DNA of 64,000 nt from Gemmatimonadales bacterium (GTDB lineage Bacteria; Gemmatimonadota; Gemmatimonadetes; Gemmatimonadales; GWC2-71-9), in the NCBI GenBank assembly GCA_019637315.1, contig JAHBVU010000003.1:186001-250000 (forward strand), written 5' to 3'. The position numbers and the translations under genes are program-made. Positions 1-64,000 of the stretch are shown here, one piece after another. Under the pieces are notes generated by a model. It did no database searches. It was not told the origin of the DNA and saw only the letters and a program-made list of their open reading frames with translations. How positions within the stretch are numbered: the first letter of the stretch is position 1; the number at the start of each line of letters is the position of its first letter.

Positions 1-104
1 GCAGGTCCAGGCTGCGCCCGTGCCGGACGCAGCCTCCCCGCAGTACCTTTCCATCGTACCACAGCTGACTCGCCGGTTCTACGACTTGCCAAGTGGAGCG
101 TCCC

Positions 105-455
105 ATGCTGCGTACCTCTCGCCCTCGCGCCGGATCGCCCTTCCTGCTGGCCATGGCCGCAGTGTTCTTTCTCAAGTCCTGCGGCACCACCTCGATCCAG
201 AGCCTGCTCGACGAGCCCGGTAAGTACGAAGGGCAGACGGTGCGAGTGGCCGGCTCGGTGACCGGCTCGGTGGGGATTCTGGGCGTCGGTGCTTACCAGA
301 TCGACGACGGGACGGGCAAAGTCACCATCGTGACTCAGAGCGGCGTTCCGCGGGAAGGATCCAAAGCAGGCGTCGAGGGCAAGTTCCATTCCGCGTTCAC
401 ACTCGGTACGCAGACGGCGGCCGTGATCGTGGAAGAGCGCCGGAAGACCCAGTGA
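105..455 (+). CDS. OB-fold (tOB-like) small lipoprotein
   Basis: This 116-residue protein has a hydrophobic N-terminal segment (about residues 10-23) ending in a cysteine of the context L-K-S-C. That is an imperfect lipobox, because the lysine at -2 is unusual. The rest has the pattern of a small OB-fold: a Tyr-x-Gly-Gln-x-Val strand, a central Asp-Asp-Gly-Thr-Gly turn, and alternating hydrophobic strands. Such domains bind ligands or proteins in the envelope; no function can be assigned. I chose ATG 105 because GGAG lies nine bases upstream; an in-frame GTG at 93 is possible. Its stop overlaps the GTG start of the next gene, so the two are probably co-transcribed. Confidence 0.6.
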   Translation: MLRTSRPRAGSPFLLAMAAVFFLKSCGTTSIQSLLDEPGKYEGQTVRVAGSVTGSVGILGVGAYQIDDGTGKVTIVTQSGVPREGSKAGVEGKFHSAFTLGTQTAAVIVEERRKTQ

Positions 456-1174
456 CCCAGTCGGTTCATGTTCTGGCGGTTGCCGCTCATCGGGATGACG
501 TCGAGCTGACCTGTGCCGGCACCCTGATCAAAGCGGCTGATCAGGGATACCGAACCGGAATTCTCGATCTCACGGCCGGCGAAACCGGCACCCGCGGATC
601 CGCCGCACTCCGCGCCAGTGAAGCAGAGGCCGCCGCCCGGATCATGGGGGTGGCTGAACGGCGCAATGCAGGGTTGCCCGACGCCGGACTGCACAACTCC
701 GACGAGGCGCGCCGGATCGTGGTCGAAGCGATCCGCCATTTCGCGCCCAGGGTCGTGATCCTGCCCTTTCCCGTCGGACGACACCCCGACCACCGAATCG
801 CCTCGGAACTGGCCCGGGATGCCTGTTTCCTGGCCGGTCTGGCCAAGTATCCGGCCGGTGGAATGCCCCATCGCCCGTTCAAGATCCTCTACGCCCTGGC
901 GTATCGGGAAGACCCGGTCAAGCCGACGTTCGTGGTGGATATTACACCACAGTTCGACCGAAAAATGGCCGCGATCCGCTGCTACGCGAGCCAGTTTGAT
1001 GGGGCAACCAACGCTGGAGAGATCTTTCCCACCGGCCAGGACCTCTACAGCCTGGTGGGAACCCAGAACGCCCACTACGGCTCGCTGATCCGGGCCCGGT
1101 TCGGGGAACCGTATTTCACCCACGAGACGGTCGAGATCGACGACATCGTCCAGCTGGGGGTTCAGAGCATGTAG
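452..1174 (+). CDS. bshB1: PIG-L family deacetylase, bacillithiol BshB1-like
   Basis: A 240-residue LmbE/PIG-L zinc deacetylase. The BshB1 family removes the acetyl group from GlcNAc-malate in bacillithiol synthesis, and related enzymes act on other GlcNAc conjugates. The N-terminal metal motif reads A-H-R-D-D-V-E where the family normally has A-H-P-D-D, and the second motif is G-R-H-P-D-H. The spacing and T-A-G-E-T-G-T-R-G block fit BshB1 well. The GTG start overlaps the stop of the OB-fold gene, and a cysteine desulfurase gene lies 42 nt downstream, a fitting thiol/sulfur context. No bshA or bshC is in the window, so the pathway assignment rests on family resemblance. Confidence 0.78.
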   Translation: MTQSVHVLAVAAHRDDVELTCAGTLIKAADQGYRTGILDLTAGETGTRGSAALRASEAEAAARIMGVAERRNAGLPDAGLHNSDEARRIVVEAIRHFAPRVVILPFPVGRHPDHRIASELARDACFLAGLAKYPAGGMPHRPFKILYALAYREDPVKPTFVVDITPQFDRKMAAIRCYASQFDGATNAGEIFPTGQDLYSLVGTQNAHYGSLIRARFGEPYFTHETVEIDDIVQLGVQSM

Positions 1175-1202
1175 GGGGCTCATCGGCCTCCCGATCCGGG
1201 GT

Positions 1203-1208
1203 TATAAT
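1203..1208 (+). promoter_or_regulatory. -10 element placed for a leaderless transcript
   Basis: A perfect TATAAT ends 8 nt before the ATG of the cysteine desulfurase gene. With usual -10 to +1 spacing the transcript would begin at or next to the start codon. No convincing -35 or Shine-Dalgarno sequence is present. This suggests a promoter that starts transcription independently of bshB1. Confidence 0.5.
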
Positions 1209-1216
1209 CCCTGTCT

Positions 1217-2395
1217 ATGCCGGTACGACCCGTCTACCTCGACCATGCGGCCACCACCCCGGTGCGCCCTGAGGTGCTCGAAGCAATGCTCCCCTATCTG
1301 GGCAGCGGCGCCTTCGGCAATCCGTCCAGCGCCCACCATTTCGGGCGGACCGCCCGCGCCGGGATCGAGCAGGCCCGGCGCCAGGTCGCCACCGCGGTCG
1401 GTGCCGAGCCGAACCAGGTTGTTTTCACGTCGGGGGGCACCGAGGCCGACAATCTGGCCATCATCGGCAGCGCGCTCGCTGCGCGCAACCGGGGCCGCCC
1501 GATGCGGGTGGTCACCTCGGCCATCGAGCACAAGGCCGTGCTGGCAGCTGCGCACCATGTGGTCACGCTTGGCGGCGAAGAAGACATTCTCCCGGTCGAC
1601 GGCAGCGGACTGATCGACCAGGCGGCGTTTGCGACCTCCCTGACGCGCGCGCCGGCTATTGCCTCGTTCATGTGGGTCAACAACGAAACGGGGGTCCGCC
1701 AGCCGATCGAGGCAATGAGTCGAGCCGCCCGCGAGGCGGGCGTGCCGTTCCACTCCGACGCGGTCCAGGCCTTCGGCAAGCTGCCGATCAATCTCGCCGA
1801 CGCCTGCTGCACCCTGCTCACGTTGTCCGGGCACAAGATCGGCGCGCCCAAGGGCATCGGCGCGCTGATCGTGTGCGACCGCGGGGTAGTCGACGCCCTG
1901 ATCCATGGCGGAGGCCAGCAGTTCGGCATCCGTCCGGGCACCGAGAATGTGGCTGGCGCGGTGGCGCTCGGCAAAGCAGCGATCCTGGCAGCGGCGGAGG
2001 TTGCGGAGGAAGCAGACCGTCTCGGTCGGCTGCGCGACAAGCTCCTGGCGGAGTTGCGCGCCGTCGTGCCGGACCTGGTCGTCAACGGCGAAGGAGCGCC
2101 CCGGGCGCCGCACGTGCTCAGCCTCGCCGTCCCTGGCGCGGAGGCCGAGGCCCTGCTCATGCATCTGGATCTCGCCGGGATTGCGGTCTCGGGCGGGTCG
2201 GCCTGCTCGACCGGATCGGTCGAGCCATCGCACGTTCTGGTGGCCATGGGCGTGCCGCGTCCCCTCGCGCTCAGTGCGATCCGCCTGAGCCTGGGCCACG
2301 AGACCCGGGACGCCGACATTGCGCAGGTCGTCTCGGTGTTCCCCGGCATCGTCGACAAGGTCCGCAAACTCGCGACGGTACTCGGACGTGCCTGA
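1217..2395 (+). CDS. Cysteine desulfurase (IscS/NifS class)
   Basis: A 392-residue pyridoxal-phosphate enzyme that takes sulfur from cysteine as a protein persulfide. It has the N-terminal Y-L-D-H-A-A-T-T-P motif, the T-S-G-G-T-E-A-D-N cofactor-phosphate site, the PLP lysine in S-G-H-K-I-G-A-P-K-G, and the persulfide cysteine in G-S-A-C-S-T-G. The following mnmA gene starts 8 nt before this gene ends. This resembles the dedicated desulfurase-MnmA pairing known in Firmicutes (YrvO-MnmA), so its main job is probably to supply sulfur for tRNA thiolation, though Fe-S assembly is also possible. Confidence 0.93.
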   Translation: MPVRPVYLDHAATTPVRPEVLEAMLPYLGSGAFGNPSSAHHFGRTARAGIEQARRQVATAVGAEPNQVVFTSGGTEADNLAIIGSALAARNRGRPMRVVTSAIEHKAVLAAAHHVVTLGGEEDILPVDGSGLIDQAAFATSLTRAPAIASFMWVNNETGVRQPIEAMSRAAREAGVPFHSDAVQAFGKLPINLADACCTLLTLSGHKIGAPKGIGALIVCDRGVVDALIHGGGQQFGIRPGTENVAGAVALGKAAILAAAEVAEEADRLGRLRDKLLAELRAVVPDLVVNGEGAPRAPHVLSLAVPGAEAEALLMHLDLAGIAVSGGSACSTGSVEPSHVLVAMGVPRPLALSAIRLSLGHETRDADIAQVVSVFPGIVDKVRKLATVLGRA

Positions 2396-3446
2396 GAAGA
2401 TTCTGGTCGCCATGTCCGGCGGGGTCGACAGCTCACTCGCCGCCGCCGTGCTGGTCCAGCAGGGCTATGATGTCGTCGGCGCCACGATGAAGCTTTTCTG
2501 CTACGGCGACGAGGTGCCTGATCGTCCCTGCTGTTCGCTCGACTCGATCAACGATGCTCGCGACGTGGCCCACGCCCTCGGGATTCCACACTACGTCCTG
2601 AATCTGGAAGATCGCTTCGGCGAGCAGGTCATCACCAACTTCGTTGATGAGTACAGCCGAGGTCGGACCCCGATTCCCTGCGTCCGCTGCAACTCGTTCA
2701 CCAAGTTCCGAGACCTCCTGGCTCACGCCGACGCGCTTGGCTGCGATGCCATTGCCACCGGGCACTATGCGATTGCCAAAGAGGGCAAGCTGTTCCGCGG
2801 CGCCGACCGAAACAAGGACCAGAGTTATTTCCTCTGGGGCATTCCACCTGAGGTGGTGGCCCGGATGCGAACCCCGGTCGGTGCGCTGACCAAGGCCGAG
2901 ACGCGCGCTGCGGCCCGGACCCTCGGGTTGACCACGGCGGACAAGCCGGAGTCGGTCGAGATCTGCTTCGTGCCGAACGACGACTACGTCAGCGTACTCG
3001 AAGCGCGCCTGCCTGCCGATGCACCGGCGCTGGCGCCGGGCCCCGTCGTCACGACTGCGGGAACGCAGATCGGGGAGCATCGCGGCTTCGCCCGATACAC
3101 CATCGGACAGCGACGCGGCCTGCCCGGCGGCGCGCCGCTGCCCCTCTACGTTGTCGGGATTCGGCCCGCCGACCGCGCCGTCGTGGTCGGCACCGAGGCG
3201 GAACTCGCCGGTACCGTCGTGGAGCTCGAAGAGCTCAACTGGCTTGCCGCTCCGCTTGACGCCGGCGATCACTGCGAGGTGCAGATCCGCTATCGCAGTC
3301 GGAGCGTGCCCGCCACGGTGCGCACCGTCGGCCCGACCGGTCTGGTCCTCGACCTCCACGAGCCCGCTCGCGCCATCACGCCGGGCCAGTCTGGTGTGCT
3401 CTACACGGCCGAGGGCCAGGTCCTGGGCGGAGGAGTGATCAAGTGA
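2388..3446 (+). CDS. mnmA: tRNA-specific 2-thiouridylase MnmA
   Basis: MnmA adenylates U34 of Glu, Gln and Lys tRNAs and replaces O2 with sulfur. The 352-residue product has the PP-loop S-G-G-V-D-S-S at residues 10-16, the first catalytic cysteine at about C101 (in R-C-N), and the second at about C193 (E-I-C-F). It also has the G-H-Y-A and G-Q-R-R-G-L motifs. The GTG at 2388 puts the PP-loop at the usual distance from the N terminus; an open frame upstream from 2319 is only overlap with the desulfurase gene. The preceding gene overlaps it and the next starts on its stop codon, so translation is probably coupled across all three. Confidence 0.95.
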   Translation: MPEKILVAMSGGVDSSLAAAVLVQQGYDVVGATMKLFCYGDEVPDRPCCSLDSINDARDVAHALGIPHYVLNLEDRFGEQVITNFVDEYSRGRTPIPCVRCNSFTKFRDLLAHADALGCDAIATGHYAIAKEGKLFRGADRNKDQSYFLWGIPPEVVARMRTPVGALTKAETRAAARTLGLTTADKPESVEICFVPNDDYVSVLEARLPADAPALAPGPVVTTAGTQIGEHRGFARYTIGQRRGLPGGAPLPLYVVGIRPADRAVVVGTEAELAGTVVELEELNWLAAPLDAGDHCEVQIRYRSRSVPATVRTVGPTGLVLDLHEPARAITPGQSGVLYTAEGQVLGGGVIK

Positions 3447-5509
3447 CCGACCTGCGGCGACTCGCCGCCTGCATCCTCGGGACGTTCGCGCTGTTCGCTG
3501 CGCTCGCGGCAAGCCGGCTAGCTGCGCAGAACGGCGGCCGCGCCATGACTGTCGAAGACTTCCTGGCGCTCCAGATCGTCGGCGACCCGCAGCTCTCGCC
3601 CGATGGTTCGCTAATCGCGTTCACGGTCACCACGCCTTCGCTCAGCGACGATCGCAACGTGTCCCGGCTCTGGCTCCACAATCTGACCAACGGGTCTACC
3701 CGGGAACTGACCCGCGGCGCCGGGTCCGACCTGGCGCCGCGCTGGGCGCGCGACGGTCGGACTCTGGCGTTCCTCTCGACCCGGAGCGGCAGCCCGCAAG
3801 TCTGGCGGATCCGGACCGATGGCGGCGAGCCGGTGCAGCTCACCTCACTGCCGAGCGGTGTCAACGAGTACTGGTGGTCTCCCGATACGACCGCATTGTT
3901 CGTTGCGGCTGATATCAGCTGGCCTGATACGACCGAGCTGCAGCGCCGGCACGGGGAGTTTCCGACCAATGCCCGGATGTGGACCGGGCTGATGTACCGG
4001 CACTGGAACAGTTGGCGGGCCGGCCTCCGCCAGCACCTCTTCCGGATCGACCTGCCGACCGGGCTCGCGACCGACATCACACCGTTCGACCACGATGTCC
4101 CGACGCTGGCGCTGGGTGGCCGTGACGTAGCGATCTCGCCGCTCGGTACGGAGCTGGCAATCGTCTTCAACGCCGACTCCGTCGTGGCCACCAGCACCAA
4201 CAACGACATCTACCTGATCGGGCCGGATGGCACCGGTCTGGTTCCGATGACGCGGAACCCCGGCAACGACCATAGCCCATCCTATGCGCCCAACGCGCGC
4301 TGGATCGCCTACCTGTCGATGCGCACACCCGGCTTCGAGGCCGACCGACAGGAGCTGATGCTGTACGACCGGGCCAGCGGCGATCATCGGTCGCTCACCG
4401 GCGACTGGGACGCGAGCATCCTGGCCTTCAACTGGGCGCCCGACTCGCGCTCGATCGTTGCCGAGGTCGAGATGCGCGGCGAACGGCAGCTGCATCGCAT
4501 CGACCTCGCCAGCAGCCGCCGCACCCTGATGGTCTCGGGCGGATCGAGTTCGGCTCCGCAGCTGGCTCCGTCCGGCAACGCCATGATCTACCTGCACCAG
4601 ACCGCGGCCGCGCCTCCCGAGATCTATCTGCTGCCGTTGGTGGGCCGCGGACCGCTGACGGCACGCAAGCTGACCTCGCTCAACGCCACACTGCTGGCCG
4701 ATATCGAGTTGACGCCGGTGGAAACCTTCGGTTTTGTCGGCGCCAATCGCGACAGCGTCTTCGGCCTGCTGGTCAAGCCGCCCGGCTTCGATCCGGCCCG
4801 CAAGTATCCGGTCGCCTACCTGATCCATGGCGGGCCTCAGAGCGCCTGGACCGACACCTGGCACCTGCGCTGGAACTACGCGCTCTTTGCCTCGCGTGGT
4901 TACGTCGTCGCCGGCGTGAATTTTCATGGTTCCACCGGGTACGGCCAGGCCTTCACCAACAGCATTTCCCGCCGCTGGGGCGACCTGCCCTACCAGGATC
5001 TGATGCGCGGGGTCGAGTATCTCGAACGGCTGCCCTACGTCGACGGCACCCGGATCGGCGCGGCCGGCGCCTCGTACGGCGGCTACATGATTTACTGGAT
5101 GGCCGGTCGGACCACCCGCTTCAAGACGCTGGTGGCCCACAGCGGCATCTTCAACACCGAGAGCATGGCAAGCACGACCGAGGAGCTCTGGTTTCCGATC
5201 TGGGAGTTTGGCGGATCGCCGATTTCGCCGGAAGCGCGAACCCTGCTGGCGCAGTGGTCGCCGGCCAACTTCGTGACGCAGTGGCAAACCCCGATGCTGA
5301 TCAGTCACGGTCAGCAGGATTTCCGGGTCGACGTGTCGGAAGGGTTTCAGGCCTTCACCGCGCTGCAGCTCCGCGGCATCGCGTCCAAGTTTCTCTATTT
5401 CCCAGACGAGGGGCACTTCGTTCAGAAGCCGCGGAACCGGCGGCTCTGGTGGAACGTGGTGCTCGACTGGCTCGACCAGTATCTGACCCCGGCATCCGGC
5501 GACCCGTGA
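3443..5509 (+). CDS. S9 family prolyl oligopeptidase / acylaminoacyl-peptidase, secreted
   Basis: The 688-residue product begins with a signal peptide (hydrophobic to about residue 28, ending L-A-A-Q-N), then a WD40-like beta-propeller (about 35-420), then an alpha/beta-hydrolase domain. The likely triad is S544 in G-A-S-Y-G-G-Y, D626 in Q-Q-D-F and H658 in E-G-H-F. Family members cleave oligopeptides, often after proline or from acylated N termini, in the periplasm. The GTG start shares bases with the mnmA stop. Fusion to the tRNA-modification genes is probably one of layout, not function. Confidence 0.9.
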   Translation: MTDLRRLAACILGTFALFAALAASRLAAQNGGRAMTVEDFLALQIVGDPQLSPDGSLIAFTVTTPSLSDDRNVSRLWLHNLTNGSTRELTRGAGSDLAPRWARDGRTLAFLSTRSGSPQVWRIRTDGGEPVQLTSLPSGVNEYWWSPDTTALFVAADISWPDTTELQRRHGEFPTNARMWTGLMYRHWNSWRAGLRQHLFRIDLPTGLATDITPFDHDVPTLALGGRDVAISPLGTELAIVFNADSVVATSTNNDIYLIGPDGTGLVPMTRNPGNDHSPSYAPNARWIAYLSMRTPGFEADRQELMLYDRASGDHRSLTGDWDASILAFNWAPDSRSIVAEVEMRGERQLHRIDLASSRRTLMVSGGSSSAPQLAPSGNAMIYLHQTAAAPPEIYLLPLVGRGPLTARKLTSLNATLLADIELTPVETFGFVGANRDSVFGLLVKPPGFDPARKYPVAYLIHGGPQSAWTDTWHLRWNYALFASRGYVVAGVNFHGSTGYGQAFTNSISRRWGDLPYQDLMRGVEYLERLPYVDGTRIGAAGASYGGYMIYWMAGRTTRFKTLVAHSGIFNTESMASTTEELWFPIWEFGGSPISPEARTLLAQWSPANFVTQWQTPMLISHGQQDFRVDVSEGFQAFTALQLRGIASKFLYFPDEGHFVQKPRNRRLWWNVVLDWLDQYLTPASGDP

Positions 5510-5544
5510 CCGAGTCGTTACGCGCAGAGGGCCACACCGGCCCT

Positions 5545-7644
5545 ATGTTCGCCCCTATGCCGATTCCCGCCGACACCCCCTCGGTCGACCTGCGCCACCC
5601 GGCGCTCTACATCAATCGCGAACTCTCCTGGCTCGAGTTCAACCGGCGGGTACTCCACGAAGCCGAGGATCCGCGAACGCCGTTGCTCGAACGGCTCAAG
5701 TTTCTGGCGATCTTCGCGTCGAATCTGGACGAGTTCTTTCAGGTCCGCGTCGCCGGTCTTCGCAAGCAGGTCGCGGCGCGATACCAGGACCCCGCTGCCG
5801 ACGGTTTGACAGCGGAGGAGCAGCTGACCGCGATCTCGACCGTGGTTCGTGAGCTGCAGCGCCACCACGACCGCTGCCTGATGCAGGACGTGCTGCCGGC
5901 CCTCGCCGCCGCCGGGATCGAGCTGATCGTCGACTGGAATGCGCTGACGGAGGCGGATCGTGCGCACCTGGCTCGCTATTTCACCGACCAGGTGTTTCCG
6001 GTGCTGACGCCGCTCGCCGTCGATCCGGGCCATCCCTTTCCGACCATCTCGAACCTGAGCATCTCGCTGGCCGTCACGCTCCGAGGCCCCGAGGGCGACG
6101 AGCACTTTGCCCGCGTCAAGGTGCCCAAGATTCTGCCGCGCTGGGTCCCGCTCCCGGGCGGCACCAGGTTCGTGCCGCTCGAGACCCTGATTTCGGCGCA
6201 TCTCGAGGCCCTCTTCCCCGGCATCGAGATCCTCGGCGCCTACGCCTTCAGGATTACCCGCAATACCGATCTGGAAATCGATCCTGAAGAGGCCGAGGAT
6301 CTGCTGTCGCTGATTCAGGAGGAGGTGCGGAACCGGCGCTTTGCCGAGGTGGTTCGGCTCGAAGTGCAGCCGGCCACGCCGCCGTCGCTGCGCAACCTGC
6401 TCACTGCCGAGCTGACAGCCGACCAGGACCCCGCCGAACTACCGCTTGGTGAGCATGAGACGTACGAAGTGGCCGGACTGCTCGACGCCGGCGACCTGAT
6501 GTCGCTGGCCTCGATCGAACGGCCCGAGCTGCGCGACCCGCCCTTCGTACCGGTGACTCAGGCCCGACTCTCAGGCACGCCAAACTTGTTCGACGTGATC
6601 CGAGAGGGGGAGGTCTTCGTCCACCATCCCTACGACAGCTTTACCACCTCGGTCGAGCGCTTCCTGCAGCTCGCCACCGAGGACCCCGACGTTCTCGCCA
6701 TCAAGATGACGCTCTATCGCACCGGGGGCGACTCGCACATCGCGCGAATGCTCGCCAACGCGGCCGAGCGCGGCAAGCAGGTGGCGGTCCTGATCGAGCT
6801 GCAGGCACGCTTCGACGAAGAGAACAACATTCAGTGGGCCCAGCGGTTCGAGGACGTCGGCGTTCACGTCAGCTATGGGATTCCGGGCCTCAAAACCCAC
6901 GCCAAGGTGATCCTGGTGGTCCGGCGCGAGGGCGAGACGATCCGGCGTTACGTTCACATCGGCACCGGCAACTACCAGCCGAAGACGGCGCGCCTGTACA
7001 CGGATTTCGGCCTGTTCACCGCCGACGCGGCGCTTGGCGCCGATCTGTCGGATCTCTTCAACGTGCTCACCGGATTTGCCGCGCCCGCGGGCTATCGAAA
7101 GCTGCTCGTGGCCCCGGGCGGAATGCGCCCGCGACTGATTCAGCTGATCGAACGGGAGGCGCAGCACGCCCGCGCGGGCCGGCCGGCGCGGCTCCTTGCC
7201 AAGATGAATGCCCTCAATCACGTCGACGTGATGCGGGCCTTGTACGAGGCGTCACGCGCCGGAGTCCAGATCGACCTGATCATTCGCGGTATCTGTGCGC
7301 TCAGGCCCGGCGTACCCGGCGTGAGTGACAACATCCGGGTCATCAGTGTCATCGGTCGATTCCTGGAGCACTCACGGGCCTGGTACTTCGAGAACGGCGG
7401 CGAGCCGGACGTCTATATCTCGTCCGCCGACTGGATGCCGAGGAATCTCGATCGCCGGATCGAATCGGCCGCGCCGCTGGGCACAGCGGCGCATCGCGAG
7501 ACCGTGCGCGAACTGCTCGAATTGATGTGGCGGGACAACCGCCAGGCCTGGGAACTCGCGGCCGATGGCAGCTGGACTCAGCGTCGACCCGATGCCGAGG
7601 GGTTAGTTGCTACGCAACAGACGTTGATCGACCGCCATCGCTGA
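5545..7644 (+). CDS. ppk1: Polyphosphate kinase 1
   Basis: PPK1 reversibly transfers the gamma-phosphate of ATP to polyphosphate. The product of 699 residues has the N-terminal N-R-E-L-S-W-L-E-F-N signature, the H-H-P-Y-D-S-F segment, the phosphorylated histidine in H-I-G-T-G-N and the second active-site histidine in E-H-S-R-A-W-Y-F. ATG 5545 is preceded by a weak GAGGG. GTG 5506, overlapping the upstream peptidase stop, and ATG 5557 are in-frame alternatives. The last 42 nt overlap the convergent lipoprotein gene on the other strand. Confidence 0.95.
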   Translation: MFAPMPIPADTPSVDLRHPALYINRELSWLEFNRRVLHEAEDPRTPLLERLKFLAIFASNLDEFFQVRVAGLRKQVAARYQDPAADGLTAEEQLTAISTVVRELQRHHDRCLMQDVLPALAAAGIELIVDWNALTEADRAHLARYFTDQVFPVLTPLAVDPGHPFPTISNLSISLAVTLRGPEGDEHFARVKVPKILPRWVPLPGGTRFVPLETLISAHLEALFPGIEILGAYAFRITRNTDLEIDPEEAEDLLSLIQEEVRNRRFAEVVRLEVQPATPPSLRNLLTAELTADQDPAELPLGEHETYEVAGLLDAGDLMSLASIERPELRDPPFVPVTQARLSGTPNLFDVIREGEVFVHHPYDSFTTSVERFLQLATEDPDVLAIKMTLYRTGGDSHIARMLANAAERGKQVAVLIELQARFDEENNIQWAQRFEDVGVHVSYGIPGLKTHAKVILVVRREGETIRRYVHIGTGNYQPKTARLYTDFGLFTADAALGADLSDLFNVLTGFAAPAGYRKLLVAPGGMRPRLIQLIEREAQHARAGRPARLLAKMNALNHVDVMRALYEASRAGVQIDLIIRGICALRPGVPGVSDNIRVISVIGRFLEHSRAWYFENGGEPDVYISSADWMPRNLDRRIESAAPLGTAAHRETVRELLELMWRDNRQAWELAADGSWTQRRPDAEGLVATQQTLIDRHR

Positions 7645-8448
7645 TCCCAGGCCAGCGGGCCCTTGTGTCGATCGATCGACCGTGCGGATCCGGCGGACCC
7701 ACGCACCCAGCACGCCATGCCCTCCGTGGACATTTTGTTTCGGCTGGACGGTAAACGGCCCGCCGACCCCCGTCGTGAAGTATTCGAACAGCTCCCGATT
7801 GACCGCAATGACGGCCACCTCGACCGCGCGGGTCCGGTCCGCCGGAATCGCTGCCGCTGGCACGATGGTGTCGATCCTCGCCTCACCAGTAACACCGGCC
7901 CACGGCGAGCCAAAGCCCTCGCAGATCGGCGGGTTGGTCAGGCAGTCCGGGCTGGCCCGCACGTTGACGATGTAGCGGAACGCCCCCGCGCTGGGCGACC
8001 AGACTGCAGTCAAACCCGTCGAGCCAGGCGGATCTCCGCGAGCATCGAGCGCCGTGATCTCAAAATCGGAAGGTACCGTGGTCGACGCAGTCGCCGTGGG
8101 GCGCCCTGGAGCCGTCACCGTGACCCGATACCGCCGACCCGGTTCAACCCTGGCCTCGAACACCATTGCATACGAGGTACCCTGACCCTCGACCGGCGCC
8201 GCCGTCGCCACCGTCGTGAGTCCACCATCGGGGCCAACCTCGCTGAGCACAGCGTCGAGCCGCGTAATCGGCAGGCCGTCGGTCTGGTCGACATACACGA
8301 CCTGATACGACGAGTCGGCCACCAGGACCCCGAAGAGGTGCAGCGAACCGTCGGTCAGGTCCGGAATGTCCGGCGCCGCTGGGTCACCGCAGCCAAGCAG
8401 GCATGCGCCCGCCGCCAGCGACGCGGTCAGGCGCGAGAGGAAGCTCAT
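7603..8448 (-). CDS. DUF4249-like lipoprotein downstream of TonB receptor
   Basis: A 281-residue predicted lipoprotein. Its signal peptide ends A-C-L-L-G-C, followed by an acidic/proline tether. The body has beta-rich Ig-like strands and one cysteine pair (in P-D-C-L-T-N-P-P-I-C) that could form a disulfide. Position directly after a TonB receptor, with an ATGA overlap, matches the DUF4249 lipoproteins that partner such receptors; sequence resemblance alone is modest. It probably sits in the outer membrane and helps ligand capture. The 3' end overlaps ppk1 by 42 nt on opposite strands. An open frame extends upstream to 8643, but that part lacks a start context and lies inside the receptor gene. 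Confidence 0.6.
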   Translation of the reverse strand: MSFLSRLTASLAAGACLLGCGDPAAPDIPDLTDGSLHLFGVLVADSSYQVVYVDQTDGLPITRLDAVLSEVGPDGGLTTVATAAPVEGQGTSYAMVFEARVEPGRRYRVTVTAPGRPTATASTTVPSDFEITALDARGDPPGSTGLTAVWSPSAGAFRYIVNVRASPDCLTNPPICEGFGSPWAGVTGEARIDTIVPAAAIPADRTRAVEVAVIAVNRELFEYFTTGVGGPFTVQPKQNVHGGHGVLGAWVRRIRTVDRSTQGPAGLGSAMAVDQRLLRSN

Positions 8449-10958
8449 GGCGATGCACCCTTCGAACTCGCAACGGTAATATCGATGCCGAGGACCGGAA
8501 TCCTGGGCAGCTGACGCCGCGGGAGGTACTCGAGCGTGTTGGCCAGCCCGCCCGGCTGGACCCGATATCCGGTTACGTTGCGGCGACCGGTCAGGTTGAT
8601 CAGCCCGGCAAACGGCGACACCTGCACGCTGCCGATCCGCCACGATCCCGACACCGTCAGGTCCGCACGGACGTACACCGGGAGCTGCCCCTGGGTGGTC
8701 GACCAGATCGGGAAATCCGCATCGGTCCGTCGCCGCACCGTGCCCGTCACCGGATCGAACTCGCTGCCGGTGAACATCCCCTGCTCGGCCCAGAACGGCT
8801 GTCCGGTCGCCGCCGCAATCCGGTGCGAGACGGTTCCCCAGCTGCCCAGCCGGAGCTGGAACACCCCGTCGAGGGTGTGGCGCCGGTCCCAGAGCGGTCG
8901 GTACTCATCACCCCGATCATCGATGACCGACGAGACGAGCGGTGCATAGGTAACCCACCCGGTGAGCCGACCCGATGGTTTGGCCAGCGACAGCTCGAGA
9001 CCGGTGACCGTCCCGGCATCGAACCCGAGTCCCTCGAGATCCCGCGTGCCCGAAGGACGCCAGCGAGGCAGCCCGGTCAGCCGGCGATGCACGACCGCGG
9101 CTTCGATCTTCCATCCCCGTCCCAGGTTCCTTGCTGCCGCGAGCTCGAAGGCCGTCGCGCGCGCGCGAGGCTCCGCCGAATCAGGCAGCAGCCAGAACGG
9201 AACGCCGAGAATCGGTAGCCGGTCGTCGCGAAGCGCAAAAAGCGCCTGCTCGGTACGCGTGACCGACGCGGTCACCTGGCCACCGTCAGGCAATCCCAAT
9301 CGCATCGCGAGGCGCGGCTCGACACTCCACCGCCTCCCGGTGCTCCACCGGGTCAGTCGCACGCCAGGCGCCACGACCATCGGGCCGATCCGCTGCTCCA
9401 GTTCGAGCGAAGAGGACAACTCCACCAGGCGACGGTCGGCCCGGTCATCCAGATACCCGGGCGACGCAGAATCGCCCGCAAGCTTGGCAGACGTCGCGGT
9501 CGCCGAGGCATCGAACCGGACCTTGCCGCGTCCGATCGGTCCTCCGACGGCGACGGACGCGCCCCGCATCCGGGTCCGTCCCGCCGTGACCGCGCCGTCG
9601 ACCCGCAAGGCAGTATCGCCCAAGGCAAGGAGGCTGCGATAGCTGCTGCGCCAGAGGCTCGCCGACGCCTCGACGCCTCGCGGCGGCGTCAGACGCCAGG
9701 TCAGCGACGCGACCCGATTGCCCCAGCTCGAGAAGAGCGGCGCTGATCCCTGATCGATGAAGAAAAGATCCTCGACGAACTTGTCGCCCGACCCGTACCC
9801 AGTGACGGTGATCTCCTGATGGCGACCGGGCTTGACGCGCACCGTCCCCTGGATGTCCCAGAACCAGTAGGGCATGTCGATGTCGAACGGACCGCTCTCG
9901 CCAAACCCGAGATTGGTGCGGCGCCCTGCCAGGAGCCACGACCCGCCCTGACCGATCGGTCCCGAGCCAGCCAGCCGGGACGTCAGCACCGTTGCCCCGC
10001 CGGTCAGGCGAGTCCGGTCCGGCCGCGCCGAGCGAACGCTGATCACCGAGCCGAGCGCACCACCGATGCGGGCCGGCAGGGAGCCGCGCAGCACCTGGAC
10101 TTCATCGACCGCATCCGGGCTGAACGCGCCGAAGAGTCCGAACATATGGTACGGAGCAAGCACCGGCGCGCCGTCGAGCAGAAACAGGGTGTGTTCGGGG
10201 GCGCCACCGCGTATCGCCGGGTGGGCGTTGATGTCATTGGCCGCGCCGACACCGGCGGTGGCCTGGAGGGCACGAAGCACGTCCGGCTCGAAGGCCGGCG
10301 GCACCGAGCGGAGTTCTTCGCGCGACATCCGGGTAAACCCGGTGGCCAGCGCCCCGGCGAGGTCGCCGGGAGGAGCGAGCGTCGAAACCCGCGGTGACCG
10401 TGGTGCAACGACCACGTCCAGGGTCGGTAGATCCCGCGGGCGTGGCACCAACCGGACGGAGATCCTCTGGACCCCGCTGCCGCGCGAGATCACAGTATCG
10501 AGTGAGACATAGCCGAGTCGCTGGACCTGAAGCCGATAGGGGCCAGGATCGAGCCCGCGAAAGGTGACCCGCCCGCCGGCCGAGGTGCGGACCTGCCCGC
10601 CAAGCGTCAGCGTCGCCAGATCGAGCGGACCGCCGTCGTCACCCAGGACCGTGACCTCGAGGCGGGCGCGGTCAGCCTCCCCGCGCGGCGTCAGGCCGAT
10701 CTCGATTCGCGTCGTAGCGCCGGCTGCCACGTCCACCCGCAGGGTCACTACCGAGTAGCCGTCCGCAGCAATCGACACCTGCCAGCGGCCGGCCGGGATC
10801 TCCCGGAAAGAGAACCGCCCGGCCGGGTCCGTCTCGACCCGGCGTTGGAGGGAGTCGACCGTGACGACCGCGCCGGCAATCGGGAGTCCGGCGTCGCTGC
10901 GCACCGTGCCGTCGATACCCCCGGTGGCAAGCTGGACCAGCCCGAGGAGCGCGAGCAT
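8445..10958 (-). CDS. TonB-dependent outer-membrane receptor with two N-terminal carboxypeptidase-regulatory-like domains
   Basis: The 837-residue product starts with a short signal peptide. Two repeated CarboxypepD_reg-like beta-sandwiches follow (about 14-95 and 100-175), the first with D-A-G-L-P-I-A-G-A-V. The plug has R-A-L-Q-A-T-A-G-V, the I-R-G-G motif, and V-D-E-V-Q-V-L-R-G. A long beta-barrel completes it. Such receptors import ligands using TonB energy; the substrate cannot be read from sequence. I prefer ATG 10958, although GTG 10964 is in frame. It is third in a sigma/anti-sigma/receptor/lipoprotein operon, so expression is likely controlled by the linked sigma factor. Confidence 0.88.
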   Translation of the reverse strand: MLALLGLVQLATGGIDGTVRSDAGLPIAGAVVTVDSLQRRVETDPAGRFSFREIPAGRWQVSIAADGYSVVTLRVDVAAGATTRIEIGLTPRGEADRARLEVTVLGDDGGPLDLATLTLGGQVRTSAGGRVTFRGLDPGPYRLQVQRLGYVSLDTVISRGSGVQRISVRLVPRPRDLPTLDVVVAPRSPRVSTLAPPGDLAGALATGFTRMSREELRSVPPAFEPDVLRALQATAGVGAANDINAHPAIRGGAPEHTLFLLDGAPVLAPYHMFGLFGAFSPDAVDEVQVLRGSLPARIGGALGSVISVRSARPDRTRLTGGATVLTSRLAGSGPIGQGGSWLLAGRRTNLGFGESGPFDIDMPYWFWDIQGTVRVKPGRHQEITVTGYGSGDKFVEDLFFIDQGSAPLFSSWGNRVASLTWRLTPPRGVEASASLWRSSYRSLLALGDTALRVDGAVTAGRTRMRGASVAVGGPIGRGKVRFDASATATSAKLAGDSASPGYLDDRADRRLVELSSSLELEQRIGPMVVAPGVRLTRWSTGRRWSVEPRLAMRLGLPDGGQVTASVTRTEQALFALRDDRLPILGVPFWLLPDSAEPRARATAFELAAARNLGRGWKIEAAVVHRRLTGLPRWRPSGTRDLEGLGFDAGTVTGLELSLAKPSGRLTGWVTYAPLVSSVIDDRGDEYRPLWDRRHTLDGVFQLRLGSWGTVSHRIAAATGQPFWAEQGMFTGSEFDPVTGTVRRRTDADFPIWSTTQGQLPVYVRADLTVSGSWRIGSVQVSPFAGLINLTGRRNVTGYRVQPGGLANTLEYLPRRQLPRIPVLGIDITVASSKGASP

Positions 10959-10967
10959 GAGCACCGC

Positions 10968-11696
10968 CTAACGGCCCAGCTCGAGCACGAGGCGACTCCC
11001 GGTCGTCCCGGTTGCCTCGGCGCGAAGCCGCGCGCCATCGGATACGATGACGGTGACCCCGCCCAGCGAGATCCGCCCCACCATCCCTTTGGGAACCCCA
11101 ACTTCGACGACACCGCCGGCCAGGTCCGTCACACTGACGCCGTCACCCGCCACCCGAAAGCGGGCCTGAGCTGCCGCGCCGCGTCCTCGCACCGCCAGCT
11201 CGACCCCGTCAGTGATCGAGACGTCGAGCCGGAAGGGGCCCCCTGCCGTCAGGCGGACCTCGGCCAGCCCGGACGCCGGTACCACAGCCACCCCGACCGG
11301 CGGAGGCTCGCGCTGAACCGCGGACGGCGACGGCTCGCCTCCATCAGCCGATCGGCCCTCGCGGAGCACAACCTGCGCAGCAAGAGCAGCGACGAGTAGC
11401 ACCGACCCGGCCAGCAGGATGGGCCGCAGCCGCCACGAACGCGCAGGCCGGGGAAAGGGCTCGACCGGAAGAATGACTCGTTCGCCCGCGTCGCGACGGG
11501 CGCGGATCGCTGCGAAGCCAGCCATCGGAAGCTCGCATGCCGTGACCTCGGTCACGACCATGCGGAGCTTCCGGACGTGCAGCAGCTCATCACGGCACTG
11601 CTGGCATCCCTCGAGATGGCGGCGCACCCGCCGCCGACGCCCGGGATCCAGGGCGTCGAGACCCGCCAGCTCGCCCGCTGATCGATGCAGCCTCAT
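10968..11696 (-). CDS. Membrane anti-sigma factor with zinc-finger (HxxxCxxC) domain
   Basis: A 242-residue protein. Residues 27-34 carry H-L-E-G-C-Q-Q-C, the H-x3-C-x2-C hallmark of zinc-binding anti-sigma domains. A transmembrane helix follows at about 91-112, and the C-terminal half (about 135-242) is beta-rich and predicted periplasmic, resembling FecR-type or DUF4097-like sheets. It should bind the sigma factor encoded just upstream and release it on an envelope signal. Its start overlaps the sigma stop by 4 nt (ATGA). Confidence 0.8.
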   Translation of the reverse strand: MRLHRSAGELAGLDALDPGRRRRVRRHLEGCQQCRDELLHVRKLRMVVTEVTACELPMAGFAAIRARRDAGERVILPVEPFPRPARSWRLRPILLAGSVLLVAALAAQVVLREGRSADGGEPSPSAVQREPPPVGVAVVPASGLAEVRLTAGGPFRLDVSITDGVELAVRGRGAAAQARFRVAGDGVSVTDLAGGVVEVGVPKGMVGRISLGGVTVIVSDGARLRAEATGTTGSRLVLELGR

Positions 11697-12211
11697 GCGC
11701 CCTCCTCCGGACCGAGCAGGGCCCGAACCGCGCGCCAGGCACGATGCAGCCGGACCCCCGACGCCCCGGGACTGATTCCGAGCATCTCGGCGATCTCGTC
11801 ATGCGTGAAGCCGTCGACTTCCTTGAGGAGCAGGACCTGGCGGAGGGTGTCGGGAAGCCGGTCCAGGGCGTCCGCGACGGCCAGGCGATCGAGTACGCCG
11901 GAGTCGCCCCCGCCGGACGCCGGTCGATCAAACGCGGCCGCAAAGGCCGTCTCACGCCGACCCCGCCGCAGCCGCATCAGGGCCGCCCGCGCCGTCAGCC
12001 GGCGGAGCCAGGCGCCGAGTTTGCCTTCCTCGCGGTAGCGGCCAAGCGCTTCGGGCAAGCCGACGAACACGTCCTGCAGCGTGTCCTCGGCGTCGGCCCG
12101 ATTCCCGAGAATTCGGTAGGCGGTGCCGAGGACCTCGGCCCCATGCGCCGCGTACAGCACCGCAAGCGCCTCCATCGAGCCCTTTCGGGCCTGGGCCACG
12201 GCATCCGCCAT
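11693..12211 (-). CDS. ECF-type RNA polymerase sigma factor
   Basis: A protein of about 172 residues with sigma-70 region 2 (R-I-L-G-N-R-A-D-A-E-D-T-L-Q-D-V-F) and region 4 (L-P-D-T-L-R-Q-V-L-L-L-K-E, then an F-T-H-D-E-I-A-E-M-L-G helix-turn-helix). The missing regions 1 and 3 make it an ECF sigma. I chose ATG 12211; a GTG at 12247 adds 12 residues and neither has a clear Shine-Dalgarno. It heads the four-gene operon with anti-sigma, TonB receptor and lipoprotein, a cell-surface-signalling arrangement. Confidence 0.85.
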   Translation of the reverse strand: MADAVAQARKGSMEALAVLYAAHGAEVLGTAYRILGNRADAEDTLQDVFVGLPEALGRYREEGKLGAWLRRLTARAALMRLRRGRRETAFAAAFDRPASGGGDSGVLDRLAVADALDRLPDTLRQVLLLKEVDGFTHDEIAEMLGISPGASGVRLHRAWRAVRALLGPEEGA

Positions 12212-12319
12212 TGGTGGTGTATGATCTGGAGGGGATCGTTCCGGCACCCGGGCTCAACTCGTCGATGGTCGGAGAACCAATGCACGGCGAACCCGGAATC
12301 TTACTTCAGGCGGGACACC

Positions 12320-13411
12320 TCAGTGCGGGAGACCGGCCGAGTCGGCAAACTGCTTGAAGAGTTCCTCCTGCTCCGGCGTCAGCGCCTCCGGCATGTTGAC
12401 GGCAATCTCGACCAGCTGGTCGCCCCGGCGGTCCGCCTTGGCGATGCCCATTCCCTTGATCCGGAAGCGCTTGCCCGGAGGCGTGCCGGGCGGCACCTTG
12501 AGCACAACCTTCTTGCCATCGATCGTCTTGACCCGAATCCTGGTTCCGAGAACGGCCTGTGCCAGGTTGATAGGAACTTCGCAGATCACATCGAGCCCGT
12601 CCCGCGAGAAGAACCGATCGCTCTGCACCTCGAACGTGACCAGCAGGTCGCCTGCCTGCGCACCGTCGGCGCCCGGCTCGCCCTGACCCTTGAGGCGAAC
12701 CTTGGTTCCCGACTCGGTACCGGGCGGCACCGTGATCATCACAGTCTTGTCGGATCGCAGCTCGCCTGCGCCCTGGCAGGTCGGGCATTTCTGCGACGGC
12801 ACCTTGCCCCGGCCCCGACAGAGGGGACACGGCCGATTGACCGCAAAGCCACCTTGCCCAAAGGAAATGCTGCCTCGGCCCTTGCACTCGGGACACTGGG
12901 AGATCGTGGCGCCCGGCGCACCACCGCTACCTCCGCACGAGGTGCAGGGACCGGTCACGGGCAGCGTCACCGGCACCTTGCCGCCCAGCGCCGCGGTCCG
13001 GAAAGGAATCTCGAGCACCGTCTCGAGCGTTTCGCCACGAGTCGGGCCCTTCTTGCCGCCGCGTCCGAAGATCGATGAGAAGATGTCGCCCAACCCCATC
13101 GACCCGAACTCACCGAAATCGAAGGTCTCGGTTGGCCCCGAGGCCGGACGCCCGGCGCCGCCGGGACGAGCCGCCCGCCCGGTATCGAAGGCCCCCAGCC
13201 GGCGCATCTGATCGTACTGCTTCCGCTTGTCCGCATCCGACAGCACGCTGTGCGCCTCGGCGACCTGCTTGAAGGTCTCCGCAGCTGCCGGGTTGTTCGG
13301 ATTGGCGTCCGGGTGATACTGCTTGGCAAGCCGGCGGTAGGCTTTCTTGATCTCGTCGGCCGAGGCGGCTTCGGAGACGCCGAGAATCTGATAGAAATCC
13401 TTCGAGGCCAC
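12320..13411 (-). CDS. dnaJ: Chaperone DnaJ
   Basis: The Hsp40 co-chaperone stimulates DnaK ATPase. This 363-residue protein has a J domain (1-70, beginning K-D-F-Y-Q-I-L-G-V, with an [10 protein letters not shown] loop containing HPD), a Gly-rich linker, and four C-x2-C-x-G-x-G zinc repeats (about 140-205: [33 protein letters not shown]). C-terminal substrate-binding domains complete the type I architecture. It starts 2 nt after the grpE stop. dnaK and hrcA are not in the window. Confidence 0.96.
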
Positions 13412-13413
13412 GG

Positions 13414-13986
13414 TCAGGCGGTTCCTTCGCCCAGGTACACCTGGACCCGGGCCGGGCGGATCAGAATGCCCTTGTACCGGTAGCCGACCTGAAAGGTCGC
13501 ACTGACGGTGTTGTCCTGGTCGGCCGCCGGCGAGGGCACCGTCGACACCGCCTCCGCCACCGTGGGATCGAATGCCGCCCCGGTGGGATCGATGGTCTCG
13601 AGGCCCGCCGCTTCCAGCCGCTTATGGAACTTCTGACCGATCAGATCGACGCCTTCACGATACGGAGCGGCCGGTCCGTTCCAGTCGCTGTCGGTCAGCC
13701 GATCGAGGTCGTCCATGACCTCGAGAACCTTGCCGATCATTTTTCCTTCGGCCCGATCGGACAGCTCGATCCGCTCGCGCGCCACCCGCTTCCGGAAGTT
13801 GTCGAACTCCGCAGCAAGACGCAGGTAACGATCGTTGGCGTCCTCGAGCTGCTCGGCCAACCGCCTGACAGCACTGTCCGTCGGTTCCTGAGGCAGCCCT
13901 CCGTGACCGGAACCCGGCTCGGGGGCCGCCGTCTCGGGCACGGCAGGATCAGGGAGCTCGTTTTCTTCAAAAGGCCGTTCGGTCAT
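13414..13986 (-). CDS. grpE: Nucleotide exchange factor GrpE
   Basis: GrpE releases ADP from DnaK. The 190-residue product has a disordered acidic N terminus, a long coiled-coil (about 43-95, with [12 protein letters not shown]), and the C-terminal beta domain with [14 protein letters not shown]. Gene order grpE-dnaJ is common. The 194 nt upstream (13987-14180) show no CIRCE element. A TTGACA is present on the minus strand at 14119-14124, but it has no good -10. Confidence 0.94.
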
Positions 13987-14180
13987 TACTACGCATCCCG
14001 TTCGTTTCGTTCGGTCGTTTTGGCTAGATCAAAGCGGCAGTAGCGCCACTGATCGCGAAGACCCGTGCCGCAGCGCATGATGCACCTCACTTACGGCAAC
14101 TGGCGTTCCGAGTTTCTCTGTCAATTTGGCACAAAGGTGGGCCCTGGCATAGGGCAAGCGCTGGTACCAAAGCCCGTCCG

Positions 14181-15443
14181 TCAGACCTCCTCCACCAGCC
14201 GCCACAGGCCGTACAAGGCGTACTGAGCGGCCCGCGCGCGCACCTCGGTTCTCGAGCCCGGAAAGACGATTCGCGCGGTCTCAACCCGATTCCCGACCAG
14301 GAAACCGAACCAGACCGTTCCGACCGGTTTCTCGTCCGTCCCGCCCTCGGGGCCGGCGATTCCGGACACGGAAACGGCCGCCTCGGCGCCAGCGACTCGG
14401 GCAGCGCCGACAGCCATGGCTCGAACCACCGGTTCACTCACCGCACCATGGGCCTCGAGGATCGGCTCCGGTACCCCCAGCAGGCTCGCCTTGAGGGCGT
14501 TGTGATAGGCGATCACGCCGCCACGAAAGACGGACGAGCTGCCCGGCACGTCCGTCAGCCGCTGGCCGATCAGGCCACCGGTGCAGCTTTCGGCGACGGC
14601 GACGGACACCCGCCGCCGCCGGCAACTGTCCAGCAGGACGGCTGCGAGGTCCGCCTCACCCGTGCCGTAGCAGTGCGCACCTGCCGCAGCCCGGATCTGG
14701 GCTTCGGCTCGATCGAGCGACGCCGCAGCGGCCTCCGGTTCGCCGCCCCACGAGGTGAGCCGCAGGTCGACACCTTCGACGCCCGGTGCGTACCCCAGCG
14801 TGAGCTCGCGGAGTCCGTTTTCCACGCCGTCGAGCCGCTCCGCCAGGGTGGACTCGGGAATGGCCGTGGTCCGCACGATCCGCGTCGTTACCGCCCCACG
14901 GCCGCCGGTTCGTTCCCGCAGCCGCGGCAAAACCCCGGTCGCCATCAAGCCGCGCATTTCGGATGGCACACCGGGCAGCATGATGACCTCACCCGGCCCG
15001 CCCGAGAGCCAGAGTCCTGGTGCCGTACCGCGAGCGTTCGGCAGCACCTGAGCGCCCTCCGGCACTTCGGCCTGCGACCGGTTCGAGGCCGCCGGAACTC
15101 GGCCGAGCCTGGCAAAGCGCGCCACCAGCCCGTCCCAGATGCCCTGGTCGAATCGGAGCGGGGCCCCGAAGAGGTCAGCCACGACCCGCTTGGTCAGATC
15201 GTCGCGAGTCGGTCCGAGTCCACCCACCGTCATCACCAGCGGCGCGCGCGACAACGCCTCGGCCACCGCAGCGCCGATGGCGCCTCCGTCATCCGGCACC
15301 GAGGTCCGGCGAGTGACCCGGACCCCAACCGAGGCCAGAGCCTGCCCGATAAAGGCGGCGTTGGTGTCGACCGTGAAGCCGAGCAGCAACTCGGTGCCGA
15401 TGGTGACGAGTTCGAGGTCGAGCGAGGCCGGCGGGAGCGGCAT
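14181..15443 (-). CDS. cinA: CinA family protein (competence/damage-inducible; NMN deamidase domain)
   Basis: The 420-residue product has the N-terminal MoCF/COG1058 pyrophosphatase domain (T-I-G-T-E-L-L-L-G, and V-G-G-L-G-P-T-R-D-D). It is joined to the C-terminal PncC domain (A-E-S-C-T-G-G-L-I with catalytic serine, and S-G-I-A-G-P-E-G-G-T). Full-length CinA hydrolyses ADP-ribose-type compounds and deamidates nicotinamide mononucleotide in NAD salvage. The start at ATG 15443, 5 nt after the pgsA stop, gives the family length; the open frame to 15560 overlaps pgsA and is not used. Confidence 0.93.
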   Translation of the reverse strand: MPLPPASLDLELVTIGTELLLGFTVDTNAAFIGQALASVGVRVTRRTSVPDDGGAIGAAVAEALSRAPLVMTVGGLGPTRDDLTKRVVADLFGAPLRFDQGIWDGLVARFARLGRVPAASNRSQAEVPEGAQVLPNARGTAPGLWLSGGPGEVIMLPGVPSEMRGLMATGVLPRLRERTGGRGAVTTRIVRTTAIPESTLAERLDGVENGLRELTLGYAPGVEGVDLRLTSWGGEPEAAAASLDRAEAQIRAAAGAHCYGTGEADLAAVLLDSCRRRRVSVAVAESCTGGLIGQRLTDVPGSSSVFRGGVIAYHNALKASLLGVPEPILEAHGAVSEPVVRAMAVGAARVAGAEAAVSVSGIAGPEGGTDEKPVGTVWFGFLVGNRVETARIVFPGSRTEVRARAAQYALYGLWRLVEEV

Positions 15444-15448
15444 GAGTC

Positions 15449-16093
15449 CTACTTGAGCAGCTGGCGGTAGCGATAGAGGTAGACGACGAACGAATAGACG
15501 GTCAGCACCGTGGCAATGGCCAGCGAGATGGAGACGAAATGGCCATGAAAGCTCTTCCATCCCTGCCAGAAGGCGCTTTCATGCAGGGCCAGCGGATTCC
15601 AGGCGTCACGAAAGGCAAACCAGAGTATGGTGCCGCCGACGAAGATGTTCTGAAACACCGCCTTGAGCTTGCCCGGCCCCTGCGCGGCAACCACGACGCC
15701 GCGGCGTTTGGCCCACCACCGGAAGGCGGTCATGGCAAACTCGCGGCCGATCAGGATGACGCAGACCCAGAGCGGAATGCTGCGCCAGAGCGGAATGTCA
15801 TAGAGATCGCGGCGATCCTGCGCCACGAAGTAGATCGGCACGATGGTGGCAATCAGCAGCAGTTTGTCGGCAATCGGATCGAGCAGCTTTCCCAGATCGG
15901 ACACCATGTTGCGCGATCGGGCCAGCCGCCCGTCGATCACATCGCTCACGGCGGCGGCGAGAAAGACCACGAAGGTAAGCAGTTTGGTCCAGTACCCGCC
16001 CATGAACGGCAGGTACGCAATCACCGGTGTGATTGCGATCCTGCCAACCGTGAGCATGTTGGGCAGCGTCCAGATCTGCTTGGCGGTACTCAC
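15449..16093 (-). CDS. pgsA: CDP-diacylglycerol--glycerol-3-phosphate 3-phosphatidyltransferase
   Basis: PgsA makes phosphatidylglycerol phosphate, the first step to phosphatidylglycerol and cardiolipin, at the inner membrane. The 214-residue product has several membrane helices and the full CDP-alcohol phosphotransferase motif D-x2-D-G-x2-A-R-x8-G-x3-D-x3-D (about residues 51-73). The GTG start overlaps the mglA stop (GTGA), so it is coupled to the GTPase gene. The third helix carries the usual aromatic W-R-S-I-P-L-W-V segment. Confidence 0.95.
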
Positions 16094-16764
16094 CCCAGCG
16101 TCTTCAGGACGAGTTTGCTGATCGAGCGGAGGGTATCGAACACCCCGTCGCCGCGAACTGCGACCGCCTCGAAGTACGGCGCCCGTTCGACCCAGGTGCC
16201 GTCGAGCTGCTCGACCAGGAACTCGCCACCGCGATCGGGATTGGCGACGGTCCGTTGTTTCGCAGCGTCCTCGACCGGCCAGCCCGGATTGAGGTTTTCC
16301 TGCAGCTCGTCGAGGGGTGCGGCGTTCGGCAGGTCGCGCTTGTTGTACTGGATCACGAACGGGATCTTGGTCAGGTCGTAGCCGTGCTGCATCAGGTTGT
16401 CATACAGATTCTGCATCGACTCGACGTTGGCCTCCATCCGCTCGATCTGGCTGTCGGCCACGAACACCACCCCGTCGACCCCCTTGAGGATCAGCTTGCG
16501 CGACGCGTTGTAGTAGACCTGTCCCGGCACGGTGTAGAGATGGAACCGGGTCTTGAAGCCACGAATGGTGCCGAGATCGACCGGGAGAAAATCGAAGAAG
16601 AGGGTCCGCTCCGTCTCCGTCGCCAGGGAAATCATCTTCCCTTTCGAGGACGGTGACACCTTTTCGTAGATGTACTCGAGGTTGGTGGTCTTGCCCCCAA
16701 GCCCCGGCCCGTAGTAGACCAGCTTGCAGTTGATTTCCCGCGATGCGTAGTTGATGAGCGACAT
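16090..16764 (-). CDS. mglA: MglA-type small Ras-like GTPase
   Basis: A 224-residue member of the MglA family, which sets cell polarity and drives gliding or pilus reversal in Myxococcus and is widespread in non-gliding bacteria. The P-loop is G-P-G-L-G-G-K-T-T (about 19-27), the switch II region has T-V-P-G-Q-V-Y-Y, and the base-recognition motif is N-K-R-D. It lies 10 nt after the Roadblock gene that likely encodes its GTPase-activating partner, with a Shine-Dalgarno-like GGCAGGGCGG. The C-terminal extension (about 185-224) is typical. Confidence 0.92.
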
Positions 16765-16774
16765 CCGCCCTGCC

Positions 16775-17266
16775 TCACGACCCGAAAAGTTTGTCGATCT
16801 CGTCTTCCGCTTCGCCGAGGAATGCCGCTTCCACCCGAGGCGACTCGGCGTCCTGCCGTTCGAACATCTCGGTAAACAGCGCCGACAGCCTGGTCACCAC
16901 GCTGCGCACCCGCAGCTTGACCAGGCCCAGCGTGGTCCGGTTGTCGAACCGGATCACCAGAATCACCCGGCGCGCAATATCCGCGAGATACAGGGATTCT
17001 TTTTCGCCCTGGTGAAACAGCGCCCCGAACTCGGGCTCGCCAAGCATGCGAGCCAGCTGATCGTTGGCGCTGAAGTCGGCCGCGGTGAGCGACGCGAACG
17101 CGACCGGATCGAACGTCGGCTGCTCACCTGCCGTGGCAAGCATCTGCCCGGTGCGATCGACCAGGAGCGCGGTCCGCGCGTTGGCCTCCGACAGGAGCCC
17201 CTCCAAGATGGCGCGGATCCTGGCCGCGTCGTCTTCGCGCAGGGACCAACTGGCGCTCGTCACCAA
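16775..17266 (-). CDS. mglB: Roadblock/LC7 domain protein, MglB-like
   Basis: A 163-residue protein with a Roadblock/LC7 domain (about 10-125: helix, [13 protein letters not shown] strand pair, and V-I-L-V-I-R-F-D strand). MglB proteins activate the GTPase of MglA and place it at one pole. An acidic C-terminal tail follows. Adjacency to mglA supports the call. The start is TTG 17266 or GTG 17263, with a GGGAGA six bases upstream. Confidence 0.85.
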
Positions 17267-17278
17267 GCCATTCTCCCG

Positions 17279-17551
17279 TCAGACCAGTTCGCGTTCGAGG
17301 CGGCGGCGGACCCGGGCAGCCCGTTTCCTGAGGGCAGGAACCGGTTCCCACGCCATGTAGTCGGCCAGCAGGCGCAGCGTTTCCACGCTCGGCTGCCCCG
17401 CCAGGTAGCTCAACGCCGCCATTCGCTGCATCCGATTGCGACTGAAGAGCGCCGCCTTGTGATGCTGCAGATGGCGCCCCGCGAGGTACCATCCCCCCGC
17501 GAAACCCGCCACCAGTGCGGCGCCAAACGTCAATGCTGGTGCTGGCCTCAC
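17279..17551 (-). CDS. Small single-pass membrane protein, unknown function
   Basis: A 90-residue protein I cannot assign. An N-terminal membrane helix (about 5-24, rich in Ala and Gly) is followed by a basic helical domain with R-M-Q-R-M-A-A-L-S-Y-L-A-G-Q, reminiscent of a single HEAT-like helical pair. Its start overlaps the recR stop by 4 nt, and mglB starts 12 nt after it ends. Position between DNA-repair and polarity genes suggests it may anchor one of them to the membrane, but this is inference. Confidence 0.7.
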   Translation of the reverse strand: MRPAPALTFGAALVAGFAGGWYLAGRHLQHHKAALFSRNRMQRMAALSYLAGQPSVETLRLLADYMAWEPVPALRKRAARVRRRLERELV

Positions 17552-18138
17552 GACACCTCCTGCCGGGCCTCCAACGCATGACTCAGCGTGATGCCGTCGA
17601 TATACTCGAGATCTCCGCCAACCGGCAAACCCCGGGCCAGCCGACTGACCCGAACCCCCGCCCCGGAAAGCACTTGCTGGATGAATGTAGCGGTGGCCTC
17701 TCCTTCGAGCGACGGGTTGGTCGCCAGAATCACCTCGCGCACCTCGCCATCGGCCACCCGCCGCTTGAGCAACGTGATGCGAAGCTGGTCCGGCCCGACC
17801 CCTTCGAGCGGCGACAGCCGCCCACCGAGCACGAGGTACCGCCCCCGATAGCCGGTGGCCCGCTCGACCTGACTCACCGCCGCCGGTTCTTCCACCACGC
17901 AGAGGATGGCGGCATCCCGGCGGGGATCAGCGCAGATCGCACACTGAGGCCCCTCGCAGTAGTTGCCACAATCCTGGCAACTGCCGATCCGGTCGACCAC
18001 CGCGTGAAGCGCGCCGGCCAGCCGAGTCAGGCGATCCTTGGGCTGCTGCAGGAGATGAAATACGAGGCGTTGCGCCGTCTTGCGGCCGATGCCAGGCAGC
18101 TTGGCCAGTTCGACGACCAGGTCTTCGATTGCGGCCAC
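17548..18138 (-). CDS. recR: Recombination mediator RecR
   Basis: RecR works with RecO and RecF to load RecA on gaps. The 196-residue product has the helix-hairpin-helix (L-P-G-I-G-R-K-T-A-Q-R), the four-cysteine zinc finger (C-Q-D-C-x4-C-E-G-P-Q-C region at about 56-70), a Toprim domain (L-C-V-V-E-E-P to V-I-L-A-T-N-P-S-L-E-G-E-A-T), and a C-terminal Walker-B-like strand. The start is GTG 18138, 4 nt after the ybaB stop. Confidence 0.95.
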   Translation of the reverse strand: MAAIEDLVVELAKLPGIGRKTAQRLVFHLLQQPKDRLTRLAGALHAVVDRIGSCQDCGNYCEGPQCAICADPRRDAAILCVVEEPAAVSQVERATGYRGRYLVLGGRLSPLEGVGPDQLRITLLKRRVADGEVREVILATNPSLEGEATATFIQQVLSGAGVRVSRLARGLPVGGDLEYIDGITLSHALEARQEVS

Positions 18139-18142
18139 CGGA

Positions 18143-18451
18143 TCACAGCCCGGGAATCGACGGGAACCCCTGCGCCTTCCGCATTTCGGCCTGGGCCGTC
18201 TCGGCTGCCCGGCGCTGCGCCTCCGCCACGGCGGAAAGCACGAGATCGGACAGCAGCTCTGCGTCCCGTCCCTCGAACGCCGCCGGCTCGATCGACAGCT
18301 GCCGAATCATGCCGCGCCCGTCTGCAGTGACGCGAACCATGCCGCCCCCGGCTGACGCCTCGACGACGCGATCCGCCAGGTCCGCCTGGAGCTGCTGAAG
18401 ACGGCCCTGCATCTGCTGACTCAATTGCAATAACTGCTGAAAATCGGCCAT
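18143..18451 (-). CDS. ybaB: YbaB/EbfC family nucleoid-associated protein
   Basis: A 102-residue DNA-binding protein of the YbaB/EbfC family. It has the Q-Q-M-Q-G-R-L-Q-Q-L-Q helix, the central beta-hairpin (G-M-V-R-V-T-A-D-G-R-G), and the C-terminal helix ending near F-P-S-I-P-G-L. The dnaX-ybaB-recR order is one of the most conserved bacterial clusters and fixes the identification. It starts 5 nt after dnaX ends. Confidence 0.93.
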   Translation of the reverse strand: MADFQQLLQLSQQMQGRLQQLQADLADRVVEASAGGGMVRVTADGRGMIRQLSIEPAAFEGRDAELLSDLVLSAVAEAQRRAAETAQAEMRKAQGFPSIPGL

Positions 18452-18456
18452 AGTAC

Positions 18457-20160
18457 CTAGTCCACGATCTCCAAATCTAACGCGTCAGCCGCCGCATCCA
18501 ACGCCGAATCCTTGGCCCGGAGCTCACGCAACCTCGCGCCGCGCAAATCCTTTTCTGACAATCGCTTACGAGGCTGGGCCGGAGCGGGGTCAGGGGCAGG
18601 AGCCGCGGCCGGCACTCCGGCGGCAACAATCGCTTTGAGCTGAACCGGCCGACCCAACACCTCGGTCAACGCCGCCTCGAGCTGAGGCCGCTGCCGCTCG
18701 GCACCTTCGAGCAGGTGCACCTGATCCTCCGCCAGGATCAGGGTAAGCGAGTCACCGGCGATCTCCCCGGGCGTCAGGTGCTCCGCCACCATTGCGGCAA
18801 GTGAGCCCCGCTGGCGCGCTGCGACGACGACCTCGGGCCAGACCCCGATCAGCCCAGCGGGGGTCAGCGGCCCGGAGAGCACCGGCCCGGGTGCCGGTCG
18901 AGCGACCGGCGCCGACGCCGCTGATGCTTCACGAGTCGCGGCCGGGCGAGCCGCTGCACTCCGCGCCGCCGACGGGGCCGCAGGGCGCGCAGCAGGCCCC
19001 GACTCGGGCGGTCCGCCGGACCCCGACTGGCCCTGCAGCACTGCCTCCAGGTCGACGGTTCGGTCCATCAGGGCCCAGCGCAGCAAGAGCGTTTCGACCA
19101 CGAGCCGGGGATTGGCGCTCCGGCGGATCGAGATCTCGGCCTGGGTCAGCAAGCCCAGCATGCGCAGCACATCCCCGGCGGCGAGCCGCTCCCTGGCAGC
19201 GGCAATGACCTCCCGCTGCGCGGCGGTGAGCCCCTCCGGCTCCGCCCCGGTGGCCATCATCAGCACCGCCCGCAGCAGCTCGGCCATCCCGTTGACGAAC
19301 TCGACGAGATCGGCGCCCGCGGCCAGCAGCGCATCGACGACCGGAAAGATGGCCGCCGCGTCTTTGCGGGCCACCGCGTCGAGCACCTCGGCGTACAACT
19401 CATCGCTGATCAGCCCCAGTGCCTGACGAACCCGCGCTGCGGTGAGGGGGCCTTCGGCGAGCGACAGTGCCTGATCCAGCACCGACAGCGCGTCCCGCAT
19501 GCCGCCATCGGCGTAGCGGGCAATGACCGTCACGGCGTCATCATCGGTCGCCACGCCTTCCGCAGCAAGCACCTGACCGACCCGCTCACGAATGGCCGCG
19601 ACGCCGATCCGCTTGAAGTCGAAGCGCTGCAATCGGGAGAGGACCGGTGCTGCGGTATTGGCAATCTTCTGCGGCTCGGTGGTGGCAAAGACGAAGACAA
19701 CCCGCGGCGGCGGCTCCTCCAGAATCTTGAGGAGGGCGTTCCACGCCTCGCGAGTCAGCATGTGCGCTTCGTCGACGATGTACACCTTGTAGCGGTTCTC
19801 CTGCGACGCGGCATACATGGCGCGCTCGCGGAGGTCTCGGGCGTCGTCGACGCTGCGATTGCTGGCCGCGTCGATCTCGACCACGTCCAGATTGGCGGCG
19901 CCACCCCAGATCCGCTCGCAGGTCGGACACTCGCCACAGGGCTCGCCGGTGAGCGCGCCAGGATCCTGTCGCTCACAGTTGAGGGCCATGGCGAGAATCC
20001 GGGCAGCCGTCGTCTTCCCGACCCCACGCGGGCCGGTCAGGAGGTAGCCGTGGCCAACCCGATTGCGGGCGACTGCGCCGCTCAGGGCGGCGGCGACATG
20101 ATCCTGGACGAGCAGATCGGCGAATCGGCGCGGGCGATACTTGCGGGCAAGAGCGATCAC
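18457..20160 (-). CDS. dnaX: DNA polymerase III subunits gamma/tau
   Basis: The clamp-loader ATPase: 567 residues with Walker A G-P-R-G-V-G-K-T-T, a zinc site (C-E-R, then C-G-E-C-P-T-C), Walker B V-D-E-A-H-M-L and a sensor near P-V-L-S-R-L-Q-R-F-D-F. A Pro/Ala-rich linker (about 385-435) leads to a short tau C-terminal domain. I saw no A-rich slippery heptamer for a gamma frameshift. The GTG start has a -10-like TAGATT 6 nt upstream and no Shine-Dalgarno, suggesting leaderless expression. Confidence 0.95.
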   Translation of the reverse strand: MIALARKYRPRRFADLLVQDHVAAALSGAVARNRVGHGYLLTGPRGVGKTTAARILAMALNCERQDPGALTGEPCGECPTCERIWGGAANLDVVEIDAASNRSVDDARDLRERAMYAASQENRYKVYIVDEAHMLTREAWNALLKILEEPPPRVVFVFATTEPQKIANTAAPVLSRLQRFDFKRIGVAAIRERVGQVLAAEGVATDDDAVTVIARYADGGMRDALSVLDQALSLAEGPLTAARVRQALGLISDELYAEVLDAVARKDAAAIFPVVDALLAAGADLVEFVNGMAELLRAVLMMATGAEPEGLTAAQREVIAAARERLAAGDVLRMLGLLTQAEISIRRSANPRLVVETLLLRWALMDRTVDLEAVLQGQSGSGGPPESGPAARPAAPSAARSAAARPAATREASAASAPVARPAPGPVLSGPLTPAGLIGVWPEVVVAARQRGSLAAMVAEHLTPGEIAGDSLTLILAEDQVHLLEGAERQRPQLEAALTEVLGRPVQLKAIVAAGVPAAAPAPDPAPAQPRKRLSEKDLRGARLRELRAKDSALDAAADALDLEIVD

Positions 20161-20166
20161 GGGGTC

Positions 20167-20172
20167 AATCTA
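20167..20172 (-). promoter_or_regulatory. -10 element TAGATT of dnaX, leaderless spacing
   Basis: On the minus strand TAGATT ends 6 nt before the dnaX GTG codon, which would put +1 at the start codon. No -35 match is visible. It is divergent from, and about 70 nt away from, the SRP RNA promoter. Confidence 0.42.
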
Positions 20173-20242
20173 GACGATTTCGGCTCCCCCCGCATCCCGG
20201 ACGTGCGAGGGCTGCGCCCTTCCCCTGGCCGGGCCGCGCCCC

Positions 20243-20248
20243 TACTTT
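20243..20248 (+). promoter_or_regulatory. -10 element of the SRP RNA gene
   Basis: TACTTT lies 5-6 nt before the predicted 5' end of the SRP RNA, the expected spacing for a TANNNT -10. I found no -35 sequence at 16-18 nt upstream. Confidence 0.4.
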
Positions 20249-20252
20249 ACCT

Positions 20253-20352
20253 GCGCCCCAGGTCCGAAGGGTGCAGGTGCGCGAACCGCGTCAGGACCTT
20301 GCCGGTAGCAGCGCTAAGCGATTTCCGGCATCGCTTCGGGGTGCCTGGGGCA
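20253..20352 (+). ncRNA. ffs: Signal recognition particle RNA (bacterial small SRP RNA)
   Basis: The 4.5S-type RNA of about 100 nt that pairs with Ffh for co-translational membrane targeting. The conserved core GTCAGG ... AGCAGC is at 20290-20312, with the stem ACC/GGT between, and is followed by GCTAAGCGA, a usual continuation. The 5' GCCCCAGG (20255-20262) pairs with 3' CCTGGGGC (20344-20351) to close the rod. Its place divergent from dnaX matches many genomes that keep the two together. The apical loop is unusual: five bases, TTGCC, instead of the common GNRA tetraloop. The 158 nt after it (to 20510) contain only a weak GTCCG/CGGAC hairpin at 20418-20433. Confidence 0.87.
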
Positions 20353-20510
20353 CTTCCTCCCTTCTTCCAGCCGTTCTCTCTCGCTCGACTCGATCCGCCC
20401 CGGCAGACTCGCGTTTCGTCCGTTCTTGCGGACCTCTCCCGGTCAGTGGCGACTTCCGCTTCTCACACACGCAGCTTCCATATGGCCAAGCTGCGCAGTG
20501 ACGATGACGG

Positions 20511-21371
20511 TCAGGCTCGTTGCTTCCGCTGCAGGTGCCGAAGTTCCCAGGTTTCCGCAACCACCCCACCCAGCAGGAAGACCAGGGCGGAGTAGTACAT
20601 CCAGAGCACGAACAGAATGGCGGCCCCGACGTTGACGTCCACCGACATCTGGGCATACATGGTGTTGCGCAGGTACAGCCCGAAGCCGCGCTTGGCCGCT
20701 TCGAACAGCACGGCCGAGAAGAGCGATGCGATCAGGGTCGCCCGGAGGGGTGGCCGCCGCATCGAGGCGAAGTGGTAGACCAGAAAGAAAAGCGTGACCA
20801 GGAAGAGAAAGGCGAGCAGTTCGCTGGAAATCCGTCCCACGGTCGTGAAGAAGAACGCGAACCCTGGCGCCCACTCCTGGCCGCGTGCCTGCAGCAGCGT
20901 GAATCCGGCCGTCAGAAACGTATTGACGAGCACCAGCAGCACCGTGATCACCACCATCCGCAAGTCTCGCAGCTTGCCGAGCAGGAACTGAAGCAGAAAG
21001 TGGCGGCGCACGGGTCGAACCGAAAGATCGTAGATCTCGTTGAGCGCGGTGCGCACCGAGGCAAAGAGGCGGGTACTGAACCACAGAAAGGCCGGCACCG
21101 CCACGATCGACAGCTGGCGGGCCGCGACCACCAGTTTGGCCAGGAGTGCCTCGACCGCCGCGAAGGGGTCGTAGCCTGGCTCCGTGTCGTGGGGCGGCAG
21201 AAACCGCTCGATGAAATGGCTGATCTGCTCGGGGTCGCCCCCGGTCTTGCCGACCGCCCAGGACAGGCCGGCAAGCACGAGCACGAACAGCGGGATGGCG
21301 GCGAGAATGGCGTCGAAGGTCAGCGCACTCGCCAGAAAGGGGATTCGATTTTCGTCGGCGGCCTGGACCAC
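20511..21371 (-). CDS. YihY/BrkB family inner-membrane protein
   Basis: A 286-residue polytopic membrane protein of the YihY/virulence factor BrkB family, with about six helices. The family opening is seen as L-A-S-A-L-T-F-D-A-I-L-A-A-I-P-L-F, and the closing V-G-A-A-I-L-F-V-L-W-M-Y-Y is typical. Function is not settled; family members were once miscalled RNase BN. The start is taken as GTG 21371, but the reading frame is open for another 16 codons up to the YtxH stop, and no ATG lies there, so the true N terminus is uncertain. Confidence 0.85.
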   Translation of the reverse strand: MVQAADENRIPFLASALTFDAILAAIPLFVLVLAGLSWAVGKTGGDPEQISHFIERFLPPHDTEPGYDPFAAVEALLAKLVVAARQLSIVAVPAFLWFSTRLFASVRTALNEIYDLSVRPVRRHFLLQFLLGKLRDLRMVVITVLLVLVNTFLTAGFTLLQARGQEWAPGFAFFFTTVGRISSELLAFLFLVTLFFLVYHFASMRRPPLRATLIASLFSAVLFEAAKRGFGLYLRNTMYAQMSVDVNVGAAILFVLWMYYSALVFLLGGVVAETWELRHLQRKQRA

Positions 21372-21424
21372 TCGGCGGGCAAAGCCGCCGAGCGACCGAT
21401 ACCACCCGGGAACACGCCCGTTGC

Positions 21425-21898
21425 TCAGGCGACGGGCTCCTCGTCCTCCGAGTCATCCGGCACCGCGCGGCGGCGCCGGGCCCGGGCCGCCTCGAGCCGG
21501 CGCTCGAGCTCGTCGCGCGCCGACGATGCCCCGACTGCCGGCTCGTCCTCCTCCACCGCCTCATCTCCCTCGATCTCGTCCTCGACGTCGAGTTCGTCGA
21601 GATCGGGATCGTCCTCGTAGTACCCCTCGTCCTCATCGTAGACGCCGGCCCCGTCGACCATCGAACGAAGATCACTCTCCTCGTCACGCGCACCGCTGCG
21701 CAACTCGTCGAGCGTCTCATCGGCCAGGTCCCGCAAGCCGCGCAAACCACGGCGCAGCTCCTTGCGCGTCTCGCGGCCCGTGCGCGGCGCAAACAGCAGC
21801 GCCAGTCCGGCACCGAGTGCCGCGCCAAAGAGCGCCCATCCCAGCGCCCCGCCCCGCTCCTGCTCGACGATCAGCACCTCACGCTCATCCCGTCCCAT
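21425..21898 (-). CDS. YtxH-like membrane-anchored acidic protein
   Basis: A 157-residue protein. A glycine-rich membrane helix (about 18-37, A-L-G-W-A-L-F-G-A-A-L-G) is followed by P-R-T-G-R-E-T-R-K-E-L, the signature of YtxH-domain proteins. A strongly acidic segment (about 73-125) and a basic, Arg-rich C-terminal helix complete it. Members are stress-related and otherwise unassigned. It lies between the BrkB gene and the aldolase gene, all on the same strand. Confidence 0.75.
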   Translation of the reverse strand: MGRDEREVLIVEQERGGALGWALFGAALGAGLALLFAPRTGRETRKELRRGLRGLRDLADETLDELRSGARDEESDLRSMVDGAGVYDEDEGYYEDDPDLDELDVEDEIEGDEAVEEDEPAVGASSARDELERRLEAARARRRRAVPDDSEDEEPVA

Positions 21899-21918
21899 CC
21901 TGGACCTCCTTCCAGAGC

Positions 21919-23340
21919 CTATTCGCCCGCGTCAGCGTCGTCGACCGCCCGAACCGTCGGACGAGTCAGATCCGAGTGACGGAGCGGCGCAGCCTCAACA
22001 TGCCGCCGGACCAGCTCAGCCGTCCCGTTGACCTTGAGCTGTTCGAAAAGGAAGGTAAACGTCTTCTCCAGATCCGCTGCAATCGCCAACCGGGTTGCCT
22101 CGGGCAGCGACCAGAAATCCTTCTTGAAGGGCCCGATGGCCCGCTTCCGAGCCCGATAGTAGAACTGTTCGGGCGTGTCGCCATCCTTCCGTTCACTCGT
22201 CGCGTTCTCGTCGAGCCAGGCATAGGCCCGGTTCCGCAGCTCGGCGGGCAGGGCGGGATGCTCGAACACGATGGTCTGGAAATTGGTGGCGAGGTGGATC
22301 TCAGCCGTCTCGACCCGCGGGAAATTGCCGAAGGCATCGGCCGGCAGCGTACTGGCCCCGTGCTGCACCGCACCCGCCATCCCATAGGAATCCCGTGCCA
22401 CGCGGGACAAGGCTTCCAGCGCGGCGAGATCGAGTTTGACATCGGCAATCCGGCCATCAGGCAGCACGACACCGCCATGCGAGGTGCCGGTCTGCACCGA
22501 AATCTTGCTGATGCCGGCGAGCGAGGCGCCCCGGGCCGCCAGCGCCCGGTTGAAACCGGCCATGAAGGCGTCGAGCTCTTCGACCGTGCTGTTCTTGTGA
22601 CCGACCTCGCCGATTTCCGCACCAACCGAGACCGTCACGCCGCGCGGCTCGAGCCCGCGAATGAAAGCCGTGATTTCCGCCGCCCGCTCATAGTTGTCGC
22701 GCTGCTGCGCATCGAGGGTCGGGTGCGAGAGGTCGACCAGGGTCGAGGTGTCGACGTCGATGTTGAAGAACCCGGCCCCGATCTCCTCCGCGATCAGCTT
22801 CTTGACCTCGGATACTTCGGCCTCGGCGTCGGCCTGGTATTTCTTGGCGTTGACCTGGCAGTGGTCGCCCTGGATGAAGATCGGAAGCCGATAGCCCTCG
22901 CGGAGGGCGGCGGCAATCATCACGGCGACATACTCCGCGGGCCGCTGATCAGTGTAGGCAATTTCCGACCGGGCAATCTCCAGCAGAATGGCGCCCGCCT
23001 GACCGCGCTGAGCCGCTCTGAACACCGCCCGCGCGGTGTCGTACGCGAGCATCCGGACATTGATGGCCGGCACGGTGAACCCACCGCATTCCCCCCGGCC
23101 ACGCGCCAGGTACAAGTCGTGGATCGACGCCGGACGGACCCCAACCGCCTGCCCGATTTCCCAAAGCAACCAGCGGGCAGCCTCCTGCTCGGCGGCGCTT
23201 CCGAAAACCGCCTGCCAGACCACCCGATCAGTGGCGGGCGACGCCAGGACGGCCTCATCGGTGATCCGGACCCCGTCGTCGTGCACGGTCACGGCGCTTC
23301 CGTACGGAGCGGCAGCCTGCTGTCGGTCGGCCAACGTCAT
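21919..23340 (-). CDS. Divergent class II fructose-bisphosphate aldolase family protein
   Basis: A 473-residue protein related to class II aldolases, zinc enzymes that cleave ketose bisphosphates. Similarities are G-G-F-T-V-P-A-I-N-V-R near the N terminus, I-Q-G-D-H-C-Q-V-N (zinc ligand His), F-N-I-D-V-D-T-S, A-E-I-G-E-V-G-H (zinc ligand Glu/His region) and G-T-S-H-G-G. It is about 120 residues longer than the classical form, with an extra N-terminal 70 and a C-terminal helical extension after 370. Substrate may differ from fructose bisphosphate. A GGAGG precedes the ATG. It is divergent from the glycolytic pyk gene. Confidence 0.7.
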   Translation of the reverse strand: MTLADRQQAAAPYGSAVTVHDDGVRITDEAVLASPATDRVVWQAVFGSAAEQEAARWLLWEIGQAVGVRPASIHDLYLARGRGECGGFTVPAINVRMLAYDTARAVFRAAQRGQAGAILLEIARSEIAYTDQRPAEYVAVMIAAALREGYRLPIFIQGDHCQVNAKKYQADAEAEVSEVKKLIAEEIGAGFFNIDVDTSTLVDLSHPTLDAQQRDNYERAAEITAFIRGLEPRGVTVSVGAEIGEVGHKNSTVEELDAFMAGFNRALAARGASLAGISKISVQTGTSHGGVVLPDGRIADVKLDLAALEALSRVARDSYGMAGAVQHGASTLPADAFGNFPRVETAEIHLATNFQTIVFEHPALPAELRNRAYAWLDENATSERKDGDTPEQFYYRARKRAIGPFKKDFWSLPEATRLAIAADLEKTFTFLFEQLKVNGTAELVRRHVEAAPLRHSDLTRPTVRAVDDADAGE

Positions 23341-23857
23341 CGCCTATGCCTCCATCCTGGTGTATCTGAGGGGATTATCTGCGCGGCAATTTAGGCCGCG
23401 GCCACAAGACCGTCAAAGGCCTATTCGGGCCGTTCGAGCCCCGGAAAAGTCAAGTCCCCAGGTTCTTTTCCACATAACGTCGTTATGTGTACGCATTGTG
23501 GAGTGCCTGCACAAATTCTGCCGAGCTTGTTGAAACCGGCGTCGATGCAGAGACCCTTGCCACCAGAGGCTTTAGGCCGGGTGGAGGGGCAAGGTCGGGA
23601 AAGGTCGTTGTGGAAAGACCTGAGATTCCACATAGCTGGAAAGTCCCTTTTTCCCAGTGACCCGAGCCGGTTCAGCCGCCCCCCCGGATGTGGACAGAGC
23701 CGTGACAGTGTCGTGCTATGTCATTCCGATACAATGGATTACCTTCAACACTGCTGTCGATTCCGCTTCTCCACAAGGCGTCGATTACGGACACGGCCGA
23801 GACAATCCGAACCCGAAGCCCAGGCCGTTTTCCGAACCATCTTTAGCGAGGCTATCC
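23341..23857 (+). other. 517-nt non-coding region with six TCCACA hexamers
   Basis: No convincing gene lies here; open frames lack start contexts. TCCACA occurs six times in about 310 nt: + strand 23469-23474, 23627-23632 and 23770-23775; - strand 23497-23502, 23609-23614 and 23689-23694. Two of the 9-mers, TTTTCCACA (23466-23474) and TTCTCCACA (23767-23775), are one mismatch from the E. coli DnaA box TTATCCACA. TTCCACATA occurs twice, 158 nt apart. GATAAT on the minus strand (23374-23379) is a possible -10 for the aldolase gene, and TACAAT (23730-23735) one for pyk. Confidence 0.6.
23471..23489. repeat. Perfect 9-bp inverted repeat with 1-nt centre
   Basis: CACATAACG and CGTTATGTG flank a single T. 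It overlaps the first DnaA-box-like 9-mer. The short centre suits a dimeric regulator binding site better than a terminator, and no T run follows. Confidence 0.6.
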
Positions 23858-25294
23858 GTGGCAAGAGAAAGTCGCCGGACGAAAATCGTGGCTACCTTGG
23901 GCCCCGCCTGGGACCAACCCGAGCGAATGCGCGCGATGCTCGACGCCGGCGTCGACGTGGTACGGGTCAATGCATCACACGGCACGCTGGAAACGCGCCA
24001 CCGCTGGATCACCGAGCTCAAGGACATTCTCGGATCGCGGGAAAAGGCCGCGGCGATTCTCGTCGACCTGCAAGGCCCCAGAATACGGGTCGGCGACCTG
24101 CCTGAGCCGGTCCTGCTCACGCAAGGTGAGCAGGTGGTGCTTGCTCCGGAGGATCAGGCCCAGGCCGGCGACATCCCGACCTCCTATCGCGAGCTGGCGG
24201 AAGACGTTCGCCCCGGCACTCGGATCCTGCTCGACGACGGCCTGATTGCGTTGGACGTCGTAAGCGTTTCGGGCACCAAGGTCCACGCCTCGGTACGCTA
24301 CGGCGGCCTGCTCAAGTCCAACAAGGGCATCAATCTGCCCGGCGTCGAGGTCTCGACTCCCGCGCTGACCGCCAAGGATCGCGAAGACGCCATGATGGCC
24401 GTCGAGCTCGGCGTCAACTACCTGGGCATGAGTTTCGTCCGCCGGCCGCAGGATGTCGAAGGACTGCGGCGCCTGGTGCCCAAGCATGTCCGTCTGATTG
24501 CCAAGATCGAGAAGGACACCGCCCTGGGCCACCTGCCGGCCATCCTCGACGCCGCCGATGGCATCATGGTGGCCCGCGGCGATCTGGGCGTCGAGCTGCC
24601 CTTCGAGCGGGTTCCGCTGGTACAGAAGCGGCTGATCCGCGAAGCCAACCGTCACGGCAAGCCGGTCATCACCGCGACGCAGATGCTCGAGTCGATGATC
24701 AAGGCGCCCCGACCCACTCGGGCCGAAGCGTCGGACGTGGCCAACGCAATTCTCGACGGCACCGACGCGGTGATGCTCTCGGCCGAAACCGCGATCGGAT
24801 CCTACTCGCTCGAAGCGGTCCTCGCGATGGATCAGATTGCCCGTGAGGTCGAGGGACACCGCCACAGCAACACCGATCACTCGCATGAGTGGCAACTGTC
24901 GGCGTCACAGCTCAAGCAACCGCACGTGACCGCCAGCACCGAAGACGCCATTTCTGTTGCCGTGTGCGCCGCCGCCGACCTGCTCAACGTACCGCTGATC
25001 GTCTGTTTGACGAGCAGTGGGTTTACGGCGCGGACCGTCTCGTCCTACCGGCCATCCGTTCCGATTCTGGCCGTGACACCCGAAGCGACCACGTTCCAGC
25101 ACCTCGCCCTGGTCTGGGGTGTCATTCCCGTCCTGGTCGAGCGCCGCCCTGACTACGACTCGATGCTCGCCCTGACCCGCGAGGTCATCGTCAGGAAAGG
25201 ACTGGCCTGGCCGGGCGACCGATTCGTGGTAACGGCCGGGGTTCCCTTCGACCTGGCGGGAACCACGAACCTGCTCAGGATCGAGAGCGTGTGA
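23858..25294 (+). CDS. pyk: Pyruvate kinase
   Basis: Converts phosphoenolpyruvate and ADP to pyruvate and ATP. The 478-residue product has R-R-T-K-I-V-A-T-L-G-P at the N terminus, the K-I-E-K active-site lysine, M-V-A-R-G-D-L-G-V-E, and I-T-A-T-Q-M-L-E-S-M. GTG 23858, preceded by AGCGAGG, places this block correctly; the open frame begins at 23657, but the first 67 codons do not resemble the family. The C-terminal domain is a standard allosteric fold. It sits with pgi and the aldolase-like gene, a carbon-metabolism group. Confidence 0.95.
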   Translation: MARESRRTKIVATLGPAWDQPERMRAMLDAGVDVVRVNASHGTLETRHRWITELKDILGSREKAAAILVDLQGPRIRVGDLPEPVLLTQGEQVVLAPEDQAQAGDIPTSYRELAEDVRPGTRILLDDGLIALDVVSVSGTKVHASVRYGGLLKSNKGINLPGVEVSTPALTAKDREDAMMAVELGVNYLGMSFVRRPQDVEGLRRLVPKHVRLIAKIEKDTALGHLPAILDAADGIMVARGDLGVELPFERVPLVQKRLIREANRHGKPVITATQMLESMIKAPRPTRAEASDVANAILDGTDAVMLSAETAIGSYSLEAVLAMDQIAREVEGHRHSNTDHSHEWQLSASQLKQPHVTASTEDAISVAVCAAADLLNVPLIVCLTSSGFTARTVSSYRPSVPILAVTPEATTFQHLALVWGVIPVLVERRPDYDSMLALTREVIVRKGLAWPGDRFVVTAGVPFDLAGTTNLLRIESV

Positions 25295-25316
25295 CCGGAT
25301 CGACCCCGGACGCCAG

Positions 25317-26096
25317 ATGCGTCTGACGCTGCTGGGCACCGGAACGTCGTTCGGCGTGCCGCAGATCGGCTGCGGCTGCGGCGTCTGTCTCTCCACCGAC
25401 CCGCGTGACCGACGGTATCGCGCGGCCGCCGCAATCGACACGGGCGCCGGCACGATCCTGATCGATACACCCCCCGAGCTCCGGCTGCAGCTGCTCGCCG
25501 CGGGCGTTGCCGCAGCCGACGCCGTCCTGTTCACGCACAAACATGCGGATCATGTGGCCGGGATCGACGACCTGCGGGCATTCTCGGTGCGCAAGCGGGA
25601 AGCACTGCCGCTCTACGCCAACGAGATGACACGGGATTTCCTGCTTCAATCCTATCAGTACATCTTCGACCCAGGCGTCACGGCCGTGCCCGGAACCTCG
25701 AAGCCGCGACTCGAGATGCATGTGGTGGAGCCCTGGCGCCCGTTCACGGTGGCCGGGGTCGAGGTGCTGCCGCTCCCGTTCCTGCACGGCCCGGTCGACG
25801 TGCTCGGTTTCCGGATCGGGCGCCTGGCCTACATCACCGACGTGAAGGCCGTTCCTCAGGATGCCCGGGAAGCCTTGACGGGGCTCGACGTCCTGGTCAT
25901 CAACGCCCTCTGGTGGCGGCAGCACCCGACCCATCAGAGCATTCCCGAAGCCATCGAGGCCGCCCAGGCCATCGGGGCCCGGCGCACCTACCTGACGCAT
26001 CTCTCCCACGAAACCGGGCATGCGAAGCTGGCCGAGTCGCTCCCGGACGGCATCGAACCGGGGTACGACGGACTCACGCTGGAGATTGCCCCATGA
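25317..26096 (+). CDS. Metallo-beta-lactamase-fold hydrolase, PhnP-like
   Basis: The 259-residue product begins L-G-T-G-T-S-F-G-V-P-Q-I-G-C-G-C-G-V-C, the cysteine-rich opening of the PhnP-like branch of the MBL superfamily. The metal motif is T-H-K-H-A-D-H; a later H (in L-P-F-L-H-G), D (in Y-I-T-D-V-K) and H (in T-H-L-S-H-E-T-G-H) complete the dinuclear site. PhnP hydrolyses cyclic phosphodiesters, and relatives act on nucleotides. The substrate is not known here. Its stop overlaps the pgi start. Confidence 0.85.
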   Translation: MRLTLLGTGTSFGVPQIGCGCGVCLSTDPRDRRYRAAAAIDTGAGTILIDTPPELRLQLLAAGVAAADAVLFTHKHADHVAGIDDLRAFSVRKREALPLYANEMTRDFLLQSYQYIFDPGVTAVPGTSKPRLEMHVVEPWRPFTVAGVEVLPLPFLHGPVDVLGFRIGRLAYITDVKAVPQDAREALTGLDVLVINALWWRQHPTHQSIPEAIEAAQAIGARRTYLTHLSHETGHAKLAESLPDGIEPGYDGLTLEIAP

Positions 26097-27487
26097 AGCT
26101 GCATTACGGACGGATGGTGACCGACAAGCTCGACGGCCAGCACGGCTTGGGCCGGGCCCGGCTCCAGGAGCTGAGCCAGCGCTTTGCGTCGGTCCGGGCC
26201 GAGGTCGAGAGCCGGCGGGAGCAGGGCGAGTATGGCTTTATGGCGCTTGGCGCGCAAACGGACGTGATCCGCGGCATTCGCCGCTTTGCCGACGGGGTCG
26301 GTCAAGCCTACGACCACGTCCTGGTACTCGGCATCGGCGGCTCGGCGCTCGGCACCAAGGCGCTGCTCAACGCGCTCAGGCCGCCGGCGTGGAACGAACT
26401 GAGTGATGAAGAACGGGAGTACTACCCGCGACTCACAGTGCTCGAGAATGTCGACCCGACCTCGATCGCGGCGGCGCTCCGGCGGATCGACCCGCGCCGA
26501 GTCCTCGTCAATGTGATTTCCAAGTCGGGCGGCACGGCGGAGACCCTGGCCCAGTACCTCGTGGTGCGCGCCTGGCTCGACCAGGCGCTTGGTCCGGATG
26601 CCGCGGCGCGACACCTGGCCTTCACGACCGACCCGACCAAAGGCCCGCTGCGTGAGCTCGCCACCCGCGAGGGGATCGCCGCTCTGGAAATTCCGCCCGA
26701 CGTCGGTGGCCGCTTCAGCGTCCTGACCCCGGTCGGCCTCCTGCCCGCTGCCCTGATCGGAATCGACATCGAAGCGCTGCTGGGCGGGGCGGAGCGCGCC
26801 GTGCGCGAGGCGGAGCGCCCCGACCTGCTCAAGAACCCGGCCGCCCTTTACGCGGCCCTGCTCTGGGCCGCGGACGCCTGGCTGGGCGCGCGAATTCATG
26901 TGCTGATGCCCTACAGCGATCGGCTCCGCGAGTTTGCCGCCTGGTTCGTACAGCTCTGGGCCGAGAGCCTCGGCAAGCAGGTCGATCGTCGCGGCCAGCC
27001 GATCTTCACCGGCCCGACCCCGGTCGGTGCGGTCGGCGCGACCGACCAGCACAGTCAGGTGCAACTCTTCATGGAAGGGCCGTTCGACAAGGTCGTCACC
27101 TTCGTTCGGGTCGAAGACCCGGGCGAGGACGTGGAAATTCCCCATCGCCCGAACCTGCCGGAAGAACTGGCCTACCTCCAGGGCCACACGCTTGGTTCGC
27201 TGCTGCGCGCCGAGCAGGATGCCACCTCGGCGGCGCTGGCCCGAATGGGGCGAATGAATGCCAGCCTGGTGCTGCCACGACTGGATGCGGATGTGCTCGG
27301 TGAGCTGATCATGTTCATGCAGCTCGCCACCGGTTTCGCAGGGGCATGGTACGGGGTCAATCCCTTCGATCAGCCGGGTGTGGAACTGGGTAAGCGCCTG
27401 ACCTTTGCCGCCATGGGGCGGCCCGGCTTCCAGAAGGAAGGCTCAGTCACCCTGGACCCAGGCCTGCCGGCCGACGTCGTCGGATAG
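26093..27487 (+). CDS. pgi: Glucose-6-phosphate isomerase
   Basis: Interconverts glucose-6-phosphate and fructose-6-phosphate. The 464-residue product has L-G-I-G-G-S-A-L-G-T-K, V-I-S-K-S-G-G-T-A-E-T, G-G-R-F-S-V-L-T-P-V-G and D-Q-H-S-Q-V-Q-L-F. It is shorter than the E. coli enzyme, like the Gram-positive/thermophile form. The ATG at 26093 overlaps the MBL gene's stop (ATGA); the upstream open frame from 25913 lies inside the MBL gene. Confidence 0.93.
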   Translation: MKLHYGRMVTDKLDGQHGLGRARLQELSQRFASVRAEVESRREQGEYGFMALGAQTDVIRGIRRFADGVGQAYDHVLVLGIGGSALGTKALLNALRPPAWNELSDEEREYYPRLTVLENVDPTSIAAALRRIDPRRVLVNVISKSGGTAETLAQYLVVRAWLDQALGPDAAARHLAFTTDPTKGPLRELATREGIAALEIPPDVGGRFSVLTPVGLLPAALIGIDIEALLGGAERAVREAERPDLLKNPAALYAALLWAADAWLGARIHVLMPYSDRLREFAAWFVQLWAESLGKQVDRRGQPIFTGPTPVGAVGATDQHSQVQLFMEGPFDKVVTFVRVEDPGEDVEIPHRPNLPEELAYLQGHTLGSLLRAEQDATSAALARMGRMNASLVLPRLDADVLGELIMFMQLATGFAGAWYGVNPFDQPGVELGKRLTFAAMGRPGFQKEGSVTLDPGLPADVVG

Positions 27488-27504
27488 GCGCGCCCGACGT
27501 TCGA

Positions 27505-29727
27505 CTACTGCCAGAGCTGCCGCCGGTTCGACTCCCATCCCTCCGGGCGGAGATGCTCGAGAAAGTACCCGACAGTCGTCTTGAGGCCGTGGACCGCGTC
27601 CCGGCCCTGCAAGACATGCACGCCATCCGGGTAGATCATCATGTCGACCGGTCGCCCGGCATCAATGGCCCTGCGCACGAACTGCATCGTGTTGCCGAGC
27701 ACCACGTTGCGATCATTGGTGCCGTGGTGGATCAACAGCCTGCCCCGAAGCGCCCCCGCCCGCGGCAGCAGATCCGCCTGGGCGTATCCTTCCGGGTTCG
27801 CCTCAGGCGTTCGCATGATCCGTCCGATGTACTGGCGCGGGCCCGTGCGCACATCGGTCAATGGCGCGCCGGCGACCCCGACCCCATACAGCTCAGGATA
27901 TCGCACCATCAGCATGATCGTCATGAAGCCGCCGTGCGAAATCCCAGTCACACCAACCCGAGTCGAGTCGACGTACTGCAAGGTCCGGAGCTGACGAACC
28001 CCGGCGGCCTGATCATCGACATCCTCCTGCCCGAGCCTCAGGTACGCACCCGCCTGCCACGCCTTGCCCCGGTCGAGGGTGCCCCGGCCGTCGAACTCGA
28101 CCACCAGAAATCCGAGCTGCGCCAGCGCCGCGTTGAAATCGAAGGTCCGGTAGCTGTTGCGCACCGCCTTGGTATGAGGCCCCCCATAGACTGATACAAT
28201 CAACGGATATCGCCTGGCCGGGTCGAAATCGGCAGGCTTGTACAGCAAGCCGTGCATCGGCCTGACGCCATCCGCGGCCACGAGGGTGAGCAACTCGGGC
28301 GCGGCAAGGCCCAGCGGAGGAGCCATCGAGGTCGCGAGCGTATCAACAAGTTGACCATCTGCCCGTCGCAGGATCGTCGTCGGCGCACGACCGAGCGACG
28401 ACGACCGGTCGGTGAAGAACGCAGCACTCGGATCCATCGATACCTGATGAACGCCAGACTCCTCTGTCAGGCGGACCAGCCCCGTGCCATCAAGTCTGAC
28501 GCGGAACAGGTGGCGTTCGAGCCCCAGATCCGTTGCGCCCTCGAAGTAGATCCACCCGCGAGCGTGATCGATAGCCACGATCGATCCGGTGACCCACTCC
28601 CCCGACGTCAGCTGGACGAGCTGGCGCCCGTCGCGATCGTACAGGTAGAGGTGGCGCCACCCGCTTCGCTCGGAGCTCCAGATGAATCGCCTGCCCCCGT
28701 CGAGCTGACGGAAGTTGTCGATCGGATCCAGAAAGGTCGAGTCCTGGTCGACCAGAAGTGTGCGCACCTTTCCGGTGGTTGGATCGGCGGCCCGCAGCTC
28801 GCGTCGGCTCTCCCAGCGATCGACCACCCGAAAGGCCACCTCCCTGCCATCGTCGAACCACTCCACGCCGCGCAGATACGGCTGGTCAGCCGTTCCCTCT
28901 GCCACCGTCGTACGAACACCCGTTGCCAGATGGATCACGTGCAGAGAAAGCGGCGGATCCGGATCAGTCGTGAAGGGGTAGCGAAAGTAGTCTACCGTCG
29001 CATGATGTTTGAGGTCCCGCAGGATCGGATAGCGATAGTGCACCCTTGGATCGGCGCTGAGGTATGCCAGCCACTGCCCGTCCGGCGACCAGACAAATCG
29101 TGCACCCGCCCCTAGAAAACCCGTGAGGTTGTTTTCCGACGACCCCGCCGCCAGCTGCCGTTCGACTCCAGTTCTGGTATCGACAACGAACAGGTTGTCA
29201 TAGTCTCGTACGAAGGCATACGCATCATAGTTCGGCGAGAATACGCCCGGCTCATCCATCGACTCGTCGAGCGGCCCGACCCGAACGGGCATGCGGAGTT
29301 CCCGCAGCGTGCCGGCTCGGATGTCGAAGAGAAACCGCCGCGTCCCGACCGGAAACATGAGCAGCCGCCCGGTCGGATCGAGGGTGAAGGTTTCGAACGG
29401 CAGCTTCGCTGAGGGCTGCTGACCTGACAGGCGCGCATACTCGCTGATCAGGCTAGCCTCCGTGCGGGGCGCCAACAGAGGCACCCGCCTCCCGCTAGCT
29501 GGGTCGACTCGATAGAACCGTCGACCGAGCGAGGAATCGACCTCCTGCGCCAGGTACCCCAGCCCGGCCGGGAGCCAGCGCACCTGCGCCACACCGGTGG
29601 TCCGAACCACTCCCCTGCCGATCATGGCCTGAAACCGATGGAACCCCTCCGACTGAGCCAGCCCGCTGGCAGGGTATCCGAGCATGGCAACCAGCACCGG
29701 AAGACCATATCGAACAGGGAGCCTCAT
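27505..29727 (-). CDS. S9 family dipeptidyl peptidase IV-like serine peptidase, secreted
   Basis: A 740-residue protein with a signal peptide (1-25, ending G-L-A-Q), a DPP-IV type beta-propeller, and an alpha/beta-hydrolase domain. The nucleophile is S597 in G-I-S-H-G-G, the Asp follows in H-H-G-T-N-D-R-N-V, and the His in D-G-V-H-V-L. DPP-IV enzymes remove Xaa-Pro or Xaa-Ala dipeptides. Here the usual W-S-Y-G-G pocket reads I-S-H-G-G, so specificity may differ. It starts within the stop codon of the CocE gene, so the two probably act on the same peptides. Its 3' end is convergent with pgi. Confidence 0.88.
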   Translation of the reverse strand: MRLPVRYGLPVLVAMLGYPASGLAQSEGFHRFQAMIGRGVVRTTGVAQVRWLPAGLGYLAQEVDSSLGRRFYRVDPASGRRVPLLAPRTEASLISEYARLSGQQPSAKLPFETFTLDPTGRLLMFPVGTRRFLFDIRAGTLRELRMPVRVGPLDESMDEPGVFSPNYDAYAFVRDYDNLFVVDTRTGVERQLAAGSSENNLTGFLGAGARFVWSPDGQWLAYLSADPRVHYRYPILRDLKHHATVDYFRYPFTTDPDPPLSLHVIHLATGVRTTVAEGTADQPYLRGVEWFDDGREVAFRVVDRWESRRELRAADPTTGKVRTLLVDQDSTFLDPIDNFRQLDGGRRFIWSSERSGWRHLYLYDRDGRQLVQLTSGEWVTGSIVAIDHARGWIYFEGATDLGLERHLFRVRLDGTGLVRLTEESGVHQVSMDPSAAFFTDRSSSLGRAPTTILRRADGQLVDTLATSMAPPLGLAAPELLTLVAADGVRPMHGLLYKPADFDPARRYPLIVSVYGGPHTKAVRNSYRTFDFNAALAQLGFLVVEFDGRGTLDRGKAWQAGAYLRLGQEDVDDQAAGVRQLRTLQYVDSTRVGVTGISHGGFMTIMLMVRYPELYGVGVAGAPLTDVRTGPRQYIGRIMRTPEANPEGYAQADLLPRAGALRGRLLIHHGTNDRNVVLGNTMQFVRRAIDAGRPVDMMIYPDGVHVLQGRDAVHGLKTTVGYFLEHLRPEGWESNRRQLWQ

Positions 29728-31439
29728 CGCGGCCTCGGCAGAATGGGCAGCAGGATATGGGACGGCCTGGCCGCATCGTGGTGAATGGTCTGAACGGCAA
29801 CCCGCATCGTCGTGTCCGTGGCAACCGGATTGCCCGTGTTCGTATTGGCATCGATGTAGGGAAACGCACTGCTCGACACCTCGACCTGGATCCGATGCCC
29901 GGGCAGAAAGGTATGACCGACGTCGAAGAGCTCGATCGTGTACAACTCCGTCCGCCCCGGCTCCAGGGGCTCCTCCCGGTCATACCCGTTCCGATATCGC
30001 GCCCGCTGCACCCCAACGTCCGTCGGGCCCAGCTTGATCGAGCGACCATCAGGATAGACATCCAGCAGCTTGGCGGTAAAGTCGGTATCAAGCGCATCGC
30101 TTGCCGCATACAGCTTGACGAACACCCGACCGACCACGTCGACCGGGTCTTTGAGGACTTCGCTGGTATAGACGAGCACGTCCTGACGATTCTGCCCGGA
30201 ACGATGGTCGGTCGTGATTCCGCGCGAGGGAACCGGGTTGCGCGGATCGTACCGGTACTGATCCGGCGACTGCGCACCTGGAGCATTCCACGACAGTCGG
30301 CCATCGCCGGCCGCGGTGTTGGCCCTGCCACCGCTGTGGAGATACAGCGGCGTCGCCGCCACCCCGGGCAGCGGATAGCGATCCGCCTCGAGCCATCGAT
30401 TGGACCCCGTCAGGAAGAGGCGAACCCGCGGCGCGACGTACCGCTCGGTCCCCTTGAGACAGCTGTCGAAGAAATCGAGCCGAACCTGCTGGATCGGGAG
30501 CGTCGACGTCTCGGGAAAGGTGAACGCGCCGACCCGCTCAGCCCCGCCGAGGTAGGTCTGACCGTGGGTCCACGGACCGATGATCAGATGACGATTGTCC
30601 CTGACCGGCCCGTGCGCCTCCATCCCATCCCAGTAGTAGAGCGCACCAAGCTGATCGCCGTCGTACCAGCCGGTAACATGGAGCACCGGAATCGAGATCC
30701 GGGCAAAGTCCTGAGCGGTGAAGTGCAGCGGGCGCCAGTAGCTGTCCAGCGTCGAATGATTCAGGAACTCCCGATAGAGCGGCATCGAGCGCCCGAAGGC
30801 TTCGTCCATCGTGAGCAGCGGTCGGTGCGTTGCCAGACGCCCGGGATTGCCCAGCTGCCAGGTTTCGTTCTGATCGCTCCGGCCCGAGACGCCGTTGAGC
30901 CACGAGAGCGCCCATTCGAGGCGAAAGGCGCCCCCCTGATAGGGAAGCTCATCGAAGAGCCGGCCGGACGGCGCAGTCGGGATGATGCAGGCAAGCGCAG
31001 CCGGTTGCTCGCGCGCAGCAAGCCACTGCACCGTGGCCAGGTACGAGCCGCCGTCCATGCCAACCTTGCCATTGGACCACGGCTGCTGCGCGATCCACTC
31101 GATCGTGTCGTAGCCATCGTCCGCCTCGGGAAAGTAGAAGCGGAACCGCCCGTCAGAGTCGCCTCGACCACGGACGTCCTGAAGCACCACGGCGTAGCCC
31201 CGCTCGAGGTAGGCTTTGAGTCCGTAGCGGCGGAATTGGGCCGTCCGCACGTAGGGCGTGCGAATCAGGATCGTGGGGTGACGACCCGCCGTATCAGGAG
31301 TCCAGACATCCGCTACCAGCGTCACGCCATCCCGCATCGGTACCGGTACCCCGAATCGGGGGCGGATGGTCCCCTGGGCAGCGAGCGCCCCGTATCCCGC
31401 TACGAGCAGAAGAGCTACCAGCAGCAACGCACGGCGCAT
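29724..31439 (-). CDS. CocE/NonD family hydrolase (X-Pro dipeptidyl-peptidase-like), secreted
   Basis: The 571-residue product starts with a signal peptide ending A-L-A-A-Q. The alpha/beta-hydrolase domain has V-L-Q-D-V-R-G-R-G-D-S-D-G, the nucleophile in G-M-D-G-G-S-Y-L-A, and a helical cap; a C-terminal jelly roll follows (from about 330). The family includes cocaine esterase and Xaa-Pro peptidases. I chose ATG 31439, which has GGGAG upstream and begins the signal peptide; the open frame extends to 31676 across the divergent gene's start. Confidence 0.87.
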   Translation of the reverse strand: MRRALLLVALLLVAGYGALAAQGTIRPRFGVPVPMRDGVTLVADVWTPDTAGRHPTILIRTPYVRTAQFRRYGLKAYLERGYAVVLQDVRGRGDSDGRFRFYFPEADDGYDTIEWIAQQPWSNGKVGMDGGSYLATVQWLAAREQPAALACIIPTAPSGRLFDELPYQGGAFRLEWALSWLNGVSGRSDQNETWQLGNPGRLATHRPLLTMDEAFGRSMPLYREFLNHSTLDSYWRPLHFTAQDFARISIPVLHVTGWYDGDQLGALYYWDGMEAHGPVRDNRHLIIGPWTHGQTYLGGAERVGAFTFPETSTLPIQQVRLDFFDSCLKGTERYVAPRVRLFLTGSNRWLEADRYPLPGVAATPLYLHSGGRANTAAGDGRLSWNAPGAQSPDQYRYDPRNPVPSRGITTDHRSGQNRQDVLVYTSEVLKDPVDVVGRVFVKLYAASDALDTDFTAKLLDVYPDGRSIKLGPTDVGVQRARYRNGYDREEPLEPGRTELYTIELFDVGHTFLPGHRIQVEVSSSAFPYIDANTNTGNPVATDTTMRVAVQTIHHDAARPSHILLPILPRPR

Positions 31440-31632
31440 CGAAACGCTCCCATTCAGTGAAGTACAGGGGCCGAGAAGGCCCGGCACAGCAGCTTCCACC
31501 CCGGACGCAGCCGGAGTTCCGCCCCGACCGATGAATTCGGCCCCACGCTTGCACCCAAGGGTGCCGGGATTCCAACCAGCGCCCGGGGACCTGCCTCGGC
31601 GCCGAACCGCCAAGTTGTTGGGAGACAACGAC

Positions 31633-32466
31633 ATGGATGTGATGAGAAAGCTGCACTCGCTGCTGACCCCGGTCAATGAGCCGGCAAATCGTTCCTATTC
31701 GGGAACTGCTCGACCGGCAAGTCAGAACCAGGGCACCTTTGCAGAGACGCTGCGCGAGGCGGCTGGATGGACCGGGCACTCACCTGAGGTTCAGCTGCCA
31801 ACGATCGTTTCCAGGCTGGCGCCTGGGGTCCCTGCTGCCACTGAGCAGGCCGAACTGCCCGGAGACGACCTCCCGGTAGCCGAGATTCATATCGACGCCA
31901 GAGATACCCTGGAAGAGGTCATTGCCGCCGAGCAGGAGAAGCTCGCCCCGGAGTCGGTAATCGACCCCCTCGACATCCCGGTGGCCCCCGTGCCGGACGA
32001 GGCAGGTCATGTGGTCGATGGTCCGAAGGCGGGCAAGAGCGGCGCGGACGAGGTCGCCGCCGAGCGCGAGACGACCGGCACGACCGCCCCGGCGGCGGCT
32101 CCAGAGCCTCCGCCCGCCCGCCAGGCCCTGCCGCCGATTGGCGTCAACTGGATGTCCCTGACCATCCAGGGCACCGGTGTCGCAAGCAATCACGGCGTCA
32201 ACGGCTCGGACAGCGCCTGGCTCAAGCAGCTCGAGTTCAAGCATGATCAGTACACCAACCCCGGCAAATACAACGCAACCCTGAACACCGAGGCCAAGCT
32301 GTTCCTGGACGCCGTCGATCGGGGCTACGTCCCTAATACCCCGGCAGGTCTGGGCACCCTGCTCGGTTACCTGAGCAAGGGGTCGATGGGCCCGGACGCC
32401 AAGCCTCCGGCCATTGCCGCCTACTTCAATCAGTTCTTCGCGAATCTGAACAGTATGAACGCCTGA
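31633..32466 (+). CDS. Protein of unknown function, disordered N-terminal two thirds
   Basis: I do not recognise this 277-residue protein. There is no signal peptide or membrane helix. Residues 1-45 are basic and helical; 45-165 are acidic, Pro/Ala/Glu-rich and likely disordered; 165-277 is a compact domain with N-W-M-S-L-T-I-Q-G-T-G, several aromatic residues and an F-N-Q-F-F-A-N-L-N end. The ATG is preceded by GGGAGA. It is single, divergent from the CocE/DPP-IV operon, and followed by a strong terminator, so it forms its own transcription unit. Confidence 0.7.
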   Translation: MDVMRKLHSLLTPVNEPANRSYSGTARPASQNQGTFAETLREAAGWTGHSPEVQLPTIVSRLAPGVPAATEQAELPGDDLPVAEIHIDARDTLEEVIAAEQEKLAPESVIDPLDIPVAPVPDEAGHVVDGPKAGKSGADEVAAERETTGTTAPAAAPEPPPARQALPPIGVNWMSLTIQGTGVASNHGVNGSDSAWLKQLEFKHDQYTNPGKYNATLNTEAKLFLDAVDRGYVPNTPAGLGTLLGYLSKGSMGPDAKPPAIAAYFNQFFANLNSMNA

Positions 32467-32497
32467 GCCGGTCCTCCTCCGAGATCGGCTCGTCCAA

Positions 32498-32530
32498 AGC
32501 CCGGCGCGGCGTCCCGCGTCGGGCTTTTTT
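32498..32530 (+). terminator. Intrinsic terminator after the 277-residue gene
   Basis: A 12-bp stem (32498-32509 with 32514-32525, one G-T pair) and CGTC loop are followed by six T (32525-32530). It ends 32 nt after the stop codon at 32466. Confidence 0.9.
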
Positions 32531-32574
32531 CCTTCCGGACCCACGGGGTCGGTGCAGCATGCAACGACAATGCA

Positions 32575-32612
32575 TTGACATCACAATAGAATACATGTAC
32601 GATATACATGTA
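32575..32612 (+). promoter_or_regulatory. vapBC promoter with two TACATGTA palindromes
   Basis: A consensus TTGACA (32575-32580) is spaced 17 nt from TACGAT (32598-32603). Two identical TACATGTA palindromes (32592-32599 and 32605-32612) cover the -10 and the start region, 13 nt apart. This is what a ribbon-helix-helix antitoxin operator looks like, so the module is probably autorepressed. The region is locally AT-rich. AGGAG at 32619-32623 serves the antitoxin start. Confidence 0.75.
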
Positions 32613-32628
32613 ACACACAGGAGATGTC

Positions 32629-32928
32629 ATGTCAGACACGCGCGACACCAAGAGGGTCCGGGAGCCGGTCCAGGTCTACCTCGATCCGCCCGACGTTTCG
32701 TTGCTCGAGGCCCTGGTCACGACCACTGGGCTGTCGAAGGCGGAACTCCTGCGCCGCGGCTTGCGTCGGCTGTCGGCCGAATCGCTGGGCGACCAGGCAC
32801 CCGGGTGGTCCCTGGAACGTCTGATCGGATCGGTCGATGACCCCAAGGGTCCGAAGGACATGGCCGCCCGACACGACGAGTACCTCTACGGAAGCTCCGG
32901 ACGTGCCCGCCGACCGCGTCTTCGCTGA
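32629..32928 (+). CDS. Ribbon-helix-helix antitoxin, VapB-like
   Basis: A 99-residue protein. Residues 9-55 fit a ribbon-helix-helix fold: a strand (P-V-Q-V-Y-L-D), helix A, and T-G-L-S-K-A-E-L-L-R-R-G. The C-terminal half (L-E-R-L-I-G-S-V-D-D-P-K-G and onward) is the likely toxin-binding tail. The toxin gene begins inside its last 26 nt. Operator palindromes lie in its promoter. The exact antitoxin family is uncertain. Confidence 0.82.
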   Translation: MSDTRDTKRVREPVQVYLDPPDVSLLEALVTTTGLSKAELLRRGLRRLSAESLGDQAPGWSLERLIGSVDDPKGPKDMAARHDEYLYGSSGRARRPRLR

Positions 32929-33319
32929 CACGAGCGGCCTCCTGGCCCTGGCACATCGCCAGGATCAGTATCACGGGCGCGCCGTACCGTTCGTCCGGAC
33001 CTTCGTGCAGAGCGGCGGCCGCTTCGTGGTCACCCCGCTCGTGCTCGCGGAGCTGCAGGGGCTCCTGCTCTATCGGCGTGGGCCCGACACGGCGCGTGCC
33101 GTGCTCGAGGCCCTCCTGGGCGACCCGCTCTACAGCTGCCTCCCGGTCGATGCGGAGCTGATGGCAGCAGCTGCGGGCGGCTGGCTCGGCAAGCTCCGCG
33201 ACAAGCCACTGACGCTCTGTGACGGCGTCAGCTTCGAAGTGATGCAACGCGAGGGGATCAAGGCAGCCTTCGGTTACGACCGCCACTTCATCGACGCCGG
33301 CTTCCGTTTGGCCGGCTGA
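32903..33319 (+). CDS. PIN-domain ribonuclease toxin, VapC-like
   Basis: A 138-residue PIN domain nuclease, the class that cleaves RNA in VapBC modules. Acidic residues fit the active site: D9 (F-A-D-T-S), E50 (V-L-A-E-L), D107 (L-C-D-G-V-S-F) and D126 (Y-D-R-H-F). The GTG start overlaps the antitoxin gene by 26 nt, a common arrangement giving translational coupling. The upstream open frame from 32837 has no family resemblance. Confidence 0.85.
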   Translation: MPADRVFADTSGLLALAHRQDQYHGRAVPFVRTFVQSGGRFVVTPLVLAELQGLLLYRRGPDTARAVLEALLGDPLYSCLPVDAELMAAAAGGWLGKLRDKPLTLCDGVSFEVMQREGIKAAFGYDRHFIDAGFRLAG

Positions 33320-33364
33320 GCCGCCGCTCCGGAAACCATAGCCGCCACGGCGCTCGAACTCGCG

Positions 33365-33396
33365 AAAAACAAAAGGCCCCGTCTTTCGACGGGGCC
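33365..33396 (-). terminator. Intrinsic terminator after the Ig-like lipoprotein gene
   Basis: On the minus strand a 9-bp stem (GGCCCCGTC/GACGGGGCC, 33375-33396) is followed by TTTTGTTTTT (33374-33365). It could also act weakly for vapC from the other side. Confidence 0.88.
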
Positions 33397-33423
33397 CCTG
33401 TTTTCACGATGGAACCGTGAAGA

Positions 33424-36400
33424 TTAGAAGCTCGGCGTGAACAGACCAGCGCCGCTCTTCGTACCCATCACGCGCCACACGCCACCGCCCGCCTCGGCGC
33501 AAGCGCCGGTGGTCGGAACCGGGGTGGTGTAGGTCCAGAACCGGTGCGCACCGTTGTCGGTAAGCGCCGGAGCCGGGAACTGACCGCAACGGACCCACTC
33601 GGTTCCGTAGAGGCGCCAGAGCGAAGCGTGGTCGAAGAACGGAACCACGATCGAGGTCGAGGCAACGTGCACCGCAACCACGTTCGTGGTGACCACACTG
33701 GCACTCCAGGCGAGCAGGTCGGCAGTTGCCCACGTGGTGGTCGTGAGACCAGCCTGCGGGTTGAACTGCGTGGCCAGCATCGGAGCCGAGATCGGCGCGG
33801 CGGCCGACTGACCGGCCACGTCGTTCACGTTGGCCGAGACAGCGGTCGGGAGCTTGGTAGCACCCAGACCATACTGCGTCGTATCGGCCAGAACGCTGGT
33901 CCCGTTCGCCACGTCACCCAAGATCGACGTGGTGATGTACGGCACCGGCGGCGTGACACCGATAGTAGCCGGGTCCACGCAGGCAGCGTACGGCGTCGCC
34001 GCCGCGGAGCATGCCTCGTCAACCCGGAACAGGAAGTACGGGATCGACGAGTTGACGCCGTTGATCACGTTAGTGATTTGATCGTCCCACCGCACGCCGA
34101 GCGGCGTGAGCGAGCCGTACGGATACCGCAGAGCCGTACCAGCGCCCGACGGAATCGCCATGGTCACAGCCAGCGTCGCATCGATGATCTCGAGGTCGTC
34201 GTTGGCCGAGAACCCGAACGGCGCCATGGTGCCCGGAGTGTAGAAGGCACTGGCGAAGCCCAAGCCGGTGATGTTCGGCGGGAGCAGATCGTCAGACGCA
34301 AAGTTCGCGCTGAGGGTGGTGCTCTCGTTACCGGCGCGGTCAGTGACCTTGCCGCTCCAGAAGTAGTAGCCCACGCCACCCAGGCCGGAGGCCGGAGCAG
34401 CAGTGCCCTGGATCGGAAGCTCGAGACCACGGACGTACGTGTCGCTGAGGAGCGTCGGCAAGCCGAACGCACCAGCCGCGAACGTCGCGTTGACCGTCTG
34501 CGGCGTGCCGCCACGGAACCGGTTCAGGACGTACGACGCCGGGTAGTTCGACAGCGGCGCACCCTGATGGAAGCCAGACCGGCCATCCAGCGCTTCGACA
34601 CCGAAGAACTCGGCCGGGGTCGGGTTGGCGATGGAGTAGATCGTGGTGTTAGCAGCCGAATCACCAACCGCGGCCGGGGTACCAGCCGTGGGCGGGGTCG
34701 CCGCAGTCGAGCCGAGGAACCGGATCGACGGAGCAACCTTGTCGACGCCGAAGTAGTTCGACGCGCCGGACGTGCCAGCATTGCCGAGGAGGTCCTCAGC
34801 GTAGGTGCAGATACGGCGACCACCGTTCGGGGTCGGAATCGACCCGTCGCTGACCGTCGTCTCCGGGAAGACATCACCCGTCTGCGGGTCGAGGTTGGTC
34901 GCACCGCAGGTGCCGTTGAACTCACGGGCACGCGGCCAGACCGAGTAATCGATACCAACGCCGACCGAGTCGCCACCGATCAAGGTGCCGTCATCGGCCA
35001 GGAGGTCCTGCGCGAAGGCGTAGGCCGCGTTGATCCAGGGCTGGTCGAAGCTGTCGTTGAACGCGACCTGATCGATGGCAACCGTCGGACCCTTGTTATC
35101 AACCCAGACCGGACCCGGGTTCGGGCCAACGGTCGGCGGAACCACGTTCCAGCGCTGCTCACCCGCAAGGGTGAACGCCGTGGCCGTGGTCGAGATGCCA
35201 GCCGCAGCAACCAGCGCCGTACCGTCCGGGCCAACCGCGCCCGCCGGGTACGCCACGCCGGACACGCCGTTGATGGTGTTGCCACCCTCAACGCCGGCGC
35301 AGGCGAAGGTGCCGGTCAGCGCAATGCCGCCCGCCGCCGTCGCACCCGCATCAACCAGGTTGCTCGAGCCACCGCAGAGGTTGCCGCTCAGCGACACCGA
35401 CGCCGGAGCCACCGTGCCGAAGGCAAGGTAGTCGAAGCCGTCGACGTCCTGGGTGCCCTTGTAGTACGTGTTGCCGTCGATGAGCGACACCGCGCTGGGG
35501 TTGCCAGCGGTCGGGGCCAAGCTCGCCGGACGCTCGGTCTCAGCATACGACCGGCGGACCAGGAGGTCCGGGTTGTTCATCACGACCGGCACCGCGTTGG
35601 ACGCGATCGGCGTGCTGGAACCGGAGACGTACAGGTTGGCCGTGATCTCCGAGTTGCCGTTGAAGATCACCGGGACCAGCGCGCCCGTGCTGCCACCAGC
35701 TTTACGCGCCTGCTGCGTGTTGGTGCTCAGGACGACGACCGTCGGAGCGGCCTCGGCCAGCACCAGCGGCGCTGCGGACGTGAAGTTCTGGGTCGCCACC
35801 ACGCGGCCGCCGATGAGGGCGTCGACGCGGGTGATCTGCCGGGCACCGGGCTCGACGTTGAGCGCGATTTCGATCTGACCGAAGACGTTGGTCAGGACGA
35901 CCGGCACGTTCGGAATGCCACCGACCGTCGCCGTGACCGACTGGATCTGCACCGAGGCCGGATCCGGAACGACGACGACGAGCGCCAGCGTGCCGCACTT
36001 CGACGTATCAACCGTCGAGCAGGCGCGGATGACGACGTTGCCCGGCTTGGCCGTGTTGTTCGCCGTGATCACGCCGTCGGCGTTGACCGTGGCGATGGTC
36101 GGGTCAAGCGAGGTCCAGGTCACGGTCTGGGCCGGGTTGTTGGTCCCGGTGACAGACGCAACCGCCTGGGTGCTCTGCGGCGGCGAAACCGTGGTGCCAG
36201 CGTTGAGCGTAGCGGTCGGCGGGGTCACCGTAACTGCCGTGACCGAGGTGCCGACAACCGTGAGGGTTGCCTGCCCCTGCACCGAGGCGCCACCACCCGT
36301 CGCCGTCGCACGGACGACAACCGGGCCGCTGGTCGCATTCGCGAGCACCGTAAGCAAACCGGCCGCGCTGATCGTGGCCCGGCCAGCTTCGCTCACCTGC

Positions 36401-36630
36401 CAGGTGACGGTCGCCGTGACACCGGCGTCGGCCGAAACGGCCGCCGTCATCTGCACGGTCTGGCCCGGGTTGACCGAGATACCATCCGGTGCAACCGTGA
36501 CCGACCGAACCACTGCCGGCGGCGGCGGCGGCGGCGGCGGCGGATCGATGACAGTGACGTCATCACCGCATGCAGCCAGTCCCGCGGCCAATGCGCCGGA
36601 GAACAGCATGGAACGGTAGAACTTGTTCAT
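33424..36630 (-). CDS. Large Ig-like (BIG2) repeat lipoprotein
   Basis: A 1068-residue predicted surface or periplasmic lipoprotein. Its signal peptide ends A-A-G-L-A-A-C, and a tether with nine consecutive prolines follows. Two to three BIG2/Ig-like domains occupy about 40-230 (T-V-A-P-D-G-I-S-V-N-P-G-Q-T-V, then T-V-N-A-D-G-V-I-T-A-N). The remaining 800 residues are beta-rich, low in Lys and repeat-like, without a motif I recognise. Length and composition suggest an adhesin or envelope scaffold. A strong AGGGGGAG lies 8 nt before the ATG. It is monocistronic, with its own promoter and terminator. Confidence 0.75.
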   Translation of the reverse strand: MNKFYRSMLFSGALAAGLAACGDDVTVIDPPPPPPPPPAVVRSVTVAPDGISVNPGQTVQMTAAVSADAGVTATVTWQVSEAGRATISAAGLLTVLANATSGPVVVRATATGGGASVQGQATLTVVGTSVTAVTVTPPTATLNAGTTVSPPQSTQAVASVTGTNNPAQTVTWTSLDPTIATVNADGVITANNTAKPGNVVIRACSTVDTSKCGTLALVVVVPDPASVQIQSVTATVGGIPNVPVVLTNVFGQIEIALNVEPGARQITRVDALIGGRVVATQNFTSAAPLVLAEAAPTVVVLSTNTQQARKAGGSTGALVPVIFNGNSEITANLYVSGSSTPIASNAVPVVMNNPDLLVRRSYAETERPASLAPTAGNPSAVSLIDGNTYYKGTQDVDGFDYLAFGTVAPASVSLSGNLCGGSSNLVDAGATAAGGIALTGTFACAGVEGGNTINGVSGVAYPAGAVGPDGTALVAAAGISTTATAFTLAGEQRWNVVPPTVGPNPGPVWVDNKGPTVAIDQVAFNDSFDQPWINAAYAFAQDLLADDGTLIGGDSVGVGIDYSVWPRAREFNGTCGATNLDPQTGDVFPETTVSDGSIPTPNGGRRICTYAEDLLGNAGTSGASNYFGVDKVAPSIRFLGSTAATPPTAGTPAAVGDSAANTTIYSIANPTPAEFFGVEALDGRSGFHQGAPLSNYPASYVLNRFRGGTPQTVNATFAAGAFGLPTLLSDTYVRGLELPIQGTAAPASGLGGVGYYFWSGKVTDRAGNESTTLSANFASDDLLPPNITGLGFASAFYTPGTMAPFGFSANDDLEIIDATLAVTMAIPSGAGTALRYPYGSLTPLGVRWDDQITNVINGVNSSIPYFLFRVDEACSAAATPYAACVDPATIGVTPPVPYITTSILGDVANGTSVLADTTQYGLGATKLPTAVSANVNDVAGQSAAAPISAPMLATQFNPQAGLTTTTWATADLLAWSASVVTTNVVAVHVASTSIVVPFFDHASLWRLYGTEWVRCGQFPAPALTDNGAHRFWTYTTPVPTTGACAEAGGGVWRVMGTKSGAGLFTPSF
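36517..36543 (-). repeat. Trinucleotide repeat (CCG)9 encoding polyproline
   Basis: Nine perfect CGG units on the + strand, read as nine CCG proline codons, in the lipoprotein tether. Length change by slippage would keep the frame and only alter tether length. Confidence 0.9.
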
Positions 36631-37409
36631 TAACTCCCCCTATGAACGTTTGGACCTGCGCTATCAACTGATCTTGAACTCGACTTCAACATCACTACCT
36701 GTCCGGCAGCTTCTTGTCCTGCGTGTTCCCTGCTGTGACCTCGGCTTACGCCAGCCTCGATCGTACCCCGCACCCGGACTGATCCAACTCCGGAGTGCGA
36801 GTCTCGGAACGCGGCTGGGCCGCGAGCCGAACATCCCGCCTGCTTGTCCTACAGCCGAACACAGCTTCAGTCTGATTATCCTGTATCAGACTCATGATAG
36901 CGATACCGCAGATCGCGCGCTGTGAGCCAGCGCACAAAACGCTGACCGAAAGTCGCCCGATCTCCCGCTATCGCCCTCCTACTCCCACCCCACAGCCCGA
37001 ACGCATGAACACACGGCGGTACCAACCCACCACGGCTCACGCAAAGACCTCAGACTGACGAGCAGGGACTGCCGGACCGAATACAACACGCTAAGATAAC
37101 CCTCGGCTCGGAGGGGGTCAATATCCTAACCCCAACCAGCGTCGCATCTTGGCGATCGATTGCCCGTCCGTTCGGCCCCAAGGCGCAATTTCTTACACCT
37201 TCCGCCCCCGAGCGCTCACTTCTTGGTCACTCAGGTCCCTAACGGCAGCAACGCCCGTGCCGGAACTCGAACGGGCGTCGCAAGTTACTGAATCTTGCAC
37301 GGTTGCGAGAACCAACCCCGAAACGGAGCGGTTCTCGACCGGTCCTCAAGGCGTCGAACTGCACGAGTCCATGGCTGCCTCGACCCGAACAAATACCGAC
37401 AAGGATCGA
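36631..37409 (-). other. 779-nt intergenic region with no gene seen
   Basis: The region is pyrimidine-rich and of lower GC than its neighbours, with no coding frame supported by a start context. The only motif I can point to near the lipoprotein gene is a weak promoter at 36661-36689. TATCA-N6-TGATA occurs near 36885-36900. It holds no tRNA, clear terminator or repeat that I can see. Confidence 0.5.
36661..36689 (-). promoter_or_regulatory. Candidate promoter of the Ig-like lipoprotein gene
   Basis: On the minus strand TTGAAG (36684-36689) and TGATAG (36661-36666) are separated by 17 nt. Each matches the sigma-70 consensus at four of six positions. It lies about 30 nt upstream of the start codon. 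Confidence 0.35.
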
Positions 37410-38000
37410 TCAGGGCGCCGTACGACCCTTGCGGACCCCCGCCTCGACCCCCGCCCGCCAGGCCGCCCGTGTCGGCTCTCCTCGCACGATGGCGGCGATC
37501 CGTCCGTCGTCCGCAATCACAAAGGTGGTCCATCCCCGATCCCTGGTCCCCATTCCATAGGCTCGGTGGATCCCTCCGTCGGCGTCGGCCAGGAGTTTGG
37601 TTGGCAGCGGCCCGCCCGGCTCCAGCTCGACCGCTCGAAGGCCCCGAGCCAGCTCGGCCACATCGGTTGAGCTGCCCCGAACCGCACCGACCAGGATGAC
37701 CCGGGGGGACATGAGGTCGGTCAGCCCGTCTTCGACCTGACGCCATGCCGGCCCCGACGCGGAATCCACCCCACCGGCGATAACGAGTATGACCACCCGA
37801 CCGAGCTCGGCTGCCAGCCGAAACGGCTGGTCGGCAGGACCCGGGCCCGACGGCGTCAGATACGGAGCGACCACAGCAGGCGCGGGACGCCCCTCCCGCG
37901 GACTGCCCATCACCCCAAGCCGGGGACGCTGCTCCTGACCCTCGAGACTGACAACCCACGCCAACGCCAGCGCACCCGCAACCACCCAGTTCCGGATCAT
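37410..38000 (-). CDS. Thioredoxin-fold exported protein without CxxC
   Basis: A 196-residue protein with a signal peptide (about 1-22). Its layout is that of a peroxiredoxin/TlpA-like fold (G-R-V-V-I-L-V-I-A, a V-I-L-V-G-A-V strand, D-A-D-G-G-I-H, G-W-T-T-F-V-I-A-D-D-G-R-I). It has no cysteine at all in the redox position, so it cannot act as an ordinary oxidoreductase. It starts in the last codon of the TlpA gene and is likely a degenerate relative or a redox-inactive partner. Confidence 0.6.
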   Translation of the reverse strand: MIRNWVVAGALALAWVVSLEGQEQRPRLGVMGSPREGRPAPAVVAPYLTPSGPGPADQPFRLAAELGRVVILVIAGGVDSASGPAWRQVEDGLTDLMSPRVILVGAVRGSSTDVAELARGLRAVELEPGGPLPTKLLADADGGIHRAYGMGTRDRGWTTFVIADDGRIAAIVRGEPTRAAWRAGVEAGVRKGRTAP

Positions 38001-38512
38001 CGGACCGCCTTTCGGACCGCGGCAACCAGATCCTGGTCCCCACCGGTTCCCGTGTACACGACCGTGCCGCTCGCATCGACGACGACGACGTGCGAGGTTC
38101 CCGGCACGTCATAGGCCCGGGTGCTCGCCCCTGTTTCGTCATACAGGACGAGAAACCCCGGGTCGACGGCCTGGAGGTAGCGGCGGACCCGCTCTCGCGA
38201 CTCATTGACCGTCACATTGATACCGATCAGCGTGACCTTGTCGCCGAAGGTCTTGCGGACCCGAGCCAGCTCCGGCAAGAGCGCCTTGCAGGACGAGCAC
38301 CAGGTGGCCCAGAACTCGATCAGCACCGGCGTCTTCCCCAGCCAGGCGCCGAGGTCGACCGGCTTGCCGTCGAGGTCATTGATGACGAGCACCGGCGCCT
38401 TGCTGCCGACCGGAAGCCCCGAATCGAATTGCGCAGCAAGCGGAGAGATCCCCGCGCCCGCGCCGACCAGCACCGCGAATGCCGCGGACCGAACCCATCG
38501 CATCAGAACCAT
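37997..38512 (-). CDS. TlpA-like periplasmic thioredoxin
   Basis: A 171-residue exported protein. The signal peptide runs to about residue 28, and the active site is W-A-T-W-C-S-S-C-K, a CxxC thioredoxin motif. The cis-proline region appears in Y-D-V-P-G-T-S-H. Such proteins reduce disulfides or apocytochrome c and receive electrons from a DsbD/CcdA transporter, which is the gene just upstream. I chose ATG 38512 (GGGGA upstream); ATG 38503, which overlaps the transporter stop, is close. Confidence 0.85.
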   Translation of the reverse strand: MVLMRWVRSAAFAVLVGAGAGISPLAAQFDSGLPVGSKAPVLVINDLDGKPVDLGAWLGKTPVLIEFWATWCSSCKALLPELARVRKTFGDKVTLIGINVTVNESRERVRRYLQAVDPGFLVLYDETGASTRAYDVPGTSHVVVVDASGTVVYTGTGGDQDLVAAVRKAVR

Positions 38513-39150
38513 ACTGTCCCCATCTTCACGAAATAGTACTGCGCCATGGCCAGCATCAGGATGCCGGCGCCCCGCTTGACCCACACGGTCCAACGCCCCG
38601 GCTTCGGCAGCGCGGCAAGCGTCCCGGAAAAGATCCCGATCGCCACCAGCAGCGCCGTCATGCCGAGGCTGAAGACAAAGAGGTAGACGAAGCCGAGCCC
38701 GGCGCTCTGGGTCGCCCCGACGAAGGTCAGCACGGCCGCAAAGGCCGGCGCTCCGCAGGGCGCGGCCACCAGCCCCGAGGTCGCCCCCATCAGAAAGACC
38801 GAGCCCAGCGAGCGCGAGCCGAACCGGCCGGCCCACGACAGCACCCGCTCGGGCACCAGGATCGGAATGGCATCCAGCATGGCAAGCCCCGCCAGCAGCA
38901 GCAGGTTGCCCATCACGAAGTAGGCCCAGGGATTCGAACTGATGCTCCCGAACAGGCTGCCCGTGACCGCCGCGACCACGCCGAGCGTGGCGTAGACCGA
39001 GGCCAGCCCGATGGCGTAGACGAGGCTGAGCAGCACCGTCCGCCCGCGTGAACGACCGACCGCCCCCGCCCCACCCAGCACCCCCGCCGTAATGGGAATC
39101 ATGGGATAGACGCAGGGGGTCAGGCTGGTCACGAGCCCCGCCCCGAACAA
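38503..39150 (-). CDS. DsbD/CcdA-type thiol-disulfide transmembrane transporter
   Basis: A membrane protein of about 215 residues with six or more helices and the two DsbD-family cysteine motifs: S-L-T-P-C-V-Y-P-M and V-A-A-P-C-G-A-P-A. It moves electrons from cytosolic thioredoxin across the membrane to the thioredoxin-like partner encoded downstream. The start is uncertain: TTG 39150 is the first listed, but the open frame goes back to 39198, where the ispG stop lies, with only CTG or ATT codons near the expected N terminus. Confidence 0.85.
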   Translation of the reverse strand: MFGAGLVTSLTPCVYPMIPITAGVLGGAGAVGRSRGRTVLLSLVYAIGLASVYATLGVVAAVTGSLFGSISSNPWAYFVMGNLLLLAGLAMLDAIPILVPERVLSWAGRFGSRSLGSVFLMGATSGLVAAPCGAPAFAAVLTFVGATQSAGLGFVYLFVFSLGMTALLVAIGIFSGTLAALPKPGRWTVWVKRGAGILMLAMAQYYFVKMGTVWF

Positions 39151-39198
39151 GAGCGGCAGCGCTGCCAGCGGGCGTTCGAAAATCGAGCCGTCGATAGG

Positions 39199-40431
39199 TC
39201 AGGACTCCACCGGGGCAACCGCCGGATAGCGGGTTGCGACATACTGATCGAGAATCTCGAGAAACTCCGCCACGATCCGGTCGCCTTTGAGCGTGGTCAG
39301 CAAGCGCCCATCGACATAGACCGGAGCCTTGGGCTCTTCGAAGGTACCGGGAAGCGAGATGCCCAGGTTGGCATGCTTCGATTCACCCGGCCCGTTCACG
39401 ACGCAGCCCATCACCGCGACCTTCATGGTCTCCACACCGGGATGCACCCCGCGCCAGTCGGGCATCCGGTCGCGCAGGTAGCCCTGGATCTCTTCTGCCA
39501 TGGCCTGGAAGAAGGTGCTGGTCGTCCGCCCGCACCCCGGGCAGCTGGTGACCTGAGGCTGAAAGCTGCGCAACTCGAGCGACTGCAGGATCTGCTGCGC
39601 CACCCGCACTTCCTCCGCACGATCGCCACCCGGCGATGGGGTCAGCGAAACGCGGATGGTGTCGCCGATGCCTTCCTGCAACAGCACGGCAAGCCCCGCC
39701 GTGCTCGACACGATGCCCTTCATGCCCAGCCCGGCTTCGGTCAGGCCAAGGTGAAGCGGATAGTCACCCCGCGCCGCCAGTTTGCGATAGACGGCCACCA
39801 GGTCCTGGACGCCCGAGACCTTGGCCGACAGCACGATCCGATCGTGCGACATTCCGATCGCCTCGGCCTGCCGCGCCGAGCCGACGGCACTCTCGACCAT
39901 TGCCTCGAGCATGACCTCACGCGCATCGAGCGGCTCCGCACGCGAGGCGTTCTCGTCCATCATGCGCGTCAGCAGCGCCTGATCGAGCGAACCCCAGTTG
40001 ACCCCGATCCGCACCGGCTTGTCATTCGCGAGCGCGACTTCGATGATGGCCCGGAAGTGCTCGTCGTGCCGCTTGCCGCCGACGTTACCCGGATTGATGC
40101 GGTACTTCGCCAGCGCACGCGCACACTCGGGATGCCGAGTCAACAGCAGGTGGCCGTTGTAGTGAAAGTCGCCCACGATCGGAACGGCCAGTCCGCGACG
40201 ATCCAGCGCCTCGACGATGGCCGGCACCCCCGCAGCGGCTTCATCGGTGTTGACGGTGACCCGGACGATTTCACTGCCAGCCCGGGCCAGCGCCGCAACC
40301 TGTCGAGCCGTGCCTTCGACATCCGCCGTATCGGTATTGGTCATCGACTGCACGACGACCGGATGGCACGACCCGACCAGGACGGAGCCGATCGCAACAG
40401 TCGGAGTCTGACGACGGGGGTTCATGGCCAT
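39199..40431 (-). CDS. ispG: 4-hydroxy-3-methylbut-2-enyl-diphosphate synthase IspG
   Basis: The penultimate enzyme of the MEP isoprenoid pathway; it uses a [4Fe-4S] cluster to open MEcPP to HMBPP. The 410-residue product has V-Q-S-M-T-N-T-D-T near the N terminus, the [10 protein letters not shown] region, and Fe-S cysteines in S-C-P-G-C-G-R-T and G-C-V-V-N-G-P-G-E. The domain order TIM barrel then reductase is complete. It is followed by the thiol-disulfide transporter gene on the same strand. Confidence 0.96.
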
Positions 40432-40460
40432 CCCTGAAGAATAACCGGGTCCCCAAACGC

Positions 40461-40492
40461 CAAGAGGCAGGCCTCATTGGGCCCGCCTCTTG
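40461..40492 (-). terminator. Stem-loop after the 86-residue gene
   Basis: An 8-bp outer stem (40461-40468/40485-40492) and 4-bp inner stem around an A-C mismatch. Downstream on the minus strand the T run is only three, so termination may be weak. Confidence 0.5.
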
Positions 40493-40514
40493 AAAACGCC
40501 GATGATCGACGGGG

Positions 40515-40775
40515 TCAGCCGAGACCGAGCTGCTTGATCAGGCGGTCCCAATCCTGCGCCGACACGGTTCCATCGACCTGGAGCGGCGTCAGCGCCGCCA
40601 TAATCTCGGCCCGGGTCCCGGAAATCCGGCGATCGCGCAACTCACCGATCATGCGTGAGAACCGGTGTTCGTACTCGTCCTTATCGTACTTACCCGACTG
40701 GCGGCCGTCCGACAACGCTTTGAGTTCCTGCGCCACGCGTCCAGGGGCGATCGGGGTCAACTGCTCATCAGCCAT
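40515..40775 (-). CDS. Small hypothetical soluble protein
   Basis: An 86-residue, helical, charged protein with no signal peptide or membrane segment. The repeated pattern R-R-I-S-G-T-R-A-E-I-M-A-A-L and D-W-D-R-L-I-K-Q-L-G suggests a helical bundle. I recognise no family. It follows the HD-GYP gene by 78 nt on the same strand and could belong to that signalling unit. Confidence 0.6.
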   Translation of the reverse strand: MADEQLTPIAPGRVAQELKALSDGRQSGKYDKDEYEHRFSRMIGELRDRRISGTRAEIMAALTPLQVDGTVSAQDWDRLIKQLGLG

Positions 40776-40853
40776 CGTTGGTCCACTCCATCAGGTCGAA
40801 GGGGTAAGGCAGCACCTCCTGCAGCGGATACTACGCTCGCCCCGTCGGGCCCA

Positions 40854-42059
40854 TTACACAAGGGGCACGGAACGCGAATCCGGCACGACCGGGGGTTGCC
40901 CCGCATCGACCACGACGCGCTGCACCAGGGCCTCGAGGATCATGTCGCTGAAGGCCGTCACCATATCCGGATCGAGCTCGCGCCCGGACTGCTCCTGCAG
41001 GTACGCAAGGGCCTCGGCGGGTTCCCATGCCTGCCGGTAGGGGCGCTCGGTACAGAGCGCATCATAAATGTCGCAGACGTGGACGATGCGGCTGGCATAA
41101 TGGGCCGCTCGAGGAAACCGCAGCTCCGGGTATCCCTCGCCGTTGAGATAGATGTGGTGCTCATAGGCCACCACGGCGGCGAGCCCGATGCCGCGCTCCT
41201 TCTTGAGGATCAGCTTGGCGCCTTCGACCGGGTGGCTCTGGATGATGGCCCGCTCCGCCTCGGTGTAGCGACCGGGCTTGACCAGCAGATCATGAGGAAT
41301 CGCCACTTTGCCGATGTCATGCAGCAGCCCGGCAATGCCGACGGCCCGGACCTCGGACGGACCCAGCCCGAGCCGTTCGGCCAGTCCCATCGACAGCACC
41401 GACACATTGCAGGCATGGGTCGTGGTGTACTGATCGTACTCCTTGAGGGTGAGGAGCGGCATCAGCATCCGGTCTTCCTGGTGCATGGTGGCCGCCAGCG
41501 AGCAGACCACACTTTCGACTTCCGCCATCGGAACGACGCCGGTGCGTCCAACGGCCTCGTGGATCCAGCTCGTTGCGGCAACTTCTTCGGCCAGGTTGAC
41601 CACGACGGCATCGGCCGCCTGAGCAGCTTTCGCCTGTGCTGCAGAGCTATCGCCACTGTCGCGTACCTTGAGCCGACCGAAACGAATCGGTGAGCGAACC
41701 ACCTGGCGCATCAGGGCAGTGTCGACGCAGCGCCCGGACATCTGGTCGAACAGCTCTTCGACGAAGCCGACGAAGGCTTCTCGGGTCACGTCCGAGTCGA
41801 TTTCGATCCGCTCGATCCGCGCCTCCGCGAGCTTGGCAGCCCAGTCCCATCGAGACAATTCATCCAGGACCCGGTTCCCGACCAGCGTCTCGCTGCCCAG
41901 AAACGAGTACTCCACGCAGGAGTGGTGGCGGGCAACCTCGAGCAAACGGTCGAACGATTTGTCGAGGGCCCGAACCCGAGCGGGATGGCCGTCCTGATAG
42001 AGGGCCATGGACGCCAGCGCCTGCCCGAGCGAAACGAGGAAGCCCGACTCCGCACTCAT
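40854..42059 (-). CDS. HD-GYP domain phosphodiesterase with atypical GYP motif
   Basis: A 401-residue protein. Residues 1-110 form a domain with Y-Q-D-G-H-P at 21-26, also seen in the upstream protein. A 170-190 linker leads to the HD-GYP domain (about 195-385), with H247-D248 in L-L-H-D-I-G-K. The GYP motif at 301-311 is H-H-I-Y-L-N-G-E-G-Y-P; the usual form is H-H-E-x2-D-G-x-G-Y-P. HD-GYP domains hydrolyse cyclic di-GMP. The start overlaps the HEAT gene by 4 nt. Confidence 0.85.
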   Translation of the reverse strand: MSAESGFLVSLGQALASMALYQDGHPARVRALDKSFDRLLEVARHHSCVEYSFLGSETLVGNRVLDELSRWDWAAKLAEARIERIEIDSDVTREAFVGFVEELFDQMSGRCVDTALMRQVVRSPIRFGRLKVRDSGDSSAAQAKAAQAADAVVVNLAEEVAATSWIHEAVGRTGVVPMAEVESVVCSLAATMHQEDRMLMPLLTLKEYDQYTTTHACNVSVLSMGLAERLGLGPSEVRAVGIAGLLHDIGKVAIPHDLLVKPGRYTEAERAIIQSHPVEGAKLILKKERGIGLAAVVAYEHHIYLNGEGYPELRFPRAAHYASRIVHVCDIYDALCTERPYRQAWEPAEALAYLQEQSGRELDPDMVTAFSDMILEALVQRVVVDAGQPPVVPDSRSVPLV

Positions 42060-44071
42060 GGCGACGTGCCGCTTTCCGCTGCGGCAATCAGCTCGGGGTC
42101 GCCCGAACGACGCGCCAGACGGAGCACGCGGGCCACCGCGGGGTCGGCGCCTCCGAGGCGGGCCAGGACCTGTACCTGCGCCACGACCACCGGGGTTTTG
42201 GGTGCCAGGCGGAGCAGCCGAAACCAGCCGCGCCGGGACGCCACGCTACTCAGCAACCATTCGCGCACCGGCGCAACATCGAACTGCGCCAGAATGGCTA
42301 CCGCCGAGGCGCGCAGTTCCTCGCTGCGCGTAGTACTGTTGAGCAAGACGAAGAGGCGCGTCAGCGAGGCGCGCGGAAAGCGCTCCTGGCCGGCCTCAAC
42401 GGCAGCGGCCACGATCCGTTCGTCCAGGTCGGCCAGGGCCGCATGGATTCCGTCGTCTCGCTCGCTCGGCAGCCGGAAGATCAGGCGGTACGCATCGAGG
42501 CGAAGCGCCGGATCGGCCGCTTCGGTCAAGCTGCGCACCGAGAGACCCTGCGGCAGTTCCGGTAGTTCCAGCAATGCCGCCAGGAGTTGCCGCCGCTCGG
42601 CGTCCGTGGACGACGCGAGCCGGCGGACAATGTCGCGTCCCAGGTCACCGCCGACGGCCAGCATCCGGTCGCTGACCAGGCGGCGGACCGCCGGCGAGAA
42701 GGTCGCGATCCGGTCGACGATCCCGGCCAGCGCGGCAGACGAGGCGTGGCTCAGGACCCGGCGGATACCGTCGCTCTCGTGATCCGGCAGGGCCAGCAGG
42801 CGAGGCAAGGCTTCGGCACTCGCCAGGGTCTCCCACAGCCGCGCCGCGAGGGCGCCAGGCGCCGCATCCGCCAGGCCGATGACCGGGTCGAGCGAACCGG
42901 TCGTCGCTGCCTGGATGACGCCGTCGGCAGCCGCATCGCCGAAGGTCTCGGTCTCCACCGCCATCTGGACGATCCGAAGCGCGTCGTCGGACGACGCGCC
43001 GTCCTCGGCGGCCCCGATCAGATCGTAGCGCGACAGCGCCTCGAGCACCCGACTGTGACTCGCCGAGCTGGGGTCCTCGAGCGTCCACCCCTCCAACAAG
43101 CTGCGCACGATCTCGCGCGCATCCTGCTCGCCGCGCCGCCGGGCCGTGGGCCCGGCGGACGGGTGATGCGCCATCTTCCGCAGCATCCGGAGCAAGAGCG
43201 ACGAGATCGGCTGATCGCGCGCGGCGGCCGCCTGCTCGATCAACTCGACCAGCGCCAGCGCCGGGAGCCAATCGATGACCTGCGCAATCGCTTCACCTGC
43301 CTGCGCGCGACTCGGGTCGATGCCCAGCACACGAGCCAGCTCCTGTGAGGGCACTGCCGCCAGCAGTTCCTGCAGTTGCAGTTCCGCGGCCTCGCGCCCG
43401 GGCGCGCCCGGGTCGGCGGCCAGGCGACCCAGCCGTTCCATCGCCTCGCGGACGGCGGCCGCCACCTCGGGCGCGTGGAGGCGCCGCGCCAGCACCGTGT
43501 CGAGCGACCGGGTCGCATCGTTCCCGGACACCACCGTCACCAGGTCGCGCCAGAGGGCGTCGATCTCGCGGTCGCCGGTACCCTGCTCGTCGAGCACCAG
43601 GGCATCGAACGCCAGCGGTGCCAGCTCCGCATGATCCGAGCGCCAGGCGGCAATCGGCTCGGTGTCGTCGCCGTCGATCCGTTCGAGCAGGGTTTCGAAT
43701 TCTGCGGCCGTAGCACCCGGTCGGAGCACCAGATTGCCCACGCGGCGACGGTGGAGGCGGGCCGCGAGGTCCCGCAGGGCAAAGTGGGCGGGGTCGGTCG
43801 CGATCTCGTCGAAGAGAAGCTGGGTTCGGGTGACCCCGACCTGCAGTGAATGGCGCCCCTGCCAGACCGGCTGCAGGGCATCGAGGGCGGCTGCTTGAGC
43901 CGTCTGCCGCATCGGGTGACCAGCGGGATAGACTCGTCGCTTCTGCAGGGCCCGACCGAACGAGGTCAGGAAACGAACGACGGCCGAGCTCCGCTCGTCC
44001 TGGACGGGCGGCAAGTCTCGCCGAGGCGGCGCACGGCTCGGGTCGGTTTCGACTGCGGCAATAGTCGCCAT
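42056..44071 (-). CDS. HEAT/alpha-helical repeat protein with GHP-type N-terminal domain
   Basis: A 671-residue soluble protein. Residues 30-130 resemble the N terminus of the following HD-GYP protein (F-L-T-S-F-G-R-A-L and Y-P-A-G-H-P-M-R at 48-55). The rest is almost wholly helical and Ala/Arg/Leu-rich, with HEAT-like repeats (about 260-660). It probably serves as a scaffold or receiver for HD-GYP signalling. I chose ATG 44071; TTG 44101 is in frame. Confidence 0.6.
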   Translation of the reverse strand: MATIAAVETDPSRAPPRRDLPPVQDERSSAVVRFLTSFGRALQKRRVYPAGHPMRQTAQAAALDALQPVWQGRHSLQVGVTRTQLLFDEIATDPAHFALRDLAARLHRRRVGNLVLRPGATAAEFETLLERIDGDDTEPIAAWRSDHAELAPLAFDALVLDEQGTGDREIDALWRDLVTVVSGNDATRSLDTVLARRLHAPEVAAAVREAMERLGRLAADPGAPGREAAELQLQELLAAVPSQELARVLGIDPSRAQAGEAIAQVIDWLPALALVELIEQAAAARDQPISSLLLRMLRKMAHHPSAGPTARRRGEQDAREIVRSLLEGWTLEDPSSASHSRVLEALSRYDLIGAAEDGASSDDALRIVQMAVETETFGDAAADGVIQAATTGSLDPVIGLADAAPGALAARLWETLASAEALPRLLALPDHESDGIRRVLSHASSAALAGIVDRIATFSPAVRRLVSDRMLAVGGDLGRDIVRRLASSTDAERRQLLAALLELPELPQGLSVRSLTEAADPALRLDAYRLIFRLPSERDDGIHAALADLDERIVAAAVEAGQERFPRASLTRLFVLLNSTTRSEELRASAVAILAQFDVAPVREWLLSSVASRRGWFRLLRLAPKTPVVVAQVQVLARLGGADPAVARVLRLARRSGDPELIAAAESGTSP

Positions 44072-44114
44072 CGGTCGACCCAACGGCAGAAACCAAGCCA
44101 ACCCGGGAGGTTCA

Positions 44115-44120
44115 ATTCTA
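44115..44120 (-). promoter_or_regulatory. -10 element of the HEAT/HD-GYP operon
   Basis: TAGAAT on the minus strand, in an AT-rich patch (about 44114-44142) unlike the surrounding DNA. No -35 at the right distance is evident. It lies 43 nt before ATG 44071. Confidence 0.4.
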
Positions 44121-44186
44121 AGTTATTTAAAAACAATGACATAGCAAAGACGTGCCCAAGGAATCGGTCCCAGCGACCAGCAATTC

Positions 44187-44651
44187 TTACCGGTCGCGCG
44201 GGTTACTTCCGGGTGCGACGGCGTACTCCCAGACCCGCCAGACCCCGTCCCCCAAGGCCAGGGTAACTGTCTCGCCCCCAAACGTGCCGCCTCGGAACTC
44301 GACTCGAGTGTCGAAAACGACCAGCTCCGGCCGATCAGGCGGGGCTGCAACGACGTAACGGATGGCCGTGACGCGCCGCGCCACGACCGGCTGCAGCCGA
44401 CCAGTATGGAGGGACCAGGTCCGTTCGAAGGTTTCGCGGTTGATTCGCTGCCTGAAGTGGGGCGCCGTGCGGTTCCAGGCATCGCGGGCTCGGTCGTCTC
44501 GAAGCAGGCCAAACCACACGGTCGCTTCGCGGTCCGCCGCCTGGATGGCGCCCTGCATCGCGCCTGATGTTGCCGGACTGACAAGCTGCGCTGCCGCGCC
44601 GCGCCCACCCCACACACAGAGTAGCACACCAAGTGTCGTCAACGCCCTCAT
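44187..44651 (-). CDS. DUF4019-like exported protein
   Basis: A 154-residue protein with a signal peptide (ending about G-A-A-A-Q) and a single compact domain: A-D-R-E-A-T-V-W-F-G-L-L-R-D-D-R-A-R-D-A-W, then F-R-Q-R-I-N-R-E-T-F, and a final W-R-V-W-E-Y. This is the pattern of DUF4019 proteins, whose role is unknown. ATG 44651 begins the signal peptide; an ATG at 44666 is also in frame. It follows nrdJ after a terminator, so it is probably a separate unit. Confidence 0.6.
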   Translation of the reverse strand: MRALTTLGVLLCVWGGRGAAAQLVSPATSGAMQGAIQAADREATVWFGLLRDDRARDAWNRTAPHFRQRINRETFERTWSLHTGRLQPVVARRVTAIRYVVAAPPDRPELVVFDTRVEFRGGTFGGETVTLALGDGVWRVWEYAVAPGSNPRDR

Positions 44652-44687
44652 CGCTACCTCCAGCATCGGAACTTGCCTGCGAACGAA

Positions 44688-44718
44688 AGCCGCCTCAGAT
44701 GTTAGGTCTGAGGCGGCT
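44688..44718 (-). terminator. Hairpin terminator after nrdJ
   Basis: A perfect 12-bp stem (44688-44699/44707-44718) with a 7-nt loop. Downstream on the minus strand comes TTTCGTT, a modest T run, 66 nt after the nrdJ stop. Confidence 0.75.
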
Positions 44719-44783
44719 CGATGTAGGGACAGCTTCCAACCGAATTGGACGGCAGCGGCGCCGCCCCCGCATCTAATCTCCCG

Positions 44784-47336
44784 TTAGCCGCACTCGCTGA
44801 AGCCGCAAACGTGGCACTTGGCGCACCCCTCGGCGTACTCGAGCTGCGAGCTGCAGTCCGGGCACGAGCCCGCCAGCGTTTCCGACATGCCGCCCAGTGT
44901 CATCTGCTCGTTGCCGAGGACCACCATAACGGGCGTCGACTCCACCGGAGCCGCAGCCGACGTGCCGGCGAGCAGATCCTGCTGAATCCCCTGCTTCTCG
45001 GCCATCCAGCGTTCGAGCGCAATCCCGACCGCATCCGGCACCGACATGACCTTGTTGGCCCCAAGGCCCATGGTGCGGTCGGAGCTGATACCGCGCAGCT
45101 GGCGGTGCAGTTCCTTGATCGGAATTCCAGACCGGAGTCCGAGCGAGATGAGGCGACCAAGGGCTTCGACATCCGCCATCAACGCACCGCCGGCCTTGCC
45201 CAGGCTCATGAAGACTTCGAAGGGCTGGCCCTTGTCGTCTTCAGTGATGGTCACGTAAAGCGTACCAAGTGGTGTTTCGATTCGGCGCACCGAGCCCTTG
45301 AGCAACTCGGGTCGAGAGCGCTTCTGGCGCCGCTGCAGGTTTTCCGACTCGAGTTCGTGCACCAAACGGCGCAGCCGCTCGTTTTCGGAACGAACCTCGG
45401 CAATCTCGCCCAGCAGGTCGGCGCCCTCTTCGCGCACCTTGGCGCCGAGATTGACCACCGCCGTCGCCGCCGGCTGCTCCGCCGTGACCAGCACGTCGGC
45501 CAAGTCCTGGCGCGCCGCCGCTTTGCCGCTCTTGGTCGCCTCTTCCTGCACCTTCTTGGCGGTCGACCCGGCCGAGAGCACCTGCATGTCGCGGCTGCCG
45601 TCGCGGTACACCGTGACACCCTTGCAGCCGAGCTCGAAGGCCATCCGATAGATCTGCGCCACGTCCTCCTCGGTAGCCGTGTTGGCAAAATTCACGGTCT
45701 TCGAGATGGCGCTGTCATTGGCCTCCTGGAAGGCCGCCTGCATCCGCACATGCCACTCGGCGGAAATATCGTTGGCGGTGATGAAGACCCGCTGCCACTT
45801 TTCCGGCACTTCCGGATGCCGTGCATGGCCCGTTTCCGCGACGCGCTTGATCAGGTCCTCGGAGTACCATCCCTCGCGCCGGGCAATGGCCACGAAGTCT
45901 TCATTGACGTCGGGCATCAGCACGCCGGCCTGATTGCGCATGAAGGCCACCGCAAAGAGCGGCTCGATCCCGGAGCTGCAGCCGGCAATGATCGAGATCG
46001 TACCCGTGGGCGCCACCGTGGTGACGTTGCAGTTGCGCAGCCGGCGCATCGGCCGAATCCGCTTGCCGCTGGCATCGCGCGCCGCCGTGGCATCGGGGCC
46101 CCAGATGCTGCGCTCCCACTCGGCAAACGCGCCCCGCTGACCGGCCAATCGCTCGGACTCGATCTTGGCCTCATTGTCGATGAAACGCTGCACCTTACGA
46201 CCAAGCTCCACCGCGTCGGCCGAGTCGTAGGGAATCCCGAGCCGTACGAAGACATCGGCCAGACCCATCACGCCGAGACCGATCCGTCGGATCTTCTGCG
46301 CCAGCTCGGTAATCTCGGGCAGCGGGTAGTGATTCGCGTCGATCACGTTCTCGAGGAAGTGGGTGCAGAGATGCACCACCCGACGGAGCTGAGCCCAGTC
46401 GAGATCGTTGTCGACCACGAACTCGCCGAGGTTGATCGAGCCGAGATTGCAGACGTCATACGGCAGCAGCGGCTGCTCACCGCACGGATTGGTCGCCTCG
46501 TAGGCGCCCAGGTGCGGAACCGGGTTGTAATGGTTGGCCCGATCGATGAAGAACACGCCGGGCTCGCCCGTCTTCCAGGCGCCGTGAATGATCCGATCCC
46601 AGACGGTCCGCGCATCGAGCCGACCGACCACCGCGCGAGTCTTGGGATGGAGCAGATCGTACGACTCGCCCTTTTCCAGCGCCGCCATGAAGGCGTCGGT
46701 GACCGCGACCGAGATATTGAAGTTGGTAATCTTGGTCGTGTCGTCCTTGCAGGTGACGAAGTCCATCACGTCTGGATGATCGACCCGGAGGATGCCCATG
46801 TTGGCGCCGCGCCGAGTGCCGCCCTGCTTCACGACGTCGGTCGAGGCATCGAACAACGTCATGAAGGAGACGGGTCCGGAGGCCACACCCATGGTCGAGC
46901 GCACGATGTCGTTCTTGGGACGCAGCTTGGAGAAGCTGAAGCCGGTGCCACCGCCCGACTGATGCACCAGCGCCATGGCGGTCAGCGTGTCGTAGATGCC
47001 ACTCTTGCCGTTGGAGAGCGCATCTTCGACCGGCAGTACGAAGCAAGCGGACAGCTGACCGAGCGGCCGGCCGGCATTCATGAGCGTGGGCGAATTCGGC
47101 ATGAACAGCCGTTTGGCCATCAGCTCATAAAACGCCTCTGCCAGCGCCTCGACGGCACCATCGGACGCACCATAACCGCGATCGGCGCCCGCAATGGTTG
47201 TGGCGACTCGCCAGAACAGGTCTTCAGCCTGCTCACAAGGTACCCCAGACTCGTCTCGAACCAGGTAGCGTTTCTCGAGAACAGTGATCGCATTAGGCGA
47301 CAGTTGCAGCGGGACCCGTGGCGAGGCAGAACCCAT
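44784..47336 (-). CDS. nrdJ: Vitamin B12-dependent ribonucleoside-diphosphate reductase (class II)
   Basis: Makes deoxyribonucleotides by adenosylcobalamin radical chemistry. The 850-residue product has N-S-P-T-L-M-N-A-G, the cysteine C98, the finger-loop N283-P-C285-G-E287, and T-G-T-I-S-I-I-A-G. The C terminus is a zinc-ribbon-like C-P-D-C / C-A-K-C-H-V-C-G-F cluster typical of this NrdJ form. ATG 47336 has a GAGGAAA Shine-Dalgarno; the open frame extends to 47423 without a family match. I saw neither a cobalamin riboswitch nor an NrdR box in the 137 nt upstream. Confidence 0.96.
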
Positions 47337-47473
47337 GGGCGTTTCCTCAGAGTTACGAATTGTTGATCGGTGATGGGAGGGACAAGCTAGGCGGATAGTC
47401 CGTTCAACACAACCGGGGCGCAACCGTAAGCGAGATGGGAACTAAGGGTATCAACATCACAAATCTGGCAGGG

Positions 47474-49651
47474 CTACCGGGCCGCCTCGACGACCGCAAA
47501 TGCGGCCCGGCGCCGAGCGCTCGTCTCTCCCTGCTCCACCAGCAACTCGACTTCATAGCGACCGGCGCGCAGCCCGCGCAGGGGCAGCATCAGTCGGGCA
47601 CGCGACCCGACTGATTCCCGCCCGGCAACCGGCTGCCAATCCCCGGCATGGGGCCAATTTCGCCAGCGCTCGGTCTTGCCATCCTGCCGGATCGGGCGAA
47701 CCATCGCGCGCGCCCGCGCGCCCTCCGAGGCAAAGCCGATCAGATCGGCCGACAGCTCGAGCACGGCGCCGCGATCGAAGACCGGATCCGGCTCCGCGAC
47801 CACCGGGCCGGCGGCGCCCGCAAGCGACCAGACGGCACTCGCGCCAGCCCGGCCCAGCGCCAGTTCCGAGAGCGTTGCCGCCCCCAGACTGCCGACCGCC
47901 AACCCCTCGCGACTGACGATGGCACCGCGGTTGCCCGACTCGATTGCCATCCGCGCATTGTAGAACCCCGCGGGCAGCGACAACCCGGCCTGACCTCGCA
48001 GCACCTGCCCGCTCGGCCCCGGCTCGCGCACCAGCGACAGCGTCGTATCGAGCGCCCGGACAGCCAGGTTGCGATCGTCCCATGCCACCATGCGAACCCG
48101 GACCGGTACCGGCTGATCCCCGGCGGCGACGGAGTCGAGCACAAACGCCTGGATCAGGAAGAGCGCGTCGATCTCCCCGGCATCGGCCCGCCCGGTCAGC
48201 GCCGCAATCTGGACGCGCGCAGGCAGGTCACCCTCGAAGCGGAGGGGGTAACGATCCGTCGTCAGGGCGAGGTTCCGGCCCGCCGTGCCAAGATCCCGTT
48301 CCTGGCGCTTGAAGACCTCGAGCTGATCCCGCCGCCCGTCCACCGCCGCCTGATAGAACGGAGCGAGCTGCGCCCGCGAGCGAAGCAGCTGATCGGCCAG
48401 CGCCGAGTCACGGTCGCCGGCCTCGTCACCAGCCGGCGATCCGGCCGGCAGCCCGCCCGCGACATCGAAGACGCTCTCGACGATCCGATAATTGGTGGTG
48501 TCGGCGCCCGCGGTGAAGTGCACGAAGAGGTCGCCCTCCGGACGCCGATAGCGCCAAGACTCGTTGGGCGTCACTCCAGCCACCCGGAGCGTCGCCCGAC
48601 TGTCGGGGGCCCCATGCCGCACGAAGACACTGACCCGCTGATCGAAGGGATTCCGATAATCACGCAGCGCCTGCGCCAGCCGCCGATAGTGTTCCGGCAA
48701 ACGCTGTCCGGTGGGGCGCAGATCTTCGCGATCCCGATGAGTCCAAAAGCCTTCGAGAAAAGCCGCGCGCTCGGCGCCAGACACGGCGTCATACCGCGCC
48801 AGCTCGTCCGCCGTCGCAATCCAGGCGATGTCCTGACGCAGTTGCGCCACCAGGGCAGCGTCGTCGACCGCCGCGACTTCATAGTAGGTCCGCAGCGCCT
48901 CCGGCTCCGCCCGCGTCAGACGAAGGCGAACACCCTCCAGCAGACCTCGAGCCCGGCCACCCGGTACCTCCGCAGCCTCGGCAAACACGGTCAGCGCCGC
49001 GGTCGTGTCGCCCAGCAGCGCTTCGACCCGTCCCAGCCCGAGCATGCTCTCCGCGTTGCGAGTCCGCTGCTGCACGGCACGCCGAAACCCGTCGCGCACC
49101 ACCAGCGCCGAGGGGCGCTGATCGCGCTGGAGCCGATCCCGGGCAATGCCTTCCATCGCGCCGGCCACGCTGGTATCCGCCAGCAACGCCCGACTGAACG
49201 CCACGATGGCGCGGTCCCAGGAATCGCGCGACAAGAAGGCCCGCCGACCGACCCGGGTGGTGTCGGCGCCTTCACCCAGCGCCAGTTCAGCCTGCCCCAA
49301 TCCGAACCAGGCCGCACCCCACTGCGGCGCCAACTGCGTCGCCCACTTGAACTCGGACACGGCCCCGGAGGATTCACCGAGCCGGAGCGCAATCATGCCG
49401 AGCCGGACATGCACTGCAGGATTCGAGCGATTCCGCCGAGCGGCGGCGATCAGGGGCTTCTCGAGCGCGCGCAACGCCTCGTTGCCAGAGGCGGCCGCCA
49501 GCGAGTCCTGGAAAGCCAGCAGGTCGCGATCACGGGCCGACTGCGAAACGGCCGGAACCGTCGCCACCGCCAGCCACAGACACGAAAGCGGCACGATGGA
49601 CCGCCATCGGAATCCGACGCCGATCAGACGAGTAAACGGGGAGTTGCCCAT
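47474..49651 (-). CDS. TPR / GWxTD domain exported protein
   Basis: A 725-residue protein with a signal peptide (about 10-36). TPR-like helical repeats follow (about 40-230, e.g. W-G-A-A-W-F-G-L-G-Q-A-E-L-A-L-G), then a GWxTD-type domain around F-W-T-H-R-D with R-H-G-A-P-D-S-R, then beta-rich domains to the C terminus (about 420-725). GWxTD proteins are of unknown function and frequent in Gemmatimonadota-like genomes. It lies between the amidase and nrdJ on the same strand. Confidence 0.7.
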   Translation of the reverse strand: MGNSPFTRLIGVGFRWRSIVPLSCLWLAVATVPAVSQSARDRDLLAFQDSLAAASGNEALRALEKPLIAAARRNRSNPAVHVRLGMIALRLGESSGAVSEFKWATQLAPQWGAAWFGLGQAELALGEGADTTRVGRRAFLSRDSWDRAIVAFSRALLADTSVAGAMEGIARDRLQRDQRPSALVVRDGFRRAVQQRTRNAESMLGLGRVEALLGDTTAALTVFAEAAEVPGGRARGLLEGVRLRLTRAEPEALRTYYEVAAVDDAALVAQLRQDIAWIATADELARYDAVSGAERAAFLEGFWTHRDREDLRPTGQRLPEHYRRLAQALRDYRNPFDQRVSVFVRHGAPDSRATLRVAGVTPNESWRYRRPEGDLFVHFTAGADTTNYRIVESVFDVAGGLPAGSPAGDEAGDRDSALADQLLRSRAQLAPFYQAAVDGRRDQLEVFKRQERDLGTAGRNLALTTDRYPLRFEGDLPARVQIAALTGRADAGEIDALFLIQAFVLDSVAAGDQPVPVRVRMVAWDDRNLAVRALDTTLSLVREPGPSGQVLRGQAGLSLPAGFYNARMAIESGNRGAIVSREGLAVGSLGAATLSELALGRAGASAVWSLAGAAGPVVAEPDPVFDRGAVLELSADLIGFASEGARARAMVRPIRQDGKTERWRNWPHAGDWQPVAGRESVGSRARLMLPLRGLRAGRYEVELLVEQGETSARRRAAFAVVEAAR

Positions 49652-49695
49652 AACAAAAGGGAGACGACCGACCGACCGAAACCAGCACATCCGAA

Positions 49696-51603
49696 TCAAT
49701 CGGCGGAGCGATGACGGAAGTAGTCCTCGAGCCCGGCCTTGAGCGCCCGGGCGTAGCGGCGTCGGCCCTCCTCCGAACGGAGCCAGGCCTCGTGCTCCGG
49801 CCACATCATGAACAACCCTTCCGCCAGCACGGCGGGCATCCAGGTCGGGCGCACCACGGCCAGGTCGCCGCGGGCAATGCCGAGATCACGAGTTCCCAAC
49901 TCCTCGACCAGGCGAGCCTGAATCCGTCGGGCCAGGTCGGCGCTCCGCGGGTGGAAGTAGAACACGCTCGAGCCGTGATTGGGCTCGGGAGGCACACCGT
50001 CGGGCAGGGCGTTGCCATGGATCGAGAGCATCAGGTCGGCATCGACGCTGTCGGCGAGACGGACCCGGTCGATCAGCCCGACCGCGCCGGCGCCTCGACG
50101 AGTCATGATCACGCGAGCCCCGGCGTCGGTCAGCATCGGCTCCAACAGCAGCGCCACGGCAAGGGTCGCCTCCGCCTCACGAAGGCCGCTCGGGCCAGTG
50201 CTGCCACCCGGCGGGTGGCCCGGGTCGACCACGATCAGCCGCCCGGCCAGCGGTCGCGCCCGGTTGACCGCCCGCGGGCGCCGAATCTCCAGCAGCAAAT
50301 CGTTGCGATCCCAGCGCGCCCGGTACCCGATCAGCGGCGCGTCGAGCTGGAAGCTCAGCTCCACCTCGCTGCCCACCTGGCGCCAGTCGGTCGCCGTGAC
50401 GAGCGTGTCACCCGGTCCGTGGCGGATCCAAGCCGGATTGCCGCTTGCTCCGTAGAGCCGAAGCGTGAGTCGTCGCGACTCCTCCTCGATCCGGTAGGGC
50501 ACCCGATAGTCGATCGGGATCCGGATCGAGACCCGGTCCGGCAACGAGGTGACCGTCACGGCATCGACCCGCGCTCGGGCCGCCACCACGGCCGCCGGCT
50601 GGGCCAGAGCTTCGGCCAGCGGCACCCACGCCTCGGTCGCGGAACCCAGCCGGATCCGCAGGTCGTCGTTGATCCGCCCCGACAGCTGCGCCAGCGTGCC
50701 GGCCGGAAAAAACCAGTGGTAGGTTGCCCCGGGGTGCGCCCGACCGGTGGTGATGCCGTCGCGCGAGGCTGCGCTGGCCCCGCTGTCGTCGAGCCGCACC
50801 GCCGCCGGCATCGAGTCGAGCAGCGCGACCGCCAGGGGCCAGTCGACCCGAACCGTATCCCGACCGCGCACCGCCTCGAGCCGGAGCGGACGCACCGGGG
50901 TCGGGGTCGCTCGCTCCGCACCGAGGACCGGGCCTAACGAACCGATGGCCAGGCCGCGGACCGCGCCGGCATACCGATCACCCCGGCCCGGGCGACGGAG
51001 CCGGGCCGTGTCCCGATCGAAGGCCCGCAGGCCGGCGGGCACCGGGGCCGGCGAGCCCGTTGGGCTCAACAGGATCCGCCGACCGCCCGGCAACACTAGG
51101 CTGACGGTGGCGCCTTCGCTGGCCCGAACCGAGAGCGGCAGGGCTTCCTCAGCCGGCCACCAGACCCGCCCCCTCGGCGAGAGCGATTGAGGGTCGATCC
51201 AGGGCCCGGTGGCCGGCGGATCGAATCGCTCGGTCCGCTGGACGGTGACGACAGTGGTGGCCCGCTCGCTGCCCCGGCGGGCTTCGATCACCAGCCGCGC
51301 GGGGGATTCGGCCGGGTACCGGATCCAGGCAATGAAGGCGCCATTGCGGGTGACCCGGGCAGGCTGGCCATTGACGGTGACCGCGGCGCGTCCGTCCCCC
51401 ACCGAGCCGAACACGAAGCTCGAGTCCTCGACATCGACGCGATCAGCCTGACTCGGATAGACGAGACGAATGGCCAGCGGCCCGTCGGCAGCAGGCATGG
51501 CGGCCCGCTGCCACGCCGCTTCCTGCGCCTGCACCCCGGAGACCAGCATGGCAAGCAGCAGGAAGACCCCCAGGGCGGGGGCTCGGTAACAAGCCGCTGT
51601 CAT
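49696..51603 (-). CDS. N-acetylmuramoyl-L-alanine amidase, exported
   Basis: A 635-residue protein. The signal peptide ends V-S-G-V-Q-A-Q; the middle contains beta-rich SH3/AMIN-like domains (about 40-400). The C-terminal amidase_3 domain has the zinc ligands H in V-D-P-G-H-P-P-G-G, E in L-R-E-A-E, H in S-I-H-G-N-A, and a catalytic E in L-A-E-G-L-F. It cleaves the stem peptide from MurNAc. A GTG at 51618 is an alternative start. It is divergent from the Ser/Thr kinase gene by about 120 nt. Confidence 0.87.
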   Translation of the reverse strand: MTAACYRAPALGVFLLLAMLVSGVQAQEAAWQRAAMPAADGPLAIRLVYPSQADRVDVEDSSFVFGSVGDGRAAVTVNGQPARVTRNGAFIAWIRYPAESPARLVIEARRGSERATTVVTVQRTERFDPPATGPWIDPQSLSPRGRVWWPAEEALPLSVRASEGATVSLVLPGGRRILLSPTGSPAPVPAGLRAFDRDTARLRRPGRGDRYAGAVRGLAIGSLGPVLGAERATPTPVRPLRLEAVRGRDTVRVDWPLAVALLDSMPAAVRLDDSGASAASRDGITTGRAHPGATYHWFFPAGTLAQLSGRINDDLRIRLGSATEAWVPLAEALAQPAAVVAARARVDAVTVTSLPDRVSIRIPIDYRVPYRIEEESRRLTLRLYGASGNPAWIRHGPGDTLVTATDWRQVGSEVELSFQLDAPLIGYRARWDRNDLLLEIRRPRAVNRARPLAGRLIVVDPGHPPGGSTGPSGLREAEATLAVALLLEPMLTDAGARVIMTRRGAGAVGLIDRVRLADSVDADLMLSIHGNALPDGVPPEPNHGSSVFYFHPRSADLARRIQARLVEELGTRDLGIARGDLAVVRPTWMPAVLAEGLFMMWPEHEAWLRSEEGRRRYARALKAGLEDYFRHRSAD

Positions 51604-51646
51604 CGCTGCAAGGTACACAGTGACTATGACTTACACCATTGCGCGG

Positions 51647-51676
51647 TTGACGCTCGGCGCCGTCGCGGCCTAGATT
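51647..51676 (+). promoter_or_regulatory. Promoter of the kinase/phosphatase/FHA-protease operon
   Basis: TTGACG (51647-51652) and TAGATT (51671-51676) are 18 nt apart, a good sigma-70-like pair. +1 would be near 51683. GGAGG (51681-51685) follows immediately, serving a 23-codon upstream ORF at 51695. Confidence 0.6.
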
Positions 51677-51722
51677 GCCCGGAGGTGACGTTCGATGGCA
51701 GCTTCGGGCAACGACGCCAAGG

Positions 51723-53221
<1,499 letters not shown>

Positions 53222-53225
<4 letters not shown>

Positions 53226-54280
53226 GCGGTCGCAACGCCATCGTGCTCGAGATCGCTGCCCTCACCGATCTGGGTCGGACCCGCGATCACAACGAGGACA
53301 CCTACCTCGTTGCGGACCTGACCAGGGGCACGACCGACGTGCTCACCAGCAGCCGGGCGGAATTGGGTCCCAAAGGGTCCCTGTTTCTCGTGGCCGACGG
53401 GATGGGCGGTGCGGCGGCGGGCGAACTCGCAAGCGCGCTCGCTGCGGATACGATCTTCGAAACGCTGCGCGCCTCCTGGACCTCTGAGGGGGCAGCAGAA
53501 CCCGACGCCTTTGCCAGGCAAATCAAGGCCGCGGTCGAGGCGGCCAACGATCGGATCCACCGCTACGCCGCCGAGCACCAGGAATCGCGCGGGATGGGCA
53601 CCACGGCAACGGTCGTCGGAGTGCTCGGAAACCGGCTGCACCTGGCGCAGGTGGGCGACAGCCGCGCCTATCTCGTTCGCGACGGTCGGGCGGTCCAGCT
53701 CACCAAGGACCAATCCTTGATCCAGCGCCTGATCGACGCCGGCGAGCTGACCGAAGACCAGGCCGCCCAGAGCGAACGGCGCAACATTATTCTGCAGGCC
53801 CTGGGGCCCGACGCGCGAATTCGCGTCGACGTGACCTATCAGGACATTGCCAGCGGCGACATCCTGATCCTCTGTTCCGATGGTCTGTCCGGTCAGGTCA
53901 CCCGTGATGAGATCGGTCGACTGGCGGCGGAAACACCAGTCCTGGCCGACCTGCCCGGCCAGCTCGTGGCCCTTGCCAACGAGCGCGGCGGACCCGACAA
54001 CATCACGGTCGTGGCGGTCCGCTTCGAAGGCGCCGGGCTGCCGGCGCCAGCGGCGGCGGACGACCTGGGCTACCATGCGCACCCGTCGATCGACAGCTCC
54101 GACGAGCAGCCGGTCCAGATCCTCGCGACTCCGGTGAACACCGACGCGGTCATCGCGACCGACGAGGAGGAGACGCCTCCGATCCGTCGGACGCGGCGGA
54201 CCGGCTCGCCCGCGATGATGGCAGCCATCGGTGTCGCCATCCTGCTGGGCCTGCTCGCCATCTTCCTGCTCGTCGCCTGA
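53222..54280 (+). CDS. PP2C-type protein phosphatase, membrane-anchored
   Basis: A 352-residue protein. The PP2C domain (about 8-250) has R-D-H-N-E-D, V-A-D-G-M-G-G, G-D-S-R-A-Y, C-S-D-G-L-S and G-P-D-N-I-T metal and phosphate sites. A linker and a C-terminal membrane helix (about 329-351) hold it at the membrane with the active domain cytosolic. It should reverse the neighbouring kinase. Start and kinase stop overlap (ATGA). Confidence 0.93.
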
Positions 54281-54294
54281 CGCGCTGAACCTCC

Positions 54295-55656
54295 ATGTAC
54301 GCTCAATTCCGATACCGCGGCGGCCCCCGGGCCGGCGAGGTCACCGTCGTTGGCAACGATTTCGTGACCATCGGGCGCCATCCGGCGTCCGACCTGGCCT
54401 TCGACCCGGAACGCGACCTCGAAGTGTCAGTCCGCCACGCTGCCGTCTTCAAGCAAGGCGGATCCTTTCTGATCCGCGACCTGGCATCGAGCAACGGCAC
54501 CTTCCGCAACGGTAAACGAATCCGCGGCGACCAGCCGATCGAGCCCGGGGACGTGCTGCGCTTCGGTCCTTCGGGCCCGGAGGTCGAGTTCTCGATCGCC
54601 ACCTCGTACGCACCAACCAGGTCAGACGTCCCGGCCATCGACCAGACCCCGACCGAGATTTTCGGCCCCCGAACCGGCACGGCCCAACGGGTTCAACGCG
54701 AAGTGGTGAGGCAGACCCGACCGTGGAAGGCGCTTGCGCTGGCTGCGGTGGCGCTGGCAGTGATTGCGGCCGGCATCGGCGGCTGGCAGCTCTATCGGAC
54801 CCGCACCGAGTTGACTGCGCAGCGCACCGAGCTGATGGGCCGAATCGACCAGTTGCTGGCCCGCCTCGACCAGGGCCGCCCCGCCGATGCCGGAGTCCGC
54901 GCCGCACTGGCGGAGGCCCGACACGAGGTCGATCAGCTCAAGACGGCGGTGACAGCGCAGGCGTCGAGTGCGGCGGCGCTCGATACGCTGTCCCGTGCCG
55001 TGGTGAGGGTGGCCGAGCGACCCGAGCGGGTCCTGGCTGCCGCGACTCTGGATCCGGCCAGCGCGAGTGGTCGGCATCGCGCTGCCGTTGCCGTGATTGC
55101 CGCCGAGTCGCCCGCCGGTCGGGCGGTATCGGGAACCGGGTTTGCAGTTCGGAGCACGGCCGACACCGTCTGGCTGGCGACCGCCCGTCATCTCGTTCGC
55201 GACGCCGCGGGTGTTGTCGCGGCGCGCATCGCGGTGATCTTCGACGGGTCAGCCCAGGCATTTCGTGGTGCGATTGCCGGGGTGCATGACAGCGCCGACG
55301 TCGCCATCGTCCGCGCCGTGATCCGCGGCGGCGCCGGAGCGGCGGTAACCCTGGCCGATCGCGTCGCCGTGGGCGATGCGGTGGCGCTCTATGGCTATCC
55401 GTTCGGGCTCGATTCCCTGGGAGACTGGCGCCAGTCGGGCGTCCGGGGACGCAGCTCGGTGGGCACGGTCGCGGAAACGCGGGCAGGCGGGTTCGACATC
55501 GACGGCTACGGTACCTACGGATCGAGCGGCAGCCCGGTCTTCACGCCGGACGGCCAGGTCGTCGGTCTCGTCTCCGGCCGTGCGGAGGAGGCGGGCCGCC
55601 TGGTCGTGGTGCCGGCCGCGGCCATTCGCCGGGCGCTCGACCGACCCCGCCCTTGA
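54295..55656 (+). CDS. FHA domain - transmembrane - trypsin-like serine protease protein
   Basis: A 453-residue protein with an unusual build. Residues 1-100 form an FHA phosphothreonine-binding domain (G-R-H-P-A-S-D at 27-33; S-V-R-H at 45-48; S-S-N-G-T at 65-69). A membrane helix (about 145-167) and a coiled coil (170-245) follow, then a trypsin/DegP-like domain (about 260-450) in the periplasm with H299, D335 and S411 (G-S-S-G-S-P). It would read cytosolic phosphorylation and act on periplasmic targets. Third gene of the kinase operon. Confidence 0.85.
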   Translation: MYAQFRYRGGPRAGEVTVVGNDFVTIGRHPASDLAFDPERDLEVSVRHAAVFKQGGSFLIRDLASSNGTFRNGKRIRGDQPIEPGDVLRFGPSGPEVEFSIATSYAPTRSDVPAIDQTPTEIFGPRTGTAQRVQREVVRQTRPWKALALAAVALAVIAAGIGGWQLYRTRTELTAQRTELMGRIDQLLARLDQGRPADAGVRAALAEARHEVDQLKTAVTAQASSAAALDTLSRAVVRVAERPERVLAAATLDPASASGRHRAAVAVIAAESPAGRAVSGTGFAVRSTADTVWLATARHLVRDAAGVVAARIAVIFDGSAQAFRGAIAGVHDSADVAIVRAVIRGGAGAAVTLADRVAVGDAVALYGYPFGLDSLGDWRQSGVRGRSSVGTVAETRAGGFDIDGYGTYGSSGSPVFTPDGQVVGLVSGRAEEAGRLVVVPAAAIRRALDRPRP

Positions 55657-55663
55657 GGCCGTT

Positions 55664-57097
55664 TCAGCCGCCAAGCTGATCGATCAACCAGGCAGCGACC
55701 GCCTCCTGCATCAACCGCTGCCGGTGCCACGCCTGAACCACGGGCGCGCCTTCCGGAATCGCATCTCGGAGCCTTGGGTGACCGAACAGCACCACGAGAT
55801 CGGCTCCGGGCACCTCCGCAGCCAGCAGAGTCCGACTCCGGTCTCCAAAACCGCCGCGGCCCTTCGACGCCCGGGGCTCGGCAAACGCGAGCACGACCCG
55901 GCTGCCCCCGATGCCAAGCGGAACGTGCTGCCGAGCCAGCGCCCGAGACACGTAGTTACTCGGTGAGGCGGGAAACGCGCCGTCGACGTCATCGTCCACC
56001 ACGACGAGTTCGATCGGCGTGCGCAGGGGCACAGGCGGCGCCTCAGTGAGCAGGCGGCGGGCCAGGTCCGCGGCGAAACCCGCATCCGCCGCATCAGGTC
56101 CCTTCGAGTAGGGCACCGCCGGCAACTCGAATCGGCTGCTGGCCCGATCCAGCGCATAGGCGTACCGCGCCAGCGCCGCTTCGACCGCGCGGGCAAACTC
56201 CGGGTCAAGTGCCGCCGCACCCTCGAGCGCGGCAATCGTCGCCGAGACATCGGCCGGGTACAGCAGCACGTCGACACCTGCCGAGACGGCCTCGACGGCG
56301 GCACGCGCGGCGCCGATCCCGCCCGCAAAGCCTTCCATGACCAGGGCGTCCGTCACCACCAGCCCATCGAACCCCATCGGACCGCGGAGCCGTTCCAGAA
56401 TCGGGCGCGAGCGGGTGGCTGGCGTTCCGGACGGATCGAGGGCCGGAAACGCCACATGTGCCGTCATCACGGCATCCGCACCGGCCGCGATGGCGGCACG
56501 AAACGGAACCAGGTCGGTCGCTGCCAGCTCCGCATCTGACGCGGCCACGACCGGCATCCGCTGATGCGAATCGTGGACGGTCCGACCGTGCCCCGGGAAA
56601 TGCTTGACGGCCGTGAGCGCTCCGCCGGCGCGGGCCCCGTCGATCCAGGCGGCCACCAGCTGCGCGACCCGGTCGGGGGCCGCTCCGAACGAACGAGTCT
56701 GCACGATCGGGTTGGCCGGTTCGAGATCGAGATCGGCCACCGGCGCCAGCACCCAGTTGATCCCGACCGAGCGGGCGGACCGAGCGGTGATCAGTCCGGC
56801 CTGGCGGACGGCCCCGAGGTCGTCCAAGGTCGCGAGCGCGGCGGGCGGCGGCAACTCGGCCAGGCCCTCGACCTGCTGACCCGCACCCCGCTCGAGATCC
56901 GCCGCAATCAACAGCGGACGACCGGCCAGCCGGGTCACCCGGTCGACCAGCGCAAGCACCTGCGGCGCTGTACCTCCGAAAACGATGAAACCACCGACGC
57001 CCGCCGCAATCGCGCCATCGATGGCTGCGTACTCGTGCTCGAAGCCGGTATCCTCGTGCCAGCGAACGGCTGGTATCACCAGTCGCGCGGCTTTCAT
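55664..57097 (-). CDS. nagZ: Glycoside hydrolase family 3 protein, NagZ-like
   Basis: A 477-residue GH3 enzyme. NagZ removes GlcNAc from GlcNAc-anhydroMurNAc during cell-wall recycling. The nucleophile Asp lies in V-V-T-D-A-L-V-M-E-G and the acid-base His in K-H-F-P-G-H-G-R-T-V-H-D-S-H. It carries an extra C-terminal alpha/beta domain (about 330-477) not present in E. coli NagZ. No signal peptide, so it is cytosolic. It overlaps anmK by 4 nt, in line with recycling. Confidence 0.82.
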   Translation of the reverse strand: MKAARLVIPAVRWHEDTGFEHEYAAIDGAIAAGVGGFIVFGGTAPQVLALVDRVTRLAGRPLLIAADLERGAGQQVEGLAELPPPAALATLDDLGAVRQAGLITARSARSVGINWVLAPVADLDLEPANPIVQTRSFGAAPDRVAQLVAAWIDGARAGGALTAVKHFPGHGRTVHDSHQRMPVVAASDAELAATDLVPFRAAIAAGADAVMTAHVAFPALDPSGTPATRSRPILERLRGPMGFDGLVVTDALVMEGFAGGIGAARAAVEAVSAGVDVLLYPADVSATIAALEGAAALDPEFARAVEAALARYAYALDRASSRFELPAVPYSKGPDAADAGFAADLARRLLTEAPPVPLRTPIELVVVDDDVDGAFPASPSNYVSRALARQHVPLGIGGSRVVLAFAEPRASKGRGGFGDRSRTLLAAEVPGADLVVLFGHPRLRDAIPEGAPVVQAWHRQRLMQEAVAAWLIDQLGG

Positions 57098-58200
57098 GCG
57101 GGGGTCACCATACCCAGGACACGAGACCCGCGGGCTCCGGTGGCTCGGGGCAGATTGCCCGGCTGACCATGAATCGTAAGGTAGCCGAGCAGCGCAAAAG
57201 CCACGGCTTCCTTGGCATCGCCCGAGAAGAACAGCGCATCGAACCGCTGCAGCTGCCGCCCATGCGCAGCCAGCCCCTGCTCCAGCGCCGAGAACAGGCC
57301 GGGATGGTGGCAGCCGCCCCCGGAAACGACCACCTCCCGCGCGGCTGGAACCCAGCGGGCGATGGCGTCCGCAATGCTTCGGGCCGTAAGCGCCACCGCA
57401 GTGGCCACACCATCCGGACCCGGACGCGCCTGATGGATGCGGCGCGCGTACTCGCTGCCGAACAGCTCTCGCCCGGTGCTCTTGGGCGGCGGGGCGCTGA
57501 AGAACGGATCGGCGAGCAATGAGGCGAGGAGCGTTTCATCGACCGCACCGCGTGCCGCCAACCCACCATCGACATCGTACGGCAGGCTCGGATCGACCAG
57601 GCGCGCGACCGCATCGATCAGCGCGACGCCAGGCCCGGTGTCGAAGGCGAAGGCACCCTCGTCCTCGGCCCGGTGGGGTACATATGTCAGGTTGGCCATG
57701 CCACCCAGGTTGAGGAGTACCCTGGGCTGCTCCCCGCCAAAGAGCAGCACGTCAGCCATGGGCACCAGCGGCGCACCTTGCCCGCCTGCCGCGACATCGC
57801 GCGTCCGGAAGTTGCTGACCACCCGGACGCCGAAGGTCTCGGCGAGCAGGGCCGGTTCGCCCAGCTGCCAGGTAACCGCCGGAGGTTCATGCCAGATCGT
57901 CTGGCCGTGGAAGGCAATCAAGTCGAGCTCGCTTGCCTTGCAGTGGGCCAGCGCCAGAACCTGCTGTACCGCCTCGACCGCCCAGGCCCCGATGGCCGCG
58001 TGCAGCAGCGCCAGCTCCCGGGTGGTTCCGGCCGCCATGCCGTGCTCCAGCTGGCGCCGGTAGTCCGCGGTGTAAGGCAGGTGCGCAAAAGCCACCAGCT
58101 CGGCACGGGTGGGGCCGCTGAACCGGACCAGCGCGGCGTCCATGCCGTCGAGAGAGGTCCCCGACATCAGCCCGACGGCAAGGGTCGGTCGTTCGGTCAT
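57094..58200 (-). CDS. anmK: Anhydro-N-acetylmuramic acid kinase
   Basis: Opens and phosphorylates anhydroMurNAc to MurNAc-6-phosphate. The 368-residue product has G-L-M-S-G-T-S-L-D-G-M-D, F-H-G-Q-T-I-W-H, N-L-G-G-M-A-N-L and D-T-G-P-G motifs of the ASKHA kinase family. Overlaps of 4 nt with murQ upstream and nagZ downstream show a tight operon. Confidence 0.95.
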   Translation of the reverse strand: MTERPTLAVGLMSGTSLDGMDAALVRFSGPTRAELVAFAHLPYTADYRRQLEHGMAAGTTRELALLHAAIGAWAVEAVQQVLALAHCKASELDLIAFHGQTIWHEPPAVTWQLGEPALLAETFGVRVVSNFRTRDVAAGGQGAPLVPMADVLLFGGEQPRVLLNLGGMANLTYVPHRAEDEGAFAFDTGPGVALIDAVARLVDPSLPYDVDGGLAARGAVDETLLASLLADPFFSAPPPKSTGRELFGSEYARRIHQARPGPDGVATAVALTARSIADAIARWVPAAREVVVSGGGCHHPGLFSALEQGLAAHGRQLQRFDALFFSGDAKEAVAFALLGYLTIHGQPGNLPRATGARGSRVLGMVTPA

Positions 58201-59120
58201 GCGTCCCTCACAGGTGGGGGCGGTCCGATCAGCGCTCGGACCCGGTTATCGACCTCAGCCAGCCGAGCCATCGCCTCGGCGTGGGTCGCTCCAGTGCGGA
58301 CCATCACGATTGCCGCGCGGACGCTGCCGCCGGCGGCGTCGATGGCACGACGCGCCTCGCTTCGTGCCACGCCGGTCACTTCCATCACGATCCGCTCGCT
58401 CCGGTCCACCAGCTTGCTGTTCCAGGCCTGCAGATCGACCATCAGGTTGCCGTATGTCTTCCCGAGCCGGACCATCGCAGCCGTCGTCAGGGTGTTGAGG
58501 ATCAGCTTGGTTGCCGTCCCTGCCTTCATGCGGGTCGACCCCGTGACCACCTCCGGACCGGTCCGCACCACGATGGGAACGTCACAGACAGCCAGAACGT
58601 CAGCAGGCAGCTCCGCACACGCCACCATTGCCGTGCGCGCACCGAGCGAGCGAGCCCGCGTCAGGGCACCGCGAACGTAGGGCGTGCCCCCGCTTGCCGC
58701 GATCCCGACCACGGTGTCCGCGGGACCGACGCGGTGCTCGTCGATGATCCGCGCCCCGGCCTCCGCATCGTCCTCCGCTCCTTCGGCGGCGCGCGTCAGG
58801 GCCGGCAGTCCACCCGCGATGATACCGATCACCATGCCCGGAGCGACCCCGAACGTCGGCGGGCACTCCGAGGCGTCGAGCACGCCGAGCCGGCCGCTGG
58901 TTCCGGCCCCGACGTACAGCAGCCGCCCGCCGGCCCGAAACGAGGCCTCGATCAGCTCGACCGTCCGGGCAATCTCCTTACGGGCGCCGGCCACGAGCCC
59001 CGGAATCGTTGCGTCCTCGGCGTTGATCAGGTCGACCAGGGCCAGCGGATCGGCTGTATCGATATCGATGGTGCGCGGGTTCCGCCGCTCGGTCAACCGC
59101 AACTGCTGGCCATCGGCCAT
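58197..59120 (-). CDS. murQ: N-acetylmuramic acid 6-phosphate etherase
   Basis: Cleaves the lactyl ether of MurNAc-6-phosphate to give GlcNAc-6-phosphate. The 307-residue product has an SIS domain with G-A-G-T-S-G-R-L-G, the catalytic Glu in A-A-E-G-A-E-D, and L-G-K-T-Y-G-N-L-M-V-D. ATG 59120 starts at the family N terminus (L-T-E-R-R-N-P-R-T). The open frame reaching 61235 is antisense to ggt and is not coding. Confidence 0.95.
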   Translation of the reverse strand: MADGQQLRLTERRNPRTIDIDTADPLALVDLINAEDATIPGLVAGARKEIARTVELIEASFRAGGRLLYVGAGTSGRLGVLDASECPPTFGVAPGMVIGIIAGGLPALTRAAEGAEDDAEAGARIIDEHRVGPADTVVGIAASGGTPYVRGALTRARSLGARTAMVACAELPADVLAVCDVPIVVRTGPEVVTGSTRMKAGTATKLILNTLTTAAMVRLGKTYGNLMVDLQAWNSKLVDRSERIVMEVTGVARSEARRAIDAAGGSVRAAIVMVRTGATHAEAMARLAEVDNRVRALIGPPPPVRDA

Positions 59121-59192
59121 GAGGAATCCCCGTGAGGTCAGGTTAATTTTGTCGGGTTGAGCCAGACTTAGGCAACTCTCGAAAGGGCCCCC

Positions 59193-60917
59193 GTGACGCG
59201 TCTCGTGACGACTCTCATTGCCGCTGCGCTGATCCAGGCGTGCCAGCTCCCCGGACAATCCACCACCGCCGCGGCGCCCGCCATCGATTCGACCTGGGCG
59301 CTTCGCGACAGCGCCCGAGTCACCGAGGGCAGCCGCGCAATCGTCGTGTCCGGCAATCCGATTGCCAGCGATGTCGGCAAAGCCATCCTGCAGCGCGGCG
59401 GCAACGCAATCGATGCGGCGGTTGCGGTCGGATTTGCGCTCCAGGTGGTGCACCCCGAGGCCGGCAATATCGGTGGGGGCGGATTCATGGTGATCCGGCT
59501 CGCGGATGGCAGCGTGCATTCGATCGACTACCGCGAGAAGGCGCCCGCCAAGGCCACCCGCAACATGTATGTCGGCCCCGATGGCAATCCGACGCGGGCC
59601 AGCTGGACCGGTCACCTTGCGGCCGGCGTCCCCGGCGCCGTGGCCGGCATGGCGGAGGCGCACAAGCGGTTCGGAAAACTGCCCTGGGCCGATGTCATCG
59701 CTCCCGCGATTCAGTTGGCCAGCGATGGCTTCCTCGTCGACGAGTACCGGTCGCGCACCATCGGAAGCGACTCGAGCCGCCTGGTCCGCTTCAGGGCATC
59801 CGCGGCGCAGTACCTCCCGGGTGGTCGGCCGCCGCAGCCCGGCACCGTCTGGAAGCAGCCCGATCTCGCCAAAACGCTGAGCGCCATCCAGGCCAACGGT
59901 CCCGCAGGATTCTACAGCGGCCCGGTCGCCGACCTGATCGTTGCAGAAATGCGTCGGGGCGGCGGCCTGATCACCAAGGAAGACCTCGCAGGGTACGAGG
60001 CCAAGTGGCGCGACCCGCTCTCCTTCAAGTACCGGGGCCACACAGTCTACTCGATGCCGCCAGCCTCGTCCGGCGGTGTCACCCTGGCGCTGATCCTCAA
60101 CATCCTGGAAGGCTTCGATCCGCTGCCGCCCTTCGGCTCTGCCGCCCTGCTCCATCGCCAGGCCGAAGCCATGCGGCGCGCCTTCGCCGAGCGCAACGCA
60201 TCGCTCGGCGACCCCGATTTCGTCCAGAATCCGATTGCCCGGATGACCAGCAAGGATCACGCGGCGAGCCGTCGCGCGGAAATCAATCCGGAACGCGCCA
60301 CCCCGACCACCGATCTGACGCCGATTGCCGACGAGTCGACCGAAACGACGCACTACTCGGTTGTCGACCAGGATGGCAACGCCGTCAGCACCACGACGAC
60401 GCTCAACGGCAGCTTCGGCAGCGCCGTCACGGTTACCGGGGCCGGCTTCCTGCTCAACAATGAGATGGACGACTTTACCACGGCGCCCGGCAAACCCAAC
60501 AGCTACGGGCTGGTCCAGGGCGAAGCCAACGCCATCGTGCCCGGCAAGCGAATGCTCTCGGCCATGACGCCCAGCATCGTGCTCGACCCCGATGGCAAGC
60601 TGCTGATGGTCGTCGGCACTCCGGGCGGGCCGACCATCATCACCCAGGTCTTCCACATTATTTCCAACGTGATTGACCACAAGATGGACCTGCCGACCGC
60701 GCTCGCCATGCCGCGGTTGCATCACCAATCCCTGCCGGATCAGATCGCGCTCGAACGCGGCGGCTTTCAGGCCGAGACGATTGCCGAGCTCGAGCGAATG
60801 GGGCACAAGGTCACCTTCCGGAACTATATGGGAGACGTCGAAGCGATCATTCGGACGCCAACTGGCTGGCTCGGAGCGAGTGATCCGCGACGGGGCGGCG
60901 GCGGGGCCGGCTACTGA
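59193..60917 (+). CDS. ggt: Gamma-glutamyltransferase, lipoprotein-type signal
   Basis: Hydrolyses or transfers gamma-glutamyl groups of glutathione and related compounds in the periplasm; made as a precursor that self-cleaves. The 574-residue product has a signal with L-I-Q-A-C lipobox, A-D-L-I-V-A-E-M in the large chain, and the catalytic threonine in T-T-H-Y-S-V-V. The small-chain G-T-P-G-G-P motif replaces the usual G-S-P-G-G. The GTG start is divergent from murQ. Confidence 0.93.
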   Translation: MTRLVTTLIAAALIQACQLPGQSTTAAAPAIDSTWALRDSARVTEGSRAIVVSGNPIASDVGKAILQRGGNAIDAAVAVGFALQVVHPEAGNIGGGGFMVIRLADGSVHSIDYREKAPAKATRNMYVGPDGNPTRASWTGHLAAGVPGAVAGMAEAHKRFGKLPWADVIAPAIQLASDGFLVDEYRSRTIGSDSSRLVRFRASAAQYLPGGRPPQPGTVWKQPDLAKTLSAIQANGPAGFYSGPVADLIVAEMRRGGGLITKEDLAGYEAKWRDPLSFKYRGHTVYSMPPASSGGVTLALILNILEGFDPLPPFGSAALLHRQAEAMRRAFAERNASLGDPDFVQNPIARMTSKDHAASRRAEINPERATPTTDLTPIADESTETTHYSVVDQDGNAVSTTTTLNGSFGSAVTVTGAGFLLNNEMDDFTTAPGKPNSYGLVQGEANAIVPGKRMLSAMTPSIVLDPDGKLLMVVGTPGGPTIITQVFHIISNVIDHKMDLPTALAMPRLHHQSLPDQIALERGGFQAETIAELERMGHKVTFRNYMGDVEAIIRTPTGWLGASDPRRGGGGAGY

Positions 60918-60934
60918 GCGGCCGGGGTAAACGA

Positions 60935-60968
60935 AACGGGGCAGGCGCTGATCGGCGCCTGCCCCGTT
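60935..60968. terminator. Bidirectional hairpin between ggt and the glycine-zipper lipoprotein gene
   Basis: A perfect 14-bp stem (60935-60948/60955-60968) with a 6-nt loop, placed between convergent genes. On the minus strand TCGTTT follows; on the + strand there is no T run. Confidence 0.75.
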
Positions 60969-60990
60969 CGCTTGACGAGCAGAGAATCCG

Positions 60991-61812
60991 TCAGCCGGCC
61001 TTCGCTTCGAAGGTGCTGCGCAGCCGGAGCGAGATCCGCGCTCCGCTGGCAACCACCACGTCGCGATCCGCCGAGTTGACCGCGACCGCGGTGCCGGCAG
61101 CGGCGCCGATGACGCCACCCACAACCGTGCCCTTCTTGTTGCCGCCGACAACTCGACCAACGATCGCACCGGCCGCCGCACCGGCCCCGACCTTGGCCGC
61201 ATCGCCCGCTTGGACGCCGCGACCCTTGAGCTCATAGCTCACGCTGGTCGTCACACCATCGATGTCGTATGTCTCGCCCCCGAACGCCACCTGGGTCGCG
61301 CGGAGCGACACCTTACCCGAATCCGACTTGTTCTCGGAAACGGCCAGCTCGGAGATGACCAGTGTCACGGTCGCGCCGGCCGGGATGACCACGCGTCCGG
61401 CGTCGTCCGTCACGTCATTCGGAACATTGGCGGTGACGGTCTGCCCGACCTTGTGGGTTTTGGTCGAGAACTCGACAGCCGAGGTGAGCGCCACGTTGGT
61501 GCCCGACGCCACACTCCGAGTCGCCGGCGCGGCTGGCGGTGCCGGCGTCGGGGCCGGGGCCGGGGCCGGGGCCGGCTGGGCCGCCGGGGGATTCGGCCGC
61601 GGAGCCGCCGGACGCGACGGCGCAGGCGCGGGTGCCGGCGTCACGGTCTCGGCCGGCGTTTCAGGCCGGGGCGCATCGTCGAGCACTGCGGTTGAGTCGA
61701 CCGGGGCCAGGGAGAGGTCTCGACCCGGCTCCTGCTGGTTGGCCCGATCGCCCCTGCCGCAGGCAGCGATCAGGACGAGCAGCGCTGTTCCGACAATCTC
61801 TTTGGATCTCAT
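60991..61812 (-). CDS. Glycine-zipper lipoprotein with Pro/Ala linker
   Basis: A 273-residue lipoprotein. The signal peptide ends L-I-A-A-C. Residues 50-105 are a Pro/Ala repeat tether, 105-205 a beta domain (V-P-N-D-V-T-D-D-A-G-R-V-V-I-P-A-G), and 205-255 a glycine-zipper helical region (A-G-A-A-A-G-A-I-V-G) that tends to insert in membranes. GGAGGG precedes the ATG. An open frame to 62673 is not part of it. Confidence 0.75.
   Translation of the reverse strand: MRSKEIVGTALLVLIAACGRGDRANQQEPGRDLSLAPVDSTAVLDDAPRPETPAETVTPAPAPAPSRPAAPRPNPPAAQPAPAPAPAPTPAPPAAPATRSVASGTNVALTSAVEFSTKTHKVGQTVTANVPNDVTDDAGRVVIPAGATVTLVISELAVSENKSDSGKVSLRATQVAFGGETYDIDGVTTSVSYELKGRGVQAGDAAKVGAGAAAGAIVGRVVGGNKKGTVVGGVIGAAAGTAVAVNSADRDVVVASGARISLRLRSTFEAKAG
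61550..61573 (-). repeat. Four tandem GGGGCC hexanucleotides
   Basis: (GGGGCC)4 on the + strand codes for Pro-Ala repeats on the minus strand in the lipoprotein tether. The motif has G-quadruplex potential and could change length without a frameshift. Confidence 0.85.
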
Positions 61813-62012
61813 TCGTCCCTCCGTAATGAATCGACCTGTCAACCTGTCTGCTGAGCGTCCGGCGGCCGCAGCCGCCCTCAGCCTGGAGGTCGGCCCGTCG
61901 GACCGGTGCTCCCCCGGCTCTGCGCTCATGATACCTATGGAGACGCCCGAGCCGGGGCTGATCGCACTCCAGCGTTGCAATATAGGGCCGTCGGGGCCTT
62001 GCCCCGTCCCTC

Positions 62013-62744
62013 TTACATGAAACGGAGCAGGAAGTCCGGAGTGAGCCGCTGCAGGTAGCCCGCGAGACGAGTGAACTGGCCTGAGGCGATCAAGAGACCG
62101 ACGATGACGAGGAGCGCGCCACTGAGTCGCTGCACCACGTGCAGATGACGCCGAAATCGCTGGAACCAGTCGAGGAACGACTCGACCGCGAAGGCCGCCA
62201 CGAGAAACGGCACGGCGAGGCCCGCCGAGTAGGCGACCAGCAACCAGACTCCCCGGCTGAGATCGGCCTCGGTGGCGGCCAGGCTCAGGATGCCGCCGAG
62301 AATCGGCCCGATACAAGGACTCCAGCCGGCGCCGAACGCCATGCCGACCAGCACGGAACCCAGGAATCCGACCGGCTTGCGATCGAGCTGGACCCGGTGC
62401 TCCTGCGAGAGGAACCCCAATTTGATCACGCCGAGACAGTAGAGCCCGAAGAGGATGATCAGGACCCCGCCGGCGCGCATGATGACGTCTTTGTAGATCC
62501 GGAGCGACGCACCAAGCGCGGTGGCGCTGGCGCCCAGCAGCACAAAGATGATGGAAAAGCCGAGCACGAACAGGGTGGCGTGAATCATCGCCAGACGGCG
62601 ACGCTTCCCGATTTCCTCGAGCGTGAACCCGGTAATGAAGCCGAGGTATGACGGCACCAGCGGAAGCACGCAAGGCGAGAGGAAACTGAGGATCCCCCCG
62701 AAAAACGCGACCAGGGGTCCCAGGCTGCCCGACGACTCGGTCAT
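62013..62744 (-). CDS. ccdA: Cytochrome c biogenesis protein CcdA
   Basis: A 243-residue inner-membrane protein with six helices and the two CcdA cysteine motifs, S-F-L-S-P-C-V-L-P-L-V-P and G-W-S-P-C-I-G-P. It passes electrons across the membrane to thioredoxin-like proteins for cytochrome c maturation or disulfide reduction. It overlaps the Fur gene by 4 nt. A second DsbD/CcdA-like gene is at 38503. Confidence 0.92.
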   Translation of the reverse strand: MTESSGSLGPLVAFFGGILSFLSPCVLPLVPSYLGFITGFTLEEIGKRRRLAMIHATLFVLGFSIIFVLLGASATALGASLRIYKDVIMRAGGVLIILFGLYCLGVIKLGFLSQEHRVQLDRKPVGFLGSVLVGMAFGAGWSPCIGPILGGILSLAATEADLSRGVWLLVAYSAGLAVPFLVAAFAVESFLDWFQRFRRHLHVVQRLSGALLVIVGLLIASGQFTRLAGYLQRLTPDFLLRFM

Positions 62745-63223
62745 CGTGCCGGCAGCGCCCCGAGTCCGCTCAGATCACCGCTTCGGCACTGCTCGCAGAC
62801 TCCGTGGATCTCGACCCGATGCCGCTCGTACTGAAACCGGTGCTCGTCCGCGGTGATGCGCAGCATGCGCTCGAGTCGTTCGTTGCTGAACTCGACTACG
62901 GCTCCGCAACGCCGGCACACCAGGTGCGCATGTTCGTTGGCTTCGCGGGCGGGCTCGTAACGCTTGTAGCCTTCGCCGAAATCGCGCTCCCGGACCAGCC
63001 CGCTCTTGACCAGCGCGTCGACGGTTCGATAGAGGGTTGCCATGCCGACGTGCTCACCGCGTTCGACCAGGCGGCGGCGCAGCAACTCGACAGAAGGATG
63101 GTCATCGCTCGACAGGAGCACTTCAGCCACCGTGACCCGCTGACGGGTCACCGGCAACCGACGATCTCGCAGGTAGCGGCGGAATCGCTCGACCAACGCG
63201 CTGCTTTCAGCTCGCGTCAGCAA
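62741..63223 (-). CDS. Fur family transcriptional regulator
   Basis: A 160-residue winged-helix metalloregulator (about 1-85: D-H-P-S-V-E-L, V-G-M-A-T-L-Y-R-T-V) with a metal-binding dimerisation domain (H-A-H-L-V-C-R-R-C and H-G-V-C-E-Q-C). Which metal or peroxide it senses cannot be read from sequence. TTG 63223 is the likely start and overlaps the upstream gene by 17 nt. It controls unknown targets, perhaps including the operon itself. Confidence 0.9.
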   Translation of the reverse strand: MLTRAESSALVERFRRYLRDRRLPVTRQRVTVAEVLLSSDDHPSVELLRRRLVERGEHVGMATLYRTVDALVKSGLVRERDFGEGYKRYEPAREANEHAHLVCRRCGAVVEFSNERLERMLRITADEHRFQYERHRVEIHGVCEQCRSGDLSGLGALPAR

Positions 63224-63629
63224 CGGCCTCGACCTCCTCCGGAGCCGGCGGGAACCACTGCTCGAGCGGGATCGCAGTCGGCGGCTCCTCGTCGTCCGAG
63301 CGCTTCGGTACCAGCGCCAGAAGCTCGGCCAGTGCCTCGATCGGCCCGCTCCCGACCTCCTCGATGGCGGACTCGAACTGTCCGCGGGTCTTACCCTTGA
63401 CCGTCAGGGCGTACCGCGCCGTGTAGATCCGGCGCCGGTCGCCGTCGATTCGCGACAGGATGGCCGTACCAAAATCCCGCTGCTGATGGCGGATGGTCCG
63501 AAACACCCAGAGGCCGTCGAGTTCAGAGACCGGAAGGCCGAGCCGAATTGCCTCCACCAGCCGGGTCCAGCCTTCGCCGACGCCAGGGCCGGTTGCAGTC
63601 ACACCAGGAGCCATGTTCCCACTGATCAT
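63207..63629 (-). CDS. Hypothetical protein
   Basis: A 140-residue protein with no signal peptide. The middle (about 40-90) has F-R-T-I-R-H-Q-Q-R-D-F-G and R-I-Y-T-A-R-Y-A-L-T-V-K-G-K; the last third is acidic and Pro-rich. I recognise no family. It heads the Fur/ccdA operon. ATG 63614 is an alternative start. Confidence 0.6.
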   Translation of the reverse strand: MISGNMAPGVTATGPGVGEGWTRLVEAIRLGLPVSELDGLWVFRTIRHQQRDFGTAILSRIDGDRRRIYTARYALTVKGKTRGQFESAIEEVGSGPIEALAELLALVPKRSDDEEPPTAIPLEQWFPPAPEEVEAVADAS

Positions 63630-63742
63630 TCAAGGACGAGCGCGCGGGTTGCAACCTGCTCCACCACGCGTGAGGCGGGCGAGTACCCGAGGTATTCCAT
63701 CGGGAGAAAATAGGCCCTCCCCCGACCCCGTATCAAGCACGC

Positions 63743-63748
63743 TATCTT
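63743..63748 (+). promoter_or_regulatory. -10 element TATCTT, leaderless spacing
   Basis: TATCTT ends 6 nt before the ATG of the TonB receptor gene at 63755, so +1 would be at the start codon. No -35 or Shine-Dalgarno is apparent. Confidence 0.35.
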
Positions 63749-63754
63749 GCCCGC

Positions 63755-64000
63755 ATGGTCGGATTGACAGCTTTCTTTGCCGGGCTCGTGCTGGCGGGTC
63801 CGGTTCGGATTCAGCCTCCCCCGGTCGAGGCCCCTGATACGCTGCGCCCAGCCCGGCTCGCCCCGGTCGAGGTGCAGGTGACCCGAACCTCTGAACGGTC
63901 GCTGCACGTGCCCGCCACCGTCTTCGTGGTCGACAGCGCCACGCTTCGGAGTGCCCAACTGCAGCACGGGCTCGACGAGGTGCTCGGCCGCGTTCCCGGA
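63755..64000 (+). CDS. TonB-dependent receptor, 5' part (cut by the window edge)
   Basis: The first 82 codons of a gene that runs off the window. A signal peptide (about 1-20) and a Pro-rich segment lead to the plug-domain opening: V-T-R-T-S-E-R-S-L-H-V-P-A, T-V-F-V-V-D, and L-D-E-V-L-G-R-V-P-G. No CarboxypepD_reg domain precedes the plug, unlike the receptor at 8445. Substrate cannot be told. It is divergent from the Fur/ccdA operon. Confidence 0.85.
   Translation, partial: MVGLTAFFAGLVLAGPVRIQPPPVEAPDTLRPARLAPVEVQVTRTSERSLHVPATVFVVDSATLRSAQLQHGLDEVLGRVPG

Follow-up and report, generated by a model that had tools for sequence, protein, structure and literature searches.

We propose that the non-coding spacer between a class II fructose-bisphosphate aldolase-like gene and the pyruvate kinase gene (pyk) of a Gemmatimonadales bacterium carries a chromosomal DnaA-control element outside oriC, which would act by titration, inactivation or reactivation of DnaA; we put the probability of this reading at roughly 0.7. 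The window analysed is a stretch of 64,000 nucleotides (bases 186001-250000 of contig C3) from a genome of 36 contigs and 3.9 Mb (G000). The putative element is an array of eight sites that start, relative to window position 23466, at 0+, 20-, 31-, 62-, 143-, 158+, 223- and 301+. Two weaker conserved sites among these (23486- and 23528-) are added to the array from information peaks in a cross-genome alignment. The features of the region are:

21919..23340, minus strand: class II fructose-bisphosphate aldolase-like gene (PF01116), the usual left neighbour
23388..23416, minus strand: promoter-like site of the divergent aldolase, TTGACG-17-TAAATT, lying outside the array (similar TTGAC/TAAATT in G001 and G005)
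23466..23775, no strand: eight-site putative DnaA-box array, whole element (sequence-only model and spacing table)
23466..23474, plus strand: predicted DnaA box 1, TTTTCCACA, offset 0 (TCCACA invariant in 18 of 18 aligned genomes)
23471..23489, no strand: perfect inverted repeat CACATAACGTCGTTATGTG, overlapping box 1 (single-copy in five of six genus genomes)
23486..23494, minus strand: weak box, GCGTACACA, offset 20 (TGTGnA columns conserved)
23497..23505, minus strand: predicted DnaA box 2, CACTCCACA, offset 31 (cross-genome alignment and spacing table)
23528..23536, minus strand: weak box, GTTTCAACA, offset 62, TCCACA-type in several relatives (GTKGA columns nearly invariant)
23609..23617, minus strand: predicted DnaA box 3, CTTTCCACA, offset 143 (TTATCCACA at the same place in G004, G005, G006 and G007)
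23624..23632, plus strand: predicted DnaA box 4, GATTCCACA, offset 158
23689..23697, minus strand: predicted DnaA box 5, CTGTCCACA, offset 223 (TTTTCCACA at the same place in G005, G006 and G022)
23713..23762, no strand: stretch of lowest GC content between boxes 5 and 6 (60% AT in 40 nt; 84% over query 417-476 in G004)
23767..23775, plus strand: predicted DnaA box 6, TTCTCCACA, offset 301
23858..25294, plus strand: pyruvate kinase gene pyk (PF00224, PF02887), right neighbour in the window's genus

The hexamer TCCACA is found in the pyk-aldolase spacer at 23469+, 23497-, 23609-, 23627+, 23689- and 23770+, three per strand over 307 nt, exactly where the original prediction had placed six copies within about 310 nt. 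It is the commonest of the hexamer classes in the 517-nt spacer. The claim that well under one copy is to be expected also holds, as 20,000 dinucleotide-preserving shuffles of the spacer give a mean of ~0.25 and a maximum of 4, compared with the actual 6. With 727 copies in 3.91 Mb as the background rate, the cluster has a Poisson estimate of ~5e-11 per 310-nt window and ~6e-7 genome-wide. The same word is depleted outside the cluster in the 64-kb window (13 copies in all vs ~22 expected) and strongly depleted in the whole genome (727 vs 1213 for the reversed word), and a complete scan of the 304-kb contig C3 gives no second 500-bp stretch with more than two copies. Because of this depletion, both window-wide and genome-wide, the cluster stands out of its background; the genome-wide depletion might be what is expected if selection acts against stray DnaA boxes. 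At the level of 9-mers, TTTTCCACA (23466) and TTCTCCACA (23767) are each one mismatch from TTATCCACA, as had been claimed, and TTTTCCACA is a perfect match to the TTWTNCACA box. The perfect inverted repeat said to overlap a box at 23471-23489 is present as CACATAACGTCGTTATGTG.

We turn to the spacer in relatives, a comparison which the original prediction had asked for, and find that the boxes keep their sequence, orientation and spacing from genus to genus. Four genomes of the same genus have these boxes again, at steps of 28, 112, 18, 61-62 and mostly 81-82, the last position being without TCCACA in G005. The arrays of 18 genomes from eight genera align over 196 columns with no internal gap in 16 of them, the exceptions being one gap position in G012 and G031. 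Between genera, the box hexamer cores are 86% identical while the intervening columns are 33% identical. The spacing 0+/20-/31-/62-/143-/158+/~222-/~300+ is held in ~16 genomes of six genera, where offsets ~222 and ~300 were searched with a 12-nt tolerance, so that these two are less firmly established as constant than the first six sites. A model of the first 196 nt of the array built from sequence (R1) was run on 102 family genomes with strict filters. It matches ~24 of the 102 strongly and once each (E 2e-31 to 2e-7), including six genomes outside the model building (G013, G103, G109, G111, G113 and G122); in several of these six, and also in G012 and G031, offsets 143/158 are one base off or the match is partial. 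The other 78 family genomes have no strong R1 match under the strict filters, and the array is either clade-restricted or diverged beyond the reach of R1 elsewhere in the family. A comparable array was not found at the pyk of the single-contig relative G025 (whose skew is weak in the sampled stretches), and there is none at the pyk of the complete relative G043.

The way in which the boxes vary bears on the ligand. Diverging boxes drift around TTWTCCACA, and exact TTATCCACA or TTTTCCACA occurs at several positions among the relatives; because of these exact copies we infer that the ligand of the array is DnaA rather than a regulator merely favouring TCCACA. The original suggestion of a DnaA-binding locus, as a titration or regulatory site, is thus favoured by boxes that are conserved across genera and whose variation is centred on TTWTCCACA. 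With a fixed order, orientation and spacing, the approximately eight boxes would serve as a scaffold for the assembly of several DnaA molecules into a single defined complex, remote from the origin. This complex would either withhold DnaA from oriC (titration) or alter the nucleotide state of DnaA, whether by hydrolysis of ATP, the datA mode, or by release of ADP, the DARS mode, and would thereby set the time at which oriC fires. The offsets of the first four sites (20, 31 and 62 nt) come close to whole helical turns, so that the DnaA molecules would occupy one face of the helix, and the fact that 158 nt of otherwise divergent sequence contain no indels points to one complex spanning the sites. 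Since such a rigid geometry is not needed for simple titration, we infer that the better candidate is a nucleotide-state change or a looped complex.

Most of the detailed knowledge of site-based DnaA control comes from E. coli, and related clusters have been reported in Bacillus and Streptomyces. In the open-licence literature we found no described replication-control site in Gemmatimonadota, and nothing direct on origins or DnaA clusters in this phylum. The matches to the DnaA box in the array are denser than chance would give, and the array is non-coding and away from oriC; we therefore assign it, putatively, to the general kind of DnaA-box clusters outside oriC, in none of the defined subtypes and with a geometry of its own. 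According to reviews, the extra-oriC DnaA-box clusters of Bacillus subtilis and Streptomyces (datA-like) repress untimely initiation (PMC5742627, PMC4585315). These clusters and the array have in common several DnaA boxes away from the unwinding site, whereas the array has a spacing that is rigid over ~300 nt between genera and belongs to a different lineage with different flanking genes.

The cores of DARS1 and DARS2, measured directly in E. coli K-12, both start with 0+, 14- and 26-, in line with the description of the DARS cores as identical in spacing with box I opposite to boxes II and III (PMC5742627). The orientation pattern of the array is alike, one box facing two opposite (0+, 20-, 31-), but its spacing is 0/20/31 and not 0/14/26. 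A search of the spacer for the DARS-core geometry gives no good match, and DARS membership is rejected on the core spacing. In E. coli datA, the essential boxes share one orientation and are accompanied by an IHF site (PMC5742627). Both datA and the array are non-coding with several boxes over a few hundred bp (the minimal datA is 262-bp), but the orientations in the array are mixed and neither an IHF nor a Fis consensus is found in it; datA membership is rejected for want of a single box orientation and an IHF site.

More tentatively, and at somewhat less than even odds, this lineage of Gemmatimonadota may have a DnaA-regulating site of its own: a rigid eight-box platform, unlike datA or DARS and without IHF or Fis, that would sequester DnaA or change its nucleotide state. 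If this is true, site-based initiator control exists in a separate form outside Proteobacteria and Gram-positives. The array is a rigid, single-copy, lineage-wide and defined object of 310 nt, which makes it testable, and it stays in place where the flanking genes change.

In most array-bearing genomes, including those of the window's genus, the gene order is aldolase, array, pyk, with the array in the divergent spacer between two glycolytic genes. This order, and the closeness of the array to metabolic promoters, would suit DnaA acting on the array as an operator that couples transcription of pyk or the aldolase to the replication cycle. The aldolase promoter-like site is ~50 nt from box 1, and the promoter-like patch between boxes 5 and 6 (23713..23762), which is conserved within the genus, is probably the pyk promoter. 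We nevertheless consider the operator unlikely, because the neighbours differ by genus. G007 and G111 have the order aldolase, array, amidohydrolase-like gene. In G103, where the array is partial and degraded, the left ORF has no Pfam match and an amidohydrolase lies to the right with pyk beyond it, so that neither pyk nor the aldolase adjoins. In G031 the array is upstream of pyk and the aldolase downstream of pyk, the left neighbour not being an aldolase. (The amidohydrolase family is assigned by Pfam, PF07969, in the G103 homologue and by ORF resemblance in G007 and G111.) The comparison of neighbours rests on draft genomes, in which a single misassembly is possible, yet four separate cases agree. 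The array is independent of either neighbour gene, and what is constant is the array and not the adjoining promoter. As the array stays while its neighbours change (the aldolase alone, pyk alone or neither of them), serving as an operator for pyk or the aldolase is probably not its sole function; the rigid 310-nt multi-site geometry also exceeds the needs of an operator. The spacer itself contains no Rfam match to a structured RNA, and no terminator was found in it. Elsewhere in the window, a bacterial small SRP RNA (RF00169) is located at 20255-20354 (+), beside a dnaX-like gene.

The identity of the ligand could also be questioned, in that the sites may be read by a different regulator with a TCCACA-like site, or by two proteins, DnaA and a reader of the CACATAACGNCGTTATGTG palindrome. 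This possibility draws on the overlap of box 1 with the perfect 19-nt palindrome, which the window's genus conserves, and on the boxes themselves: at several positions the 9-mer agrees with the consensus in just six or seven of nine bases, and positions 1-3 of several boxes are poorly conserved. The palindrome, however, is lost in most other genera where box 1 remains invariant, the drift is towards TTATCCACA and TTTTCCACA, the known DnaA consensus, and mixed orientations with long gaps suit DnaA. We regard a different or second reader as improbable and keep DnaA as the likely ligand.

With dense DnaA boxes, a conserved spacing and a less GC-rich patch, the array could be taken for the origin of the chromosome, or for one component of a bipartite origin, which the original prediction had kept as a possibility only. 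We find this very improbable. When the GC skew is followed around the locus, there is no switch at the array, the skew being negative along practically all of the 304-kb contig C3, and G119 likewise has no switch at its array. The cumulative-skew minimum lies instead on contig C1, on a plateau at ~27-46 kb beside dnaA-dnaN. The dnaA-dnaN spacer there (G000 C1:45044-45282; L012:5045-5283) has a TCCACA box, then CTCTACTACGACTACT-type DnaA-trios and then an AT-rich stretch; in this genome and most relatives examined, TCCACA is followed by CTCTACTACTACTACTAG-like repeats at ~10-13 nt and an AT-rich stretch. Such a box-spacer-trio module is the described basal unwinding system, BUS (PMC8287927), and the dnaA-dnaN spacer is probably the true oriC. 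In the complete relative G043 the skew flips at dnaA, and in G119 the skew near dnaA is less sharp, with a switch ~120 kb away (sampled stretches). By contig positions, the distance from the array to dnaA is at least ~760 kb in G119 and at least ~716 kb in G110; in the window's genome the lower bound is just ~140 kb. DnaA boxes are common to the array and a bacterial oriC with BUS, but the array has no DnaA-trios next to a box, nor has the patch between boxes 5 and 6, and it has no skew switch and is not at dnaA, while the lineage has its own such module in the dnaA-dnaN spacer. The array as oriC is therefore rejected by the absent skew switch, the absent trios and the distance of more than 0.7 Mb from dnaA in two relatives, and oriC most likely lies elsewhere. 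Clustering of the hexamers by chance is hardly credible, for although a hexamer is a short word and the GC content of the spacer is below that of the genome, none of the 20,000 shuffles exceeds four copies and the recurrence of the same boxes at the same spacing in other genera refutes it.

Other loci of the genome also have DnaA-related features. Upstream of recA (G000 C9:11898-12046; L013:3899-4047) are five TCCACA boxes in ~150 bp, two of which are TTTTCCACA. In several genomes of the window's genus this cluster again has a pair of boxes at a distance of 11 nt (e.g., TTTTCCACA and TTGTCCACA), and outside the genus the cluster is mostly absent. A conserved CTTGTTTCGGATAATCTTCGG-like element lies upstream of recA, at 70-120 nt, both in genomes of the genus (L345, L347) and in relatives (L350, L358), and is possibly an SOS-type operator of the lineage. 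Another region (G000 C6:76896-77316; L016) has four TCCACA boxes in ~420 bp, one of which is the genome's sole exact TTATCCACA. Finally, a gene at ~49.6-51.6 kb of contig C13 (L002:1135-3075, minus strand) encodes a 646-aa protein that matches PF00308 twice, as two DnaA-type AAA+ modules, and does not match the DNA-binding domain of DnaA. The gene adjoins a DUF4388-TPR gene, and DnaA searches match similar tandem proteins in many relatives; the protein could act on DnaA.
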